In this document: positions 1 through 64,000 of the stretch, piece by piece
Position numbering within the stretch: position 1 is the first letter of the stretch
Layout: the number at the start of each line of letters is the position of its first letter
The notes under the pieces: model-generated
Told to the model about the DNA's origin: nothing
Seen by the model: only the letters and a program-made list of their open reading frames with translations
Database searches by the model: none
Program-made: the position numbers and the translations under genes
From: Allopseudospirillum japonicum
GTDB taxonomy: Bacteria; Pseudomonadota; Gammaproteobacteria; Pseudomonadales; Halomonadaceae
Assembly: GCF_900108915.1 (NCBI RefSeq)
Contig: NZ_FNYH01000009.1
Location: 1 to 64,000, forward strand
Direction of reading: 5' to 3'
Length of the DNA stretch: 64,000 bases

Positions 1-43
1 GTTCTGGGGTTGGGTAAATTCTGATTTTCGTGGCTTTTAACAT
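1..43 (-). CDS. tnpB: TnpB (RNA-guided nuclease/IS accessory protein), first 14 codons only
   Basis: The minus strand from 43 downward reads ATG then MLKATKIRIYPTPE before the window ends. This K-x-R-I-Y-P-T-P-E opening is the familiar start of IS200/IS605 TnpB (OrfB) proteins, whose RuvC-like domain lies further on and is not visible here. The start is supported by GAGAG seven bases upstream of the ATG. Too little is present to judge whether the gene is intact or whether a TnpA partner exists. Confidence 0.7.
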   Translation of the reverse strand, partial: MLKATKIRIYPTPE

Positions 44-98
44 GTAAGCGCTCTCTACTGGAATCTTTTGATGATAACATCACAAGGATTTTGTATAA

Positions 99-150
99 AA
101 TCAGGCTACGCCTGATTAGCCCTTTCATCCCCGCCCGCATTGGGCGAGGG
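99..150 (-). repeat. Two hairpins in the IS left end
   Basis: One perfect 8-bp stem with a 3-base loop lies at 99-117 (AATCAGGC, TAC, GCCTGATT). A second GC-rich stem lies at 129-150 (CCCCGCCC pairing with GGGCGAGGG, one bulged A). Imperfect hairpins with a bulge near the element end are what the single-strand transposase of IS200/IS605 elements recognises; that role here is inferred from position. Confidence 0.6.
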
Positions 151-158
151 TTTTCGGG

Positions 159-299
159 CTATTCTGCTAAGCGGGCAATTTCATACCAAGTGCCCAAATA
201 CTTGTCTAACTGAAAATTTTGTACTGGCTGTATCTTTTCTGGCATCCCTAAACAGCCAGTCAGCAATAAACTGAGGGTAACTAACAATAAAGCTTGCAA
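159..299 (-). pseudogene. blc: Truncated lipocalin lipoprotein Blc (N-terminal 46 codons)
   Basis: Reading from a TTG at 299, with AAAGGAG seven bases upstream, gives a short signal peptide with lipobox LTGC (Cys16). The lipocalin hallmark KYLGTWYEIARL follows, then GCA GAA and a stop at 161-159. Intact Blc is about 170-180 residues, so only the first quarter remains. The break coincides with the left end of an IS200/IS605 element. Blc is an outer-membrane lipocalin that binds lysophospholipids. Without the barrel strands the fragment cannot be functional. The missing 3' part would be expected beyond the element, outside the window. Confidence 0.8.
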
Positions 300-405
300 A
301 TGGAAACTCCTTTAATCCCTTATTATTTATAGGTCTTGGCATGGAAGCTTGTTATACTCAACCGATTAATATTTTGCTTTATTTAATTTAATAGTTGAGA
401 CTTCC

Positions 406-1794
406 GTGAATCATCCTGCCTTTTCCAGCTTAAAACTCGCCAATGCCCAATTAAAAAACCTAGAAAATCTAGGCTACCAACACATGACACCCATCCAAGC
501 ACAAAGCTTACCTTGGATTTTGCAAGGCCGCGATGTGATTGCGCAAGCCAAAACCGGTAGTGGTAAAACTGCTGCCTTTGGCATTGGTTTACTTGAACGC
601 ATTCACGCGAAGTATTTCGGCTGCCAAGCGCTCATTTTATGTCCAACACGTGAGTTAGCCGCCCAAGTCGCCAATGAGATACGTAAACTCGCGCGTTATC
701 AACACAATATTAAAGTACTCACACTTTGTGGTGGTATGCCCATTGGCCCACAAATTGGCTCTTTGGCCCATGGTGCACATATCATTGTCGGTACGCCAGG
801 GCGGATTCAGGATCACTTACGCAAAGCAACTTTAGATATTAGTCAAGTGAAAACTCTGGTGCTCGATGAAGCCGACCGCATGTTAGATATGGGATTTGCT
901 GAGGCCATCGCGGATATTGTCCAGTACACGCCTGTACAACGACAAACTTTGCTCTTTTCTGCAACTTATCCGCAAGGCATTCAAGCGATTAGTGCGGGAT
1001 ACCAACAAGACCCTGTCACCATCAAGGTGGAAGAGCAAGTTTCTTCACTCAATCTGCAACAAAAGTTTTTTGCTGTAAAACAGACCGCAGAAAAACCTCA
1101 AGCGTTGGCAATGATCTTAAATCAATATCAGGCAGAACACGCGGTTATATTTTGTAATACCAAGCAGGATGTCAGTGAGTTAACTGATTTTCTGGAAAAT
1201 CAAGGCTATTATGCTCAGGCCTTACATGGTGACTTACAACAAAATGAACGCGATCAAGTGTTAATTAAATTTGCCAATTTAAGTACACATTTACTGATTG
1301 CCACGGATGTTGCCGCGCGTGGTTTAGATATTAGTGATTTACCTTTAGTCATTAATTATGATTTGGCGCGTGATCCTGAAGTCCATGTGCATCGTATCGG
1401 GCGCACAGGACGCGCGGGCAAAGCAGGCCTCGCCATTAGCTTGTGTACTGAGAAAGAATACCCACAACTGATGCGTATTGAGCAACAAATGCACATCAGT
1501 ATCCAAACCACAGCAATACGCCCAACTGATGCACCACACCAACACAACAAGCAAACACCGCCTAAAATGCAAACCTTAATGATTGATGGGGGCAAAAAGA
1601 ACAAAGTACGTGCAGGTGATTTACTCGGTGCCTTAACCAATGAAGGTGGTATTCAAGGTCAACAAGTGGGCAAAATCAATATTTTAGATTATGTGGCCTA
1701 TGTTGCTGTGGCAACCCCTGTAGCTCAAGAGGCTTTGCAGCACTTATTACACAGCCGGATTAAAGGACGTAAATTCAAAGTAAGACGTGTTTAA
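406..1794 (+). CDS. dbpA: ATP-dependent RNA helicase DbpA
   Basis: DEAD-box helicase that remodels 23S rRNA during 50S subunit assembly. The 462 residues show the Q motif (MTPIQ), Walker A AKTGSGKT at 48-55, DEAD at 154-157, the SAT motif (FSATYP) and motif VI HRIGRTGRAG. The last ~75 residues form the DbpA-specific RNA-binding domain (GGKKNKVRAGDLLGAL and the GRKFKVRRV end), which binds hairpin 92 of 23S rRNA and separates DbpA from other DEAD-box proteins. The frame starts at a GTG. It is transcribed away from the IS/blc debris on its left and stands alone, with a 216-base gap to ihfB. Confidence 0.93.
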   Translation: MNHPAFSSLKLANAQLKNLENLGYQHMTPIQAQSLPWILQGRDVIAQAKTGSGKTAAFGIGLLERIHAKYFGCQALILCPTRELAAQVANEIRKLARYQHNIKVLTLCGGMPIGPQIGSLAHGAHIIVGTPGRIQDHLRKATLDISQVKTLVLDEADRMLDMGFAEAIADIVQYTPVQRQTLLFSATYPQGIQAISAGYQQDPVTIKVEEQVSSLNLQQKFFAVKQTAEKPQALAMILNQYQAEHAVIFCNTKQDVSELTDFLENQGYYAQALHGDLQQNERDQVLIKFANLSTHLLIATDVAARGLDISDLPLVINYDLARDPEVHVHRIGRTGRAGKAGLAISLCTEKEYPQLMRIEQQMHISIQTTAIRPTDAPHQHNKQTPPKMQTLMIDGGKKNKVRAGDLLGALTNEGGIQGQQVGKINILDYVAYVAVATPVAQEALQHLLHSRIKGRKFKVRRV

Positions 1795-2010
1795 CTCAGG
1801 TAGGGTGTTAAATCTTGCACAAGCACAGAAAATGCCGCAATCCGACTAAAATCTAGCTAACTTACTGAAAGCACGTCAATTCTAGTGCATTCTTAGGTTG
1901 TGTATTGCCTAACCTCTGAGTATGCTTAAATCCGATAGACTCTTGTTCATTCCTTCGTCCACAGCGCAGGCGATACCTAATCTTGAATCATCAACTTGGG
2001 AGTAAGGCTG

Positions 2011-2346
2011 ATGACCAAATCTGAACTGATCGAGCAAATTGCATCCCAGTTAACGGACCTTCCCGTCAAAGATGTCGAACTTGCCGTGAAACTTATTTTG
2101 GAACAAATGACAGATGCCCTTGCTCAGGGTGGACGTGTCGAAATTCGTGGCTTTGGTAGTTTCTCCTTGCATTACCGCGAACCTCGTACAGGACGCAACC
2201 CCAAAACAGGCGAGCAAGTTGCTTTGGTGGGAAAATATGTTCCCCATTTTAAACCAGGCAAAGAACTACGCGAAATGGTCGACCAAGCCGCGAAAACTGC
2301 ACCAACCAGGCGTCCACACATCAACCCACATTTGCGTCTTGTGTAA
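2011..2346 (+). CDS. ihfB: Integration host factor beta subunit
   Basis: DNA-bending nucleoid protein that forms a heterodimer with IHF-alpha. The protein begins [11 protein letters not shown] and has the HU/IHF fold with the DNA-contacting beta-arm segment [11 protein letters not shown] and [11 protein letters not shown] before it. At 111 residues it has a slightly extended, basic tail compared with the usual 94-100. The ATG at 2011 is chosen over the TTG at 1996 because GGGAGTAAGG precedes it at normal spacing. ihfB-lapA-lapB is a common gammaproteobacterial order, but rpsA, normally just upstream, is not here. Confidence 0.95.
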
Positions 2347-2456
2347 ACCTCTTGCGCTTTCTGCGGATACACAAGCATCTAATTAGTCGGTATCATGTCT
2401 GGCTTGATATGCATACTGATATGACTGACACTGAATATTAAGGTGGACACGCTTTT

Positions 2457-2777
2457 ATGAGATGGATTCGACTAGTACTTTTTACCTTGGTTTCTATTTT
2501 TCTTTTGGGCTTAGGTAGTTGGTTTGCCTTGCGCAATCAAACGCCCGTCCCACTGGATTTAATCTTGATTCAATTTGAAGCTGGCAGCCTAGCCACTTGG
2601 ATGATGATTGCTTTTATGGGTGGCGCCTTATGTAGCTTATTCGTGATGATTTTCACCTTACTACGAATGCAAGCCCGCTTAGCTGGCGCACGTTCTCGGG
2701 TACAGAAACTACAAAAGGAAGTGAACCAGCTTAAAAATCAACAAGGTGCTAAAGAGCTGGCTCCAGCAACTTCATGA
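2457..2777 (+). CDS. lapA: LapA (YciS) inner-membrane protein of LPS regulation
   Basis: Small inner-membrane partner of LapB. Two hydrophobic segments (about residues 5-25 and 43-68) are followed by a cytoplasmic coiled-coil tail rich in Q, K and E. The pattern RNQTPVPLDLILIQFEAG matches the LapA (DUF1049) domain. Its stop overlaps the lapB start by four bases (ATGA), so the two are translationally coupled. LapA and LapB together help control LpxC turnover and LPS assembly. Confidence 0.9.
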   Translation: MRWIRLVLFTLVSIFLLGLGSWFALRNQTPVPLDLILIQFEAGSLATWMMIAFMGGALCSLFVMIFTLLRMQARLAGARSRVQKLQKEVNQLKNQQGAKELAPATS

Positions 2778-4006
2778 GTTGGCTGCTTTTATATCTTGGG
2801 CCCCCGCTATTTTTGATATTGGGTTATCTACTGGGTCTTTGGCATGCTAAAAATCCACGGGGGCTTGTTGACTTACTCAAGTGCTGGCCTTGCAACCTTT
2901 TGCCTTGGCAACGTACCTTGCCAGCCCACCTCCACCGAGCACGCTTTGTGCAGCCGACGCAACTTGCTGATACTGAAGAAGACGTGATCAGCCATTTGAT
3001 GCAAGCGCTGCACCTTTCCTCTGATACTTTGGATGCTCATTTAGCTTTCGCGAATTTGTTTCGCCAACGTGGTGATAGTGCTAAAGCCATACGTTTACAT
3101 CAAAACTTATGTGGCCGCAGTGGGTTAAACGCTTATGATCAACAAAAAATTTACCTTGAGTTAGCACGTGACTATCAAGCCGCCGGCCTTTTAGACCGTG
3201 CCGAACACTTATTACTTGACTTGGTGAAAAGTCCGCACGCAGATTTACGCCGCCAAAGCCGTATTTTGCTGACGAAAATCTACGAGCAAGAACGCGAGTG
3301 GCACAAGGCAATTCAAACCTTATCGCCTTATATGTTGCGTGATCATTACCGCTTTCGGCGTGCTTGTTCACACTATTATTGCGAATTAGCCGCATACGCA
3401 ACACGTCAACAAGATACACAAGCAGCTTATGCTTATCTACAACAAGCACAACAACAAGATGAAGCCAATATCCGTATTTACTGGATGCGTGGCGAGTTGC
3501 AATTAGCACAAGCGCAATACACAGCCGCCCTTGCCAGCTTGCAAAGCATTCAAACCTATCAAGCACCATTTTTACCGCTTACTTTTGCCATGCAACAAGC
3601 AGCCTATCAGGCACTGGATGCTTGGCCACAGTGGCAGGATTATTTGGAAACTTGTTTGCGCGATTATCAGTGGTCCAGTGCCGCTTTATATTTAGCCCAA
3701 GCCTATCGACAACAAAAAGGCGCTCATGCCGCTTTACAGGTTTTAAAGCACTTTTTTGTACGAGACCCGCAATTAAATCTTGCACTACATTTATTAGAAT
3801 GGCATCAGTTGGAACAGCAAGAATTTCCGCATTTACCACAGAAAATTGATCGGCAAGTCTCTGAGGCTTTCTACACTTTATTACTTGAGTTACAAAATAA
3901 AATGCCTGCGTTTTTATGCCAGAACTGTGGTTTCAGTGGCCATACCTTATATTGGCAATGCCCCAAATGTCAGCATTGGGGCACCTATCAGCCTCAGCAT
4001 CAGTAA
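2774..4006 (+). CDS. lapB: LapB (YciM), LPS assembly/LpxC regulation protein
   Basis: Membrane-anchored adaptor that recruits FtsH to degrade LpxC and so tunes LPS synthesis. An N-terminal membrane helix (about residues 3-22) is followed by many TPR-like helices and a C-terminal rubredoxin-type metal knuckle with C382, C385, C396 and C399. At 410 residues it is slightly longer than the E. coli protein (389). It overlaps lapA by four bases and ends seven bases before the convergent sohB. Confidence 0.93.
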   Translation: MSWLLLYLGPPLFLILGYLLGLWHAKNPRGLVDLLKCWPCNLLPWQRTLPAHLHRARFVQPTQLADTEEDVISHLMQALHLSSDTLDAHLAFANLFRQRGDSAKAIRLHQNLCGRSGLNAYDQQKIYLELARDYQAAGLLDRAEHLLLDLVKSPHADLRRQSRILLTKIYEQEREWHKAIQTLSPYMLRDHYRFRRACSHYYCELAAYATRQQDTQAAYAYLQQAQQQDEANIRIYWMRGELQLAQAQYTAALASLQSIQTYQAPFLPLTFAMQQAAYQALDAWPQWQDYLETCLRDYQWSSAALYLAQAYRQQKGAHAALQVLKHFFVRDPQLNLALHLLEWHQLEQQEFPHLPQKIDRQVSEAFYTLLLELQNKMPAFLCQNCGFSGHTLYWQCPKCQHWGTYQPQHQ

Positions 4007-4013
4007 AACAGGA

Positions 4014-5033
4014 TTAGGCTTTGGGGAGATTTTGCGCTTTTGCCTGCCAACGTGACCAAGTTTTTTCTGCAACTTTCACAAGGTTAATGCCAAGTTTTTC
4101 CAATAAAGGCTGTGGCTTTTCCAAGCTGATTTTATAAACATTCGCCTCTTGGCAACGTGTTTGCAGGTACTGCTGGCTGGTTTGTAACCCATCAATTAAC
4201 CCTAAATTAAGCGCTTCTTGTCCATACCATACCTCCCCTGTAGCAATTTTTTTGATTTCTACTTGTGGGCGCTTTTGCTGAACAAATTGTTTAAATAACT
4301 CATGGGTCTTTTGTAAATCCTCAATAAATTTATCACGACCTTCTGGCGTATTTTCACCAAACAACGTCAGGGTACGTTTGTGTTCACCTGCAGTCAAAAC
4401 CTCAAAATCCACTTCATGTTTTTTCAGTAAACGATGAAAATTAGGCACATGCGCCACGACCCCTACAGAGCCAATCAGCGCGAAAGGTGCTGCATAAATT
4501 GTGTCGGCCACCGCTGCCATCATATAACCACCACTTGCAGCCACCGCATCGACACAAACTGTGAGTTTTACTTGTTGTTGACGTAAACGTTCTAATTGGG
4601 CTGCTGCCAACCCATAACGGTGCACATAGCCACCACCACTTTCTAGGCAAACAACAACTTCATCTTGTTCACGAATACGAGCGGATAAAATGGTTAATAA
4701 ATCGGCAAGGTGTTCACTACCTGAAGCCTGCATATCACCATCAAACTCAAGTACAAATACACGTGCTTTATCTTCAGTTGCATCCGTATTTTTTTGTTGT
4801 TTACGTGCCTTGTATAATTTTTTAAGGGCGCTTTTATCTAGTAGATGTTCATCTAATTCTTGCTGATATGCTTCAAGCTCATCATTGAGGTGCTTGATTT
4901 TTAATTGTGCTGTTTCATCTTGGTTTTTATGATTTTTTGCCGCAGCAATCAGCACAATGGGTAAGGCAAATAATACGACGAGGGTGAGGCTTTTCAGTAA
5001 AAAAGCTAAATAATCAAAAATAAAAACTTCCAC
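4014..5033 (-). CDS. sohB: SohB inner-membrane S49 serine peptidase
   Basis: Membrane-anchored signal-peptide-peptidase-like protease. An N-terminal membrane helix (residues 8-32) and a charged linker lead into the S49 ClpP-like fold. The probable Ser-Lys dyad is S167 (in VAASGGYM) and K219 (in GEHKRT); the oxyanion-side motif ESGGGYVH is at 131-138. The start is a GTG with AAGGAG five bases upstream. The gene is convergent with lapB. Length (339) is normal for SohB and far shorter than SppA. Confidence 0.9.
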   Translation of the reverse strand: MEVFIFDYLAFLLKSLTLVVLFALPIVLIAAAKNHKNQDETAQLKIKHLNDELEAYQQELDEHLLDKSALKKLYKARKQQKNTDATEDKARVFVLEFDGDMQASGSEHLADLLTILSARIREQDEVVVCLESGGGYVHRYGLAAAQLERLRQQQVKLTVCVDAVAASGGYMMAAVADTIYAAPFALIGSVGVVAHVPNFHRLLKKHEVDFEVLTAGEHKRTLTLFGENTPEGRDKFIEDLQKTHELFKQFVQQKRPQVEIKKIATGEVWYGQEALNLGLIDGLQTSQQYLQTRCQEANVYKISLEKPQPLLEKLGINLVKVAEKTWSRWQAKAQNLPKA

Positions 5034-5158
5034 ACAAGCTCCTTATTCATCAAGATCAATTGCGACCTTTAGTATGGCATTGAGAAACAAAAAATGCACC
5101 AACATCCTTGTTGATGACTCTTATTTTACTTCCCTTTGATAAGAAGAAGGCCTAAGCA

Positions 5159-5518
5159 CTAAGAAACTAACCAAGTTTCGACTTCATCACCATAAGTCCG
5201 TTTCCATGCTTGAAATTTTGCATGGTTACGGCTACGAATTTCTAGCGTTTCCCCAGTGTGTGGGTTACGAAATATTTTTTGTGCACGTTGATATTTAACA
5301 CTTTCTTGTGCGGGGGCTTGTGTTGCCGGTGGGCGCAGCATGTCTAATACTTCAGCTTCACTAAGATTAAATTGCTCCATCAAAGCTTGTAACTCTTGCT
5401 TAAATTTAACCACTTCTTGTACGGCTGTACTTTGTGCAAGATGCTGTACTTCTTGCTGTAATGCCTGTAATTGTTTTTCTTTCGCTAAAAACTCGCGTAG
5501 CTTATGGATTTTGTTCAT
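5159..5518 (-). CDS. mvaT: MvaT-family H-NS-like xenogeneic silencer
   Basis: Nucleoid protein predicted to coat AT-rich DNA and silence it. The 119 residues split into an N-terminal coiled coil for oligomerisation (about 1-60), a linker with PPATQAPAQ, and a C-terminal DNA-binding domain with KIFRNPHTGETLE, RSRNHAKFQAWK and a final ETWL. This C-terminal pattern fits the MvaT/MvaU branch of Pseudomonas rather than enterobacterial H-NS. GAGGGAG precedes the ATG. It is divergent from the msrAB fusion gene across a 352-base gap. Confidence 0.8.
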   Translation of the reverse strand: MNKIHKLREFLAKEKQLQALQQEVQHLAQSTAVQEVVKFKQELQALMEQFNLSEAEVLDMLRPPATQAPAQESVKYQRAQKIFRNPHTGETLEIRSRNHAKFQAWKRTYGDEVETWLVS

Positions 5519-5870
5519 CTAGAAGACTCCCTCTAAAATAATTATTTCAATGTTTGTTACCTATCCCCTTATGGACGGCGCTAAAAATACACGCTTTGGC
5601 TATTTAAAATCAAGTTGTTGCTTAACTAAACTGATCTATTAGTTATTTTTCATAGTGCACTTTTATTACTCTCTAATATCAAGCGCTCTAGATAAGCTGT
5701 GAAAATCTATAGTAAGACTTACAAGACCTTCGCCAATGTACAATTTTTGCTTGTGTTCATGTTGGTTTAAGAAAGCAGAATATCCTTATTTTTCTTAGGT
5801 TTATTCTGCGCAACTTTTTATTGTTGGCCGACTCTTAGATGACATTTGAGATAAAAACATGAGGCTGCAC
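5519..5870. other. Divergent intergenic region between mvaT and msrAB
   Basis: AT-rich gap with no reading frame worth calling and no strong hairpin. It must hold promoters for both flanking genes. On the minus strand a TTGATT/18/TATTTT arrangement around 5588-5617 is a weak candidate for mvaT. No good match was found for msrAB. Confidence 0.4.
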
Positions 5871-7211
5871 ATGATCATTTTCCCCTATAGGTCTTTTACT
5901 CAAGGATTCCATCTTTGGTTGCTGGTGAGTATCCTTGGCTTGTTGACGTTTTGGTCAAATAAAGGAGTGGCAAGTATGACGCAAAAAGCTCAAGATTTAA
6001 GTCAGTACCCAAGCTTGGTCTTGGGAATGGGCTGTTTTTGGGGCGCGGAAAAACGTATGGGCGAGCTATCAGGCGTGCTTGATGTGCAAAGCGGTTATGC
6101 CAATGGCGATGGTGCTGCTAGTTACACCCACATTCTCGCCTATGAAAAAGCGTTACAAAGTGGCCAAACTCAAGGCAAAAATCATGCTGAAGTGGTGAAG
6201 GTTATTTTTGATCCCGCACAAGTGAGTGTCACCCAAGTACTGATGCATTTTTGGGAAAATCACAATCCAACACAAGGCGATCGCCAAGGCAATGATGTTG
6301 GCTCCAATTATCGCAGTGCTATTTACTACCAAACGCCCGAGCAAGAAGCTGCCGCCAAAGAAACCCGCCGCCTTTATCAACAAGCCTTGACAGAAGCTGG
6401 TTATTTACGCATTACCACAGAGATTGCCCCTTTAACTACGTATACGCCTGCTGAAGAATATCATCAGGATTATTTGCAAAAAAACCCCAATGGCTATTGT
6501 GGCTTGGGAGGCACCGGCGTGACTTTTCCGCGTGAGGCAAGCACAGCTAAACCAGCTTCTCTACAACACAAGGTTGAAATCTTGCAAGGCGCACAGCTTA
6601 ATCAAGAAATCCAGTTAGTTATGTTTTCAGCCCCAGAATGTGGTTATTGTGATGCCTTTAAACGTGATATTGCCCAACATTGGCAAGCTGAGGTGGATTT
6701 AGCGATCACAGAAGTCAGCCAAGTACCGACAGGATGGCAATTAGGCCAAGCACTCTTTGCCACGCCTACGTTAGTCTTGTTTAAACAAGGGGTTGAAGTC
6801 AGTCGTTACACAGGTTATCAAGGAGATGCGCAGCGTTTTTGGCAGTGGCTCGGTTTTCAATTGTTGACCCCAGAACAACAAAAAATTGCTTTCGAATCAG
6901 GGACTGAGCGCCCTTTTACCGGCTCGCATCTTGATGAAAAGCGTGCAGGTACCTTTGTTGACCCCATTACTGGTGCCCCCCTGTTCCGTAGTGAAACCAA
7001 ATACGAAAGCGGTAGTGGTTGGCCCAGTTTTTTTAATCCAGTCGAAGGTGCCTTAACCCTGCATCCAGATGATACTCATGGTATGCAAAGAATAGAAGTG
7101 CGTAGTGCCAGTTCTGGGATTCATCTAGGACATGTTTTCAACGATGGCCCACCGCCTACCTATAAACGCTATTGCATTAATGGGGAAGTCCTCAAATTTA
7201 TCGCAGATTAA
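5871..7211 (+). CDS. msrAB: Fused methionine sulfoxide reductase MsrA-thioredoxin-like-MsrB
   Basis: Repairs both S- and R-methionine sulfoxide. From the ATG at 5871 (446 residues; GAGG six bases upstream) there is a hydrophobic signal or anchor at about 14-28. Next comes MsrA with catalytic Cys in GCFWG (C55) and recycling Cys in NGYCGLGGT. A thioredoxin-like module with CGYC (257-260) follows, then MsrB with catalytic Cys in RYCING (C435). The MsrB part lacks both zinc CxxC pairs and has SGSGWPSF where many MsrBs have a recycling Cys (SGCGWPSF). Domain order differs from Neisseria PilB, where thioredoxin comes first. A second start at 5976 has an excellent AAAGGAG and would give a form without the signal. 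Confidence 0.9.
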   Translation: MIIFPYRSFTQGFHLWLLVSILGLLTFWSNKGVASMTQKAQDLSQYPSLVLGMGCFWGAEKRMGELSGVLDVQSGYANGDGAASYTHILAYEKALQSGQTQGKNHAEVVKVIFDPAQVSVTQVLMHFWENHNPTQGDRQGNDVGSNYRSAIYYQTPEQEAAAKETRRLYQQALTEAGYLRITTEIAPLTTYTPAEEYHQDYLQKNPNGYCGLGGTGVTFPREASTAKPASLQHKVEILQGAQLNQEIQLVMFSAPECGYCDAFKRDIAQHWQAEVDLAITEVSQVPTGWQLGQALFATPTLVLFKQGVEVSRYTGYQGDAQRFWQWLGFQLLTPEQQKIAFESGTERPFTGSHLDEKRAGTFVDPITGAPLFRSETKYESGSGWPSFFNPVEGALTLHPDDTHGMQRIEVRSASSGIHLGHVFNDGPPPTYKRYCINGEVLKFIAD

Positions 7212-7226
7212 TCCCCATCTGTGAAC

Positions 7227-7262
7227 GGATGCAGCGCCTCGACATACTTGGGCACTGCATCC
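7227..7262. terminator. Hairpin between convergent msrAB and the hydrolase gene
   Basis: GGATGCAG at 7227-7234 pairs with CTGCATCC at 7255-7262, extended by three inner pairs after one mismatch. It sits between two convergent genes, so a shared terminator is likely, but no clean T-run follows on either strand. Confidence 0.5.
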
Positions 7263-7268
7263 TCTAAG

Positions 7269-8174
7269 TTATAATTGATTCAGCGGCAATTTTAAGTAAG
7301 CCACTTGGTTTGCTTCTGCCTCTGGTAAGTGCCCTGCACGAATATTAATTTGTATTGAAGGCAACAATAAACGCGGCACTGCTAACCCTGCATCTCGTTG
7401 GCTGCGCATACGCACAAAGTCTTCCTGTGTGCGGCCTTGGCCAACATGAATATTCGCTGCTTTTTGCTCAGCTACACTCGATTGAAAAGCGACCTCGCGT
7501 CCTTCCGGTGGATAGTCGTGACACATAAACAAGCAGGTGTGCTCTGGTAAAGCGAGTAGACGCTGAATCGAAGCATATAAAGTAGCCGCATCCCCTCCGG
7601 GAAAATCACAACGTGCTGTGCCCACATCTGGCATAAATAAGGTGTCGCCGACAAATACCGCTGGACCAATCTTGTAACTCACACACGCCGGTGTATGCCC
7701 TGGTGTATGCAAAACTTCTATCGCATGCTGCGCAAAGGTCAAGGTGTGATTTGGCTTGGCCAGATAGTCAAACTCTTGCCCTTGGGTACTGACATCGTCA
7801 AGATGAAATAAGCTTTTAAAAACTTTTTGTACCTGAGTAATCGCTTCACCAATCACGACCTGCCCACCTGCAAGGGCTTTAAGTGCTTGAGCGCCAGAAA
7901 GATGATCTGCATGTGCATGGGTTTCTAAAATCCAGACCAATCTCAATTGATGTGCATGTAGGAAGTCTACCAATCGTTGCACACTCTCATTCGAGGTACG
8001 CCCTGAGGGTGCATCAAAATCCAAGACAGGATCAATAACGACGGCTTCACCTTGTGCAAAAACCACATAAGTCAAGGTGGAAGTATCCTGATGGAAAAAA
8101 GCTTGTACCTCAAAATCAGCAAATTGCACAGGTGCAAAACAGGTCATAGAAGTAGAAGTATCAGAAGTGCTCAT
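7269..8174 (-). CDS. Metallo-beta-lactamase-fold hydrolase, persulfide-dioxygenase (ETHE1/Blh)-like
   Basis: Predicted non-heme iron persulfide dioxygenase or related glyoxalase-II-fold hydrolase. The metal motif THAHADH, then HTPGHTPACVSY and VGDTLFMPDVGTARCDFPGG, are typical of the ETHE1/Blh group, which oxidises glutathione persulfide to sulfite. The 301 residues match a stand-alone MBL enzyme without a rhodanese domain. GGAG lies nine bases before the ATG. It is divergent from a SulP anion transporter, which fits sulfur handling, though the true substrate is not shown by sequence. Confidence 0.8.
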   Translation of the reverse strand: MSTSDTSTSMTCFAPVQFADFEVQAFFHQDTSTLTYVVFAQGEAVVIDPVLDFDAPSGRTSNESVQRLVDFLHAHQLRLVWILETHAHADHLSGAQALKALAGGQVVIGEAITQVQKVFKSLFHLDDVSTQGQEFDYLAKPNHTLTFAQHAIEVLHTPGHTPACVSYKIGPAVFVGDTLFMPDVGTARCDFPGGDAATLYASIQRLLALPEHTCLFMCHDYPPEGREVAFQSSVAEQKAANIHVGQGRTQEDFVRMRSQRDAGLAVPRLLLPSIQINIRAGHLPEAEANQVAYLKLPLNQL

Positions 8175-8203
8175 CAGTCAGATCTCCATTATATTAGAAC
8201 TTA

Positions 8204-8234
8204 TTGTTTTATGCTGACCTATTTTCTATATAAT
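8204..8234 (+). promoter_or_regulatory. Candidate promoter for the SulP gene
   Basis: A perfect TATAAT at 8229-8234 lies about 50 bases before the sulP start. The best -35 is TTGTTT at 8204-8209 with a long 19-base spacer, so only the -10 is convincing. Confidence 0.4.
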
Positions 8235-8283
8235 GTCTAGAAATATACTTAGCATACTTTGATTTAAAGATGAGGGATTTTTG

Positions 8284-10002
8284 ATGCTGCCTCCTTCTTG
8301 GTTACACACTTGGCCTTTAGCACGCTGGCTGCAAAGTTATCAGCGCCATGATGCCCTCGGTGATCTGCTTGCGGGTCTTGTAGTCGCGGTTATGCTGATT
8401 CCACAAGGCATGGCGTATGCTTTTCTGGCAGGCTTGCCCCCCCAGATGGGTCTCTATGCGGCTTTATTTCCTTTAATCTTATATGCCTTGTTAGGCTCTA
8501 GCCGCAGCATGGCCGTAGGTCCAGTGGCGATTGCTTCTTTAATGACAGGGGAAGCCCTACGACACTCGGGCACAGATCCCAGCCAATGGCCCTTAGTTGC
8601 AGCACAACTTGCTTTATTGGTCGGAGTTTGTTTACTAGGCTTGCGTCTTTTAAATGCTGCCAGCATAGTGAATTTTATTTCCCACTCGGTGATTAAAGGA
8701 TTTACCAGTGCGGCAGCCTTGGTAATTGCACTCAATCAGCTCAAATATTTGCTGGATATTGATCTGCCCCGTGGCGATTTTTTCACCTTAATCACCGCGC
8801 TACCTAACGCACTACCGCAAAGTGCCGGTGATGCGGTTTTGTTGAGCCTGCTGTGTTTAGGCTTGCTTTGGGGGATGCAAAATCAGCTTGCACCTCAATT
8901 AATCCGCCTAGGCTGGCCTAAACTAGCCGCACAAACCTTAGCGCGTTCAGGCCCTTTGGTACTCATTCTGGCTAGTCTTGTTTTACTACCTTTCTTGTGG
9001 CCACAGGCACAGCTCGCTAAAGTGGGCGCGATTCCTGCAGGTCTGCCAGATTGGCAGTTTATAGTGCTTGATCTAGGCCAAATACAGGCTTTATTTCCCA
9101 GTGCTTTATTAATTGCCCTTGTCGGCTATTTAGAAAGCATTTCTGTTGCTACAGCCCTAGCCAGTCAAAAACGTGAGCGTATTGCCCCTCGTCAGGAACT
9201 ACTCGCTTTAGGGATAGCCAATTTAGGGGCCGCGTTTACACAAGCTTATCCTGTCGCTGGCGGTTTTGGGCGCTCGATGGTCAATCACAATTCAGGAGCA
9301 AGGACCACCTTAGCGTCGCTACTGGCTGCGGGTGTTTTAGCGTTAGTAGTCGCTTTTTTCACCCCTTGGTTTGCTGATTTGCCGAAGGTCGTTTTGGGCG
9401 CGATTGTGGTGATGGCCGTTCTACCGTTAATTGATATTTCCGCTATTTGGCAGACTTGGGCTTTTAACCGTGCCGATGCTTTAACCCTGCTGGCTTCCTT
9501 CTTGGGTGTTTTGTTTCTAGGCGTAGAACTCGGTATTTTGCTTGGGATAAGTCTCTCGATTGCCTTACTACTGAAACGCAGTGCGCAACCCCATATTGCA
9601 GAACTTGGACGCGTGCCGAATAGCGAGCATTTCCGTAATGTACAACGCCACCAAGTGCAGACTTTGACGCAAGCTGTTTTTTTACGAGTTGATGAAAACC
9701 TGTATTTTGCCAATACTCACTATATTGAAGATAAAATTCTCGACGCTGTGAGTACACGTCCTCAATTGACCGATGTGGTTTTAGTCTGCTCTGCAGTAAA
9801 TTTTATTGATGCCAGTGCATTAGAATCTCTCGAAACCCTGATTGAGCGTCTTGCGCAAGCTAAAGTCCGGCTACATCTTGCAGAAGTTAAAGGTCCAGTG
9901 AGCGATCAACTCGCCCACAGTCACCTATTAACACTGTTACAACAACATCAAGGCCAAATCTTCTTAAGCTGCTATAGCGCTTTTTGCGCCTTGCAAAAAT
10001 AA
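8284..10002 (+). CDS. SulP-family anion transporter with STAS domain
   Basis: Inner-membrane anion uptake permease (sulfate, bicarbonate or another oxyanion) of the SLC26/SulP family. A hydrophobic core (residues about 20-425) includes PQGMAYAFLAGLPPQMGLYAA and the family signature YPVAGGFGRSMVNHNSGART. A cytoplasmic STAS domain follows (about 440-560, with the VNFIDASALESL loop). The ATG at 8284 is preferred to the TTG at 8281; GAGGGA precedes it. Neighbouring genes are a divergent persulfide-dioxygenase-like enzyme and a downstream nucleotidyltransferase/exonuclease pair. The transported ion cannot be read from sequence. Confidence 0.88.
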   Translation: MLPPSWLHTWPLARWLQSYQRHDALGDLLAGLVVAVMLIPQGMAYAFLAGLPPQMGLYAALFPLILYALLGSSRSMAVGPVAIASLMTGEALRHSGTDPSQWPLVAAQLALLVGVCLLGLRLLNAASIVNFISHSVIKGFTSAAALVIALNQLKYLLDIDLPRGDFFTLITALPNALPQSAGDAVLLSLLCLGLLWGMQNQLAPQLIRLGWPKLAAQTLARSGPLVLILASLVLLPFLWPQAQLAKVGAIPAGLPDWQFIVLDLGQIQALFPSALLIALVGYLESISVATALASQKRERIAPRQELLALGIANLGAAFTQAYPVAGGFGRSMVNHNSGARTTLASLLAAGVLALVVAFFTPWFADLPKVVLGAIVVMAVLPLIDISAIWQTWAFNRADALTLLASFLGVLFLGVELGILLGISLSIALLLKRSAQPHIAELGRVPNSEHFRNVQRHQVQTLTQAVFLRVDENLYFANTHYIEDKILDAVSTRPQLTDVVLVCSAVNFIDASALESLETLIERLAQAKVRLHLAEVKGPVSDQLAHSHLLTLLQQHQGQIFLSCYSAFCALQK

Positions 10003-10046
10003 TATGTAATCTTAATACCTTAATGCCAAGCAGGGAGGCTGATAGG

Positions 10047-11030
10047 ATGCACACCAAATTCGAGCAACTTGTTTCCTCCGTCTTGGCCGAGGTGCAAACT
10101 GCCCCTTTCGGGGTAATCCGTGTTGACCGCGCCTGTGCTCTGTTCACTGATTTCTGGCGACAAGCCTATCAAGAAGCCCTAACGACCAGCCTACAGCATT
10201 TACAACATCAAGGTTGGGGACCTGCACCTATCACACCAAGTATTTTGATTTTAGGTTCGATTGGGCGTGGGGAAGCCCTTTTATTTCCCGATCAGGATCA
10301 GGCAGTGATTTATCCACAAGTGGCAGATGCACATACGGAACTTTGGCTACAAGCTTTCAGTGCACATTTTACTCAAACTCTCGTGAGTTTAGGTCTGCCA
10401 GAATGTCAAGGGGGCGTAATGAGTCAGTATCCTTTGTGGCGTAAATCCCTGCCTGAATGGCAATACCAATGGCAACTTTGGTCTGGGCGACGTATTCGTC
10501 ACCAAGCCCACTTAGCCAATATTTTATTAGATGCTTATCCCCTCAATGCAGCAGCAATGCCCTTGTGGCAGACTTTAGAGGATACTTGGTGTACACAGTA
10601 TGCTAAGAGTTTATTAGCCCAAGAGCAGGCGCAAATTTTACGTGAGGCTTTGCCCCTGATCAAAACCTCCTGCGAGCAAGCACCTTATCCCCATGCATTG
10701 CATGTAAAACGCCAAGCTATTTTGCCTCTACAAACTTATGTTCGTTATATGAGCTACCAAGCAGGGATCAAAATTGCCCCGCAAGCCCAGATGCACACCT
10801 TGGCACGTTTGCAAGCTTTGATTCCTGTCTTGGGAGCAGACACTTGTGAGGCACTTAGCACAGCTTATATACGTTTTTTACAACGCTGGCTCGTTTTAAA
10901 TCTGCAAGCCTACCAACAAGATTATCCTGTCAGTCCTTGGTTCAATCTTGCTACGCTTGCACCGTGGGAAAAGCAAAGTTTCACTCAGGATTTAGCCGTT
11001 CTAGAAACCTGTATTCGCACACATTGCTAG
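10047..11030 (+). CDS. DUF294 nucleotidyltransferase-like protein (GlnD-like)
   Basis: Contains the nucleotidyltransferase motif LGSIGRGEALLF (Gly70-Glu76 region) followed by PDQDQAVIY with acidic residues D82 and D84, as in DUF294 proteins related to the uridylyltransferase domain of GlnD. A helical C-terminal part resembles DUF294_C. The CBS and cyclic-nucleotide domains often found at the N-terminus of this family are absent; the protein is 327 residues from the ATG at 10047, which has GGGAGG upstream. It is followed 17 bases later by a membrane exonuclease. DUF294-exonuclease pairs usually sit beside an acetate-type symporter; here the upstream gene is SulP. The target is unknown. Confidence 0.75.
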   Translation: MHTKFEQLVSSVLAEVQTAPFGVIRVDRACALFTDFWRQAYQEALTTSLQHLQHQGWGPAPITPSILILGSIGRGEALLFPDQDQAVIYPQVADAHTELWLQAFSAHFTQTLVSLGLPECQGGVMSQYPLWRKSLPEWQYQWQLWSGRRIRHQAHLANILLDAYPLNAAAMPLWQTLEDTWCTQYAKSLLAQEQAQILREALPLIKTSCEQAPYPHALHVKRQAILPLQTYVRYMSYQAGIKIAPQAQMHTLARLQALIPVLGADTCEALSTAYIRFLQRWLVLNLQAYQQDYPVSPWFNLATLAPWEKQSFTQDLAVLETCIRTHC

Positions 11031-11047
11031 ATCTGGGGAGAAAAACC

Positions 11048-12874
11048 ATGCGTATTTTGCAGACGTTACCCAGTCACCAAAACTTACTTGGTCTTTGGCT
11101 CCTGTTAACCGCTTTGCTGGCCTGTATTGGTTTAGGGATGGCTGTGAGCTTGCATCCCTATGTACCTGCACACCTTGCTTGGTTACTTTGGGGGTTGGCC
11201 TTTGTACCTAGCTTACTGTGTTTAGGACTAGGGTATTTACTTCAGCAAGTTGTAATTCTTCCTCTACGCCACTTTCATACGCAATTAGAGAGCTTAACGC
11301 AAGGGCCAGGTCCCTATCCAGGGGCCCAAGCTTGGCTGAGTGGTTTAAATACGCCTTTAACGCATCTAATACAGACTTGGCAGCAAGATCGTCAGCAAGC
11401 ACAAGATGTACAAGCGCAAGCAGAAATCCAGCACCTAGAGCACGAGCTTGAAGTCCTTATTCATAGCCTACCGCTTGCACTTGTCTTATTAGATCGTCAT
11501 AGACGTGTTCTTTTATTTAATCAGGCAGCAGCACAGATTTTTTCCCACCCTTATCATTTAGGTTTAGGGCGTATCTTTGATGAGGTTTTGCAGGTGCCGC
11601 ATTTAGATGAGTACCAAGCTTGCTTAAGCCGCTATCTGGCAACGGCGACAAGCGAACGTCAACCAACAGCCATAGGTCACCAAGCCAAACTTTGGGTCTG
11701 TGTTCAAAGCACTTGGTATCTGCTGCATTGGCATGCCATTCAAGATGAATATGCTAGTGATTGGCTACTTTACACTTTGCCACCGGCTTTACTAAACACT
11801 GAAATGTCTGCGGAGGTTTTTAGTCAAGATTGGCTTGCTTTTCTTGTACAAAGCTGTGCACCTGATCTTGAAATCACCCCGATTGGTCTGCCTTTATGGT
11901 TATGCTTGCCCATTTTATCTATTAACAAAGTCCTTTTACCGAGAGTTCGTGCTTGGGCACAAGCATTACACACCACCCAGCTTGAATTACACCTTCACCC
12001 TAGCGAAACAGGTTTAGTGATGAGTCTGCGTGCACCTGATGCACCAAAGCTCGCACCACAGGAACAAGCGCACTGGTTACAAACATGGCAGGTGTCTCAA
12101 GATCCCCACCTTAAGGCTTTACAGATTCACAATACCCAGTTGCAATTCGATTTTTCCACTGGGCAGACGTATGCAGAGGCTTTTCCAGTACACACAGATT
12201 TGCCCGCAAGACCTAGCTACCAAAATTTGCATATTGCCCAATGGCCTGCACCAGAGACGCAAGCTAGCGACCGTTTGCTGACACAAACTGAGTTTGTGGT
12301 CTTTGATACGGAAACTACAGGTTTAGAATTAACTCGAGGGGATAAGGTCGTCAGTTTAGGGGCTTGCCGCTTACTGCCCCAAGGCTTACTCACACAGGAA
12401 ACCTTTTTACAGCACATCAACCCTGAACGCCCTATCCCAGCATCAAGTACCCGCTTTCATGGTTTAACCGATGAAGATGTTGCTGATGCCCCACCAATCG
12501 CTTGGGTACTACCACAATTTTATCGTTTTGCAGGACGTGCTGTTTTAGTCGCACACAATGCCGCTTTCGATTACCAAGCTCTATATCTGGCTGAACAAGC
12601 GACACATCCGCAAACGTCTGTTTCAATACAGGATTTTATTTTGTTAGATACTTGGCATCTTTCACGTTTTATCTGGCCGCAGGATGAGAACCACTCCCTT
12701 GATGCGCTGGCTGAACGTTTACACTTGAGCATCGCGGCCACAGATCGCCATACGGCGTTAGGGGACGCTTTGTTAACTGCACAGGTGCTACTTGCACTTT
12801 TACCTAAACTCGCACATCGCGGGATCTTAACCCTCGCAGATGCGCTTGCGTTGCATCAAATGCCCAAACCTTGA
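11048..12874 (+). CDS. Membrane PAS-linked 3'-5' exonuclease (DnaQ/DEDDh family)
   Basis: Two membrane helices (about residues 13-35 and 41-68) are followed by a HAMP-like/coiled-coil linker and a PAS-like region (about 138-253, with [21 protein letters not shown]). A divergent middle stretch leads to a complete DEDDh exonuclease: FDTETTGLE (D420, E422), [15 protein letters not shown] (D508) and RHTALGD (H568, D573). The 608-residue frame starts at an ATG with GGGGAG ahead; a longer frame upstream overlaps the previous gene and is rejected. It is probably co-transcribed with the DUF294 gene. Whether it acts on RNA, DNA or a signalling nucleotide is unknown. Its last 19 bases overlap the end of convergent gloA. 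Confidence 0.82.
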
Positions 12875-13263
12875 GAGGCTTGTTTGCTTTCAATTAATTC
12901 AATCTTATAGCCGTCGGGATCTTCCACAAAAGCAATCACTGTCGATCCCCCTTTCACTGGACCTGCCTCACGCGTTACCTTACCGCCGGCGGCTTTAATA
13001 CGTTCACAGGTTTGGTAAACATCTTCCACCCCTAGGGCAATATGGCCAAAAGCATTGCCCAAGTCGTATTCTTCTGTACCCCAGTTATACGTTAGTTCAA
13101 TCACCGCTTGTTCACTTTCATCTGCAAAACCAACAAAGGCTAAAGTGTATTGATACTCTGGATTATCATGCTGACGTAACAAACGCATACCCAACACTTG
13201 GGTATAAAAATCAATCGATGCTTGTAAATGACCAACACGCAACATCGTATGTAATAAACGCAT
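12856..13263 (-). CDS. gloA: Lactoylglutathione lyase (glyoxalase I)
   Basis: Converts the methylglyoxal-glutathione hemithioacetal to S-lactoylglutathione. The 135 residues contain the four expected metal ligands H5, E56, H74 and E122, at the same positions as E. coli GloA, so a Ni/Co-type enzyme is likely. AAGGAG stands before the ATG. The 3' end overlaps the convergent exonuclease gene by 19 bases. Confidence 0.95.
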
Positions 13264-13298
13264 TTTAACTTCTCCTTAATCAATGCACTGATTTTCTA

Positions 13299-14447
13299 TC
13301 AAGATATTTGAGTGGCTCGCCGTACTGGATTGGCATACATAGCGAGCCAAGGGCTTAAATAGGCCTCTGGAATTTGTGCTTTATGTTCTGCAAAACGTGC
13401 TTTTTGCGCTTCCGTTATTTGTGCAAAAATCGATTCTAGGCCTTGTAGATCTTCGCCCAAATCAGCATAAGCTAAATAATGACTCGGAAATAATTGGTAG
13501 CCTTGTAAAATGGCTTGATCAATTGCTCTCGCTACTTGCTCAGCATCTTGATAGTCTGTCGTGGTCAAAGGCTGAGAAAAGTGTACATGCACACGCCCTT
13601 TATAGCCTGTAATTCCTAAAGCAATACTTTGCATATCTTCAAATTCTGCTTTTGCATAATCTTGTGTACTTAATTCACGCGCTTTTAATAAAGCACAAGG
13701 ATCATACTCATAAGCAATACTCACAGGCACAATTTTTAGTTTTTTTATTGTTTGCGTAAAATTTAAAGCGCCTTCATCTTTACGCCGCTTTTCATGCATA
13801 AAAAACATTTTGATAATGGCAGGATCAGTAATATCCACACCATCTTTCGCACGTCCTTCTCGTTGTGCAATCCAAATCGAGTGTTTTTCCTCAAACAAAG
13901 AATAATGAATATACGCTGATAAGGTATTCATAGCTTGCATTAACTCACGAACACCTTTGGCAGAGCGTTTAACAATAAAGCTTTTATTTAAACGCATCAA
14001 ATCAGTGACATAGGTTTTTTTAATCAAGTTATCACCAATAGCGATCCGCAAGGTTTCCCGGCCTGCTTGGTGTAAGGCAAGATTAATAAAGCCAGGATCC
14101 ATAGCAATATCTCTATGATTGCCGACAAATAAATAGGTCTGATCTTGAGCTAAATCATCTAAGCCAGAAACACTAAAACCATCTGTTGTCGTATTGACCA
14201 TATGCTGCATATAGCCTGCAACTTGCAGTTGCAAATCATGGATTGTTTGAATATTAGCGACTTTCTTTTTTAACCGCCAACCAATCAGCCCATGTAATAT
14301 AGGGGCCATATACTGGGAAAAATAAGGGAAGCGAAAACGGGCAATCGCCTCTAATAATTCCGGATCTTCTACTAAACGTGTTAATACCTCAGCAACTTCA
14401 TTATCTTGATAAGGGCGAATGTCCGCAAACAGCTCTGGGGTTTTCAT
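13299..14447 (-). CDS. Glycerol-phosphate/1-acylglycerol-3-phosphate acyltransferase-like protein
   Basis: Predicted membrane-associated acyltransferase of phospholipid synthesis. The PlsC/PlsB-like fold is shown by VGNHRDIAMDPGF, a variant of the HX4D block, and by FIVKRSAKGVRELMQ and SIWIAQREGRAKDG, which match blocks II and III. No strong membrane helix is visible. The ATG at 14447 gives 382 residues; a TTG at 14468 is possible, and neither has a clear ribosome binding site. It sits between uvrB and gloA on the same strand. Substrate specificity cannot be assigned. Confidence 0.75.
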   Translation of the reverse strand: MKTPELFADIRPYQDNEVAEVLTRLVEDPELLEAIARFRFPYFSQYMAPILHGLIGWRLKKKVANIQTIHDLQLQVAGYMQHMVNTTTDGFSVSGLDDLAQDQTYLFVGNHRDIAMDPGFINLALHQAGRETLRIAIGDNLIKKTYVTDLMRLNKSFIVKRSAKGVRELMQAMNTLSAYIHYSLFEEKHSIWIAQREGRAKDGVDITDPAIIKMFFMHEKRRKDEGALNFTQTIKKLKIVPVSIAYEYDPCALLKARELSTQDYAKAEFEDMQSIALGITGYKGRVHVHFSQPLTTTDYQDAEQVARAIDQAILQGYQLFPSHYLAYADLGEDLQGLESIFAQITEAQKARFAEHKAQIPEAYLSPWLAMYANPVRRATQIS

Positions 14448-14501
14448 AGGATAGGGTCGTTCACTCAAAAAAATACTGGATTAGCGAAAATTTTACTGGA
14501 T

Positions 14502-16553
14502 TTACTCTGTTTTTGCTGAGTTTTCTAATGCTCTGATTTGGTCTCTTAATTCAGCTGCACGTTCAAAATCTAACGCTGCCGCTGCTGCCTGCATTTGCAC
14601 TTGCAAATCAGCAAGCTGTGTAGGTAGATCTTGCTGATTTGCAGCCTGATAATTCGATGTGGTTTGATCGGCAATGTGTGGCAATCCCTGTATTTTTTCC
14701 TGAGGGTCTTCTGTCAAAATAGGTAAATCTACATCGAGTAAATCTCGTATTTGTTTACGCAAAGCCTGTGGTTGAATGCCATGCACTTGGTTGTATTGCG
14801 CTTGCTTGATGCGGCGGCGTTCTGTTTCTTGGATTGCTTTTTGCATAGATGCAGTGATCTTATCTGCATACAAAATTGCACGCCCTTGTAAGTGACGAGC
14901 AGCACGACCTATGGTTTGAATCAGTGAGGTTTCCGAACGTAAAAAACCTTCTTTATCCGCATCTAAAATGGCAACCAATGCCACTTCTGGCATATCCAAG
15001 CCTTCACGTAATAAGTTGATTCCCACTAACACATCGAAGATACCTTGACGCAAATCTTTAATAATTTGTACCCGTTCAACCGTGTCTATATCTGCATGTA
15101 AATAGCGTACCCTAATACCTTGTTCTGCAAGAAAGTTAGTTAAATCTTCCGCCATACGCTTAGTTAAAGTCGTCACAAGTACTCGATCTTTTTTAGCAAC
15201 GACTTTTTGAATTTCTTCATATAAGTTATCAACTTGGGTCTGCGCAGGACGCACCTCAACTAAAGGATCAAGCAAGCCTGTAGGACGTACGACTTGCTCC
15301 ACAATTTGTGCTGCATGTTCGGCTTCATAACGTGAAGGTGTGGCAGAAACAAAGATCATCTGTGGCGCTAAAGCTTCCCATTCTGCAAACATAAGCGGGC
15401 GATTATCTAAAGCCGAAGGTAAGCGAAATCCATACTCCACAAGGGTTTCTTTGCGCGAGCGATCACCACGATACATAGCACCAATTTGTGGTACAGTGAC
15501 ATGGGATTCATCCAAAAATAATAAAGCATTTTTAGGCAAATAATCAAAGAAGGTTGGTGGCGGCATGCCAGGTTTACGGCCTGATAAATAACGCGAGTAA
15601 TTTTCTATGCCCGTACAATAACCTAACTCACGCATCATTTCGATATCATATAAGGTACGTTCTTGTAAGCGCTGTGCTTCCACTAAACGCCCTGCTTGTT
15701 TAAGCGCATGCAGCCTTATTTGCAATTCTTGCTCAATATGAATAATGGCTTTTTCTAACACATCTTTTGGTGTGACATAGTGTGTACAAGGGTATAAAGT
15801 CCAACGTACAAGCTGTCGCTGTGTTTTTCCTGTTAAAGGATTAAATAAAATTAAAGCTTCTATCTCATCATCAAATAATTGAATTCGCAAGGCTTGCTGT
15901 TCTGACTCAGCAGGAAAAACATCAACAGTATCGCCCCTAACCCGATAAGTACCTCGTTGAAAATCCATATCATTACGTTGATATTGTAACTCTGCCAAGC
16001 GATGTAATAAATGACGCTGTTGTATTCTATCACCACACTGAAGGGGTAATAACATATTTAAATAATGTTCAGGGTCACCTAAACCATAAATAGCAGAAAC
16101 TGTGGCTACAATGATAGCATCTGGGCGTTCTAGCAAGGCCTTAGTGGCAGATAAACGCATTTGCTCGATATGTTCATTAATCGCAGCATCTTTTGCAATA
16201 AAAGTATCTGAAGCAGGCACATAAGCTTCTGGTTGATAATAATCATAATAAGAAACAAAATATTCCACTGCATTATGTGGAAAAAAGGCCTTAAATTCGC
16301 TATAGAGTTGTGCCGCTAGGGTTTTATTGTGCACCATAATTAATGCTGGGCGCTGTAGACTTTCGATGACCTTTGCCATAGTAAAGGTTTTGCCCGAGCC
16401 CGTCACACCAAGAAGGGTTTGATGTATCAAACCCTGATGTACACCTTCGACTAAGCGTTGAATTGCTTGAACTTGATCACCAGCGGGTGCATAAGGTGCC
16501 ACCACTTGCAATGCATGGTGTTGAGGCACATCGTTTTCGCTTGCATCAGACAT
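14502..16553 (-). CDS. uvrB: Excinuclease ABC subunit B
   Basis: DNA damage-verification helicase of nucleotide excision repair. The 683 residues carry Walker A GVTGSGKT (49-56), the beta-hairpin region [21 protein letters not shown] (helicase motif II) and [30 protein letters not shown] and QTIGRAARH follow, and the C-terminal UVR motif ([14 protein letters not shown]) binds UvrC. All expected motifs are intact. It lies just downstream of a tRNA-Asn gene and its terminator on the same strand, so it should have its own promoter between 16554 and 16590. Confidence 0.98.
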
Positions 16554-16584
16554 AAATTTCTGCAGTCTTTAAGGCTTCGGATAC

Positions 16585-16615
16585 AAAAAAGCCCCGTTAG
16601 AAAGATAACGGGGCT
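16585..16615 (-). terminator. Rho-independent terminator of tRNA-Asn
   Basis: A perfect 10-bp stem (AGCCCCGTTA at 16590-16599 with TAACGGGGCT at 16606-16615, 6-base loop) is followed on the minus strand by six Ts. It lies ten bases after the tRNA 3' end. Confidence 0.92.
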
Positions 16616-16624
16616 AGAATATTT

Positions 16625-16700
16625 TGGCTCCCTGAGCAGGACTCGAACCTGCGACCAATTGATTAACAGTCAACTGCTCTACCGACTGAGCTATCAGGGA
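16625..16700 (-). tRNA. tRNA-Asn (GTT)
   Basis: A 76-base cloverleaf on the minus strand. The acceptor stem TCCCTGA pairs with TCAGGGA, the D arm is GCTC/GAGC, the anticodon loop CTGTTAA holds anticodon GTT, and the T arm GCAGG-TTCGAGT-CCTGC is perfect. The discriminator G is followed by an encoded CCA. Anticodon GTT reads AAC/AAU, giving asparagine. Confidence 0.98.
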
Positions 16701-16711
16701 AGATGGCGCAA

Positions 16712-16739
16712 AGTATAAAGATTAGGCTTTAGATGTCAA
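16712..16739 (-). promoter_or_regulatory. Strong sigma70 promoter of tRNA-Asn
   Basis: On the minus strand, TTGACA (16739-16734), a 16-base spacer and TATACT (16717-16712) are followed by a GC-rich TTGCGCC discriminator, a feature of stringently controlled stable-RNA promoters. The tRNA begins about 11 bases after the -10. Confidence 0.88.
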
Positions 16740-16812
16740 GCTTGTGGCAAGCAAGCGTACACATCCCACACAAGATCCAGTATATTCCTGTATTTATTAT
16801 GGAGTTTCTCTT

Positions 16813-17916
16813 ATGTTAGTGCGCCTAATTTTGGGCCTTACTGTATGCTTTAGCACGCACTTCATCGCACCTCAGATTCATGCTCGCTCAGTTGAAAACC
16901 TTTATGAATCTCTAGTCAAGGTTCCAGATACAAAAGAAAGTACGCGCCAACAAGTCGCGCGCGAAGCATTAGCAATCACTTGGGTTCGCATTAGCGGACA
17001 CCCACAAGTATTGGAGAATCAACAAATCCAAGCTTCTCTTGCACAAGCATCTGCTTGGATCGAGTATTTTGCTTATCAGACAACAGAGAAACAGCCGCCT
17101 TTTGAACTCAAGCTCACTTTCCAACAAGAACGCATGCAGACATTATTGCAACAAGCAGGCTTACCTTTGTGGGGACAAGAACGGCCACAGGTTGTGGCTT
17201 GGATTGTCTTACAAGGCCAACAAGGTCGCTACTTTATTACGCCAGATACAAATCCGGCCTTAAGTGAATGGATTTTAGCGCAGGCACAAGAACGGGGCTT
17301 ACCTTGGTTACTGCCCACACCAGATTTAGGAGTGCAAGGGTTGCAAGTTGCTGATATTTGGGGAGGGTTCCGTGAACCTTTAGAAGCCATGCGACGCCCA
17401 TATCAAGCTGATATCTTAGTCAGCGCCCGTGTAATGCCTGATCTTCAAGGGGATGCTTGGACAGCACAATGGCGCTTGTTATTGGCACATACTGAGCTTA
17501 ATTTTCAACAACAAGCGCCCGAATTAGGCAAACTTTTATCCCAAGGGGTGCATGAGGTCGCTAACCGCCTTGCAAACTTGTATAGCTTCCGTCTTTTACC
17601 AGCAGATGCACAGGCCCAGCCGCTGCATTTACAGGTCACAGGCGTTGAGCAAATAAGCGATTATGCACACTTATCAAGTTATCTTCAGCAACTCCCCCTT
17701 GTACAAGAGGTTAATTTGCTCGCATTAGAAAATGGCTATGCGCGTTTACAATTACAACTAGGCACCCCAGATCTGGGAAAATTCAACCAAATTCTACAAC
17801 TGGATTCCCAACTTGTGCCTGAATTAAGCGCAGATTTTAGTAGCGAGCAGCAAAATTCTGCTGATAACAAAGACAAAAGCCACTTAATCTACTACCATTG
17901 GCGCCCAAAACCTTAA
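16813..17916 (+). CDS. Exported DUF2066 protein
   Basis: Secreted or periplasmic protein of unknown function. From the ATG at 16813 (GGAG eight bases upstream) there are 367 residues with a signal peptide ([17 protein letters not shown], probably cut after HAR or nearby). The mature part opens with [14 protein letters not shown], the usual start of DUF2066 proteins, and includes [10 protein letters not shown] and WGGFREPL. A polar, Ser/Asp/Asn-rich tail follows. It is upstream of dcd on the same strand, 35 bases apart, and divergent from tRNA-Asn. Confidence 0.75.
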
Positions 17917-17951
17917 TTTTTATATCAACTGCATTGATAAGGTCATCTGCT

Positions 17952-18518
17952 ATGAGTATTAAATCAGATCACTGGATTCGTCGCATGGCGGCATCGGTAC
18001 AAATGATTACCCCTTTCGAAGCAGAGCAAGTCCGCTATGCTGGCGAAGAACGTGTTATTTCTTATGGCACTTCAAGTTATGGTTATGATGTTCGCTGTGC
18101 CGATGAATTTAAAATTTTCACTAATGTTCACTCTGCTACAGTGGATCCTAAAAACTTTGATCCCAATAGTTTTGTTGATGTGAAGGGGGATTATTGTATT
18201 ATTCCACCCAATTCTTTTGCGCTTGCACGTACGGTTGAATACTTCCGTATTCCACGCAATATTTTAACCATTTGTCTTGGTAAATCGACTTATGCCCGCT
18301 GCGGTATTATTGTTAATGTCACTCCATTAGAACCAGAATGGGAAGGCCACGTCACTTTAGAGTTTTCTAACACCACAAATTTACCTGCAAAAATTTATGC
18401 GAATGAAGGCGTTGCTCAAATGCTATTTTTTGAATCAGATGAAGTCTGTTCAACTTCTTACAAAGACCGTGGTGGTAAATATATGAAACAAACCGGTGTT
18501 ACTTTACCACGTACTTAA
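17952..18518 (+). CDS. dcd: dCTP deaminase
   Basis: Deaminates dCTP to dUTP for thymidylate synthesis. The 188 residues include the trimeric dUTPase-like fold with [26 protein letters not shown], where the catalytic Glu lies in PLEPEWEG, and the nucleotide-binding C-terminus [14 protein letters not shown]. The ATG at 17952 matches the family start [13 protein letters not shown] bidirectional terminator follows directly. Confidence 0.97.
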
Positions 18519-18524
18519 AAAAAT

Positions 18525-18557
18525 AAGACGGAATTTACTTCCGTCTTCACATTTTTT
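18525..18557. terminator. Bidirectional terminator between dcd and the cryptochrome gene
   Basis: AAGACGGAA (18525-18533) and TTCCGTCTT (18539-18547) form a perfect 9-bp stem with a 5-base loop. T-runs flank it on both strands (18552-18557 on plus; A-run 18517-18523 for minus), so it can end both convergent genes. Confidence 0.9.
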
Positions 18558-19872
18558 ATTCTAAGGGCCAATCATCAATCCCGACTGCATCTAGTGGCAA
18601 GCAAGTGGCTTGTCCTTGCCACAGGTTTCTGTAGTGCCTTTTTGCATCATAAAGCTCCGCTTGCTTACTGATATTAAAATGCCTGCCGCCTCTAGGATCT
18701 GCGCCGACACCAGCAATATATTGCCAATTGCCCCAATTGACAGCTACATCATAATCAAGTAAATGCTTTTCAAAATAAGCGGCACCATAACGCCAATCTA
18801 TCCCTAAATCATAAATTAAATAACTCGCAACAAGTTGGCGTCCTCGATTTGACAAAAACCCTTGCGCATTGAGTTGATGCATACAAGCATTAATCAAATC
18901 ATTTGGCGTATTCCCTGCACACCATTTTGCAAAACGCTGTGCATAAAAGCTACCACCTATCGTTTTCTTTTCCTTATGAATTCCTTGAGAATGAAAAAGC
19001 TTCCCCTGATATTTACGTGCATAGAGGTGAAAATACTCACGCCATAATAATTCAAAATAAATCCAATAAGTGGATTCATTCGCTTGATGTTGGCATTCAA
19101 AGGTTCGCAAAGCTTCTAGTATTTGTGCTGCAGAAATACAACCTTGCGCTAACCAAGGTGAAAAACAAGTACTTGTATTTTCCCCCATTAAAGCATTACG
19201 CGTTTGCTTATAGCTTAAAGCATGATCTTGATTAAAATAATTTTGCAAATGTATGAGTGCATTGGTTTCTCCTCCCTTAAAATTCAAGCTATCTGCTATT
19301 TTTAGGGTATTTTGATTAATTTTGACTGGTGATGGTGGCCAATATTTAGGAGCAGGCAAGGGCTTAGGAGGCATTAACTTTGTTTTTTCTAATTGGCGTC
19401 GAAAAGCACTAAATGTATCTGGCAAATCATCTAAAGAAAAAGGTAATGCTTCTAAAGACCATAAACTATGGGTGTGATAGAGGTGCCAGTTTAAATAAGG
19501 AAAAGCAGATTTTAAAAACCCCCATTGCTTTTGTTGGTTGAAATCTGCGTGCTCACTTAAATACACAGCCTGAATAGAATATTCATCAATTAAGGAGGGA
19601 AATACTTCCTTAGCAGGCTTTTCTAAAATCCACAAAGATTGGCCAAATTCTGCTAACCTTGTTTGCAAATCCACCAAGGCTTGCCAATAAAATGCTTGTG
19701 CTGCCGGTGCACGTGCCTGGCTGTGTATTGCTCCCCAACCTTGCGTCTGCGTATTAAGAAAGTGCACACAAAGCAGTTGTTCACTTTGTGCACATGCCTC
19801 AGCTAAAGCAGCTTGATTTTGTAAGCGCAAATCACGATCGAAGACAAGTAAAGCGGTTTTATATCGGCTCAT
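18556..19872 (-). CDS. Cryptochrome DASH / photolyase-family flavoprotein
   Basis: FAD- and antenna-containing blue-light protein; DASH members repair cyclobutane dimers in single-stranded or looped DNA. The N-terminal antenna domain (to about 130) starts ALLVFDRDLRLQNQAAL. The stretch LPDTFSAFRRQLEK and the FAD-domain blocks ELLWREYFHLYARKY, FLSNRGRQLVASYLI and WGNWQYIAGVGADPRGGRHF fit the DASH subgroup. Length (438) is normal. TAGGA precedes the ATG. The neighbours give no hint of a light-regulated operon. Confidence 0.87.
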   Translation of the reverse strand: MSRYKTALLVFDRDLRLQNQAALAEACAQSEQLLCVHFLNTQTQGWGAIHSQARAPAAQAFYWQALVDLQTRLAEFGQSLWILEKPAKEVFPSLIDEYSIQAVYLSEHADFNQQKQWGFLKSAFPYLNWHLYHTHSLWSLEALPFSLDDLPDTFSAFRRQLEKTKLMPPKPLPAPKYWPPSPVKINQNTLKIADSLNFKGGETNALIHLQNYFNQDHALSYKQTRNALMGENTSTCFSPWLAQGCISAAQILEALRTFECQHQANESTYWIYFELLWREYFHLYARKYQGKLFHSQGIHKEKKTIGGSFYAQRFAKWCAGNTPNDLINACMHQLNAQGFLSNRGRQLVASYLIYDLGIDWRYGAAYFEKHLLDYDVAVNWGNWQYIAGVGADPRGGRHFNISKQAELYDAKRHYRNLWQGQATCLPLDAVGIDDWPLE

Positions 19873-19942
19873 AATATTTTCCTATACTGTGAAAAGCTCC
19901 CTTCACTTGGAAAAGTCTACCTACAAAAGATTCCTGGATTTG

Positions 19943-21145
19943 TTAGACATACTCTCCTGCTGCCCAAGCACTACTCCAAGCCCACTGAAAATTAAAACCA
20001 CCCAAATGTCCAGAAACATCAACCACTTCACCAATAAAATATAAACCTTCCACCTGCTTCGCTTGCATACTTTTTGAAGAAAGCTCGTCTGTATCAATGC
20101 CCCCTAAGGTGACTTCCGCTGTACGATAGCCTTCGGTACCTGCAATATTAGGTACCCAAGCTTGAATAGTTTGTGCATAACTCTCAAGCTTTAGATTGCT
20201 TAGCTCACTTAATGTGACACTTGCAGGCCAATTTTGATAATCACACCAAGCTTTCGCTAATCTTTGTGGCCAATACTGTGCTAACCAAGTTTTTAATTCC
20301 CACTTTGGATGGGCTTGACGTGCTTCTTTTAAAGCTTTTAGCACATCAATATCCGGCATTAAATGAATAGACACTGGAACGCCTGCTTGCCAATAAGAAG
20401 AAATTTGTAGAATTGCCGGACCACTTAATCCTCTGTGAGTAAATAATAAAGCGCCTTGGAAACTTTTCTCAGCAGTATGCGCACGGATATTAATGCTTAG
20501 ACCTGCCAAAGATGCACTAAAAGCTTTATCTTGTGGATGCAAGGTAAAAGGCACTAACGCTGCTCTTTGTGGCACTAAAGATAATCCAAATTCTTGTGCT
20601 ATCTGATATCCCAAGGCACTGGCACCAAGTGCTGGCATCGAAAGGCCTCCTGTAGCAACGACTAAAGATTCGCAGAGATAATCACCTTGAGACGTGGTGA
20701 CTTGAAAGCGGTAAGGTGATTGATTTTCTTTTGTTTTTATAACGGTATAAATTTCCGTTTCTAGAGAAAGCTGTGCACCTACTTCCTGAATTTCAGCTAA
20801 TAACATATCAACAATAGCTTGTGCTTTGCGGTCAGAAAATAATTGCCCTGCTTCTTTTTCATGAAAAGGCAGACCATGTTTTTCCATTAAAGCAATAAAA
20901 TCCCATTGGGTGTAACGGCTTAAAGCCGATTTGCAAAAATGTGGATTGTTAGAAAGGTAGGCTTCTGGTTCAATAAAATAATTAGTAAAGTTGCAGCGCC
21001 CACCACCAGAAATACGAATTTTATTCCCCGCACGTGATGCATGATCCAAAATAATCACTTGACGCTTACGCTGTCCAGCACTTATAGCACACATGAGTCC
21101 GGCAGCACCTGCCCCTAGAATTAATACTTGTGTAGTTTGCATCAT
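19943..21145 (-). CDS. NAD(P)/FAD-dependent oxidoreductase (HI0933/YhiN family)
   Basis: Flavoprotein of the HI0933-like family with no settled function. The Rossmann motif LGAGAAGLMCAI binds FAD. It is followed by AGNKIRISGGGRCNFTN, the family fingerprint, and a C-terminal FAD-contact stretch GLYFIGEVVDVSGHLGGFN. It is 400 residues, apparently complete. It begins at either of two adjacent ATGs (21145 or 21142). Upstream on the same strand lies yebC, separated by a terminator, so it is probably its own unit. Confidence 0.88.
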   Translation of the reverse strand: MMQTTQVLILGAGAAGLMCAISAGQRKRQVIILDHASRAGNKIRISGGGRCNFTNYFIEPEAYLSNNPHFCKSALSRYTQWDFIALMEKHGLPFHEKEAGQLFSDRKAQAIVDMLLAEIQEVGAQLSLETEIYTVIKTKENQSPYRFQVTTSQGDYLCESLVVATGGLSMPALGASALGYQIAQEFGLSLVPQRAALVPFTLHPQDKAFSASLAGLSINIRAHTAEKSFQGALLFTHRGLSGPAILQISSYWQAGVPVSIHLMPDIDVLKALKEARQAHPKWELKTWLAQYWPQRLAKAWCDYQNWPASVTLSELSNLKLESYAQTIQAWVPNIAGTEGYRTAEVTLGGIDTDELSSKSMQAKQVEGLYFIGEVVDVSGHLGGFNFQWAWSSAWAAGEYV

Positions 21146-21162
21146 TATTTCTTCTCGTCGAT

Positions 21163-21188
21163 AAAAAACCCCGCAAAGATGCGGGGTT
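21163..21188 (-). terminator. Rho-independent terminator after yebC
   Basis: AACCCCGCA (21167-21175), a 4-base loop and TGCGGGGTT (21180-21188) form a perfect 9-bp stem. Reading on the minus strand it is followed by a run of six Ts. Confidence 0.9.
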
Positions 21189-21217
21189 ATTGAGTAGATG
21201 AATCGTTACAGAAAAAG

Positions 21218-21964
21218 TTATAACTGATCCATTAATTCTTCTGCAAAATCTGCATTTGTATACACATTTTGTACATCATCTAAATCTTCTAGCATATCAA
21301 TAAGACGCATGACTTTTTGTGCCGTGTCTAAGTCTGTAATCTGTGTATGCGTATCTGGTAACTTAGTCACTTCTGCATTCATTGCCTGAAAGCCCGCTTG
21401 ATCTAAGGCATCTTTCACTATGCCGAAATCTTGTGGACTCGTAAGCACATCTACAGAAGCATCATCATGAGTCAGAATATCTTCTGCACCCGCTTCTAAT
21501 GCGGCTTCCATTAAAGCATCTTCATCAACCCCAGGTGCAAAGGAAATTTGTCCACGTTGATTAAATAAATAAGCGACTGAGCCTGAAGTTCCTAAATTAC
21601 CACCACATTTACTAAACGCATGGCGTACCTCAGATACGGTACGATTACGGTTATCACTTAAGCATTCAACTAAGACAGCCACACCTGCTGGTGCATAACC
21701 TTCATACACAATTTCTTCCATGTTATCCGCTTCAGAGTTGCCCGCACCCCGATCAATAGCACGTTGAATTGTGTCTTTTGTCATGTTATTTGAGAGAGCT
21801 TTATCAATTGCAGCACGTAAACGTGGATTATCTTCTGGAATACCACCACCTTGTTTAGCCGCAACCGTTAATTCACGAATTAACTTAGTAAATACTTTGC
21901 CACGCTTGGCATCTTGTGCTGCTTTGCGATGTTTAATATTGGCCCATTTACTATGCCCCGCCAT
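21218..21964 (-). CDS. yebC: YebC/PmpR family translation/transcription regulator
   Basis: Conserved YebC family protein; members are reported as DNA-binding regulators and, more recently, as translation factors for difficult peptide stretches. It begins [21 protein letters not shown] and continues [16 protein letters not shown], both diagnostic. It has 248 residues from the ATG at 21964, which has AGGAG seven bases upstream; the longer frame to 22009 has no support. It sits next to aspS as in many Gammaproteobacteria, but ruvC, often the next gene, is 8 kb away here. Confidence 0.95.
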
Positions 21965-22066
21965 GGAGAAGCTCCTAAATGATATCGATAGATAAATTTC
22001 TTTATACAAGTAACTTTTTAGAAAAACTCAGGCGTATTTTTCTTAAAAGACCTGCACACATTAGTC

Positions 22067-22099
22067 AATAAAAGGACACCCTACGAGTGATGTCCTTTT
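22067..22099 (-). terminator. Probable terminator after aspS
   Basis: AAAAGGACA (22070-22078) pairs with TGTCCTTTT (22091-22099) across a 12-base loop. It lies just after the aspS stop, and the minus-strand downstream arm itself ends in a T-rich stretch. Confidence 0.65.
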
Positions 22100-22109
22100 T
22101 ATAGATGAA

Positions 22110-23882
22110 TTAACCTTCTACTTGCGCTTTAGCACGTAAGCGAATATGCAAATCTTTTAGTTGCTGGTTATTCACTTCACCAGGTGCATCAGTCAATACA
22201 CAAGCTGCACTTTGCGTTTTCGGGAAAGCAATCACTTCACGAATAGAACGTGCGCCTGTCATCAGCATGACCAAACGATCCAAACCAAAGGCCAAACCAC
22301 CGTGCGGCGGCGCGCCTAGTTTCAGCGCATCTAACAAGAAACCAAATTTTTCTTGTTGCTCTTGTGCATCAATGCCCAGTATGCGAAAGACAGCCGCTTG
22401 CATTTGTTGGTCATGAATACGAATAGAACCACCACCAAGCTCCACACCATTGAGCACCATATCATAAGCACGCGAAAGGGCTTGGGCTGGTTCGGCTTCC
22501 AAAGCTTGTGCAGAACAAGAAGGCGCGGTGAAAGGATGATGTAAGGCAGATAAACGGCCATCTTTATCTTCCTCAAACATAGGGAAATCAACTACCCATA
22601 AAGGTGCCCAGTCGCAGGTATACAGATTCAAATCTTCACCTAGTTTGCAACGTAGCGCTCCCAGTGCTTCATTCACAATTTTGGCTTGATCAGCACCAAA
22701 GAAAATAATATCGCCATCTTGTGCATCAAGACGTTCAAGTAAAGGCTCAATGACCGCTTCCATAAACTTAACAATAGGCGATTGTAAGCCTTCCAAGCCT
22801 TTAGCACGCTCATTGACTTTGATCCAAGCCAAACCTTTGGCACCATAGATGCCCACAAATTTGGTGTAATCATCAATTTGCTTACGTGATAAATGGGCAC
22901 CCTGTGGCACTTTCAACGCAGCAACCCGGCCTTTAGGATCTTTTGCCGGACCAGAGAAGACTTTGAAATCTACTTGCGCCATCAGATCATCAACATCCAC
23001 CAATTCAAGTGGAATACGTAAATCTGGTTTGTCTGAACCAAAACGCGACATCGCTTGTGCATAAGGTAAACGTGGGAATTGACCTAAATCCACCCCTTTA
23101 AGTGCTTGGAAAAGCTCACGCGCCATGCCTTCTGCAATTCCCATAATATCTTCCTCATCAACAAAGGAAGCTTCTAGGTCAATTTGGGTAAATTCAGGCT
23201 GGCGGTCGGCGCGTAGATCTTCATCACGGAAACATTTTGCGATTTGATAATAACGGTCAAAACCTGCCACCATAAGCAGCTGCTTAAATAATTGTGGCGA
23301 TTGTGGCAAAGCGAAAAAGCATCCTTCATGAGTACGGCTAGGCACCAAGTAATCACGCGCACCCTCGGGTGTGGCGCGTGTCAAAATTGGGGTTTCTATA
23401 TCAAGGAAGCCTTGCTCTTCTAGATAATTACGAATCTTATGAGTCACTTTCGAACGGAAACGCAACTTTTCTTGCATTTCTGGACGGCGCAAATCAACAA
23501 AACGATATTTAAGGCGGACATCCTCACCGACATTTGCAAATTCGTCGAGTTGGAAAGGGGGTGTTTCTGAAGTATTGAGCAGGGTCACTTGCTTGCCTAA
23601 TAACTCCACCTTACCTGTGGGCATATTGGCATTTTCTGTTCCTTCAGGGCGCAAACGTACACGCCCTTGCACTTGTAGTACGTATTCGCTACGACATTGA
23701 TCTGCCGTTGCAAAAGCTTCTGGGGTATCAGGATCAACCACCACTTGAATGATCCCGTTACGATCGCGTAGGTCGAGAAAAATCACCCCTCCGTGATCGC
23801 GGCGACGGTGGACCCAACCACATACGCTAACTTGTTGATCTAGATGAGTTTCGTTCAAATCGCCGCAATACAGACTGCGCAT
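22110..23882 (-). CDS. aspS: Aspartyl-tRNA synthetase
   Basis: Class IIb synthetase that charges tRNA-Asp. The N-terminal OB-fold anticodon-binding domain ([22 protein letters not shown]) is followed by the catalytic core with [32 protein letters not shown] (motif 2) and [13 protein letters not shown] (motif 3). The bacterial insertion domain lies between motifs 2 and 3. At 590 residues it has the full bacterial length. Whether it also charges tRNA-Asn cannot be decided here. Confidence 0.98.
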
Positions 23883-23946
23883 AATGTTTTCCCGTTACCT
23901 TTTAACTATATCAATTAAACACCTGAATGTAGGCGCTATTATACAA

Positions 23947-23977
23947 AGCAAAAGGGGCAACCGCTAAGGGTGCCCCT
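23947..23977 (-). terminator. Terminator between fmdB and aspS
   Basis: AGGGGCAACC (23953-23962) pairs with GGGTGCCCCT (23968-23977) with one mismatch and a 5-base loop. On the minus strand it is followed by a T-rich stretch (TTTTGCTTTG). It separates fmdB from aspS, which otherwise look like one unit. Confidence 0.75.
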
Positions 23978-23995
23978 ATGATTTCTTGTTTCTCA

Positions 23996-24268
23996 TCAAG
24001 GGTTCGCTGCTGGACAACTTGCACAGGCTTCTTTTTTTGTCGCTGCGCTTGCCGTATCTCCGCTTAGATTTTTCTTATGCCCATTTGATTTAAAATCCGT
24101 CTCATACCAACCTTGGCCACTTAAGCGAAATCCTGCTGCCGACACTTGTTTGACTAAAACACCTTCCGTTGCACACGCTGGACAATCGGTTAAAGGTGCG
24201 TCACTCATTTTTTGCAAAGCCTCTAAATGATGACCACATTGGGTACATTGATACTCATAAATTGGCAT
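23996..24268 (-). CDS. FmdB-family zinc-ribbon protein
   Basis: Small protein with a zinc ribbon: MPIYEYQCTQCGHHLEAL gives the first CxxC and TDCPACAT the second, the FmdB/CxxC_CXXC_SSSS pattern found just upstream of aspS in many Gammaproteobacteria. The 90 residues end in a low-complexity Ala/Ser/Lys tail with another CASC pair. Function is unknown; the family is named for a gene near formamidase in Methylophilus. Confidence 0.85.
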   Translation of the reverse strand: MPIYEYQCTQCGHHLEALQKMSDAPLTDCPACATEGVLVKQVSAAGFRLSGQGWYETDFKSNGHKKNLSGDTASAATKKEACASCPAANP

Positions 24269-24378
24269 CTAGGGTTTTCTCCACACAATCTATCCAGAAA
24301 AGCATCACAGGCTATTGAGATCACCAAGGATCCAGCTGGGGATATAGGGGCAATCAGAATGAATATCAAGCATCTTGA

Positions 24379-25923
24379 TTAATGACCTGTGTCATAAAGA
24401 TGATTGGAATAGCAGACAACGCAATTACGTCCACTTGATTTTGCCTGATACATGGCCTTATCAGCACAGGCGACCAGCACATCAACCGAGGTCATAGGGT
24501 GCTGTTGCTGAGGCTCCCAAGTGGCAATACCAATAGAAGCGGTTACTTTAAGCGGTTGCTGATTTTCCAAAGTACAGCCAATTTGTGCCAAGCGTGTATC
24601 TTGCTGTGCAAACGCCGTTTGTAGCCTTTGTGCTAATTTACCTGCATCGTCAGCATAACTACCTGGCATGATCACTAAAAATTCCTCACCACCATAGCGG
24701 CCCGCGTAATCCGTTTTACGCACCATCGACAGTAAGATTTGCCCAGTGATTTTTAAGACTTCATCACCGGTTTGATGACCAAAGGTGTCATTAATTTTCT
24801 TAAAATGATCCAAATCAATAAACATCAAGGTCAGCGGCGTTTGCGTCGCTTTTGCCTGCTGGTAAGCGTGTTCAAGTAATTGGCTAATATGACCACGATT
24901 ATATACTTGCGTTAAAGGATCACGCTGCAATTGCTGATGTAATTCCGCATGATGGCTACGCAATTGCTGTAACTCTTGCTGATAATGTGCCATTTGTTGC
25001 ATCAAACGCAAATTGCGTTCTACTAATAAATCTTTGGCACTTTGTACCAGTTCCAACATATCAATCGGGTCTTCTAAGTTCACCCCGAAAATTTGCGCCG
25101 CCTCTGGCAAGTGTTGATGAACATTTTCAATCACAGCTTGCATCGCTTCTGCATCTAAATCTAGGCTTTCCGCTGCGACCTGTAATACCTCGCTCATCGC
25201 TTCTAGCGGATCCTCTCGTACCCATAAATCAGCAAGCGCACCTGAAAGGTAAATATACTTAGCTTCTAAGCTATCTCCTGGGGCGTGACTTTGTCCAATC
25301 CAATCTACGTAACAGGTAGGCAACTTCCACGCAGCAACCAACCAAGCGCCTATATGTGCATGATCACAGTGATAGGTTTGCATTTCCGCCGCGACCAATT
25401 GCATGTGGGTTTGTGCTTGTTGCACCTCTTGCACATAGGTTTGAGGATCGATCTCGTGCAAGGCCAAAATGCCTATATCTTGCATCAAAGCAGCTAAAAA
25501 TAGTTGATCTGCTTGCGCATGCCCTTTGGCCAGCACACGCACAGCCATCGCGCTTAACACACTACGTTTCCAGAATTTTTTGAGGTCTAAAGCGCTGGAT
25601 TGCATTTGGTGCAAAGTATTGGCAAATGCAAAGCTTAGTGTGAGCACAACCGTCATATCCAAACCTAATAAGTTTAAGGCTTGGGTTAGATTGTCACAGG
25701 GACGCTGGCGGCTATAATAGGCAGAATTTGCTGTGGAAAGTACCTTTGCCGCCAGTGCTGGATCCTTACTTAAAATAGGTATCAAATCACCTATCCCTGC
25801 CTCAGGATCGCGTGCAACTTGCATCACTTGCAAAGCGATATTTGGCAAGGTGGGTAAGGTACGGCACTGGTTTAGATTTTTTTGTAGTGATTCAGGTATC
25901 AAAGCCGTTAATCCTATTTTCAA
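24379..25923 (-). CDS. HDOD-GGDEF diguanylate cyclase
   Basis: Cytoplasmic signalling protein of 514 residues. The N-terminal HDOD domain (about 15-220: LPTLPNIALQVMQVARDPEAG, LSKDPALAAKVLSTANSAYYS) lacks the metal-binding HD pair and so is probably a protein-interaction sensor. A coiled coil (about 295-332) leads into a GGDEF domain with GGEEF at 411-415. An RxxD inhibitory c-di-GMP site (R402-D405) sits five residues before it. Active c-di-GMP synthesis with product inhibition is expected. No membrane segment is seen. Its input signal is unknown. Confidence 0.9.
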   Translation of the reverse strand: MKIGLTALIPESLQKNLNQCRTLPTLPNIALQVMQVARDPEAGIGDLIPILSKDPALAAKVLSTANSAYYSRQRPCDNLTQALNLLGLDMTVVLTLSFAFANTLHQMQSSALDLKKFWKRSVLSAMAVRVLAKGHAQADQLFLAALMQDIGILALHEIDPQTYVQEVQQAQTHMQLVAAEMQTYHCDHAHIGAWLVAAWKLPTCYVDWIGQSHAPGDSLEAKYIYLSGALADLWVREDPLEAMSEVLQVAAESLDLDAEAMQAVIENVHQHLPEAAQIFGVNLEDPIDMLELVQSAKDLLVERNLRLMQQMAHYQQELQQLRSHHAELHQQLQRDPLTQVYNRGHISQLLEHAYQQAKATQTPLTLMFIDLDHFKKINDTFGHQTGDEVLKITGQILLSMVRKTDYAGRYGGEEFLVIMPGSYADDAGKLAQRLQTAFAQQDTRLAQIGCTLENQQPLKVTASIGIATWEPQQQHPMTSVDVLVACADKAMYQAKSSGRNCVVCYSNHLYDTGH

Positions 25924-25962
25924 GGTCCCATATCCAAGGCTGACAATCCAGCTTGACCATCC

Positions 25963-26661
25963 CTAAAGGGCATCAGGCAAACGCTCACGTAACCAAGCAT
26001 GTAATGCTGGCACACTATGCACGATATGATCTGCTTGCCACTGATGCGGTAAATCTTGCGGTCCCAAGTAGCCATAAGCGGCTACCAAGGTACGCATCCC
26101 TGCACGACGTCCGGCTTCTATATCGCGCTGGTGGTCGCCAACATAGACACAATATTGAGGCTCAATAGCCAACTGACGACATGCAAACCACAAGGGTGCT
26201 GGGTCTGGTTTGCGCGCGTCTATATCCTCAGGACAGACAGTCACTGCACTTTTGATATTCAAAGCATGTAATAAACGCTCAGTAAAGTAACGTGGTTTAT
26301 TAGTGACAATACCCCAACTGATTTGGGCCTCTTCTAATGCCTGCAATAAAGTTTCCATACCCGCAAAGTAGCTTGCTTCTTGTGCGACACACTGTGCGTA
26401 CGTATCTAAAAGACGCTGACGCAAAGCCGCATGGGTAGCTGCTTCTACGGGGACGCCATACCCGAGTTCAATCAAGGCACTTGCACCATTAGAAACTTGC
26501 GCACGGACTTGATCATAGGGTAGAGGCGGCAAACCATCGGCTTGCCGCATTTGGTTGAGTGCTTGGTGCAAATCTGCCGCTGTATCTAATAAAGTCCCAT
26601 CTAAATCAAAGAGTACGGCTTGTAGAGGTAACTCAGTTAGCGGCCTTACAGGCTGGTTCAC
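25963..26661 (-). CDS. mupP: MupP, N-acetylmuramate 6-phosphate phosphatase (HAD family)
   Basis: Dephosphorylates MurNAc-6-phosphate in cell-wall recycling. HAD motifs are FDLDGTLLDT (nucleophile Asp and acid/base Asp), a TNKP motif II and VGDHQRDIEAGRRAGM motif IV. By sequence alone it could be phosphoglycolate phosphatase, but its place directly after ubiG in the mtnA/mtaD/ubiG/mupP neighbourhood is that of Pseudomonas MupP. amgK and murU, the next steps of the same pathway, are also in this window at 44.3-46.1 kb. It starts at GTG with AAAGGA upstream. 232 residues. Confidence 0.82.
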   Translation of the reverse strand: MNQPVRPLTELPLQAVLFDLDGTLLDTAADLHQALNQMRQADGLPPLPYDQVRAQVSNGASALIELGYGVPVEAATHAALRQRLLDTYAQCVAQEASYFAGMETLLQALEEAQISWGIVTNKPRYFTERLLHALNIKSAVTVCPEDIDARKPDPAPLWFACRQLAIEPQYCVYVGDHQRDIEAGRRAGMRTLVAAYGYLGPQDLPHQWQADHIVHSVPALHAWLRERLPDAL

Positions 26662-26724
26662 AACAAAAATCCTTTACTCACAGAGCATTTTTATAATGGA
26701 TAACGAAAACACTTTAGTATTTTG

Positions 26725-27459
26725 CTAGGATGCAGGGCGTCGACAAGCAACCAAATAGTTCACATCTAGATCCCTTGGTTGCAACTTATATTTGCGTGTG
26801 ATGGGATTATAGGTCATCCCTGTCATCTGCATTAACTCAAGATCAGCTTGTCGCGCCCACTGGCCTAATTCTGCAGGACGAATAAATTTTGCATAATCAT
26901 GCGTCCCTTTAGGCAGGAGTTTTAATACATACTCTGCACCTAAAATAGCAAATAAATATGCTTTAGGGGTACGGTTAATTGTAGAAAAAAAGACATAGCC
27001 CCCAGGTTTTACCAAAGCAGCGCAGGCCGCAATCACAGAGGCCGGATCTGGTACATGCTCTAGCATTTCTAAGCAAGTCACTACATCATAGGCCTGTTGG
27101 GGATCGTGTAAAAATTCTGCCTGTTTCTCTGCCAGCAAAGCCTCCGCACTTAAGTGCCGATACTCAACCTCTACTCCAGATTCCAACTGGTGCAAGCGCG
27201 CGACCTGTAAAGGGGCTTCCCCCATATCAATGCCTGTCACCTGGGCGCCTCTATGTGCCATAGCTTCTGCTAAAATCCCCCCGCCACAACCCACATCCAG
27301 CACACACTTACCTGCCAGTGCCACTTGACGATCAATATAATTCACCCGCAAAGGATTAATGTCATGTAAGGGTTTAAACTCGCCTTCTTTATCCCACCAA
27401 CGACTGGCTAAGGCTTCAAATTTTGCAATTTCTGCGGGGTCTACATTTTGTGTTGACAT
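26725..27459 (-). CDS. ubiG: UbiG, ubiquinone biosynthesis O-methyltransferase
   Basis: SAM-dependent enzyme for both O-methylations of ubiquinone. It has [21 protein letters not shown], the UbiG N-terminal block, then [16 protein letters not shown] (SAM site), [11 protein letters not shown] and [13 protein letters not shown]. The ATG at 27459 is favoured because GGAG lies six bases before it, while the ATG at 27462 is too close and the TTG at 27471 overlaps it. 244 residues. It is in tight series with mtaD upstream and mupP downstream. Confidence 0.96.
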
Positions 27460-27486
27460 CATTGACTCCAAAGTTCGTCCAACTAT

Positions 27487-28881
27487 CTAAGGCGTATGAT
27501 GGCCTGTATTGGCAATTTTCATTGCCCAACGGCGTGCATCTTCTTTTAAGCTGCGCTCATCAAGTGTCAGGAGCTCACCTTCGTCCACATGAAGTTTACC
27601 GGCAACCCACACATGAGATACTTTATCCGCCATCCGGGTATACACGAGATGGGAAATCGGTTGATACAAGGGCAGAGAATCTAGATCTTGTAAACGCACT
27701 GCACAAATATCTGCCTGTTTATCGAATTCTAAAGAGCCTAAACGTGCCCCTTCCCCTACAATATGCGCCGCATCGATAGTAACCATTTTCAACGCTTCAT
27801 AGGCAGGTAAAGCACTGGCATCGCCTGCGACACCTTTCGCTAACAAAGCCGCCGTTTGCATCTCAGACCACAAATCCAAGTCATTGTTACTTGCTGCACC
27901 GTCTGTACCCAAACCGGTTAAAATACCTGCTTGACGCACTTGTTGCAGCGGACAAAATCCACTAGCTAATTTTAAATTGGATTGTGGGCAATGAATTAAA
28001 CTCACTTGGTGCTGCTGCAATAAAGCTAAATCTTGTGCATCAATTTGCGTCATATGTACCGCTTGAAACTGGGCAGACAAAGCCCCTAAACGTGCTAAAC
28101 GCGCGAGCGGACGTTGCTGATGTAACTCGAGTGATTGCTGCACTTCAAAATCAGTTTCGTGAACATGCATCTGCATATTCACCCCAGTTTGTTTTTGTAA
28201 TGCGAGTGTATCACACAAAAGGCCATCGCCGACGCTATAAGGCGCGTGTGGCCCTAACGCAGGACGAACCCAAGGATTTTTCTGCCAGTGTTGAATAAAA
28301 TCCGCCGATTTACGCAAATATTCTGCCGGCGTTTGGGCCCAGTTGGTCGGAAAATCTAATAAGGGACAAGTCGCTTGCATACGTATTTCCACATCATTGG
28401 CGACCTGTGCACTCACTTCAGGGAAAAAGTACATATCACTAAAATACGTGGTCCCTGTACGCAACATTTCTGCAATAGCAACTTGCGTTCCTACACGGAC
28501 AAAATCTTCATTAACATAATGTTTTTCTGCCGGCCAAATATGCTCGTTTAACCAAGTCATCAAGGGCAAATCATCCGCCAGCCCACGAAATAGACTCATT
28601 GCCGCATGACCATGTAAGTTAATCAGTCCAGGCAACAATAAATGGTCATCAAGTTGATATACTTGTGCGGCAAGATAGCTTCCCTTAGCTTCCTCTGTAG
28701 GCAAAATATCTAAAATACGCTGCCCATGAATCACTAAGGAATGCTGCTTATATAGATGTGGCTGACCTTGAACATCAGTACACATAGGCAAAATCCAACG
28801 TGCATGAATCAAGGTATCCACTTCTTGAGGCGCGGTATTGGGGCTTGCATAACAGGCTGAATTGGCCGATGAGGTGCTCAT
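27487..28881 (-). CDS. mtaD: 5'-methylthioadenosine/S-adenosylhomocysteine deaminase (TRZ/ATZ family)
   Basis: Amidohydrolase that deaminates 5'-methylthioadenosine (and possibly SAH). Metal motifs are the HxH of LPGLINLHGHAAMSLFRG, the HVHET strand, the later His in HCPQSNLKLASG, and Asp in GLGTDGAASNNDLDLWSEM. Length 464. It is divergent from mtnA, the arrangement seen in Pseudomonas, where deamination to methylthioinosine and phosphorolysis precede MtnA. TAGGA lies before the ATG. The family also holds guanine and chlorohydrolase enzymes, so the assignment rests partly on context. Confidence 0.87.
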   Translation of the reverse strand: MSTSSANSACYASPNTAPQEVDTLIHARWILPMCTDVQGQPHLYKQHSLVIHGQRILDILPTEEAKGSYLAAQVYQLDDHLLLPGLINLHGHAAMSLFRGLADDLPLMTWLNEHIWPAEKHYVNEDFVRVGTQVAIAEMLRTGTTYFSDMYFFPEVSAQVANDVEIRMQATCPLLDFPTNWAQTPAEYLRKSADFIQHWQKNPWVRPALGPHAPYSVGDGLLCDTLALQKQTGVNMQMHVHETDFEVQQSLELHQQRPLARLARLGALSAQFQAVHMTQIDAQDLALLQQHQVSLIHCPQSNLKLASGFCPLQQVRQAGILTGLGTDGAASNNDLDLWSEMQTAALLAKGVAGDASALPAYEALKMVTIDAAHIVGEGARLGSLEFDKQADICAVRLQDLDSLPLYQPISHLVYTRMADKVSHVWVAGKLHVDEGELLTLDERSLKEDARRWAMKIANTGHHTP

Positions 28882-29035
28882 AATCTTGATCCTAATTCAA
28901 TAAAAGCGGTTCGAAGGCTCAGCTTTTGCGGCAGATAAATACCTATCTAGGTTATAATATTTTACAGGTAAACGAATACAGGTTTTCGTTTTAGTGAGTT
29001 TTTTTCCTGTTCAACGTCCAGATTTAGGATCGGCT

Positions 29036-30112
29036 ATGACAGCGCATGACCTTGATACCTTCCAAGCCATTGAGTGGACTGGTGAAAGTTTACGACTTTT
29101 AGACCAAAGGTATCTCCCGCAAAAAGAAGTTTATCTAGAATATACAGACGCTCAAGGTCTGGTAGATGCCATCCGCAATATGGTGGTGCGTGGTGCACCT
29201 GCCATTGGCATTACTGCAGCTTATGGCGTGGTGTTAGCTGCTCGTCAGCGTTACGCTGAAGATATTGAGCGCTGGCCTTTGTTGTTAGAGCAAGATTTAC
29301 AAGCGCTCGCTGAATCTCGTCCTACGGCCGTCAATCTCTTTTGGGCGCTTGATAATATGCGCCGTGCACTGGCGCAAACCCAATTTGGCCAGCATCCGGA
29401 TACTTTCTTGTTACCAGAAGCCCAACGGATTCACGAAACGGATTTACAAGCGAACAAAGCGATGGGAGATTTAGGGGCCAATCTTATCAGTAAACATCAA
29501 GAAAACGGCCGTTGTGTGATGACACACTGTAATACTGGCGCTTTAGCGACCGGTGGTTATGGTACGGCTTTAGGTGTGATACGTTCCGCTTGGAAACGTG
29601 GCCTAATTGATCGTGTTTATGCCAATGAAACACGCCCTTGGTGGCAAGGGGCACGCCTCACCGCATGGGAATTGATGCGTGAGCGCATTCCTGTCAGCTT
29701 AAATGTGGATAGTGCTGTTAGCCATATTTTAAAAACCCAGCCGATCAGTTGGATCCTTGTTGGTGCGGATCGGATTACCGCTAATGGTGATGTGGCCAAT
29801 AAAATTGGCACTTATAATCTTGCCGTACAGGCATTACATCATGAAGTCGGTTTTATGGTCGTCGCTCCGACTAGCACCATAGATTTTAACTTAAACTCAG
29901 GTGAAGATATTCCCATTGAGGAACGCAGTGGAGAGGAGCTCACTTCTGTATTAGGTCAACCTATCGCCCCTGAAGGTGTTGAGGCTTATAACCCTGTATT
30001 TGATGTCACCCCAGCAGAACTAGTTGATGTGATTGTGACAGAAAAGGGCATTGTGCGTCGTCCCAATAAGGAAAAAATGGCGCGCTTAATGTCTAAGCAA
30101 GGTTTGCATTAA
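29036..30112 (+). CDS. mtnA: Methylthioribose-1-phosphate isomerase
   Basis: Isomerises MTR-1-P to MTRu-1-P in methionine salvage. It shows [37 protein letters not shown] (Cys of the active site), the catalytic Asp in [19 protein letters not shown], and a C-terminal [15 protein letters not shown]. The ATG at 29036 gives 358 residues, the usual length, with AGGA eight bases upstream; the GTG at 28994 would add 14 residues. A TATAAT at 28953-28958 may be the -10 but lacks a good -35. The stop overlaps that of ruvC. Confidence 0.95.
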
Positions 30113-30723
30113 GTCTCTTTTTGCTGATACCAGGTAGCCCATGCTTGACGCGCGCTACCTGCTTGAGGTTTCTTTGGCATAGGCTGAGTGTTTGGTGAGT
30201 TTAGGGGGCGGGTTTGTTTGCTTTCCCGTGCTAATAATAAACTGCCTTGTTGATGATAAGCGTCACACAAGGCAATGGCTAACGCATCCGCTGCATCGAC
30301 TCGAGGCACTTGTTCCAACTTCAGCAAACGCGTGACCATCTGCTGCACCTGTTTTTTATCCGCACTGCCTTGCCCAACCACATGGTACTTCACTTCGCGT
30401 GCTCCATAAGCGGTTAAAGCGAGCCCATGCCGGGCGACACAAACCAAGGCCGCACCACGTGCTTGTCCTAATTTGATTGCAGAGTCTGGATTTTTTGCCA
30501 AAAAAACATCTTCTATTGCAACCTGGTCTGGACGATAACGTGCAATCACCTCTTCTAGACCCGCATAAATTTGCCCTAAACGATCGACTAATTCTCCTTG
30601 CGTTCGTATCACACCACAAGCAATATAACGCGCCTGAGGATGTTGCCATCCAATCAACCCATAACCTGTGATACGCGAACCTGGATCAATGCCTAATAAA
30701 ATTTTTTCGACGTTTTTTTGCAC
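30109..30723 (-). CDS. ruvC: Crossover junction endodeoxyribonuclease RuvC
   Basis: Holliday junction resolvase. Acidic residues of the RNase-H-like fold are in [14 protein letters not shown] (first Asp), [15 protein letters not shown] (Glu) and [16 protein letters not shown] (two Asp). At 204 residues it has a polar tail beyond the usual ~173. It starts at GTG with AAAGG seven bases upstream. The gene stands apart from ruvA/ruvB and from yebC, its usual neighbours, and ends overlapping mtnA by four bases. Confidence 0.96.
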
Positions 30724-30943
30724 TCCAATACCTTTTTAATTTAGCTAAAACTACATTAGATTTAAAAAAAATCTAAATAACAAACATCTTAAAATGAATA
30801 AGTTAGGTTGTCATACTTGATAAAAAAATTAACCCTTAAAGCATGAATTTGCTATAGTCTCAAGTTTTGTAGTCCCTTATTCGCTGCGCTGGGCTTAATT
30901 TACCATCTGGCCAATAATTATAATCAGGGAAGCTTTTCGTCTT

Positions 30944-32809
30944 ATGTCTAAGCTGCAAAACAAAACCCTTTTCTCTATGAGTTCTGTCATGTTTCTGCTG
31001 ATGTTTGTCATCTCATTGGCAGGATTGGCCTCTTTCCGTGACTTCTCTATTCGTGCGGCCACAGAACATACACGTACTACGGCAGAAATGATACGTGTTG
31101 CTCTGACCGAATCCATGCTCAATGGTACCATGGACACACGACATTCTTTACTAGAACGTATCGCAGGTGTTGAAGGATTAGATGAAGCTCGCGTCGTACG
31201 CGGTGATGCAGTAAAAGAGCAATTCGGCGAAGGCATTGCGATGGAAACCCAAGCCGATCGCCTTGATTATCAAGTTATGATCACAGGGGAAGCCCTTTAT
31301 ACCCTTGTTGGCGGTTACTTAAATCCAAGATTTCGCGCCACCATCCCTTATATTGCCAGTAGCAAAGGCGATGTGAACTGTTTGAACTGCCACCAGGTGA
31401 AAGAAGGCACTGTGTTAGGTGTAGTCACGCTCAGTGCTTCCATTGCCCATATGCGCACCGCAGGCATTATTACTGTTATTGTGCTTGTTTCTGTCGTGGC
31501 CCTTTTTAGTATCATTTCCCTGTTATATCTACGCCGAATTTTGCAACCTTTAGCCCTCACAGCTCAAGAAGTCGAACACGCAGTCAAACTGGCCAATTCT
31601 GGTGATTTTAGTGTCCGTATCCAACCGCATACCAATGATGAGATTGGCGCGATTGCGAAACACTTTAATACCCTCTCCACAGGGATCACCAACAAGCTCA
31701 CTGAAATTCGCCATAATGTGGCTTGTCTGGTACAAACTCAGCCTTTAGAAACCACGGATTTACTCACAGATACTGCAAATACCGTGTCTGGTTTGGTAAA
31801 AGTTTCCCAGTTTAAACAAGCTATTGAAGAAGACGAAACCAGCGAAGAAGTTTTCCAACGGATCAGCGAAGTCCTACAAGCCGAATTCCAGTTTAATACC
31901 TTTTCCATTTATGAAATCGACAGCAATCGTAAGCAAATTCGCAGTGTGTGTGTCGATGGCATTGCGCAAGCACCCATCCAGTGGTGTAGCCCAGATATTG
32001 GTGATAAATGCACCGCTTGCCGTGTTGTGCGCACAGGTCATTATATTGATGGGCGTGAGAACACCTTGATTTGTCGCTCTTTTTCACATGATGCACAAAG
32101 CCAAGGTTATAAATATTTATGCTTGCCTGTCATTCAATCAGGTGGTGTTGGCAGTGTGATTCAAATTGTGCTTAAGCCAGAAGAGGAAGCGAGCGCGGAA
32201 CGTGCGCGTCCTTTGGTAGAATCTTACCTGCGTGAGGCAGCACCTGTGCTACAAGCTAAACGCCTGATGGCTAGCTTGCGCGAATCCACCCTCAACGATG
32301 CTATGACAGGTCTGCGCAACCGACGTTTTCTTGAAGAATACGCAGAGACTTTAGTCAATCAGTGTAAACGCCGACGCACCGCCATGACTTTGATGATGTT
32401 GGATTTGGATTACTTCAAAACCGTCAATGACACCTATGGACATGATATTGGTGATGCCATTTTGATTGATCTTGCAGCGATTTTTATGGCCAATGTCCGT
32501 GAGTCCGATTTAGTGATTCGTTATGGTGGTGAAGAATTCCTGATTATTTTGTTGGATACAGATGCAGAAGCAGGTGTTTCCGTGGCTGATAAAATCCGTG
32601 CTGCGGTGGAAAATCACCAATTCAAAGCAGGGAGTACGTTACTTACCAAAACCATTTCTATTGGCTTGGCAGATTACCCCAATGATGGGCAAGCTTTCTG
32701 GCAGGCCTTAAAATTTGCTGATGTTTCTTTATATGCCGCGAAAGAAAATGGCCGTAATCAGGTCGTGCGCTTTTCACAAGAACTTTGGGTTTCCAAAGAA
32801 AAATACTAA
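30944..32809 (+). CDS. Membrane diguanylate cyclase with periplasmic heme-c site, HAMP and cysteine-rich GAF
   Basis: Predicted redox- or ligand-sensing c-di-GMP synthase of 621 residues. Membrane helices at about 8-30 and 173-197 bracket a periplasmic domain with a single heme-c motif CLNCH (146-150) near its end. A HAMP domain follows (about 198-250), then a GAF-like domain (about 295-415) holding a cysteine cluster C336, C348, C356, C359, C377, C393. A GGDEF domain with GGEEF (528-532) and RxxD inhibitory site (519-522) closes the protein. GGGAAG precedes the ATG. An extended -10 (TGCTATAGT, 30850-30858) may be its promoter. The heme motif and cysteine cluster suggest two sensory inputs; ligands are unknown. 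Confidence 0.87.
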   Translation: MSKLQNKTLFSMSSVMFLLMFVISLAGLASFRDFSIRAATEHTRTTAEMIRVALTESMLNGTMDTRHSLLERIAGVEGLDEARVVRGDAVKEQFGEGIAMETQADRLDYQVMITGEALYTLVGGYLNPRFRATIPYIASSKGDVNCLNCHQVKEGTVLGVVTLSASIAHMRTAGIITVIVLVSVVALFSIISLLYLRRILQPLALTAQEVEHAVKLANSGDFSVRIQPHTNDEIGAIAKHFNTLSTGITNKLTEIRHNVACLVQTQPLETTDLLTDTANTVSGLVKVSQFKQAIEEDETSEEVFQRISEVLQAEFQFNTFSIYEIDSNRKQIRSVCVDGIAQAPIQWCSPDIGDKCTACRVVRTGHYIDGRENTLICRSFSHDAQSQGYKYLCLPVIQSGGVGSVIQIVLKPEEEASAERARPLVESYLREAAPVLQAKRLMASLRESTLNDAMTGLRNRRFLEEYAETLVNQCKRRRTAMTLMMLDLDYFKTVNDTYGHDIGDAILIDLAAIFMANVRESDLVIRYGGEEFLIILLDTDAEAGVSVADKIRAAVENHQFKAGSTLLTKTISIGLADYPNDGQAFWQALKFADVSLYAAKENGRNQVVRFSQELWVSKEKY

Positions 32810-32892
32810 CGCCAATGGCCAATAGGTCTGCACCCCAAAAATGCGTACACTAGGGCCTTTCAGCGATTCCACTAAACACCTACGAGGTTATC

Positions 32893-33387
32893 ATGAGCCA
32901 AACTTATATCACCCCAGATTTATGCGATGCTTATCCTGAACTGGTACGTGTTTTAGATCCTATGTTCTCGAACTTCGGCGGACGTGAGTCTTTTGGTGGC
33001 CAAGTGGTCACTATCAAATGCTTCGAAGATAACTCTTTAGTCAAGGCCGAAGTAGAAAAGCCTGGCGAAGGTAAGGTCATGGTCGTGGATGCAGGTGGTT
33101 CCTTACGTTGCGCCATGCTGGGCGATATGCTCGCAGAAAAAGCCGTACAAAATGGCTGGGAAGGGGTCATTATGTATGGCTGTATCCGTGATGTGGATGT
33201 CATCAATGAGCTAGATCTTGGCGTGCAAGCCTTAGCAACCCATCCTAAAAAATCAGAGAAACGGGGTGTGGGCGAATATCAAGTACCTGTAACCTTTGGT
33301 GGTGTTACCTTCCATCCAGGCGAATATGTCTATGCGGACAATAACGGGGTTTTGGTTTCTGCACAGCCTTTGAGTATGCCAGAATAA
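32893..33387 (+). CDS. rraA: RraA-family regulator of RNase E / HMG-CHA aldolase-like protein
   Basis: In Enterobacteria RraA inhibits RNase E. The 164 residues show the whole fold, with [51 protein letters not shown] and the end [10 protein letters not shown]. The family includes 4-hydroxy-4-methyl-2-oxoglutarate aldolases, which use the GxxRD type of metal site (here GCIRDVD). Sequence alone does not separate the two roles, but stand-alone chromosomal copies of this length are normally called RraA. GAGG lies before the ATG. A cysteine-cluster protein gene follows. Confidence 0.88.
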
Positions 33388-33413
33388 TCCATTTTTTATT
33401 TTACGGGGGCGCC

Positions 33414-33773
33414 ATGCCTCCGTTTCTTTCCTTCTTTCGTACCTTAAAGATGCCCCATCTTACACAAAACCAAGGCTTATCCAAGCAAGAGTTATCTTCA
33501 GCTCATGCTTGCCGTCCACAATGTGCTGCCTGTTGTATTGCCCCTTCCATTAGCGCCGCCACTCCTAAACATCCACAAGGCAAAGCTGCCGGTGTACGCT
33601 GTGGCCATCTTACCCAACACTTACTTTGTGAACTCTTTGATTCACCGTTACGACCGGCCACTTGCAAGAAATTTCATTTTGATATTGAAGTTTGCCAACA
33701 AGATGCTGCCTCTGCTTTAAAAGTCCTAGAGACGTGGGAAATCTTAACCAAGCCATCTTCCGCTAATCTCTAG
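33414..33773 (+). CDS. YkgJ-family cysteine cluster protein
   Basis: Small protein of 119 residues with eight conserved-looking cysteines (C33, C37, C40, C41, C63, C72, C84, C94) in the pattern CxxxCxxCC...C...C...C of the zinc/iron-chelating YkgJ domain. CAACCIAPSIS and GVRCGHL are diagnostic. ACGGGGG lies six bases before the ATG; an internal ATG at 33450 would still keep all cysteines. It follows rraA by 26 bases and ends at a terminator. Biochemical role unknown. Confidence 0.82.
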   Translation: MPPFLSFFRTLKMPHLTQNQGLSKQELSSAHACRPQCAACCIAPSISAATPKHPQGKAAGVRCGHLTQHLLCELFDSPLRPATCKKFHFDIEVCQQDAASALKVLETWEILTKPSSANL

Positions 33774-33789
33774 TGAGAAAGTGAAACAA

Positions 33790-33823
33790 AGAGGCGGTTG
33801 GTAGCACCGCCTCTGGTGTTTTT
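33790..33823 (+). terminator. Terminator after the cysteine-cluster gene
   Basis: AGAGGCGGT (33790-33798) and ACCGCCTCT (33806-33814) form a perfect 9-bp stem with a 7-base loop, then GGTG and five Ts (33819-33823). It ends the rraA unit against the convergent exported-protein gene. Confidence 0.88.
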
Positions 33824-34331
33824 ATCCACCACGCCGGATAGAACGTACAATATTGATCAAAGCACGCTCGTGATAGGCCTCATCTTCAGGGGCAGCAAAA
33901 TACAGCATGACACAAAAAGTCTTACCATCAGGACTAAAAATCGCAATGGAAGCATTAATCCAGCCACCTTCAACGTAACGGCCTTCCCCTTCAATGTAAT
34001 ACAAGGGAATCCCATTGACCTCGATTTGATCTTCATTGTTAATTTGGAAATTTTCTACCAAACCATCAATGACTTCTTCAACAGCATCTGCGACTGAATC
34101 ATGCCAACGGCGCAAGGCCCAGAAGCCTAAATATAGGCTTTGATCTGGTGGTCCTGCATGCAGAACATCGTTTTCAATTTCAACATGCCAAGCATTGGGA
34201 ATATCAAGAGAAAACAAGGGGCGGCGAGTATCTGGGTAGGAATAGGTACGTGCTTGTACTTGTGTACTCCAGCTGAGTAATAAGCACACAAATAAACAGG
34301 TAAACAGGCTTACAGCAGGCCGAATAGGCAT
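33822..34331 (-). CDS. Exported protein of unknown function
   Basis: From the ATG at 34331 (GAGG eight bases upstream) there are 169 residues. A clear signal peptide (MPIRPAVSLFTCLFVCLLL, probable cleavage after VQA) is followed by an acidic mature domain with FSLDIPNAWHVEIENDVL, a Trp-rich segment LGFWALRRWHD and a compact C-terminus ending RSIRRGG. No family was recognised. The pattern of short strands with an amphipathic helix (AVEEVIDGLVENF) resembles small periplasmic PsbP/lipocalin-like folds only loosely. It follows apaH on the same strand and may be transcribed with it. Confidence 0.75.
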   Translation of the reverse strand: MPIRPAVSLFTCLFVCLLLSWSTQVQARTYSYPDTRRPLFSLDIPNAWHVEIENDVLHAGPPDQSLYLGFWALRRWHDSVADAVEEVIDGLVENFQINNEDQIEVNGIPLYYIEGEGRYVEGGWINASIAIFSPDGKTFCVMLYFAAPEDEAYHERALINIVRSIRRGG

Positions 34332-34422
34332 AAGCATACCCTCAGTATTTATTATTTGCCTCCTTGCGTAGATTGAGCATCCTGAGGAAAACTTGCCTTT
34401 TTTCGGCACAAATAGCAAGCTA

Positions 34423-35271
34423 TTAGCGTGCGTTCACGTAAGATTTTGCACGCCTTTTTGGTTGTTGGCTAGGAACACTCATCAGCATACCATCATCAAG
34501 GCGCAAGGCCGTAAGACGATTCCCCCAAACACATCCAGTATCTAGCGCCAGAATTTTTTCTGAGTGGGTGACTCCACCTAACGCGGCCCAATGACCAAAG
34601 ATCAAACGTGTGCTTTCACTAATCAAACAAGGATATTGAAACCAAGGGTAAAACCCTGGTGGTGCAGACTCTAAACCTTCTTTACTGTGAAATTCCAAAG
34701 TTCCATCGGGTTGGCAAAAACGCATTCGCGTAAAATAATTCACAATGACACGCCAACGTTGCCAATCTTCTAACCACTCATCCCAACATTGGTTCTCATT
34801 GCCGTACATACGCTCTAAAAAAGCCGTCATCTTAGGGCCACGTAACACAGTTTCTACTTCAGCCGCTAAACGCTGGGCCTGTTTTAATGACCAATGCGGC
34901 GAAACGCCTGCATGTACCATGGCATAATTCAATTCTGCATCATAATGCATCAGGGGTTGCTGGCGTAACCACTCCAATAAAGCTGCACTATTCGGCGATT
35001 CTAAAACAGCATCAAGCGTATCACCACGCTTTGGTTTGCGTACTCCAGAAGCTACCGCCAACAAGTGTAAATCATGGTTACCTAATACAGGGCGGACCTG
35101 TTCTCGCATCGAATATAAAAGCTCTAAAGTCAGCAAGGATTTAGGGCCACGATTGACCAAATCGCCAGCAACCCAGAGCTGGTCTTGTGTCGTATCAAAA
35201 CGGCAAGCCTCTAACAGGTGGCATAACTCGTCATAACACCCTTGTAAGTCACCAATAGCGTAAGTTGCCAT
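34423..35271 (-). CDS. apaH: Bis(5'-nucleosyl)-tetraphosphatase, symmetrical
   Basis: Hydrolyses Ap4A to two ADP. It is a metallophosphoesterase with GDLQGCYDEL, AGDLVNRGPKSL and LGNHDLHLLAV, then FGHWAALGG and the ending LDTGCVWGNRLTALRL. At 282 residues it is complete, with a short basic C-terminal extension. It follows rsmA by 18 bases; apaG, which usually separates the two, is absent. Confidence 0.97.
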   Translation of the reverse strand: MATYAIGDLQGCYDELCHLLEACRFDTTQDQLWVAGDLVNRGPKSLLTLELLYSMREQVRPVLGNHDLHLLAVASGVRKPKRGDTLDAVLESPNSAALLEWLRQQPLMHYDAELNYAMVHAGVSPHWSLKQAQRLAAEVETVLRGPKMTAFLERMYGNENQCWDEWLEDWQRWRVIVNYFTRMRFCQPDGTLEFHSKEGLESAPPGFYPWFQYPCLISESTRLIFGHWAALGGVTHSEKILALDTGCVWGNRLTALRLDDGMLMSVPSQQPKRRAKSYVNAR

Positions 35272-35289
35272 ATTGTCTACATCCTGAAT

Positions 35290-36102
35290 TTAGTTATGCA
35301 AATCCACTTGGGCACGCGCGTTGGCAATCGCAACAAATTCTGCAAGACTCAGGGTTTCCGGACGTCGTCCCGCATCAATCCCCACTTCTTGCAATAGCTC
35401 CAACGCCATGACGCCTTTTAGATTATTACGTAGCGTTTTACGCCTTTGTGCAAAGGCCGCACGTACGGTATCTGCCAGCAGATCTTCCGAAATTGCCTTC
35501 AGCGGCAGCTCTGCATAGGGCGTTAAACGCACAATGGCAGAATCGACTTTAGGCTGAGGATGAAAAGCATGTGGGGGCACTAAAAATAAGGGCTGTACAT
35601 GACAATAATATTGCGTCATCACACTTAAACGTCCCCAGTCACGGGTATTGGGTTGCGCACCCAGACGCTCTACCACTTCTTTTTGCAGCATAAAGTGCAT
35701 ATCTTGTACATAAGGTGCTTGCTGCAATAGATGAAAAATCAAGGGTGTGGAGATGTTATAAGGTAAGTTACCTACAACTCTTAGTTGCTTGCCCCCTTGC
35801 TTTTCTTCTTCACTCAATAGGGTCTCGAATGCAAAATTCAGCGCGTCTGCTGCATGCACTTGGAAATTTTCATGCTGGAAAAATTTGACTCTTAATCCAG
35901 GAATCAAATCTCTATCCAATTCCAAAGCATCCAAGCGTGGCGCATACTGCAAAATTTCTTGGGTGAGCGCACCCATCCCAGGGCCAATTTCTACGAGGTG
36001 TTCATTTTTATTTGGAGCAATTGCCTTCACAATATTGTGAATGACCCCAGCATCTTGGAGAAAATTTTGTCCAAAACGTTTACGTGCTTGATGCACTTTC
36101 AT
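35290..36102 (-). CDS. rsmA: 16S rRNA dimethyladenosine transferase RsmA (KsgA)
   Basis: Dimethylates A1518 and A1519 of 16S rRNA late in 30S assembly. It has RKRFGQNFLQDAGVI at the start, LVEIGPGMGALTQEIL (SAM site), NLPYNISTPLIFHLL (catalytic NLPY), and VPPHAFHPQPKVDSAIV. At 270 residues it is normal. It lies between pdxA and apaH in the classic order, with no visible promoter between. Confidence 0.98.
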   Translation of the reverse strand: MKVHQARKRFGQNFLQDAGVIHNIVKAIAPNKNEHLVEIGPGMGALTQEILQYAPRLDALELDRDLIPGLRVKFFQHENFQVHAADALNFAFETLLSEEEKQGGKQLRVVGNLPYNISTPLIFHLLQQAPYVQDMHFMLQKEVVERLGAQPNTRDWGRLSVMTQYYCHVQPLFLVPPHAFHPQPKVDSAIVRLTPYAELPLKAISEDLLADTVRAAFAQRRKTLRNNLKGVMALELLQEVGIDAGRRPETLSLAEFVAIANARAQVDLHN

Positions 36103-36127
36103 AAAAAATTCGCTTATAAAAAATCAA

Positions 36128-37159
36128 TCAAAAAATCAGAGGACGCATCACTCGTGCCGCTTGCAATGCCGTCCATAAACTACCGGTATGTGCTTGTCCA
36201 CGGCCAGCTAATTCTAACGCCGTACCATGATCGACCGAAGTTCTCACAATGGGCAAGCCCAAGGTGATATTGGCCGCTTGTCCAAACCCTTGGTGCTTCA
36301 ACACGGGCAAGCCTTGATCATGATACATGGCTAATACTGCATCCGCACCGTGTAGGACTTTTTCAGTAAACAAGGTATCTGCTGGTAAAGGCCCGACAAT
36401 ATTTTTCCCTTGGTCACGATAAGTTTGTAAGACAGGCTCGATAATTTGGATTTCTTCATCACCCAAATGCCCGCCCTCGCCAGCGTGTGGATTCAGACCA
36501 CAAACCAGAATCTTTGGCTGAGCAATCCCCCACTGTTGCTGCAAGCTGGTGTATAAAATCTCTAGTACCTGCTGTAACTTCTCTTGGGTAATCGCATCAG
36601 CGACCGCACGCAAGGGCAGGTGTGTGGTGACCAAAGCCACTCTTAGGCGCGCTGTGGCTAACATCATCACCACTTGGCGACTGCCTGTATACATCTGTAA
36701 AAATTCAGTGTGACCGCTAAAATCTACCCCAGCATCATTAATAACCCCTTTATGTACTGGTGCGGTCACCATGCCGGCAAAACGCTTTTCCATACAGCCT
36801 TGCGCCGCCAGCGTGAGCATATCTAAGACATAAGTGGCATTGGCAGGGTTAAGTTCTCCCGGCATTACGGGGGCTTGGATCGGCAAGGACCATACAGGCA
36901 AATACCCAGAAGATAACGGCGGCAAATTTTCTAAGGCTTGCCAAGTATTGACCCAATAGGGTTTCAGACCAATACCTAACTGACGTGCGCGGGCTTGTAA
37001 TACATCGGCATTTGCCAATACGAGCACACGGGTATGATCCCACTGCGTTTGCTCTGTGGATTCGAGCTGCTGATATTCTTGCATCCATTGCAAGGCCAAA
37101 TCCGGACCAATACCCGCAGGCTCACCTGTGGTTAACGCCAAAATTGCTGGCTGACTCAT
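36128..37159 (-). CDS. pdxA: 4-hydroxythreonine-4-phosphate dehydrogenase
   Basis: NAD-dependent step of pyridoxal phosphate synthesis. It shows TTGEPAGIGPDLAL, VTAPVHKGVINDAG with FSGHTEFLQ (metal-binding His), CGLNPHAGEGGHLGDEE (second metal His) and MYHDQGLPVLKHQGF (third His). At 343 residues it is intact. GGAGG lies before the ATG. It is followed by rsmA and preceded by surA with 17 bases between. Confidence 0.97.
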   Translation of the reverse strand: MSQPAILALTTGEPAGIGPDLALQWMQEYQQLESTEQTQWDHTRVLVLANADVLQARARQLGIGLKPYWVNTWQALENLPPLSSGYLPVWSLPIQAPVMPGELNPANATYVLDMLTLAAQGCMEKRFAGMVTAPVHKGVINDAGVDFSGHTEFLQMYTGSRQVVMMLATARLRVALVTTHLPLRAVADAITQEKLQQVLEILYTSLQQQWGIAQPKILVCGLNPHAGEGGHLGDEEIQIIEPVLQTYRDQGKNIVGPLPADTLFTEKVLHGADAVLAMYHDQGLPVLKHQGFGQAANITLGLPIVRTSVDHGTALELAGRGQAHTGSLWTALQAARVMRPLIF

Positions 37160-37176
37160 GCTCGTCTACCTCCAAA

Positions 37177-38484
37177 TTATAAACGCACTTCCACATAGGT
37201 ACGGCTGCGAATTTCACGGAGCCATTCGTCCACTTCTTCTTCAAATTCGCGCTTATAAAGCGCTTGGCGTGCTTCTTGTTGCGCGAGCTCTTCGGTCATA
37301 TCCGCTTTGCGACGCTCTAAAACTTCTAACAAGTGCCAACCAAAGCGAGTACGCACTAAAAAGCTCACCTCCCCCGCCTTCAAGGTATCCATCGCCTGTT
37401 CAAACGGGGGCACCAACTGACCAGGATTAACCCATCCCAAATCCCCACCGGCTTGTTTGCTACCCGTATCTTCAGAATATTCACGTGCCAACACGGCAAA
37501 ATCTTCACCAGCAAGCACACGTTCCCGTAACTTCAGCAACAAGGCACGACTAGCGGCCTCATCACGTAAGGCATTAGGTTTTAACAGAATATGACGTACA
37601 TGGGTTTGTTGGACCCAATGTTTTGCTTGGTTTTTACCTTCCTGATTGACCAGCTTCACAAGGTGAAAGCCACTGGGGCTGCGAATCGGTGCGGATACTT
37701 CACCCACTTGTAAACTCGGCACCAGCTCGGCAAATAACGTGGGCAGCTCCGCTTGTGTACGCCATCCCAAATCACCGCCACTCAATGCATATTCCCCAGA
37801 AGAATGGGCCACCGCCAAGGTGTCAAAATCTGCACCTTCTTGCGCTTGTAAACGTAAAGCTTGTGCCTTTTGCTTACCTGCTTGCACTTGCTCACTAGTT
37901 GGCTGCTCTGGCAACATGACTAAAATATGGGCTAATTGATATTTAACTTGTGTCCCTTGGTCTTGCTGGCTAGCCTGCAAATATTGTGTCACCGCTTGCT
38001 CACTGATATTGACACGCTCCCCCACTTGACGTTGACGTACTTGGGCAATCAGCATTTCTGCACGAATCTGTTCACGAAATTGACCGTAGGGAATCCCTTG
38101 CGCTTGTAACGCATCACGAAACGCCAGCAAATCCATGCCATTTTGTTGCGCAATACGCCCTAGCGCTGCATTAAGGGTTTGTTCATCAATACTGATATTG
38201 AGTTTTTCAGCCTCTTGCAGCTGGATAGTATCCACCACAAGTCGCTCTAAGACTTGGCGTTCTAGTACGGATTGCGGCGGTGCTTGGATGCCTTTTTGTT
38301 GTAACTGCTGGTAGATACGCGCCAAGCGTACATCAAGTTCTGAACGCATCACGGCCTCTTCACCCACAATGGCAACGAGGTGATCGAGTGGCTGCACTTC
38401 CGCCTGTACTTTGCTCCAAGGGTGCGTCATCAAAACACCTGCCAAACACGCGGCTAAAAGATGACGCTTTTGAGGAATCAACAT
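37177..38484 (-). CDS. surA: Periplasmic chaperone / peptidyl-prolyl isomerase SurA
   Basis: Escorts outer-membrane proteins across the periplasm. From the ATG at 38484 (GGAG ten bases upstream) there are 435 residues. A signal peptide ends near VQA, then come the N-terminal chaperone domain (LDHLVAIVGEEAVMRSELD), two parvulin domains (about 175-275 and 285-385, each with the GGDLGW motif) and a C-terminal helix. The longer frame to 38517 would overlap lptD and is unlikely. It starts four bases after the lptD stop, so the two are coupled. Confidence 0.95.
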   Translation of the reverse strand: MLIPQKRHLLAACLAGVLMTHPWSKVQAEVQPLDHLVAIVGEEAVMRSELDVRLARIYQQLQQKGIQAPPQSVLERQVLERLVVDTIQLQEAEKLNISIDEQTLNAALGRIAQQNGMDLLAFRDALQAQGIPYGQFREQIRAEMLIAQVRQRQVGERVNISEQAVTQYLQASQQDQGTQVKYQLAHILVMLPEQPTSEQVQAGKQKAQALRLQAQEGADFDTLAVAHSSGEYALSGGDLGWRTQAELPTLFAELVPSLQVGEVSAPIRSPSGFHLVKLVNQEGKNQAKHWVQQTHVRHILLKPNALRDEAASRALLLKLRERVLAGEDFAVLAREYSEDTGSKQAGGDLGWVNPGQLVPPFEQAMDTLKAGEVSFLVRTRFGWHLLEVLERRKADMTEELAQQEARQALYKREFEEEVDEWLREIRSRTYVEVRL

Positions 38485-38488
38485 CTTG

Positions 38489-40903
38489 TTATTGCTCCTG
38501 ATCTCGGTAGCCTGCAATGGCTCCTTGTAAAAATCCGCCCGTGTCTTGTCCTACACCACCTAGGCCTTTGAGAACAAAACGTACAAAAATTCCTTTATCT
38601 TGATGATAATCATAAGGATCTGAAGTTTGGGTATCATCCACTTGCCAACTACGATACAAGACTTGCGTCTTCCAACAGCAGGCATCATATTCAAAACCAA
38701 GGAGACGCTCTAAAGGTTCTTGGCCTTCTAAATCGTGGCGCCAACCTCCAAACCAACCCCAATGTAAATTAGCTTTATAGTAGATAGAGAAATCCACTTG
38801 TTCTTCTAAACGTGTATCTGCTGTATTAGCATCACTTAAGCGATAGGCGAGGTTGAGTAAATGCCCTTTCGAAGAACGCCAGCCAATTCGAGTCGTCGCA
38901 CGCTCAGTGACTTGTTCACGCTCATCCCATAAAACTTCATGACTTAAACGCCACCCAGAACTTGGGCGCCAAGCTAACATACCTGCTAAGCCAGAACGGC
39001 TCCTTTTATCACTATCTTGTAAAGCATTGGCCTGTTCTAACTCTGGATCGGTCGCAGCTTGCACACGTCTATCGGCAAAATGCAGTACTTGGGCAATCCC
39101 AAGACGTGCTACTTCACGCCCGCTCGTTTCATCCAAAAATCGACTCGAGGTGCCTAAGGTTAATCTATGTTCATCACCAATACGGTCTTGGCCAGTAAAG
39201 CGATTGACACTATAGAGCTGACTAAAATCAAAAGCTTTTTCTTCAGTATCAAACAGGGGCAATTGCGTTTGATCTCGATAAGGTACATACGCATAGAAAG
39301 CACGTGGTTCTAACGTTTGTCGATAATCTCGACCCCACAAATGGGTAGAACGCTCAAATAATAAACCCGCATCCAGCGTATACATAGGCACAGCACGTTG
39401 GGGTTGTGTATCCAAACTTTGTGGGGCATTTTGAATCCAATACTGGGTCATATCCAAGCTAATTTGCGGGTGAATATAACCCCAACTATAGCGCAAAGGC
39501 AGCCCGACACTAGGACGCACTTGCAAACGGGTGGCTCTGGTATCTGTACCCCAATGTACGCGGCCTTGTGCATCTAGATAGCCTGTATCGGCAAGGTCTT
39601 CTTGCTCACGCCAAAAATAAACAAGTTCACTATGTAATTGATATTCCCAAGCACCCCAAAAACCTTCCGTACTTGCGCGAATTTGCGGCAAGCGATAATA
39701 AGGCTTATCTTGGGTTTGCAAATCCGCTTCTAAGACTTGGTAACCTTGGATGCGCGCTTGTACCCGCCAATCTTGCCCCCAATAACTGAGCTCGGCCAAA
39801 CGCGGTAGTTCACTCACGGAGCTGGACGCAAGATCATCACCAAAATCATCAAAAAAGCCAACATCACTGGCCTCGCGATATTCCAAATGGTAGCGCCACC
39901 GCGATCCTAGCCCTCCGGTGTGCATGACGCCTAACAACCAGCGCTCTTTTTGTTGGTATTCTGGATCTTGATTTAAGTGTTGATATTCTAGTTGAGACAC
40001 CACAGGTACACTATCCGGCTGATTAGACCATAAATAGCGCATTTCCCCGCCGATTAACCAACCACGTCCTTCCATAAAACGTGGCATTAAAGTGGCATCA
40101 TAATGGGGTGCCAAATTAAGATAAATGGGCTGGAGAACATCCAAACGTCCATTGGTATAACCAAGGCGGGGTGCTAACAAACCTGTGTGACGACGGTCAT
40201 CCAGCGGGAAACTCATATAAGGCAGGTAGAAGGCAGGCGTACCGGCTAACTCTAAGCGCACATGTTTAGCGCTACCTCGCCCTTGTACTGGATCAAGGCG
40301 AATATCTTCCCCCGCTAACGCCCAAGAGGTATTGTAAGGGCTACAGCTGGTAAAATATCCATCCTGTAAACGAATTTCGCCTGTATTGAAACGCTGTATT
40401 TTTCTGGCTTGTCCGCGCAAGTGTTGCTGATGCAGCACAAATTCCGCTTCATTTAATCCTGCTTCGCCTTCAGCCAAGCTATAGCCAGAATGTGCACGTA
40501 ATGCCAGCTGAGATTGCCTCAGTTCGACAGGTACCGGCAAATCGATACGCGCTTGATTTAAATCGAGCTCGGCACTTTCTGTCTGCAAAGACCAAGCACC
40601 ATAATATACACGCACATCCCCTTGTATCCGCGCCTGACCTGCCAAAGCGTAAGATACTTGATCGGCTTCAATCAGCACGCTCTGCTCTGTGTCCAGCCCC
40701 TTGGCATCCATTGGCTTGGCTTGATAATAACCGCCACATAAACGGACTTGATCACTGGGGTTAAGGCGGGCTTGTAACTCAGGAGAAAGGGGTTGCCAAT
40801 CTAAAGGCGTATCCGTCGCAGTATCGGGAAGTGCGTTCGCATACCCCCCTGTAGGCCACAAACCTACACTGCAACATAGAAGTAAGCAGTGCTTTACTTG
40901 CAT
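38489..40903 (-). CDS. lptD: LPS-assembly protein LptD
   Basis: Outer-membrane translocon for LPS. From the ATG at 40903 (804 residues) there is a signal peptide, an OstA/beta-jellyroll domain (VLIEADQVSYALAGQARIQGDV) and a 26-strand barrel. Expected disulfide cysteines are present: one near the mature N-terminus (RLCGGYY), one in TSCSPYNTSW and the adjacent pair in YDACCWK near the C-terminus. It heads the lptD-surA-pdxA-rsmA-apaH run. amgK, which faces lptD in Pseudomonas, is about 3.4 kb further on. Confidence 0.95.
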   Translation of the reverse strand: MQVKHCLLLCCSVGLWPTGGYANALPDTATDTPLDWQPLSPELQARLNPSDQVRLCGGYYQAKPMDAKGLDTEQSVLIEADQVSYALAGQARIQGDVRVYYGAWSLQTESAELDLNQARIDLPVPVELRQSQLALRAHSGYSLAEGEAGLNEAEFVLHQQHLRGQARKIQRFNTGEIRLQDGYFTSCSPYNTSWALAGEDIRLDPVQGRGSAKHVRLELAGTPAFYLPYMSFPLDDRRHTGLLAPRLGYTNGRLDVLQPIYLNLAPHYDATLMPRFMEGRGWLIGGEMRYLWSNQPDSVPVVSQLEYQHLNQDPEYQQKERWLLGVMHTGGLGSRWRYHLEYREASDVGFFDDFGDDLASSSVSELPRLAELSYWGQDWRVQARIQGYQVLEADLQTQDKPYYRLPQIRASTEGFWGAWEYQLHSELVYFWREQEDLADTGYLDAQGRVHWGTDTRATRLQVRPSVGLPLRYSWGYIHPQISLDMTQYWIQNAPQSLDTQPQRAVPMYTLDAGLLFERSTHLWGRDYRQTLEPRAFYAYVPYRDQTQLPLFDTEEKAFDFSQLYSVNRFTGQDRIGDEHRLTLGTSSRFLDETSGREVARLGIAQVLHFADRRVQAATDPELEQANALQDSDKRSRSGLAGMLAWRPSSGWRLSHEVLWDEREQVTERATTRIGWRSSKGHLLNLAYRLSDANTADTRLEEQVDFSIYYKANLHWGWFGGWRHDLEGQEPLERLLGFEYDACCWKTQVLYRSWQVDDTQTSDPYDYHQDKGIFVRFVLKGLGGVGQDTGGFLQGAIAGYRDQEQ

Positions 40904-41016
40904 AATGGTTAGATTCCTGCACAAAAGTCGGGAGCACACGTTATTCTTGTTGCGCTAAGGTGGTCACTGAGTGAAGGCCTAATCTTACCTTGTCCGTGAT
41001 AGAGTTGGAAGTTTAC

Positions 41017-41049
41017 AAAAAAAAACCCTAGACCTCTGGGTCTAAGGTT
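41017..41049 (-). terminator. Terminator after the two-repeat lipoprotein gene
   Basis: AACCCTAGACC (41024-41034), a 4-base loop and GGTCTAAGGTT (41039-41049) pair with one mismatch. On the minus strand a run of nine Ts follows. It separates the lipoprotein gene from lptD. Confidence 0.88.
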
Positions 41050-41096
41050 TTCGCAATTCAAGAAGATGACCGTGCAGTAATCGCCGTTTCTTCTTT

Positions 41097-41660
41097 TTAG
41101 TGTGCTTGTTGATGACGTGCTTTAAAGGCTTTGATCAAATCATCCGGACGCTGCTTTTTATTCGCACCATGCAATACATATACTAGGGTTTCACCTTGAG
41201 GGCCTGCACCGATAGCTGTGTAACGGTAAGGTGCTTCGCCTGTCGTTCGTACTTCTTGCATATCTTCTAAGCGACTAAATACATAGATGCGCCCTTCAGC
41301 ACGCATTTCACCATAAAAATTTTCTGCACCCACCAGCTTGCCTGCATACATATCAACACTGGCAATCCCAGAGCGTTTTTTCTTGTCTGCATCTGCCAAA
41401 CCAAACACTAACGTTTTACCCTCTGGACCTTCACCAATACGAGTCATTACATAAGGCGTATGCCCTGTGGTCAAATACTCTTGATATAGGTGATAATCAT
41501 CAAATACATACACTCGGCTCTCTGTATGGACTTCATACAAATCATCATTGTTGAGCTGAGGAGCTTGTGCTTGTTGTGGTGCGCTTTGCTGACCCGCGCA
41601 AGCACCTAGAAGACTACTTAAGGCAACCACGGCGAGGGTTTTACGCATAACTGCAGGCAT
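41097..41660 (-). CDS. Lipoprotein made of two tandem 50-residue repeats, unknown function
   Basis: From the ATG at 41660 (GAGAG seven bases upstream) there are 187 residues. A lipobox LLGAC (Cys21) is followed by a Gln/Ala/Pro linker and two ungapped copies of one module: residues 47-96 and 122-171. Both read E-x-R-[VI]-Y-V-F ... Q-E ... T-T-G ... P-Y ... T-x-I-G-x-G-P-x-G-x-T-L-V ... L ... A-x-K-K-x-R; 26 of 50 positions are identical by eye. A 25-residue spacer (SGIASVDMYAGKLVG...) separates them. No family was recognised. Residue 22 after the acylated Cys is Ala, so export to the outer membrane is likely. It is followed by its own terminator and is divergent from trhP. Confidence 0.85.
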   Translation of the reverse strand: MPAVMRKTLAVVALSSLLGACAGQQSAPQQAQAPQLNNDDLYEVHTESRVYVFDDYHLYQEYLTTGHTPYVMTRIGEGPEGKTLVFGLADADKKKRSGIASVDMYAGKLVGAENFYGEMRAEGRIYVFSRLEDMQEVRTTGEAPYRYTAIGAGPQGETLVYVLHGANKKQRPDDLIKAFKARHQQAH

Positions 41661-41910
41661 AATGAATCTCTCTTTTATTGACATCAAGTGGAATACAAAC
41701 TCGCTTTTATGCACTCACTTATTAGCAAGCGTATATAGGTGCCCAGCCTATAAAACTAAAATGACAAGTCTGTGACAAAGCAAGAGGCATCCTGTCTTTG
41801 CACAAAAGATCTTGCGCAAAAGAATCCGAGCGATCAGGCTAGATCCAAGCAAAACTATGCTAAAATGCGCCGTATTTCCAACTCTTTTACTTGGTTATCA
41901 ACGAGTACAT

Positions 41911-43323
41911 ATGATTATGGGTGACTTCTCCTCTGCTGTATCTGCCCCTGAACTTTTATCGCCTGCTGGCACTTTTAAAAATATGCGTTATGCCTTTGCT
42001 TATGGCGCAGATGCTGTATACGCCGGACAGCCGCGCTATTCGCTACGTGTTCGCAATAATGATTTCAATTTGGAACGCCTTGCGCAAGGGATAGATTATG
42101 CCCACACACGCGGGAAGTCCTTCTATGTGGCCAGCAACATAGCACCACATAACAGTAAGGTACGCACCTATCTTGCAGATATGGCACCTGTGATCGAAAT
42201 GAAGCCAGACGCTTTAATCATGTCAGATCCTGGCTTGATCATGATGGTACGCGAACGCTGGCCAGAACAAGTCATCCATCTTTCTGTGCAAGCGAATGTC
42301 GTTAACTTTGCAGCAGTCAAATTCTGGGCGCAGCAAGGTGTTAAACGCATCATCCTATCACGTGAGCTTTCTTTGGATGAAATCGCAGAAATTCGCGCTG
42401 AATGCCCAGAAATGGAATTAGAAACCTTTGTCCACGGCGCTTTATGCATTGCTTATTCAGGACGCTGTTTGCTTTCTGGCTATTTTAATCACAGAGACCC
42501 CAACCAAGGTACCTGCACCAATGCCTGTCGCTGGAAATACAACACTGTGATGACCACCACAGATGCGACTGGTGAACTGATTCCGTTAGCACAAGCCGAT
42601 AGCTTAGGCTTATGGACACCAGAACAAGCACAAACAACGGCACCCTCAGCGCAACAAAGTGCCGGCGGTACCGATGAGCAGCCCGAGTTATCGGCACTCA
42701 TTGAGGAAGCCACCCGCCCCGGCGAGTATATGCCCGTCTACGAAGATGAGCACGGCACTTATATTATGAACTCTAAAGATTTACGCGCCGTTCAGCATGT
42801 GCCACGACTCACCCAAATGGGGATTCACTCTCTCAAAATCGAAGGACGCACCAAATCACATTATTATGTGGCCCGCACAGCGCAAGTCTACCGACAAGCG
42901 ATTGATGATGCCGTAGCACAGCGTCCTTTTAATCGTAACTTGATGGATGAGCTAGATAATCTGGCCAGCCGTGGGTATACCGAAGGCTTTTATCGCCGCC
43001 ACGTGCATGATGAATACCAAAATTATCAGCAGGGCAACTCGATTGGTGTGCACCAGCAATTTGTTGGTGAAGTACGCGATATGCAAGAAACTTGGCTCGA
43101 TATCGAAGTCAAAAACCGCTTTCAACAAGGGGATACCCTAGAATTGATGCTCCCTTCAGGGAATCATAGATTCCGTCTTGAGACGCTAGAAAACCAACAT
43201 GGCCAAGCCATTGAAGTCGCACCAGGTTCAGGCCATCAGGTGCGCATTCGCTTAGATCAAGTTGCTCTCAACGCACAAGATCTTAAATATGCCCTCTTGA
43301 TGCGTGATCTGCCTCAGGCATAA
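41911..43323 (+). CDS. trhP: tRNA hydroxylation protein TrhP (YegQ, peptidase U32 family)
   Basis: Needed for 5-hydroxyuridine at position 34 of tRNAs. It shows ELLSPAGTFKNMRYAFAYGADAVYAG, the U32 signature ELETFVHGALCIAYSGRCLL, and a cysteine set in GYFNHRDPNQGTCTNACRW that probably binds an Fe-S cluster. HSLKIEGRTKSHYYVA follows. The chosen ATG at 41911 gives 470 residues; the frame reaches back to 41812 without a ribosome site. A Gln/Ala/Pro-rich stretch near residue 240-265 looks like a lineage-specific linker. It opens a plus-strand run with the prenyltransferase, amgK, murU and djlA. Confidence 0.9.
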   Translation: MIMGDFSSAVSAPELLSPAGTFKNMRYAFAYGADAVYAGQPRYSLRVRNNDFNLERLAQGIDYAHTRGKSFYVASNIAPHNSKVRTYLADMAPVIEMKPDALIMSDPGLIMMVRERWPEQVIHLSVQANVVNFAAVKFWAQQGVKRIILSRELSLDEIAEIRAECPEMELETFVHGALCIAYSGRCLLSGYFNHRDPNQGTCTNACRWKYNTVMTTTDATGELIPLAQADSLGLWTPEQAQTTAPSAQQSAGGTDEQPELSALIEEATRPGEYMPVYEDEHGTYIMNSKDLRAVQHVPRLTQMGIHSLKIEGRTKSHYYVARTAQVYRQAIDDAVAQRPFNRNLMDELDNLASRGYTEGFYRRHVHDEYQNYQQGNSIGVHQQFVGEVRDMQETWLDIEVKNRFQQGDTLELMLPSGNHRFRLETLENQHGQAIEVAPGSGHQVRIRLDQVALNAQDLKYALLMRDLPQA

Positions 43324-43358
43324 TAGATTTTTTTGTGCACCGCAAGGATATTAGGCTT

Positions 43359-44282
43359 ATGTCATCAGCTACTCAGGCATCGCAAGCGTCCGCAGCTGCG
43401 GCTTCTTTTAGCCAAGATAAATACCGCTTTTTTCATGCCTTAAGACCTTTTTCCCTTGTGGTCGCACTCACAAGTGCTGGCTTAGGCATTGTCCTAGGCT
43501 GGCCTCACGCGCAAGCGCCTTGGCTATTAGCCGCTTTAATTTTAATTGCGAGTCTCTTATTGCAAGCCGGTGTAAATCTCATTAACGATTATGGTGATCG
43601 CCACCAATTAGATGCGCGCTTTCCACAAGTTGGCGTACAAACACGCGCGGCTTTATCACAAAGTATTCGTTTTAATTTTTATGCTGGCTTAGTCTGTATT
43701 TTCTTAGCAACCCTGTTAGGTATTTTTCTCGCTGCCCTGAGCGGTATTACCTTATTATGGATTGGTGTCATTGGCTTAGCAGGTGCACTTTTTTATACCT
43801 TAGAACCTATTAATTATAAACAAAGGGGTTTAGGTGTTATCAGTGTTTTTTGGCTGATGGGCGTTTTAATGGTTCTGGGTGCTTACTTTGTTATGAGCCA
43901 ACATTTAAATTGGCAAGTCTTATGGCAAGCGATCCCTTTAAGCTGTCTGACCTCTTTATTGCTTCTTTCAAACGAGTTGCGTGATTACGAACGTGACTTA
44001 TGCGAGGGTCAATATACTTTAAGCGTGCGCCTTGGCTATCATAAAGGTGTTTTTTTATATTATTTACTTTGTGGCCTGACTTTTATCAGTACACTCATCC
44101 TTGCTTTGCAAGCTTGGTTACCTTATGCACCCTTGTTGCTATTGAGCTTACTTGCTTTACCTGCACCATTAAAATTATTACATGCACCACCTCAACAACG
44201 TCTTGCACTGACGCCCTTAACTGGACGTTTACAAGCGATTTATGGTGGGTTAAGTCTACTTTGTTACGGGCTCTCTCTTTAA
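43359..44282 (+). CDS. UbiA-superfamily prenyltransferase, MenA-like
   Basis: Integral membrane prenyltransferase of about 307 residues with eight or nine helices. The first Asp-rich site is NLINDYGDRHQLDAR (NxxxDxxxD type) and the second NELRDYERDLCEG. GALFYTLEPINYKQRGLGV is typical of MenA (1,4-dihydroxy-2-naphthoate octaprenyltransferase) rather than UbiA. No other menaquinone genes are in view and the genome clearly makes ubiquinone (ubiG), so the aromatic acceptor is uncertain. The ATG at 43359 is preferred to the GTG at 43335. Confidence 0.78.
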   Translation: MSSATQASQASAAAASFSQDKYRFFHALRPFSLVVALTSAGLGIVLGWPHAQAPWLLAALILIASLLLQAGVNLINDYGDRHQLDARFPQVGVQTRAALSQSIRFNFYAGLVCIFLATLLGIFLAALSGITLLWIGVIGLAGALFYTLEPINYKQRGLGVISVFWLMGVLMVLGAYFVMSQHLNWQVLWQAIPLSCLTSLLLLSNELRDYERDLCEGQYTLSVRLGYHKGVFLYYLLCGLTFISTLILALQAWLPYAPLLLLSLLALPAPLKLLHAPPQQRLALTPLTGRLQAIYGGLSLLCYGLSL

Positions 44283-44296
44283 TTAAAGGATATTTT

Positions 44297-45337
44297 ATGA
44301 CGGATATGCGCCAGCAGCTTGGCTATCAATGGGCTTGTGATTTTCTTAATCAACAAGATCACCAAATATCCTCTTATCAAATCACACCAGTTGCAGGTGA
44401 TGCGAGTTTTCGCCGTTATTTTCGCCTGCATGCCCACTCAAAAACTTGGATTTTAATGGATGCACCTCCAGAACATGAAAGCATCCACACTTTTATCGAA
44501 ATCGCGCAAAGCTGGCGTACAATGGGCTTAGCTGTCCCCGAAATTTACGGTATCAACCAGCAAGCAGGTTATTTATTATTAGAAGATTTTGGTGATCACT
44601 TATTACTAACATGTTTGCAACAAGACCCACAGCAAGCCTCGCAATGGTACCCACAGGCAATTGATCAGCTGATTCTTTTACAAACGGCAGATATTAGTAC
44701 CAAAACCTTACCCAGTTACAACTCGGCACTGATGCTGCGTGAAATGCAGTTATTTAGTGACTGGCTTTGTATTCAAGGTTTACAACTGGATAAAAACGAA
44801 GTAGAGACTCAATGTCGTCCCTTGATGCAGACTTTAGCACACACATTACCTAAACTCCCTTGTGGCCCAGTGCATCGAGATTATCACTCACGTAATCTAT
44901 TAATTAAACCCGATCAAAGTTTAGGGATCATTGATTTTCAGGATGCGGTTCATGGCCCCCTATGTTATGACCTAATGTCGATTCTTCGTGATTGTTATAT
45001 TCATTGGCCGTTTGCACAACAAAAGGCTTGGGCACAACATTATTTTGTCCAAGCACAAAAATCGAATTTACTTCCTGAAGATACAGACTTTAACACCTTC
45101 TGGAAACAGGCTTTACGTATGAGTGTTCAGCGCCACTTAAAAGCAAGCGGTATTTTTGCTCGTCTTTATTTAAGAGATCATAAAACCGGCTATTTAGCGG
45201 ATATTCCGACCACCTTAAACTATATTCAAGAAGCAGCAACTCACCTGCCTGATGCCGAGTTACAACAATTCAGCCTTTGGATGCAAACTCAAGTTTATCC
45301 ACGTCTTGCAGATTTTATTGCCCAAGGACAGAACTAA
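44297..45337 (+). CDS. amgK: AmgK, anomeric MurNAc/GlcNAc kinase
   Basis: Phosphorylates the anomeric carbon of MurNAc in the recycling bypass to UDP-MurNAc. It is an aminoglycoside-phosphotransferase-like kinase with GDASFRRYFRL (N-lobe), the catalytic loop CGPVHRDYHSRNLLI and metal motif GIIDFQDAVHGP. AAAGGA lies six bases before the ATG. It has 346 residues. Its stop is one base from the murU start, so the pair is coupled as in Pseudomonas. Confidence 0.93.
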   Translation: MTDMRQQLGYQWACDFLNQQDHQISSYQITPVAGDASFRRYFRLHAHSKTWILMDAPPEHESIHTFIEIAQSWRTMGLAVPEIYGINQQAGYLLLEDFGDHLLLTCLQQDPQQASQWYPQAIDQLILLQTADISTKTLPSYNSALMLREMQLFSDWLCIQGLQLDKNEVETQCRPLMQTLAHTLPKLPCGPVHRDYHSRNLLIKPDQSLGIIDFQDAVHGPLCYDLMSILRDCYIHWPFAQQKAWAQHYFVQAQKSNLLPEDTDFNTFWKQALRMSVQRHLKASGIFARLYLRDHKTGYLADIPTTLNYIQEAATHLPDAELQQFSLWMQTQVYPRLADFIAQGQN

Positions 45338-45338
45338 G

Positions 45339-46052
45339 ATGCGCGTACTTTTACTTGCCGCTGGCCGAGGGACACGCCTGCACCCTTTGACACAAGATTG
45401 CCCCAAACCCCTAGTTCAAGTAGGTGACAAACCCCTCATTGTTTGGCACTTAGAACAGCTAGCGCAGGCCGGAATTACTGAGATTGTCATTAATACCGCC
45501 TATTTAGGGGAAAAAATTCGTGCTTATTTAGGCTCTGGCACCGCTTGGGGTGTCCATCTAGAATATTCGATTGAAGATCACCTCGGCGGTTTAGAAACAG
45601 GCGGCGGCATTATGCATGCCTTGCCTTTGCTCAGCCCACAAAAAAACACGCCTTTTATCGTGATTAATGCCGATATTTGGACCCAGTTACCTTTAAAACA
45701 CCTCTTAGATATTGGCCAATGTTGGCAGCAAGGTCAGCAGGGGTTTTTATATATGGTCCGCAATCCTGAGCACCATCCGCAAGGAGATTTTTATTTATCG
45801 CAACACAGGCTCTATACTCAAGCGCCACATGCCGACGCACAGACTTTCACTTTTGCTGGGATCAGTGTGTTACATCCAGATTTATTTAATCAAGGCCAAC
45901 AGGGGGCCTTTCCCTTAGCACCTTTACTACGCCAAGCAAGCAGCCAAGGGCATTTATACGGTACACAACACTTGGCCCCTTGGTTTGATGTGGGTACAGT
46001 AGAACGTTTGCAGCAAACACAAACCTATATTGATCATCATATTTTACATTAA
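45339..46052 (+). CDS. murU: MurU, MurNAc-1-phosphate uridylyltransferase
   Basis: Makes UDP-MurNAc from MurNAc-1-P, feeding peptidoglycan synthesis while bypassing MurA (and fosfomycin inhibition). It is a nucleotidyltransferase with LLAAGRGTRLHPLTQDCPKP, ETGGGIMHALPLL, VINADIWT and WFDVGTVERL. At 237 residues it is typical. Only the ATG at 45339 makes sense, since the longer frame runs inside amgK. Confidence 0.94.
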   Translation: MRVLLLAAGRGTRLHPLTQDCPKPLVQVGDKPLIVWHLEQLAQAGITEIVINTAYLGEKIRAYLGSGTAWGVHLEYSIEDHLGGLETGGGIMHALPLLSPQKNTPFIVINADIWTQLPLKHLLDIGQCWQQGQQGFLYMVRNPEHHPQGDFYLSQHRLYTQAPHADAQTFTFAGISVLHPDLFNQGQQGAFPLAPLLRQASSQGHLYGTQHLAPWFDVGTVERLQQTQTYIDHHILH

Positions 46053-46071
46053 TTAAACATAGAGCAGCCTT

Positions 46072-46995
46072 ATGGATTCTGATGCATCTTTACCTTGGTA
46101 TCTGTGGTTACGTGCTTTTTTAGGCAAGGGGTTAGGCCTTGTACTAGGCGGTTACCTAGGCGGAGAGCTGGGCGCTGTATGCGGTTTTATTTTAGGTCAC
46201 AGCTTAGATGATAAGGCCTTTCGCCAACTCCCTTGGTCTGAGTTGATGCGCTGGCCAAACACAGATAAACAGCACATCTATCATCAAACCTTATTTACTT
46301 TATTGGGTCATTTAGCCAAATGTGATGGACGTGTCTCTCCGCAAGAAATTGAATGTACAGAAGGGATTATTCGTGAGCTTGGTTTGAGCACTGAGCAACG
46401 CCAGCAAGCGATTGCCTATTTTAACCAAGGTAAGCAACAAGATTTAGATCTCACCCCGATATTAAAGCGCTTTACACGGCGTTTTCGTCATGCACAAAGC
46501 CAACGCCTCGGTTTATTAGATCGTGCTTTAACTCTCATTTATGCAGAAGGGCAGGCCCACACACAACAAATTGCACGTCTGCAACAAATATTACCTATTT
46601 TAAAAGTCTCTTATACTGAGTTTGCGCGCTTACATCATCATTTAAGGGTAAGGCGTGGATTTGAAGCCCCTTATCATGATAATCCAAGTCAAAATTATCA
46701 ACGTAAAAAGCGCCAGCAACGTGAAGAGCAAGCGCGTCAATCTCAGCACAACCAATACACTTATACGGCCGATAGTAAAAGTGTCTTGCTTGCAAAAGCC
46801 TATCAAGTTTTAGACTTATCGCAAAATGCCAGTGAAGCACAAATTAAAAAAACGTATCGTCGTTTAATGAGCCGACATCATCCAGATAAGTTAATTGCAC
46901 AAGGAATTGGTGAACCAGCCTTATCCCGTGCCAAAGAAACTGTACAACAGATCCACGAGGCCTATGCCCTTATTCGTAAAGAACGCGATTTTTAA
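46072..46995 (+). CDS. djlA: DjlA, membrane-anchored DnaJ-like co-chaperone
   Basis: DnaK co-chaperone at the inner membrane. A glycine-rich membrane segment (about 18-40, GLGLVLGGYLGGELGAVCGF) precedes a TerB-like domain (LLGHLAKCDGRVSPQEI). A charged linker and a C-terminal J domain with HHPDK (about residue 264) follow. 307 residues. Its last 26 bases overlap the convergent nucleotide-sugar-dehydrogenase-like gene. Confidence 0.92.
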   Translation: MDSDASLPWYLWLRAFLGKGLGLVLGGYLGGELGAVCGFILGHSLDDKAFRQLPWSELMRWPNTDKQHIYHQTLFTLLGHLAKCDGRVSPQEIECTEGIIRELGLSTEQRQQAIAYFNQGKQQDLDLTPILKRFTRRFRHAQSQRLGLLDRALTLIYAEGQAHTQQIARLQQILPILKVSYTEFARLHHHLRVRRGFEAPYHDNPSQNYQRKKRQQREEQARQSQHNQYTYTADSKSVLLAKAYQVLDLSQNASEAQIKKTYRRLMSRHHPDKLIAQGIGEPALSRAKETVQQIHEAYALIRKERDF

Positions 46996-48289
46996 TAGTT
47001 TCACCTCGACCCACACCAAAATAGATAAAACCTAAATGTTTAACATACTCTGGGTCATAAATATTGCGGCCATCGAGAATTAATGGATGACGCATTAATT
47101 CTCGCATCTGTGGAAAATCCGGTGTCCAATAACATTTCCATTCGGTAACGACCAACAAAGCATCCGCTTCTTGTAACGCTTGATAAGGATCTGAATGACA
47201 CTCTAATAAAGGATGATCAGGATAAAGATTTTGCAAAGCGTCCAAAGCTTTGGGATCATGGACTCTCACTTTGACGCCTTGTGCCCACAAAGCCGCTAAT
47301 AAGGCAAGAATCGGCGCCTTGTCTAAACTATCAGTCCCAGGCTTAAATGCCGCACCCCAAATAGCGACCTTGCGGTCTTGTAATTGGGTTTGATAATACT
47401 GCCACAATTTACGAAATAAAATTTCTTTTTGTGATTCATTAATTGACAAGACTTGATGTAGTAAGGTGGTATTTTGCCCATATGTATCTAAAGCTTGCGT
47501 TAATGCATCAAGATCACGTGCAAAATTCAAACCACCAAAACCACAGCCTGGATATAAGTATTCAAAACCAATACGAGAATCCCCTCCCATACCTTGACGT
47601 ACATTTTCAATATCAACTTGCAATTGATCTGCAAGATTGGCCAATTCATTAATATAGCTTAAACGAGTTGCTAACATACCAGTAATGGCTAATTTGGTAA
47701 GTTCTGCATCCCGTGTTGACATGATTTGTAATTGATCTTGACGACGATTAAAAGGATATAAAAGTGCTTGTATTTGTTTTAAAGCCCAAGCCTGTTCACA
47801 ACCTAAAATAATCCGAGCAGGACGCATAAAGCCTGTCAAAGCTGCCCCTTCTTGCAATAAATCCGGCAAGCTCACCACAGCTTTTTGGGATGCTTCTTCC
47901 GTATAAGGTGTTAATATCTGTTGTAAACGGGCGCTAGTCCCAACGGCAAAAGTGCTTTGATTAATCACCAAAAGCTGCTTTTGTGGCAAGCTTGCTAAGA
48001 CCTTAGTCACCGCATTAGCCTGCGCAACCTGATCGGATGCCAGCGCTAAAATAAAGACATCAAATCCAAGCTTTAGCCCTGCCGACAAAGGCATGACTTG
48101 CAAACGTCCACTCGCTTGTTGCTCTTGATACGCCTGCTTTAATGCAAGCTCTTTCGTCTCTGGTCCATGCTTTTGCAATTGAATCCCTAAATTTTCAGGA
48201 ACCAGATGAAGTACTTGATTCCCTGTCGTCGCAAAAGCCGCTGCACTCACTTGAGCGCTAAGGGTATTACCATAAATTGCAATTTGCAT
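46970..48289 (-). CDS. UDP-glucose 6-dehydrogenase-like protein with altered catalytic residues
   Basis: It has the size (439) and three-domain layout of UDP-glucose dehydrogenase, with a well kept C-terminal part (GAAFKPGTDSLDKAPI, ILDGRNIYDPEYV) and FMRPARIILG. However, the Rossmann GxGYVG is replaced by GNTLSA at 7-12. The catalytic Cys of GGSCFPKD is Asn255 (GGLNFARD, 252-259), the conserved Asn after the catalytic Lys199 is Thr203, and the PEFLREG Glu is Asp143. K199 and D259 remain. It lies 12 bases after galU, which makes the normal substrate. Either a changed reaction or a non-catalytic regulatory role is possible. The frame is fully open, so it is not a decayed pseudogene. Confidence 0.8.
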   Translation of the reverse strand: MQIAIYGNTLSAQVSAAAFATTGNQVLHLVPENLGIQLQKHGPETKELALKQAYQEQQASGRLQVMPLSAGLKLGFDVFILALASDQVAQANAVTKVLASLPQKQLLVINQSTFAVGTSARLQQILTPYTEEASQKAVVSLPDLLQEGAALTGFMRPARIILGCEQAWALKQIQALLYPFNRRQDQLQIMSTRDAELTKLAITGMLATRLSYINELANLADQLQVDIENVRQGMGGDSRIGFEYLYPGCGFGGLNFARDLDALTQALDTYGQNTTLLHQVLSINESQKEILFRKLWQYYQTQLQDRKVAIWGAAFKPGTDSLDKAPILALLAALWAQGVKVRVHDPKALDALQNLYPDHPLLECHSDPYQALQEADALLVVTEWKCYWTPDFPQMRELMRHPLILDGRNIYDPEYVKHLGFIYFGVGRGETIKNRVLYE

Positions 48290-48301
48290 ATCAACAACCG
48301 C

Positions 48302-49237
48302 CTACAACAAATGAGTTGATGCAAGATATTGCTGTAAATAGGCACTAAATGCCTTTCCCCATACAGGATGCTGACACCCATAATGGACATTGGCTTGCAA
48401 AAAGCCCATAGGATCACCACAGTCATGCACTTGTCCATGCATGCAATAAGCAGACAGCTTGTGATCTTGCAATAAAGCTGCCAACGCATCTGTCAATTGA
48501 ATTTCATTCCCTGCACCCACGGGTGTTTGAGCCAAATAACTAAAAAGGATTCGTGGCAAAATATAGCGTCCAACAACCGCTAATTGTGACGGTGCTTGTT
48601 CTGGTTGTGGCTTTTCCACTAGTTGGCTTAAAGGTGCATATTCACCTGCTGCTAGCTGCTGTTTGCCTGCAGCCAAAGCCGCAATACCATATTTTTGTAC
48701 CTGATCTTGCGCCACAGGCATTAGCATAATTTGCCCTTGTTGGGTTGCCTGATAGGCTGCCAGCATAGCGGCTAAATCATTTTTATAAGGGGTTAATGCG
48801 TGTTGATAAGCCCGTGAATCAATCAACATATCCGGCAATAACACCGCGAAGGCTTCTTCCTCCTGACCAATAACTTCCTGCGCACATAAGATGGCATGCC
48901 CTAGACCTTGGGCTTGTGGTTGGCGTACGCAAATAATTTGCATATCCGCTGGTTTGACTGCTTGCACCGCCTCTAACAAGGTTTGCTTGTTGCGTGCGGC
49001 GAGTGTGTGCTCAAGCTCGTAATGGGTATCAAAATGATCTGCGATGGCTTCCTTACCTGTGCGTGTCACTAACACTAAGCGTTGCAAACCAGCTTGCGCT
49101 GCTTCCTCAACCACATATTGAATCGCTGGGCGATCCACCAAGGTCACCATTTCTTTAGGAATCGCCTTGGTTGCAGGCAGTAAACGAGTTCCCAATCCAG
49201 CGACGGGAATCACTCCAGTTTTGATATGGGTCGGCAT
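48302..49237 (-). CDS. galU: UTP-glucose-1-phosphate uridylyltransferase
   Basis: Makes UDP-glucose. Motifs are VIPVAGLGTRLLPATKAIPKEM, the Asp/Lys sites in VLLPDMLID and VEKPQPEQAPS, and NEIQLTDALAAL. The ATG at 49237 has AGGA six bases upstream; the frame to 49252 is an extension. 311 residues, slightly longer than average. It leads a two-gene unit with the dehydrogenase-like gene and is divergent from uspA. Confidence 0.95.
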   Translation of the reverse strand: MPTHIKTGVIPVAGLGTRLLPATKAIPKEMVTLVDRPAIQYVVEEAAQAGLQRLVLVTRTGKEAIADHFDTHYELEHTLAARNKQTLLEAVQAVKPADMQIICVRQPQAQGLGHAILCAQEVIGQEEEAFAVLLPDMLIDSRAYQHALTPYKNDLAAMLAAYQATQQGQIMLMPVAQDQVQKYGIAALAAGKQQLAAGEYAPLSQLVEKPQPEQAPSQLAVVGRYILPRILFSYLAQTPVGAGNEIQLTDALAALLQDHKLSAYCMHGQVHDCGDPMGFLQANVHYGCQHPVWGKAFSAYLQQYLASTHLL

Positions 49238-49309
49238 AAAATATCCTGTCAAAGTGCAACTAATGGTAAACTAAAAATCTAAGCCCTCATCTTACAGGGA
49301 GATTTGAAG

Positions 49310-49750
49310 ATGTCTATTTACCGTCATATTTTAGTTGCTGTTGACTTAACAGATGATGCTGCCCAAGTCGTTGCCCGTGCGCAAAAATTCCAAGGTGAAG
49401 GTGTGCGTTTTAGCCTAGTTCATGCCCTAGAACCTTTAGGCTTTGCTTATGGGGGGGATATCCCTATGGATCTCACCAGCATTCAGGATCAACTGACCGC
49501 ACATGCGCGTGCCAAGTTAGCTGAACTTGCACCTTTATTACAGGTACCAACAGAACGTCAGTATGTGTTTACCGGAATGCCAGATGCAGAAATCCATCGC
49601 TTAGCAGATCAAGAAGGGGTGGACTTAATTATTATCGGTAGTCATGGACGTCATGGTTTGGCTTTATTGCTCGGCTCCACATCAACCGGTGTTTTGCATG
49701 GTGCGCATTGTGATGTGCTTGCCGTGCGCGTTGGTTTAAAAACAGCATAA
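49310..49750 (+). CDS. uspA: Universal stress protein UspA family
   Basis: Single-domain Usp of 146 residues. It starts MSIYRHILVAVDLTDDAAQV and has the nucleotide-binding-type motif IIIGSHGRHGLALLLGSTSTGVLHGAHCDVL near the C-terminus (G-2x-G-9x-G-S/T pattern), so ATP binding is plausible. The ATG at 49310 has GGGAG upstream; the TTG at 49304 is rejected. A lytic transglycosylase gene follows on the same strand. Confidence 0.92.
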   Translation: MSIYRHILVAVDLTDDAAQVVARAQKFQGEGVRFSLVHALEPLGFAYGGDIPMDLTSIQDQLTAHARAKLAELAPLLQVPTERQYVFTGMPDAEIHRLADQEGVDLIIIGSHGRHGLALLLGSTSTGVLHGAHCDVLAVRVGLKTA

Positions 49751-49774
49751 ATTATTTTCACACTTTTAGTGCTT

Positions 49775-50395
49775 ATGATGATTTGCCTGTACTTTTTTGG
49801 GGCTCTGCGTAGAGCCTCTTATTGTGTGTTAGCCTGTGCCAGTTTCCTCAGTTGCTCAACGGGATTTGCTAATACGCAAACATCCATTTCGGCAGTTGAT
49901 CAGTCTTTAGTGCCTCATTTAAAACAAGCGGTACAAGCATCCCAAACAGATTTTCTCGATATGTTTGAAGCAGAAGTCTGGTTGTTAGATATGGCTTCCC
50001 GCTTAGATGCTTTCCAGCATTTATCAGCCAGTCAGAGGCTCACTTTAGCCAGGCGTATTCGTGCTGAGGCTTTGCGTGTCCGTTTATCACCCGAGTTGAT
50101 TTTCGCCTTGATTGAGGTGGAAAGTGCTTTTCAGACAGAAGCCATCTCGTCTGCAGGTGCGCAAGGTTTAATGCAAGTGATGCCTTTTTGGAAACAAGAA
50201 ATAGGCCGACCACAAGATAATCTGTTCGATTTAGATACTAATCTCAGATATGGATGCACGATTTTGGCGTATTATCTGCGGCTTGAAGAAGGGGATTTAA
50301 CCCGAGCGCTGGCGCGCTATAATGGCAGCCGTGGCAAGACTTGGTACCCTGAGCGGGTAATGCGTGCTTTTGCACGACGCTGGCGACCTGGATAA
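49775..50395 (+). CDS. Exported lytic transglycosylase (SLT family)
   Basis: Peptidoglycan-cleaving enzyme. A signal peptide (hydrophobic stretch through about residue 30, likely cut after GFA) precedes an SLT domain with ALIEVESAFQTEAISSAGAQ (catalytic Glu in EVES), GLMQVMPFW and LARYNGSRG. 206 residues from the ATG at 49775; no good ribosome site is visible for this, the GTG at 49769 or the ATG at 49778. The short GLMQVMP-type domain resembles the MltC/EmtA-like soluble group. Its specific role is not determined. Confidence 0.85.
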   Translation: MMICLYFFGALRRASYCVLACASFLSCSTGFANTQTSISAVDQSLVPHLKQAVQASQTDFLDMFEAEVWLLDMASRLDAFQHLSASQRLTLARRIRAEALRVRLSPELIFALIEVESAFQTEAISSAGAQGLMQVMPFWKQEIGRPQDNLFDLDTNLRYGCTILAYYLRLEEGDLTRALARYNGSRGKTWYPERVMRAFARRWRPG

Positions 50396-50420
50396 AAAAA
50401 GCCCCCTGTTTATCGGGGGC
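50394..50420 (-). terminator. Terminator downstream of the liu operon
   Basis: GCCCCC (50401-50406) pairs with GGGGGC (50415-50420) over an 8-base loop. On the minus strand seven Ts follow (50400-50394). It lies about 90 bases after the HMG-CoA lyase stop and abuts the end of the convergent transglycosylase gene. Confidence 0.8.
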
Positions 50421-50512
50421 AAAGACCGAGTACCTCAATTTCTAAAGGTGCCTGCATCAAAAATGCTTGTTAACCGCTTATCTTAATGAATAAGCTCTCC
50501 CTCGTTCACAAG

Positions 50513-51421
50513 TTAATGAGCAGCAGAAGCGGCCAGTGCTAAGCCAACTTTCGAACGGCTTGAACGTCCGATCACTTGGCTAATAAAAGCACCTGCTGTA
50601 GATAACTTAGCAAGATCAATGCCAGTTTCTATTCCTAACCCTTGTAGTAGATAAACGACATCCTCAGTGGCCACATTACCTGCGGCTCCTTTGGCATAAG
50701 GGCACCCACCTAAACCGGCAACGGAAGCATCAATCACAGCCACGCCCATATTGAGTGCTGCATATAAGTTCACCAAGGCTTGCCCATAAGTATCATGAAA
50801 GTGCGCCGCCAGCTTGTCCATAGGAACACGTGCGCTCACCGCTTCTAACATGGCTTGGGTCTTATAGGGCGTGCCTACACCGACAGTATCCCCTAAAGAA
50901 ACCTCATAGCAGCCCATTTGATAGAGTAAGTCACTCACTTCTGCGACTTTTGCTGGCGCAATCTCGCCCTCATAAGGACAGCCCATCACGCAAGACACAT
51001 ACGCACGTACTTTAACGCCAGCAGCTTGGGCTTGGCTCACTACAGGGGCAAAACGCTCTAAGCTTTCGCTAATAGAACAGTTAATATTTTTTTGGGTAAA
51101 GCTTTCCGAAGCCGCACCAAACACGGCGACCTCTTGCACACCGACAGCTAAGGCTGCTTGCAATCCCTTGATATTTGGTGTCAAGGCAGAATAAGTGACG
51201 CCAGCATGTGCGCGCACACCTTGCATCACTTCAGTGGCATCCCCCATTTGCGGTACCCACTTTGGCGAAACAAAGCTTGCCGCTTCAATCGAGGTTAAGC
51301 CTGCGTCAACAAGATAGTCAATCAGTTGTAATTTATCTGCGGTGCTAATGGGTTGTGGCTCATTTTGTAAGCCATCACGCGGCCCCACTTCCACAATACG
51401 GACTTGCTTAGGTAGCCTCAT
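50513..51421 (-). CDS. mvaB: Hydroxymethylglutaryl-CoA lyase (LiuE)
   Basis: Cleaves HMG-CoA to acetoacetate and acetyl-CoA, the last step of leucine degradation. It has [16 protein letters not shown], the [17 protein letters not shown] metal His pair and the active-site loop [23 protein letters not shown] with its catalytic Cys. 302 residues. GGAGG precedes the ATG. It is last in the minus-strand liu run. Confidence 0.96.
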
Positions 51422-51484
51422 TTTACCTCCAAAAGCCTACATCACTAGGGAGCTAGCGGCTCCCTCAAGATAGGTAGCAAAGGT

Positions 51485-53494
51485 TTAAGCAGTTTCTGCC
51501 GGTGTAAACACTAGAAGCTCAGCACCTTGTTCCACCAAATCCCCTGCGGCATAAAAGAAGCTTTCTACCACACCGTCGGCCGGTGCTTTTAGGGTATGCT
51601 CCATCTTCATCGCTTCCATTACCACCAAGGGAGTATCTTTCTCAACTTGCGCACCGGCATCGACTAATAAGGCAACGACAGAACCATTCATAGGAGCGGT
51701 CAAGTTGGCACCTTCTTCTTCAAATTCATGCTGGTCTAAGTCAGGACGCAGCCAAGTCAGTTGCGTACTACCTGTTTCCGTAAAGAGTGTGAGCTGATGG
51801 TTAATTTCTGCGACTTGTACACTGCGATGATGGCCATTGAGGTTGACTTCTAACAAATCCCCATGCAAGTGGCCATCTGCCAATAAGTGATGACCATCAA
51901 TTGACAAACGATACCCTTTCGCTTGCCACTGTACAGCCACCGTATGGATTTGTTCACCTTGCTGGAATTTTAAGCTGAGCTGAGGCACTTCATTTAAACG
52001 CCAGCCATTAAAATGATGCCAAGGCGAACAAGGGTCGCCCGAACGCTGGGCTTCTTGTAAACGTCCTTGCTGCTGACTTAGCAAAGCATACATGGCTGCA
52101 AGGGCCAATGGGTTGGCACTTTGGGCACCGGCTTGCATAGGTGCAAACAGGCCGTCTTGGTAACGCTCAATAAAGCCTGTGTCTAGCTCAGCGGCACGGA
52201 AGGCATGATGATCGACCACACGTTTAAGGAAACTCACGTTCGTAGTCATACCCGCAATACGGTATTGCGCCAGTGCTTGACTCATGCGCTCTAACGCACG
52301 TTCACGGTTTTCATCCCACACGATGAGTTTAGCAATCATAGGATCATAATAGATGCTGACGTCATCGCCTTCGCGCACGCCCGTATCGACACGCACATGC
52401 TGGGTTTCTGTGGGTGTACGCAGATAAGCAAGACGTCCAGTGGCAGGAAGAAAATCATGGTCTGGATCTTCCGCATAGACACGCGCTTCAATCGCATGGC
52501 CATGCAATTGCAGATCTTGTTGCATTTTAGGTAGAGGTTGGCCATAAGCCACACGTAATTGCCATTCTACCAAGTCTTCCCCTGTGATCATCTCAGTTAC
52601 AGGGTGCTCCACTTGAAGACGTGTGTTCATCTCCATAAAGTAGAAGCTTTGGTCTTCATCAAGCAAAAACTCGACCGTCCCTGCACCCACATAACCAATC
52701 GCATGTGCGGCTCTTAAGGCGGCTTCACCCATTTGTTGACGTAACTCAGGCGTCATTCCAGGTGCTGGCGCTTCTTCCAAAACCTTCTGGTGACGGCGCT
52801 GTACTGAGCAATCACGCTCGAATAAGTACACCCCTTGGCCTTGCTGATCACAAAATACCTGAATTTCTACGTGGCGCGGTTTGGTAAGATATTTTTCTAC
52901 CAACATGGTGTCATCGCCAAAGCCATTTAAGGCTTCACGCCTTGCCGAGGCTAAGGCAGCATCAAATTCTTTTTCTGACCAGACCACACGCATGCCTTTA
53001 CCGCCACCACCTGCGGTAGCTTTTAGCAACACAGGATAACCGGCTTGTTGGGCAAAGTTTTTCAAATGCTGCGGGTCTTGATCTTCCCCATGATAACCAG
53101 GGACTAAAGGCACTTTGGCCGCTTCCATAATCCGCTTGGCTGCTGATTTAGACCCCATAGCTTTAATCGCTTGGGTAGGCGGCCCAATAAAGACGATACC
53201 TTCACGCTGGCAAGCTTCTACAAAAGCTGCATTTTCGGAAAGAAAGCCATAACCTGGGTGGATGGCTTGCGCACCGGTTTGCTTGGCAGCAGCAATGACT
53301 TTATCTACCACTAAATAACTTTCTTTACTTGGCGCTGGGCCAAGGCATACCGCTTCATCTGCCATTGCGACATGCATTGCATGTCGATCTGCTTCTGAGT
53401 ATACAGCCACACACTGGATGCCTAAACGGTGCGCGGTACGTATCACACGGCAAGCAATTTCACCGCGATTAGCTATTAAAATCTTACGAAACAT
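51485..53494 (-). CDS. liuD: 3-methylcrotonyl-CoA carboxylase, biotin-containing alpha subunit (LiuD)
   Basis: Carboxylates 3-methylcrotonyl-CoA with LiuB. A biotin carboxylase module (KILIANRGEIACRVIRTA; ATP-grasp LLKATAGGGGKGMRVV; EMNTRLQVEHPVTE) is followed by a BT-like linker and a C-terminal biotinyl domain with VVMEAMKMEHTLKAP, where the Lys is biotinylated. At 669 residues it is full length. GGGAG lies before the ATG. It is 40 bases after liuC. Confidence 0.95.
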   Translation of the reverse strand: MFRKILIANRGEIACRVIRTAHRLGIQCVAVYSEADRHAMHVAMADEAVCLGPAPSKESYLVVDKVIAAAKQTGAQAIHPGYGFLSENAAFVEACQREGIVFIGPPTQAIKAMGSKSAAKRIMEAAKVPLVPGYHGEDQDPQHLKNFAQQAGYPVLLKATAGGGGKGMRVVWSEKEFDAALASARREALNGFGDDTMLVEKYLTKPRHVEIQVFCDQQGQGVYLFERDCSVQRRHQKVLEEAPAPGMTPELRQQMGEAALRAAHAIGYVGAGTVEFLLDEDQSFYFMEMNTRLQVEHPVTEMITGEDLVEWQLRVAYGQPLPKMQQDLQLHGHAIEARVYAEDPDHDFLPATGRLAYLRTPTETQHVRVDTGVREGDDVSIYYDPMIAKLIVWDENRERALERMSQALAQYRIAGMTTNVSFLKRVVDHHAFRAAELDTGFIERYQDGLFAPMQAGAQSANPLALAAMYALLSQQQGRLQEAQRSGDPCSPWHHFNGWRLNEVPQLSLKFQQGEQIHTVAVQWQAKGYRLSIDGHHLLADGHLHGDLLEVNLNGHHRSVQVAEINHQLTLFTETGSTQLTWLRPDLDQHEFEEEGANLTAPMNGSVVALLVDAGAQVEKDTPLVVMEAMKMEHTLKAPADGVVESFFYAAGDLVEQGAELLVFTPAETA

Positions 53495-53534
53495 GGGCTC
53501 AATCTCCCTACAAATACGTGTTCACGTGCGGCGG

Positions 53535-54323
53535 TTATGCTTGACGCCAACTGGGCGTTTTCTTATTTAAGAAAGCATTTAAGCCTTCTTGGCCTTCAGC
53601 GGAAACACGAATTTCTGCAATTAGGCGTTGCGTGTATTCAATGACTGGGGTGTCCAACTCACGATCCGCCACAAAACGGACTAATTCTTTCGTTTTAGCC
53701 ACAGCTTGCGGGCTATTGGCCAGCAAGGTTTTAACTTGTTCTTGTACCGCGTCATCAAGTTGATCTAAAGAGGTGACTTGATGTACAAGCCCTAAATGAC
53801 ACGCGGTCTGCGCATCCATGACTTCCGCGGTTAGCGCATAACGACGCATAGCACGTTCACCCAAAGCACGGGTCACAAAGGGACTAATCACTGCAGGGGA
53901 TAAACCAATTTTCACCTCTGATAAGCAAAACTTCGCTGCATCACTCGCAATCGCTAAATCACAACAAGCCACCAAGCCCACTGCGCCACCATAAGCAGCG
54001 CCTTGGACACGTGCAATCGTGGGCATAGGCAGTGCATTAAGTAAATGCATCAAGCGCGCCAGTTCGCCGGCATCCTTAAAGTTATCTTCTAAGGAATATT
54101 CCGCCATACGGCGCATCCAACCTAAATCAGCACCGGCAGAAAAACTCTTGCCTTCCGATTGCAGCACCAGAACACGCGCCTGTGCTTGGGTTGCCGCTTG
54201 TAAATGCGCAATTAATTCTGCAATTAAGGCATCATCGAAGGCGTTGTGGACTTGCGGACGTTTTAAGGTCAGCCAAGCTACTTGATCTTGATCGAGAATA
54301 AGTTCAGCGTGAGTCTCGGACAT
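53535..54323 (-). CDS. liuC: Methylglutaconyl-CoA hydratase (LiuC), crotonase family
   Basis: Hydrates 3-methylglutaconyl-CoA to HMG-CoA. It is a crotonase fold of 262 residues with LTLKRPQVHNAFDDALI, the oxyanion-hole segment GKSFSAGADLGWMRRMAEYS and AAYGGAVGLVACCDLAIA, with ALTAEVMDAQTACHLGLV. The function follows mainly from its place between liuB and liuD. AAGGAG precedes the ATG. Confidence 0.92.
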   Translation of the reverse strand: MSETHAELILDQDQVAWLTLKRPQVHNAFDDALIAELIAHLQAATQAQARVLVLQSEGKSFSAGADLGWMRRMAEYSLEDNFKDAGELARLMHLLNALPMPTIARVQGAAYGGAVGLVACCDLAIASDAAKFCLSEVKIGLSPAVISPFVTRALGERAMRRYALTAEVMDAQTACHLGLVHQVTSLDQLDDAVQEQVKTLLANSPQAVAKTKELVRFVADRELDTPVIEYTQRLIAEIRVSAEGQEGLNAFLNKKTPSWRQA

Positions 54324-54353
54324 TTTGGGTCTCCTTATTTGCTGGTGGCCTGA

Positions 54354-55961
54354 TTACATCCGGAAAACCCCAAAACGGGTTTCACGCTGTGGCGCATTGA
54401 GAGAAGCTGAGATGGCTAAACCTAAAGCATCGCGCGTTTGTGCAGGATCTAAGATACCATCATCCCATAAGCGTGCACTGGCATAGTAAGGATGGCCTTG
54501 GTGTTCGTACTGCTCGCGGATTGGTCGCTTAAAGTCTTCTTCGTCTTGTGCTGGCCAATCTTGGCCTTGGCGTTCTAAATTGTCGCGCTTCACTTGCGCT
54601 AACACATTGGCCGCTTGCTCACCACCCATCACAGAAATACGCGAATTTGGCCACATCCACATCAAGTTGGGATCATAGGCGCGCCCGCACATGCCATAGT
54701 TACCCGCACCAAAACTACCGCCAATTAATACGGTGAATTTAGGCACATCCGCACACGCTACCGCAGTCACCATCTTAGCGCCGTTTTTGGCAATCCCTTC
54801 CGATTCGTACTTACGCCCGACCATAAAGCCGGTGATATTTTGCAGGAAAATTAGTGGGATTTTACGCTGGGCACACAGCTCAATAAAATGAGCCCCTTTT
54901 AGAGCAGATTCAGAGAACAAAACCCCATTATTCGCCACAATGCCTACAGGATAACCATGCAAACGTGCAAAACCTGTCACTAAGGTGGTACCATAATTTT
55001 GTTTAAATTCATCGAATTCTGAACCATCGACCATGCGCGCAATCACTTCACGAACATCAAAAGGTTTGCGCAAGTCTGTGCCCACAATGCCGTAAATTTC
55101 TTGCGGATCGTAAAGCGGTGGGCGAGCTGGCTGAATATCTAGATGGACTTGTTTTTTGGGATTTAAACGTGCCACTGCACGACGCGCTAACTGCAATGCA
55201 TGTTCATCATTGAGAGCATAATGGTCTGCAACACCAGAGACTTTAGTGTGTACATCCGCTCCCCCTAAATCTTCTGCCGAGACGACCTCACCTGTAGCCG
55301 CTTTCACCAAAGGCGGTCCAGCGAGGAAGATAGTGCCTTGTTGACGGACAATAATGGACTCATCGGCCATGGCAGGCACATAGGCACCTCCAGCGGTACA
55401 AGACCCCATCACTACAGCAATTTGCGGAATACCTTCAGCTGACATACGCGCTTGATTGTAGAAAATACGCCCGAAGTGATCACGATCAGGGAATACCTCG
55501 TCTTGATTAGGCAAATTAGCGCCGCCAGAATCGACCAGATAAATGCAAGGCAGATGATTTTTACGCGCGATCTCTTGCGCTCGTAAATGTTTTTTCACGG
55601 TGAGCGGATAATAAGTACCGCCTTTGGTCGTCGCATCATTAGCAATAATCATGCATTCTTGCCCCATGACACGACCAATACCAGCAATTAACCCCGCCGC
55701 AGGGACGACTTCTGGATAGACTTCAAATGCCGCTAGCTGGGATAATTCCAAAAAAGGCGAACCTTCATCAAGTAGGCCTTGCACTCGATCACGTGGCAAT
55801 AATTTACCGCGATCTAAGTGTTTTTGTTGCGCTTTTTCGCCACCGCCTTGTTTGACTTGTGCCAACTTGGCGCGCAAGTCTTCTACCAGCGCTTGCATAG
55901 CAGCGGCATTACGCTGAAAGTCTTCAGCACGCGGGTTGATTTTTGTTTTTATCACACCCAT
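54354..55961 (-). CDS. liuB: 3-methylcrotonyl-CoA carboxylase, carboxyltransferase beta subunit (LiuB)
   Basis: Transfers carboxyl from biotin on LiuD to 3-methylcrotonyl-CoA. It is a carboxyltransferase of 535 residues with [39 protein letters not shown] and [19 protein letters not shown]. The ATG at 55961 is used (GAGG nine bases upstream) rather than the one at 55976. The 167-base gap to liuA contains an imperfect CTGCCT/AGGCAG hairpin (56089-56116) that could attenuate transcription between the two genes. Confidence 0.95.
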
Positions 55962-56128
55962 ACAATTGATCCTCATCGATTAGCTTGAGAGGCAAGCGAG
56001 CAAAATGCAGGCACGCTAAGGCCTTAGCAACCTTGCACCAAGGCTGCCGATAGATTCAAGTGACTTATTAGATAGGCACAAATAGGAGGCTGCCTACTGA
56101 CAAGATGCAGCAGGCAGAGAGCCTTTAT

Positions 56129-57298
56129 TTATTTGGACTCGTTGAATAATTCACGCCCAATCAACATACGGCGGATTTCACTGGTGCCCGCACCAATCTC
56201 GTACAACTTGGCATCACGCAATAAACGGCCGGTCGGGTATTCGTTGATATAACCGTTACCACCGAGCAGTTGAATCGCATCCAAAGCCACTTGGGTGGCT
56301 TTTTCTGCGCAATACAAGATCACGCCAGCAGCATCTTTACGACTGGTTTCACCACGGTCACAGGCTTGCGCTACTGTATATAAATAAGCACGACAAGCAT
56401 TCATCGTGGTGTACATATCGGCAATTTTGCCTTGTACAAGCTGGAACTCACCAATAGATTGCTCAAATTGCTTGCGCTCGTGAATATAAGGCACCACAAC
56501 ATCCATGGCCGCTTGCATAATGCCAATCGGTCCGGCAGCCAATACGGTGCGCTCATAATCAAGGCCGCTCATTAGCACACGTACGCCTTTGCCCACCTCA
56601 CCCAAGACATTTTCTTCTGGTACTTCGCAATCTTGGAATACAAGCTCGCACGTATTGGAGCCACGCATACCTAGCTTGTCTAGTTTTTGGTGACGTGAGA
56701 AACCAGGGAAATCACGCTCTACGATAAAAGCGGTAATGCCACGTGCACCTGCATTGACATCCGTTTTGGCATAAATCACATAAGTGTTGGCATCTGGACC
56801 ATTGGTGATCCACATTTTATTGCCGTTTAAGATATAACGATCGCCTTGCTTGTCTGCGCGCAGCTTCAAACTGACCACATCAGAACCTGCATTCGGCTCA
56901 GACATCGCCAACGCACCAATATGTTCCCCTGAACATAACTTAGGCAGGTATTTTTCTTTCTGTGCTTGAGTACCATTGATTTTAATTTGGTTAACGCACA
57001 AGTTAGAGTGTGCGCCATAAGAAAGACCCACAGAGGCGCTTGCGCGGGAAATTTCTTCCAGCGCAATCGAGTGCGCCAAATATCCCATACCCGAACCACC
57101 AAATTCCTCAGGTACCGTAATCCCTAGCAAGCCCAGATCACCAAACTTGCGCCACAGATCCATGGGGAATTCATTATTTTGATCAATTTCTGCAGCGCGA
57201 GGTGCAATTTCTTGTGCGGCAAATCCATTCACGGATTCACGCAGCATATTCATTTCTTCGCCCAAACCAAAGCTCAGTTCTTTATAAATCGATTGCAT
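56129..57298 (-). CDS. liuA: Isovaleryl-CoA dehydrogenase (LiuA)
   Basis: FAD enzyme that oxidises isovaleryl-CoA to 3-methylcrotonyl-CoA. It is an acyl-CoA dehydrogenase of 389 residues with [52 protein letters not shown] (catalytic Glu of the isovaleryl subgroup) and [27 protein letters not shown] lies before the ATG. A LiuR-type operator sits about 110 bases upstream of the start. It is first in the liuABCDE run. Confidence 0.95.
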
Positions 57299-57397
57299 AA
57301 ATAGGTCCCTTCATCGCTTTATTATTAGGTTTTAGATCAATGCTTGGGCTTGGTGCCCGCTTCAATATACTTGACTCGAGGTCATTAAGATAGGCTT

Positions 57398-57426
57398 ACT
57401 CTAGCGCAGGTTGACGTTTACGTAAA
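57398..57426 (-). promoter_or_regulatory. LiuR operator and promoter of liuABCDE
   Basis: The palindrome TTGACGTTTACGTAAA (57411-57426) lies in a minus-strand promoter with -35 TTTACG (57426-57421), a 17-base spacer and -10 TAGAGT (57403-57398). A matching element with the same -10 at the same distance precedes liuR. MerR-type regulators bind between -35 and -10, as here. Confidence 0.82.
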
Positions 57427-57496
57427 GGGAAAAATAACACAAAAATTGGCATTCATTTTAAATAAAAGTGCCATGCAAAATAATTCAATCGTTTGT

Positions 57497-57525
57497 TTGA
57501 AAATACCCAGAAAGTCTTCTATATT
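57497..57525 (+). promoter_or_regulatory. Promoter of the SCP2 gene
   Basis: TTGAAA (57497-57502), a 17-base spacer and TATATT (57520-57525) lie about 48 bases before the start codon, a good sigma70 match. Confidence 0.7.
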
Positions 57526-57572
57526 CAGATCGGTTCAATCACGATAACAACAAGAATTTCGAGGAAGCTTTT

Positions 57573-57878
57573 ATGAACCCAGTTGCACAAGCCCTTAGCG
57601 AACGTTTCAATGCACAAGCAGCACAAGAGTTAGAAGCTAGTTTTCAATTTTGCATTCAAGATCAGGATGATTTTTACATTCAAATTGAAGGTGCTGATTG
57701 CCAAATTCATGCTGGCATACAGGATTTACCCAGTGTGACGCTCAAGTTAAATCAAGCTACATTAGAAGCCATTTTTCAGGGTGAGCTTGATGGTATGAAA
57801 GCTTTTATGACTGGGCAACTTGGTGTAGAAGGCGATATGATGTTAGCCACCCGTTTAACCCAACTCTTCCCCGCGTAG
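57573..57878 (+). CDS. SCP2 sterol-binding-domain protein
   Basis: A 101-residue single-domain protein. FYIQIEGADCQIHAGIQDLPSVTLKLN and LEAIFQGELDGMKAFMTGQLGVEGDMMLA match the SCP2 lipid-carrier fold. Such domains bind lipids or acyl-CoA in a hydrophobic pocket. It sits between liuA and rsmE with its own promoter and terminator, so a role linked to acyl-CoA metabolism is only suggested by place. GAGGA lies seven bases before the ATG. Confidence 0.88.
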   Translation: MNPVAQALSERFNAQAAQELEASFQFCIQDQDDFYIQIEGADCQIHAGIQDLPSVTLKLNQATLEAIFQGELDGMKAFMTGQLGVEGDMMLATRLTQLFPA

Positions 57879-57915
57879 TTTTTTATTACCCACTTTTTTC
57901 GTGTAAGTGTGAACT

Positions 57916-57941
57916 GCTGGTATGCATACCAGCGGTTTTTT
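57916..57941 (+). terminator. Terminator after the SCP2 gene
   Basis: GCTGGTATGCATACCAGC (57916-57933) is a perfect 18-base palindrome, read as a 7-bp stem with a 4-base loop. It is followed by GG and six Ts (57936-57941). Confidence 0.85.
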
Positions 57942-57990
57942 CTGCTTGTGTCACTTTTTTGTGATCTCTTATGTTTAGGCTGACCACGCC

Positions 57991-58019
57991 TTGACCCTTC
58001 TTGTGTCGAAGCGTACATT
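57991..58019 (+). promoter_or_regulatory. Promoter of the 54-residue gene
   Basis: TTGACC (57991-57996), a 17-base spacer and TACATT (58014-58019) stand about 58 bases before the small gene. Confidence 0.6.
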
Positions 58020-58077
58020 CGTGGATGAAACATCAAAAAATCTAAGCATTGAGTCAATAGATTAGGAGAAATCTGCC

Positions 58078-58242
58078 ATGAGCGAAGCACAGTTCGCCGC
58101 ACTAGCTAATTGGGATCGACGTGATGTGATGTATGGTTTACAACTTGCTGTCGGTGCACAGCCTGTCAATAGCTTGTCTGAATTACTGCGCTTGACACAT
58201 TATTTAGAGTGGATGAAACAAGTCCATTTTATCGCAGCTTAA
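58078..58242 (+). CDS. Small protein, 54 residues, unknown function
   Basis: An ATG with AGGAG nine bases upstream opens 54 codons ending TAA. The product begins MSEAQFAALANWDRRDVM and is a compact, mostly helical, non-membrane small protein with an aromatic C-terminus. A sigma70-like promoter (57991-58019) and the terminator of the preceding gene delimit it as its own unit between SCP2 and rsmE. No family was recognised. It is shorter than a 60-residue ORF cut-off and would be missed by simple annotation. Confidence 0.7.
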   Translation: MSEAQFAALANWDRRDVMYGLQLAVGAQPVNSLSELLRLTHYLEWMKQVHFIAA

Positions 58243-58342
58243 ACCCAAGGTTACCCAGTCCGCGTCTTGTATAAAAATAACTCAAGGACGCGATGAATTT
58301 GTTATCCTTTTACCCTTATTTTTTTATAGGGTACCTGCTTGT

Positions 58343-59059
58343 ATGAACTTGCTGTTATTTGCTGCACATGAGCGCACGCCGCAAAATACCTTGATACTCC
58401 CAGTGCAAGATAGACGCGCCACCCACATCACCCAAGTGTTACAATTACAACTGGGCGACACCTTAGAAGTAGGGCAAATCAACGCGGGGATTGGTCAAGC
58501 CAAGATCCTTGCCATCAATTCCCAGCATCTTATTCTCGATCTTCTTTCCTTAAATCAAGCAGCACCACCCGCCTTGCCTGTGACGCTTATTTTAGCCTTA
58601 CCACGTCCACGTATGCTTGCTCGTAGCTTAGAACATATGGTGACCTTAGGAGTTAAGCATTTAGTTTTATTACACACAGCGCGAGTGCAAAAAAGTTATT
58701 GGCAATCTCCGGAGCTAAAAGAAGAAAAAATCGCTCAACATATACAGTTAGGATTAGAGCAAGCTAAAGATACAGTATGGCCGCACATCACTTATGCACC
58801 TTTATTTAAGCCCTTTGTGGAAGATGTTTTGCCGGAGATAATTCAAGGTAAAAAGGCCTTATTTGCGCACCCGCACAGTCAACAAGCCTGCCCTCGTGGA
58901 TTACAAGAAGCTTGCGTTTTAGTGATTGGTCCCGAAGGCGGCTTAGTCCCTTATGAAGTGGACTTACTCACTCAAGCAGGATTAGAAGGCGTTCATTTAG
59001 GGCCACGCATTTTGCGTGTTGAAACTGCGGTGACTGCTTTATTAGCGCGTTTATTTTGA
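58343..59059 (+). CDS. rsmE: 16S rRNA m3U1498 methyltransferase RsmE
   Basis: SPOUT methyltransferase acting on 30S rRNA. It shows the N-terminal PUA-like part (HITQVLQLQLGDTLEV), LPRPRMLARSLEHMVTLGVKHLVLL, and the SAM knot GPEGGLVPYEVDLLTQAGLEGVHLGPRILRVETA. 238 residues, complete. It lies between genes of the liu cluster, on the opposite strand. Confidence 0.95.
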   Translation: MNLLLFAAHERTPQNTLILPVQDRRATHITQVLQLQLGDTLEVGQINAGIGQAKILAINSQHLILDLLSLNQAAPPALPVTLILALPRPRMLARSLEHMVTLGVKHLVLLHTARVQKSYWQSPELKEEKIAQHIQLGLEQAKDTVWPHITYAPLFKPFVEDVLPEIIQGKKALFAHPHSQQACPRGLQEACVLVIGPEGGLVPYEVDLLTQAGLEGVHLGPRILRVETAVTALLARLF

Positions 59060-59076
59060 TACCTATAATAAGAACA

Positions 59077-59105
59077 CCCCCTAAGTCACGACCGTACTTA
59101 GGGGG
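59077..59105. terminator. Hairpin between convergent rsmE and the acyl-CoA synthetase gene
   Basis: CCCCCTAAGT (59077-59086) pairs perfectly with ACTTAGGGGG (59096-59105), 9-base loop. No strong T-run on plus; minus-strand downstream bases (TGTTCTTATTATAG) are T-rich, so it probably ends the synthetase transcript. Confidence 0.6.
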
Positions 59106-59145
59106 AAATTCGCAATAGGCTTGGTGAGCTTGCGAAATCGGGAAA

Positions 59146-60831
59146 TTAATCTTCTAACCCTAACTCCTCACTAGACAGTTCACGCATTTTAAACTTCTGG
59201 ATTTTCCCGGTGACCGTCATTGGGAATTCCTGCACAAATTTAAAGTAACGCGGCACTTTATAATGAGCAATTTTCCCTTTGCAGAAGGTGCGAATCTCTT
59301 CTTCTGTCATTTGCTTACCTTCATGTAACTTGATCCAAGCCATGACTTCTTCGCCATACTTTTGATCAGGTACACCAATCACTTGCACATCCGAAACATC
59401 TGGATGTGTGTACAGGAATTCTTCCAGCTCACGTGGGTAGATATTCTCCCCCCCACGAATAATCATGTCTTTAATACGACCTGTAATCGCCACATAACCA
59501 TCCGCATCCATTTCTGCCAGATCGCCTGTATGCATCCAACCGGCTTTATCAATGGCTTTAGCCGTCGCTTCTGGGTTATTCCAATAGCCCAGCATCACAC
59601 TGTAACCACGCGTGCATAATTCGCCTTTCTCGCCACGTTCTACGAGATTGCCAGATTCAGGATCAACAATTTTTACTTCAAGATGAGGGTGAATTGTCCC
59701 CACAGTAGCCACTCGTTTTTCAATTGGCGCATCTGGCTCAGTTTGGAAACTGACTGGACTGGTTTCTGTCATCCCATAACAAATGGTGACATCACGCATA
59801 TGCATATGGCTGATCACTTTTTTCATCACTTCAATCGGGCAGTTAGAACCAGCCATAATCCCTGTGCGCAAACTAGAAAGATCAAAGTTATTAAACTCTG
59901 GGTGTTCCAGTTCAGCAATAAACATAGTCGGTACCCCATAGAGGGCCGTGGCTTTTTCTTCTTGTACCGCTTGCAAGGTTACATAAGGATCAAAGCCATC
60001 CGAAGGGTAAATCATGGTTGCACCATGAGTAACACAACCTAAATTCCCCATCACCATGCCGAAACAATGATACAAAGGGACAGGAATCACTAGGCGGTCT
60101 TGTGCACTAAAATTCATCCGACGCGCGACAAAGTAACCATTATTCAAAATGTTATGATGCGATAAGGTGGCACCTTTAGGTGCGCCTGTAGTGCCGGAAG
60201 TATATTGAATATTAATCGGGTCATCGAACTGTAAACCCGCTTGGATACTAGCTAATTCCGCTTCAGTCACTTGATCATGCATAGAAATCAGATCAGACCA
60301 AGTCCACATGCCTTCAGTCGCTAGATCTTCATCTAAACAAATGACACGTTTTAATTCAGGTAGGCGCTGGCTATGAAATTTATTCGGAACACTGTCTTTC
60401 AGCTCAGGACATAGCTCACAAATCATATTCACATAACTTGAGCTTTTAAATTCCCCCTGCAAAATAAGCGTTTGTGCCCCTGATTGACGCAAAGCGTATT
60501 CTAGTTCGTGTACCCGGTAAGAGGGATTAATATTCACGAGAACGGCACCGATTTTTGCCGTTGCAAACTGGGTAATACACCACTCGGCATTGTTGGGCGA
60601 CCAAATCGCCACACGATCACCCACTTGCACGCCCATTTTTAATAAACCACGGGCACACTCATTCACTGCTTGCTGCAGTTCAAGGTAGGTGTAACGCAAA
60701 CCTTGATGGCGTGAAATCAGTGCATCATTTTCTGGATATTGCGCCACCGTTTGATCAAAAAGATCGCCGATGGTCATCCCCATTAAAGGGGTATCACTAG
60801 TACCGCTAACATAGCTCAATGGCTTACTCAT
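59146..60831 (-). CDS. AMP-forming acyl-CoA synthetase
   Basis: Activates a short or medium carboxylic acid to its CoA thioester. Adenylation motifs are [47 protein letters not shown] and the catalytic Lys in [13 protein letters not shown]. 561 residues from the ATG at 60831 (GGAAGG upstream). It lies between liuR and the liu genes on the same strand, so an isovalerate, methylcrotonate or related branched substrate is likely, but this is by context only. Confidence 0.87.
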
Positions 60832-60977
60832 AACCAACCTTCCGTTTATGTTTATTGTTGTGTTTTACATACTTTGGGGGTTGTGAGCGGGCGAAAGCCG
60901 CGCTGCAAGGTGAAACTTATTTTTGTTATGCCTTACAGACGCTTAAGCTGGGTGGTCTCGATCAAGTGACCCAAGAT

Positions 60978-61391
60978 TTAAGAGGCTGCTCGCTGCGCTT
61001 TTTCGCGCTTGCGTACCTCACTTAATGCGCTTAAACAGCGCTCCTCAGCTGAAGCGAGTTCCCTCTGCAAGTTTTCTATATCTTTCAGTTGCTGCTCCAT
61101 ATCAGCACGTTTACGCGCCAAAATATTCAGCATGTATTCTAGTTGCTTCTCATCCCCTTCTCGGGTGGAGTCATACATGTCAAAAAGCTCACGCGTTTCT
61201 GCCAAGCTAAAACCTAGACGCTTTCCTCTTAAGGTAAGCATTAAGCGCACTCGATCTTTCTCACTGTAAATACGCGTTTGCCCTTGACGGCTAGGCGCTA
61301 GTAAGCCTTGCTGCTCATAGAAACGTATGGTGCGCGTAGTAATTGCGAATTCTTTGGACAAATCACTAATTGAATAGGTCTTGGCTTTCAT
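60978..61391 (-). CDS. liuR: MerR-family regulator LiuR
   Basis: Regulator of the leucine/isovalerate genes. The N-terminal MerR helix-turn-helix (TYSISDLSKEFAITTRTIRFYEQQGLL) is followed by RIYSEKDRVRLMLTLRGKRLGFSLAETRELFDMYD and a dimerisation coiled coil; no metal-binding cysteine is present except one in EERCLSAL. Start at the ATG 61391; the frame begins with a GTG one codon earlier. 137 residues. Its own promoter contains a LiuR-type palindrome, suggesting autoregulation. Confidence 0.9.
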   Translation of the reverse strand: MKAKTYSISDLSKEFAITTRTIRFYEQQGLLAPSRQGQTRIYSEKDRVRLMLTLRGKRLGFSLAETRELFDMYDSTREGDEKQLEYMLNILARKRADMEQQLKDIENLQRELASAEERCLSALSEVRKREKAQRAAS

Positions 61392-61418
61392 CACGACAAC
61401 TCACTGTACTTTGGTGGT

Positions 61419-61447
61419 ACTCTATATAAAGTTTACGTTTACGTAAA
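61419..61447 (-). promoter_or_regulatory. LiuR operator and promoter of liuR
   Basis: The palindrome TTTACGTTTACGTAAA (61432-61447) occupies a minus-strand promoter with -35 TTTACG (61447-61442), a 17-base spacer and -10 TAGAGT (61424-61419). It closely matches the site before liuA. Confidence 0.85.
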
Positions 61448-61465
61448 GGTGAAAATAACCTTTTT

Positions 61466-61586
61466 TGTGCTTTGGCTTACCAAGGTGACAGACATTTTTA
61501 ATCAGCACAAAGCACACCAGCATTGACAAAAGATCCTTTGCAAAGCGTGCATTTTTCATCAACTTGCCCCTTTGCTGCAAAGCACA
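61466..61586. repeat. Repeated 9-mer CAAAGCACA between mmsR and liuR
   Basis: CAAAGCACA occurs at 61508-61516 and 61578-61586, and as its reverse complement TGTGCTTTG at 61466-61474, in the non-coding gap next to the liuR promoter. The two direct copies are 70 bases apart. Function unknown. Confidence 0.5.
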
Positions 61587-61618
61587 ATATTGTCTAGCTT
61601 GGTAGGGTACAGCCTGTA

Positions 61619-62506
61619 CTAACCTCGACGAATGCGCCGATAAGCAGTCGGGGCTAACCCCATCACTTTTTTGAAAAGACGAGAAAAGTAATAGCTATCT
61701 TCATAGCCAAGCGCATAGCTAATTTCACTAATGCTTAGGCTTGTCTGATCAAGAAGATGGCAGGCATGCTCGATTTTCATTTGTAAAAAATGCTGAATCG
61801 GCGCCAACCCCGTTAAGGCTTTATAACGATGAATAAAATGATACTTAGACAAGTTCGCTTGTTCTGCCAAAGTATCGACTTCTAGACGGGTATGCAAATT
61901 AGCCTGCATATGCGCCTGAATACTGGCTAAATCTAACCCTTGACGCCGATGCGGTGTTTGCACAGGAAGCACCAAGGTAATGTAACTTAACAACTGACGC
62001 ATTTGGCTTGCCGTATGCAAAAGGGCATGGCGTCGATATCCGGTATTACGTGCTTCTAACAAAGAAGCAAATTCACTCATAAGACGGGCTGAGATCCCTA
62101 CAGATAAACAACGGTAAGGACGCTCGCTTTCATAGCTTAAGGAATCAAATAAGAGGCTCGCTAATTCTCCCTCAAAATGCACCCAATACAAGGTCCATGG
62201 AGTTGCTTCTGAGGTTTGATACTCATGTGCTACCCCTTTTGGCAAAATCAACACATCACCTGCTTGTACTTTGAGTAAGGTCTCTGCCACCCTGGCCTGC
62301 GCCTCCCCGCCGGTGCAATAAATTAATAGCCAATCATCTGGGCAATCTCTACACATGCGATGGCCTAGTGCCTGCTGATAATACCCAAAAGAAACCGGAT
62401 ACAAGGAGGCAGTAAGCGGATGGGTTTTAAGCTCATCACGAATAAATTTCGGCATCACAAAACGCACACTGCCTTGGGGAAGCGGCCAATCAGAAGGATG
62501 AGACAC
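61619..62506 (-). CDS. mmsR: AraC-family transcriptional regulator, probably MmsR
   Basis: Predicted activator of mmsA. An N-terminal cupin domain (GDVLILPKGVAHEYQTSE, WTLYWVHFEG) senses a ligand. The C-terminal double helix-turn-helix (VDTLAEQANLSKYHFIHRYKAL; ISEISYALGYEDSYYFSRLFKKVMG) binds DNA. 295 residues. It is divergent from mmsA, as MmsR is in P. aeruginosa, and this is the basis for the name. The gap between them holds a perfect 16-base palindrome. Confidence 0.82.
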   Translation of the reverse strand: MSHPSDWPLPQGSVRFVMPKFIRDELKTHPLTASLYPVSFGYYQQALGHRMCRDCPDDWLLIYCTGGEAQARVAETLLKVQAGDVLILPKGVAHEYQTSEATPWTLYWVHFEGELASLLFDSLSYESERPYRCLSVGISARLMSEFASLLEARNTGYRRHALLHTASQMRQLLSYITLVLPVQTPHRRQGLDLASIQAHMQANLHTRLEVDTLAEQANLSKYHFIHRYKALTGLAPIQHFLQMKIEHACHLLDQTSLSISEISYALGYEDSYYFSRLFKKVMGLAPTAYRRIRRG

Positions 62507-62655
62507 GAAAGTTTTACCTCCTTATTTTTTAACCCAAGATAGCAATATAGTCCATTAAGCACACAACTTAGTCAATCGTGATTCGCCGGCTGCCTATGCT
62601 AGCTTAATTTCTGATCATGTAGCAGACTCAGTAAGTCGCTCAACAACACTAAGCT

Positions 62656-62671
62656 TTGACCTTAAGGTCAA
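62656..62671. promoter_or_regulatory. Perfect 16-bp palindrome upstream of mmsA
   Basis: TTGACCTTAAGGTCAA is its own reverse complement and lies 56 bases before the mmsA start. It looks like an operator for a dimeric regulator. AraC proteins usually bind direct repeats, so another regulator is possible. Confidence 0.5.
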
Positions 62672-62727
62672 CATCAACACACAAGAACAAAAAGCACCTT
62701 TTAAGTGCATTATCCAAGGGTAGACAT

Positions 62728-64000
62728 ATGACAAAGCAGGTTCCTCTTTATATTCAAGGTGAATTCGTCGCAGGTGAAGGTGATCTCATCGATGTCACCA
62801 ATCCAGCGAATAATCAGGTCATCGCGCAAGTTGCTAGTGCTAGCAACGCACAAATGCAAGCAGCGATTGCCAATGCCAAGGAAGCTTTTCAAACTTGGAA
62901 AGAAACCCCAGTTTCTGAGCGCGCGCGCTTAATGATGCGTTACCAAGCACTACTGAAAGAGCATCACGACGAACTTGCAGAAATTCTCGCACAAGAAACT
63001 GGTAAAACCTTTGAAGATGCTAAAGGTGATGTTTGGCGTGGGATTGAGGTTGTCGAGCACGCAGCCAATATTCCTTCTTTGATGATGGGCGAAACAGTCG
63101 AAAACGTAGCACGCGAAATCGACACTTATTCTTATATTCAGCCACTGGGTGTTTGCGCAGGTATCACCCCGTTTAACTTCCCGGCCATGATTCCTTTGTG
63201 GATGTTCCCTATGGCCATTGCTTGTGGTAACACCTTTATTTTAAAGCCATCCGAGCAAGATCCGCTCACGCCTATGCGTTTAACTGAGCTGTTCGAGCAA
63301 GCAGGCGCACCTAAAGGGGTATTACAAGTTGTACACGGCACCAAAGAACAAGTGGATGTTTTGCTCACCCATGAAGATATCAAAGCGGTTTCTTTCGTAG
63401 GTTCTGTGCCAGTCGGTCAGTATATCTACGAAACCGGTACACGTCATATGAAACGTGTCCAAAGTTTCGCAGGGGCTAAAAACCACATGGTGATTATGCC
63501 AGATGCGGACAAGCAACAGGTCATTAACAACCTGGTCGGGGCTTCCGTTGGTGCTGCAGGTCAACGCTGTATGGCGATTTCTGTTGCTGTCTTTGTCGGC
63601 CAAGCGCAGGAATGGATCCCAGAATTAAAAGAAGCACTTGCTAAAGTACGTCCTGGTATTTGGAACGACAAAGGCGCCAGCTATGGCCCTGTCATTTCAC
63701 CTAAAGCAAAAGAGCGCATTTGCAATCTCATTCAACAAGGTGTGGATGCCGGCGCCGAACTCTTACTCGATGGCCGTGATTGTGTCGTCAGTGAAAGCCC
63801 TGAAGGTAACTGGGTTGGCCCGACCTTGTTTACCAAGGTTACGCCAGAGATGCCGATTTATCAGGAAGAAATTTTCGGCCCTGTCTTGTCTTGTGTCGAA
63901 GCGGCCTCTTTGGAAGACGCTATTGCCCTGATCAATGCCAGCCCCTTCGGTAATGGTACCTCTATTTTCACTAGCTCAGGCGGTGCAGCACGCAAATTCC
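62728..64000 (+). CDS. mmsA: CoA-acylating methylmalonate-semialdehyde dehydrogenase, 3' end outside window
   Basis: Aldehyde dehydrogenase of valine/inositol breakdown, forming propionyl-CoA. Visible are [18 protein letters not shown], the Rossmann region [47 protein letters not shown] and the catalytic cysteine C281 in [36 protein letters not shown] follows. 424 of the expected ~500 codons are present with no stop, so it is complete up to the edge. AAGGG lies seven bases before the ATG. It is divergent from mmsR. Confidence 0.95.

Follow-up and report, generated by a model that had tools for sequence, protein, structure and literature searches.

Eighteen residues are described as invariant in 229 NDP-sugar dehydrogenases in the accessible part of PMC4794789, and in human UDP-glucose dehydrogenase (UGD) Arg260 touches the glucose of the neighbouring subunit (PMC3184952, available excerpts). 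A gene named ugd is one of eight always present in 237 K loci of Acinetobacter baumannii, with UDP-GlcA as its predicted product (PMC9676051, available excerpts), and the K-locus ugd is listed as the UDP-glucuronic acid maker in the accessible parts of PMC3628348, PMC9676051 and PMC7200062. GalF of E. coli has been proposed to modulate the uridylyltransferase GalU, and stable GalF-GalU hetero-oligomers have been doubted in Klebsiella (PMC11796359, available excerpts). Here we describe a UGD-family protein that is encoded beside galU and lacks the catalytic Cys. We think that it is probably a conserved pseudoenzyme derived from UGD, and that it may sense or regulate UDP-glucose supply.

A UGD-family gene beside galU

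The gene occupies positions 46970..48289 on the minus strand of the window, by which we mean the whole 64,000-nucleotide stretch of DNA analysed, and forms an open frame of 439 aa with an ATG start. Directly upstream on the same strand, across a gap of 12 nt, is a galU-type uridylyltransferase gene (48302..49252), in agreement with an earlier sequence-only reading that had placed an open 439-codon frame beside galU. This galU was the sole strong galU match in its genome, the one other match (E 6.5e-6) falling in frame 45252-46052, and its product scored under the NCBIfam equivalog cut-off (TIGR01099, 311.4 versus 326.8 bits). A promoter scan upstream of galU on the minus strand gave one promoter-like site against a shuffle mean of 4.9 and, since the sites are fewer than in the shuffles, is no evidence on transcription. 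The 3′ ends of this gene and of a convergent frame (46072-46995) share positions 46970-46995; we take this next frame, on the other strand, to be a djlA-like or DnaJ-domain gene by its appearance.

Pfam recognized the N-terminal, central and C-terminal domains of the family in the window protein (PF03721, 40.4 bits; PF00984, 91.5 bits; PF03720, 90.3 bits; all above the gathering cut-off) and no NTP_transferase domain, the mark of a GalU paralogue. The protein also passed the cut-off of TIGR03026, the NCBIfam nucleotide sugar dehydrogenase model (231.9 versus 189.8 bits), as did four further Cys-less proteins (L085, L106, L227 and L234; 4/4 tested), so that this general family model labels the five Cys-less proteins tested as nucleotide sugar dehydrogenases. 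The closest solved structures by sequence were the BceC UGD chains of B. cepacia (E ~1e-79), and an AF2 model from a 28-row alignment (mean pLDDT 80, pTM 0.63) had the UGD chain 3gg2_B as its best PDB match (Z 34.4, 3.4 Å, 382 residues). Residues 239-254 and 428-439 of the model have a pLDDT <50, and as the first of these stretches is the loop expected to wrap the sugar, this counts against the reading that we favour below. The TIGR03026 score and the three intact domains would suit a working dehydrogenase, for UDP-glucose or a related substrate, whose active site is unusual. We nevertheless hold such an activity to be very improbable, as the clade to which the protein belongs is without the Cys, GxGxxG, Asp30 and Tyr10, and its Thr83 loop is shortened.

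Alignment confirmed the four active-site changes that had been read from the sequence (coordinates on the minus strand, computed from the frame). The NAD-binding GxGxxG is broken to GNTLSA in codons 7-12 (48254..48271), with Leu10 replacing Tyr10, and PEFLxEG, canonically PEFLKEG, is PDLLQEG in codons 142-148 (47846..47866). Codon 203 (47681..47683) is Thr at the position of the active-site Asn, and codon 255 (47525..47527) is Asn at that of the nucleophilic Cys, within GFGGLNFARD (motif scan, motif 47522-47548). The Asp that follows strand β-2 (Asp30) has a role in NAD binding; it was present in 37/37 canonical representatives and is gone from the window protein, in which the Thr83 loop is also shorter. 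Against the 18 invariant dehydrogenase residues, with positions matched through the motif and the distance from the Cys and without alignment to the S. pyogenes enzyme, 12 were kept and Gly9, Gly12, Thr83 (loop shortened), Glu141 (Asp), Asn208 (Thr) and Cys260 (Asn) were lost. Codon 239 (47573..47575) is an Arg that we equate with human Arg260 by its distance from the Cys, and codon 316 (47342..47344) is the Lys that holds the UDP diphosphate (Lys320); both are kept in 125/125 clade proteins. The alignment also showed Lys199 and Asp259 to be retained, so that the earlier claim of a preserved catalytic Lys and Asp holds for the window protein; for the Asp it does not extend to the whole clade, in which 87/125 proteins keep it.

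An old clade without the catalytic Cys

In the window's family (G000-G060) a Cys-less protein of this kind is encoded in 57/61 genomes. We read the residue at the Cys position in 57/57 of these and none had Cys. Homologues that keep it, with a copy here that is simply decaying, would have refuted the sequence-only reading, and this is not what the family shows. A sequencing error was ruled out, as the nearest homologues in 56 further family genomes are also without the Cys. The single matches in G016 and G018 were canonical UGDs and those in G036 and G017 lay outside the residue reading; the family search spanned 97 genomes, the window's own included, and some of its rows had a stop within the matched stretch. 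Distinct proteins numbered 152 at one stage of the tally (26 with Cys and 126 without, the window included) and 178 later (50 with, 128 without). Cys-less loci came from Halomonadaceae, Alcanivoracaceae, Acinetobacter and further families of the order (f26, f36, f37 and f43). Outside the order 5/364 genomes of the class were read as Cys-less (G485, G534, G650, G696 and G727), all with gpi upstream, in a count for which lower-scoring matches were mostly outside the residue reading. DNA pattern scans for the Cys-less GFGG motif (matches in 153/390 and 70/369 genomes) are unusable as family counts because many glycine-rich repeats, and a reversed-pattern control, also match; profile searches took their place, with residues read in the loci that were fetched, but the tallies of these searches (247/390 at 1e-80, 218/369 at 1e-100) mix canonical and Cys-less genes and are likewise not counts.

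In quick trees, with SH-aLRT as their only support, one branch (SH-aLRT 100) split 60 Cys-less representatives from 38 others, no Cys-bearing row fell inside the Cys-less clade, and the stem of that clade measured 0.82 changes per column; a second tree was made minus one divergent short UGD row. Representatives for the trees and for the fixed-position and domain comparisons were chosen at <78% identity and at least 380 aa. The Cys-less proteins thus form one deep, old clade. Branching near its base is a canonical UGD beside gpi (L252:2001-3326, G095), possibly a relic of an ancestral gpi-ugd arrangement. A canonical-lineage UGD in G395 (L244:1998-3335) has independently changed its Cys to Phe (GGSFFPHD) and also carries PQFLKEG; from its sequence it is a candidate for a separate loss of UGD activity.

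Seven Acinetobacter sequences gave pairwise dN/dS values (NG86) of 0.02-0.07, and seven of Salinicola type gave 0.02-0.09; these values are rough where dS exceeds about 1, as many dS values are saturated. The clade is under purifying selection. In the Acinetobacter genus (that of L081), 56/59 genomes gave a match scoring 342 bits or more, with none such in G828, G838 and G839. The many missing catalytic residues could be taken as the mark of a decaying gene copy, which is scarcely credible given a dN/dS of 0.02-0.09 and the presence of the gene in 57/61 family and 56/59 Acinetobacter genomes. A selected, changed function, as first suggested from the open frame coupled to galU, is instead supported by the age of the clade, the low dN/dS in close pairs and the place beside galU or gpi.

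Residues were counted in 26 Cys-bearing and 125 clade proteins (the 126 Cys-less proteins, window included, minus L244); rows <300 aa and exact duplicates were excluded, and each row is a distinct protein, not an independent genome. Because the Cys column itself defined the two sets, the absence of Cys from the clade counts holds by construction. L081 was left out of later alignments because X fills part of its sequence. The Cys column of the clade held N 66, S 25, G 13, A 10, H 7, T 2, Y 1 and Q 1, and the Thr203 column N 77, I 19, S 15, T 12 and M 2. A conserved Asn nucleophile was rejected on this variation (N in only 66/125). Joint conservation of Asn255 and Thr203, raised in the earlier reading, was not found, as both are present in only 2/125 clade proteins, which makes a conserved new active site unlikely.

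Other positions ranged from mostly lost (kept, out of 125: Tyr10 0, Asp30 0, Gly9 2, Gly12 4, Lys263 5, Glu141 6) through partly kept (Asn208 77, Thr118 86, Asp264 87, Ser117 103, and 109 for a Glu that we take to be Glu145) to almost always kept (Pro140 120, Lys204 124). Gly7, Glu201, Asn219, Arg239, Gly257, Gly258, Asn287 and Lys320 were found in 125/125. Overall, losses fall on the NAD motif and the catalytic Tyr and Glu positions, while residues for UDP-sugar contact and for the fold hardly vary. The same tabulated residues, from Tyr10 to Lys320, were all present in 26/26 of the Cys-bearing set. The Thr83-loop segment has 26-27 residues in canonical proteins and 19 in 113/125 clade proteins. 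One subclade (e.g. L106, L108, L109, L114 and L121) has lost the Cys, Asp264 and the Glu pair and has kept the UDP-sugar residues.

When 37 canonical were compared with 60 Cys-less representatives, positions with at least 90% conservation numbered 65 versus 15 in the NAD domain (190 positions), 57 versus 38 in the central domain (110 positions) and 38 versus 29 in the UDP domain (130 positions), and mean identities were 0.60 versus 0.34, 0.72 versus 0.58 and 0.59 versus 0.50, respectively. The Cys-less clade is more divergent than the canonical set in all domains, most of all in the NAD domain, and its residue losses are therefore partly plain divergence. Sixty positions were common to both groups and ten were newly fixed in the clade, including Trp296 (60/60), Arg209 for Lys, and Tyr244 for Phe, which is found in 122/125 clade proteins shortly before the sugar-wrapping loop.

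Since Tyr244 and Arg209 could be functional, the ten new positions, along with strong purifying selection and the retention of Lys204 (124/125), Glu145 (109/125) and Asp264 (87/125), might point to an enzyme of new, probably non-oxidative UDP-sugar chemistry that reuses the old active-site Lys and perhaps the Asp. We regard this as unlikely: no one residue is fixed at the old Cys site, the active-site columns differ among subclades, one subclade is minus the Cys, Asp264 and the Glu pair together, and Lys204 is also merely a sugar contact. As Asn255 and Thr203 are not conserved together and the Cys column is varied, a UDP-sugar sensor would fit these alignments better than an enzyme of different chemistry, the two functions that the sequence-only reading had offered.

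Gene neighbourhood and the Acinetobacter capsule loci

In a set of 125 Cys-less rows that counts L244 but not the window, galU lay directly upstream in 96 (within 600 nt, in most within 10 nt) and gpi in 25 more (within 270 nt), six of the latter with galU 1.6-1.9 kb upstream. One or the other was thus directly upstream in 121/125 rows, and neither in L201, L211, L122 and L244. For canonical rows, galU was directly upstream in 0/26 (within the flanks) and gpi adjacent in 2/50; the synteny count asks only for galU upstream, and the canonical L258 and L259, with galU or galE as neighbours, are outside the set. This neighbourhood suggests a shared process rather than a physical partner.

A canonical ugd elsewhere in the genome, for which the sequence-only reading had advised looking, was found on contig C7 (G000:C7:115631-116977). 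Its product is 36% identical to the window protein and carries GYGGSCFPKD and GTGYVG. At that locus (L002:224-1474, G000) the canonical UGD gene adjoins a hydrophobic 416-aa frame, presumably an O-antigen ligase or polymerase by its appearance. The two kinds of gene can also lie together. In G275 (L258, L194) the canonical ugd comes first, then galU, the Cys-less gene and gpi; L032:1459-7929 has a galE-like gene between the canonical ugd and galU in an otherwise equal order; and in G166 the two are 2.2 kb apart. Since both can share one cluster, neither replaces the other, and their position on either side of one galU in G275 speaks against a working dehydrogenase.

These shared clusters slightly lower our confidence in a pseudoenzyme. 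They also raise the chances that the protein joins canonical UGD in mixed oligomers as a regulatory or structural subunit, a role with which the superior conservation of the central, dimer-forming domain and the presence of a canonical UGD in the window's genome would agree. We give such a subunit only a small chance, as the two genes sit on different contigs in the window's genome and no canonical UGD was found in G041, G307 or A. baumannii DETAB-P16, all of which carry the Cys-less gene; in DETAB-P16 the one other family match has 25% identity.

The Cys-less family includes the K-locus "ugd" of Acinetobacter. The gene order in L085 is galU, Cys-less gene, gpi, galE-like, pgm, with names given by recognition and by the published order. 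We read 50 of the 56 Acinetobacter proteins. None of the 50 has Cys (49 N, 1 S), and 50/50 loci have galU upstream and gpi close by. Weaker matches in the genus numbered 25 (E 4e-19 to 2e-12). All 20 of these that were fetched are accessory short UGDs of 386-390 aa that keep the Cys in GYGGYCLPKD, and their full motif is a further point against dehydrogenase activity in the Cys-less protein. From one named A. baumannii record, close genomes (five at 93-96% identity) and the literature, we extrapolate Cys loss to all A. baumannii K loci.

According to the available excerpts of PMC9676051, CPS type is not influenced by Region 3 differences, and GlcA is assigned to the extra genes ugd2-ugd5, in 24 K loci, despite the constant ugd, which again argues against a working dehydrogenase. 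The accessible part of PMC11619341 gives ugd4 as the UDP-GlcA gene of K71, and that of PMC10904470 describes one A. baumannii mutant that resists phage and has an insertion in the late part of ugd, for which polarity on gpi is possible. The published K-locus data are consistent with a lack of UDP-GlcA synthesis by the Region 3 Ugd. We found no statement of a Cys-less or pseudoenzyme UGD in the accessible portions of the published work, and an earlier notice is possible in Kasimova 2018 (Glycobiology 28:876), which is reportedly on Ugd2.

Proposed role and relation to known systems

We favour a pseudoenzyme with a UGD-like fold that would still bind a UDP-sugar, probably the UDP-glucose made by the adjacent GalU. 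The residues kept make UDP-sugar binding likely. Normal NAD binding has most likely gone, the Cys-dependent two-step oxidation would be impossible, and UGD activity is very probably absent. The Cys-less protein would then serve as a non-catalytic, UDP-glucose-responsive subunit or regulator of a supply module of GalU, Gpi and Pgm, modelled on E. coli GalF as the proposed modulator of GalU. We advance the regulatory role with GalU or Gpi tentatively, and we infer all three properties, namely UDP-glucose binding, lack of UGD activity and regulation of supply. Several observations count against this explanation: the retention of Lys204 (124/125) and Asp264 (87/125) makes residual chemistry possible, some NAD-contact residues persist in many members (Ser117 103/125, Thr118 86/125) and speak against full loss of NAD binding, and Cys-to-Ser and Cys-to-Ala mutants of human UGD retain partial reactions (PMC3184952, available excerpts).

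On an equally provisional footing, the Acinetobacter 'Ugd' and the related proteins of Halomonadaceae, Alcanivoracaceae and further families of the class could form one ancient family of UDP-glucose-sensing pseudoenzymes that steer GalU/Gpi flux into surface polysaccharide. Such a sensing family would explain why no published A. baumannii K locus lacks ugd even though GlcA is assigned to ugd2-ugd5. The K-locus ugd is a fixed landmark in A. baumannii capsule typing; if it encodes a pseudoenzyme, pathway predictions err when they count the Cys-less gene as a UGD, and the supply of UDP-glucose and capsule may have a conserved control point that has gone unnoticed.

Like the UGDs (BceC 2y0c-e, human UGDH and TuaD-type enzymes), the Cys-less protein has a three-domain fold with a conserved central domain and keeps the UDP-sugar contacts (human Arg260, Lys204, Gly257/258 and Lys320). 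Unlike them, it is without the catalytic Cys, GxGxxG, Tyr10 and Asp30, has Asp for Glu141 and has a shorter Thr83 loop. The window protein falls in the same clade as the Acinetobacter K-locus Ugd (galU-ugd-gpi-gne1-pgm), with 45% identity, and shares with it the Asn at the Cys site, the broken NAD motif and the upstream galU; in Acinetobacter, however, ugd is followed by gpi, whereas the next frame in the window (46072-46995) is on the other strand. As with GalF of E. coli and Klebsiella, a catalytically dead paralogue in a polysaccharide locus (PMC11796359, available excerpts), the window protein would act without catalysis, but GalF is a paralogue of GalU, while the window protein is a paralogue of UGD with a putative effect on GalU.
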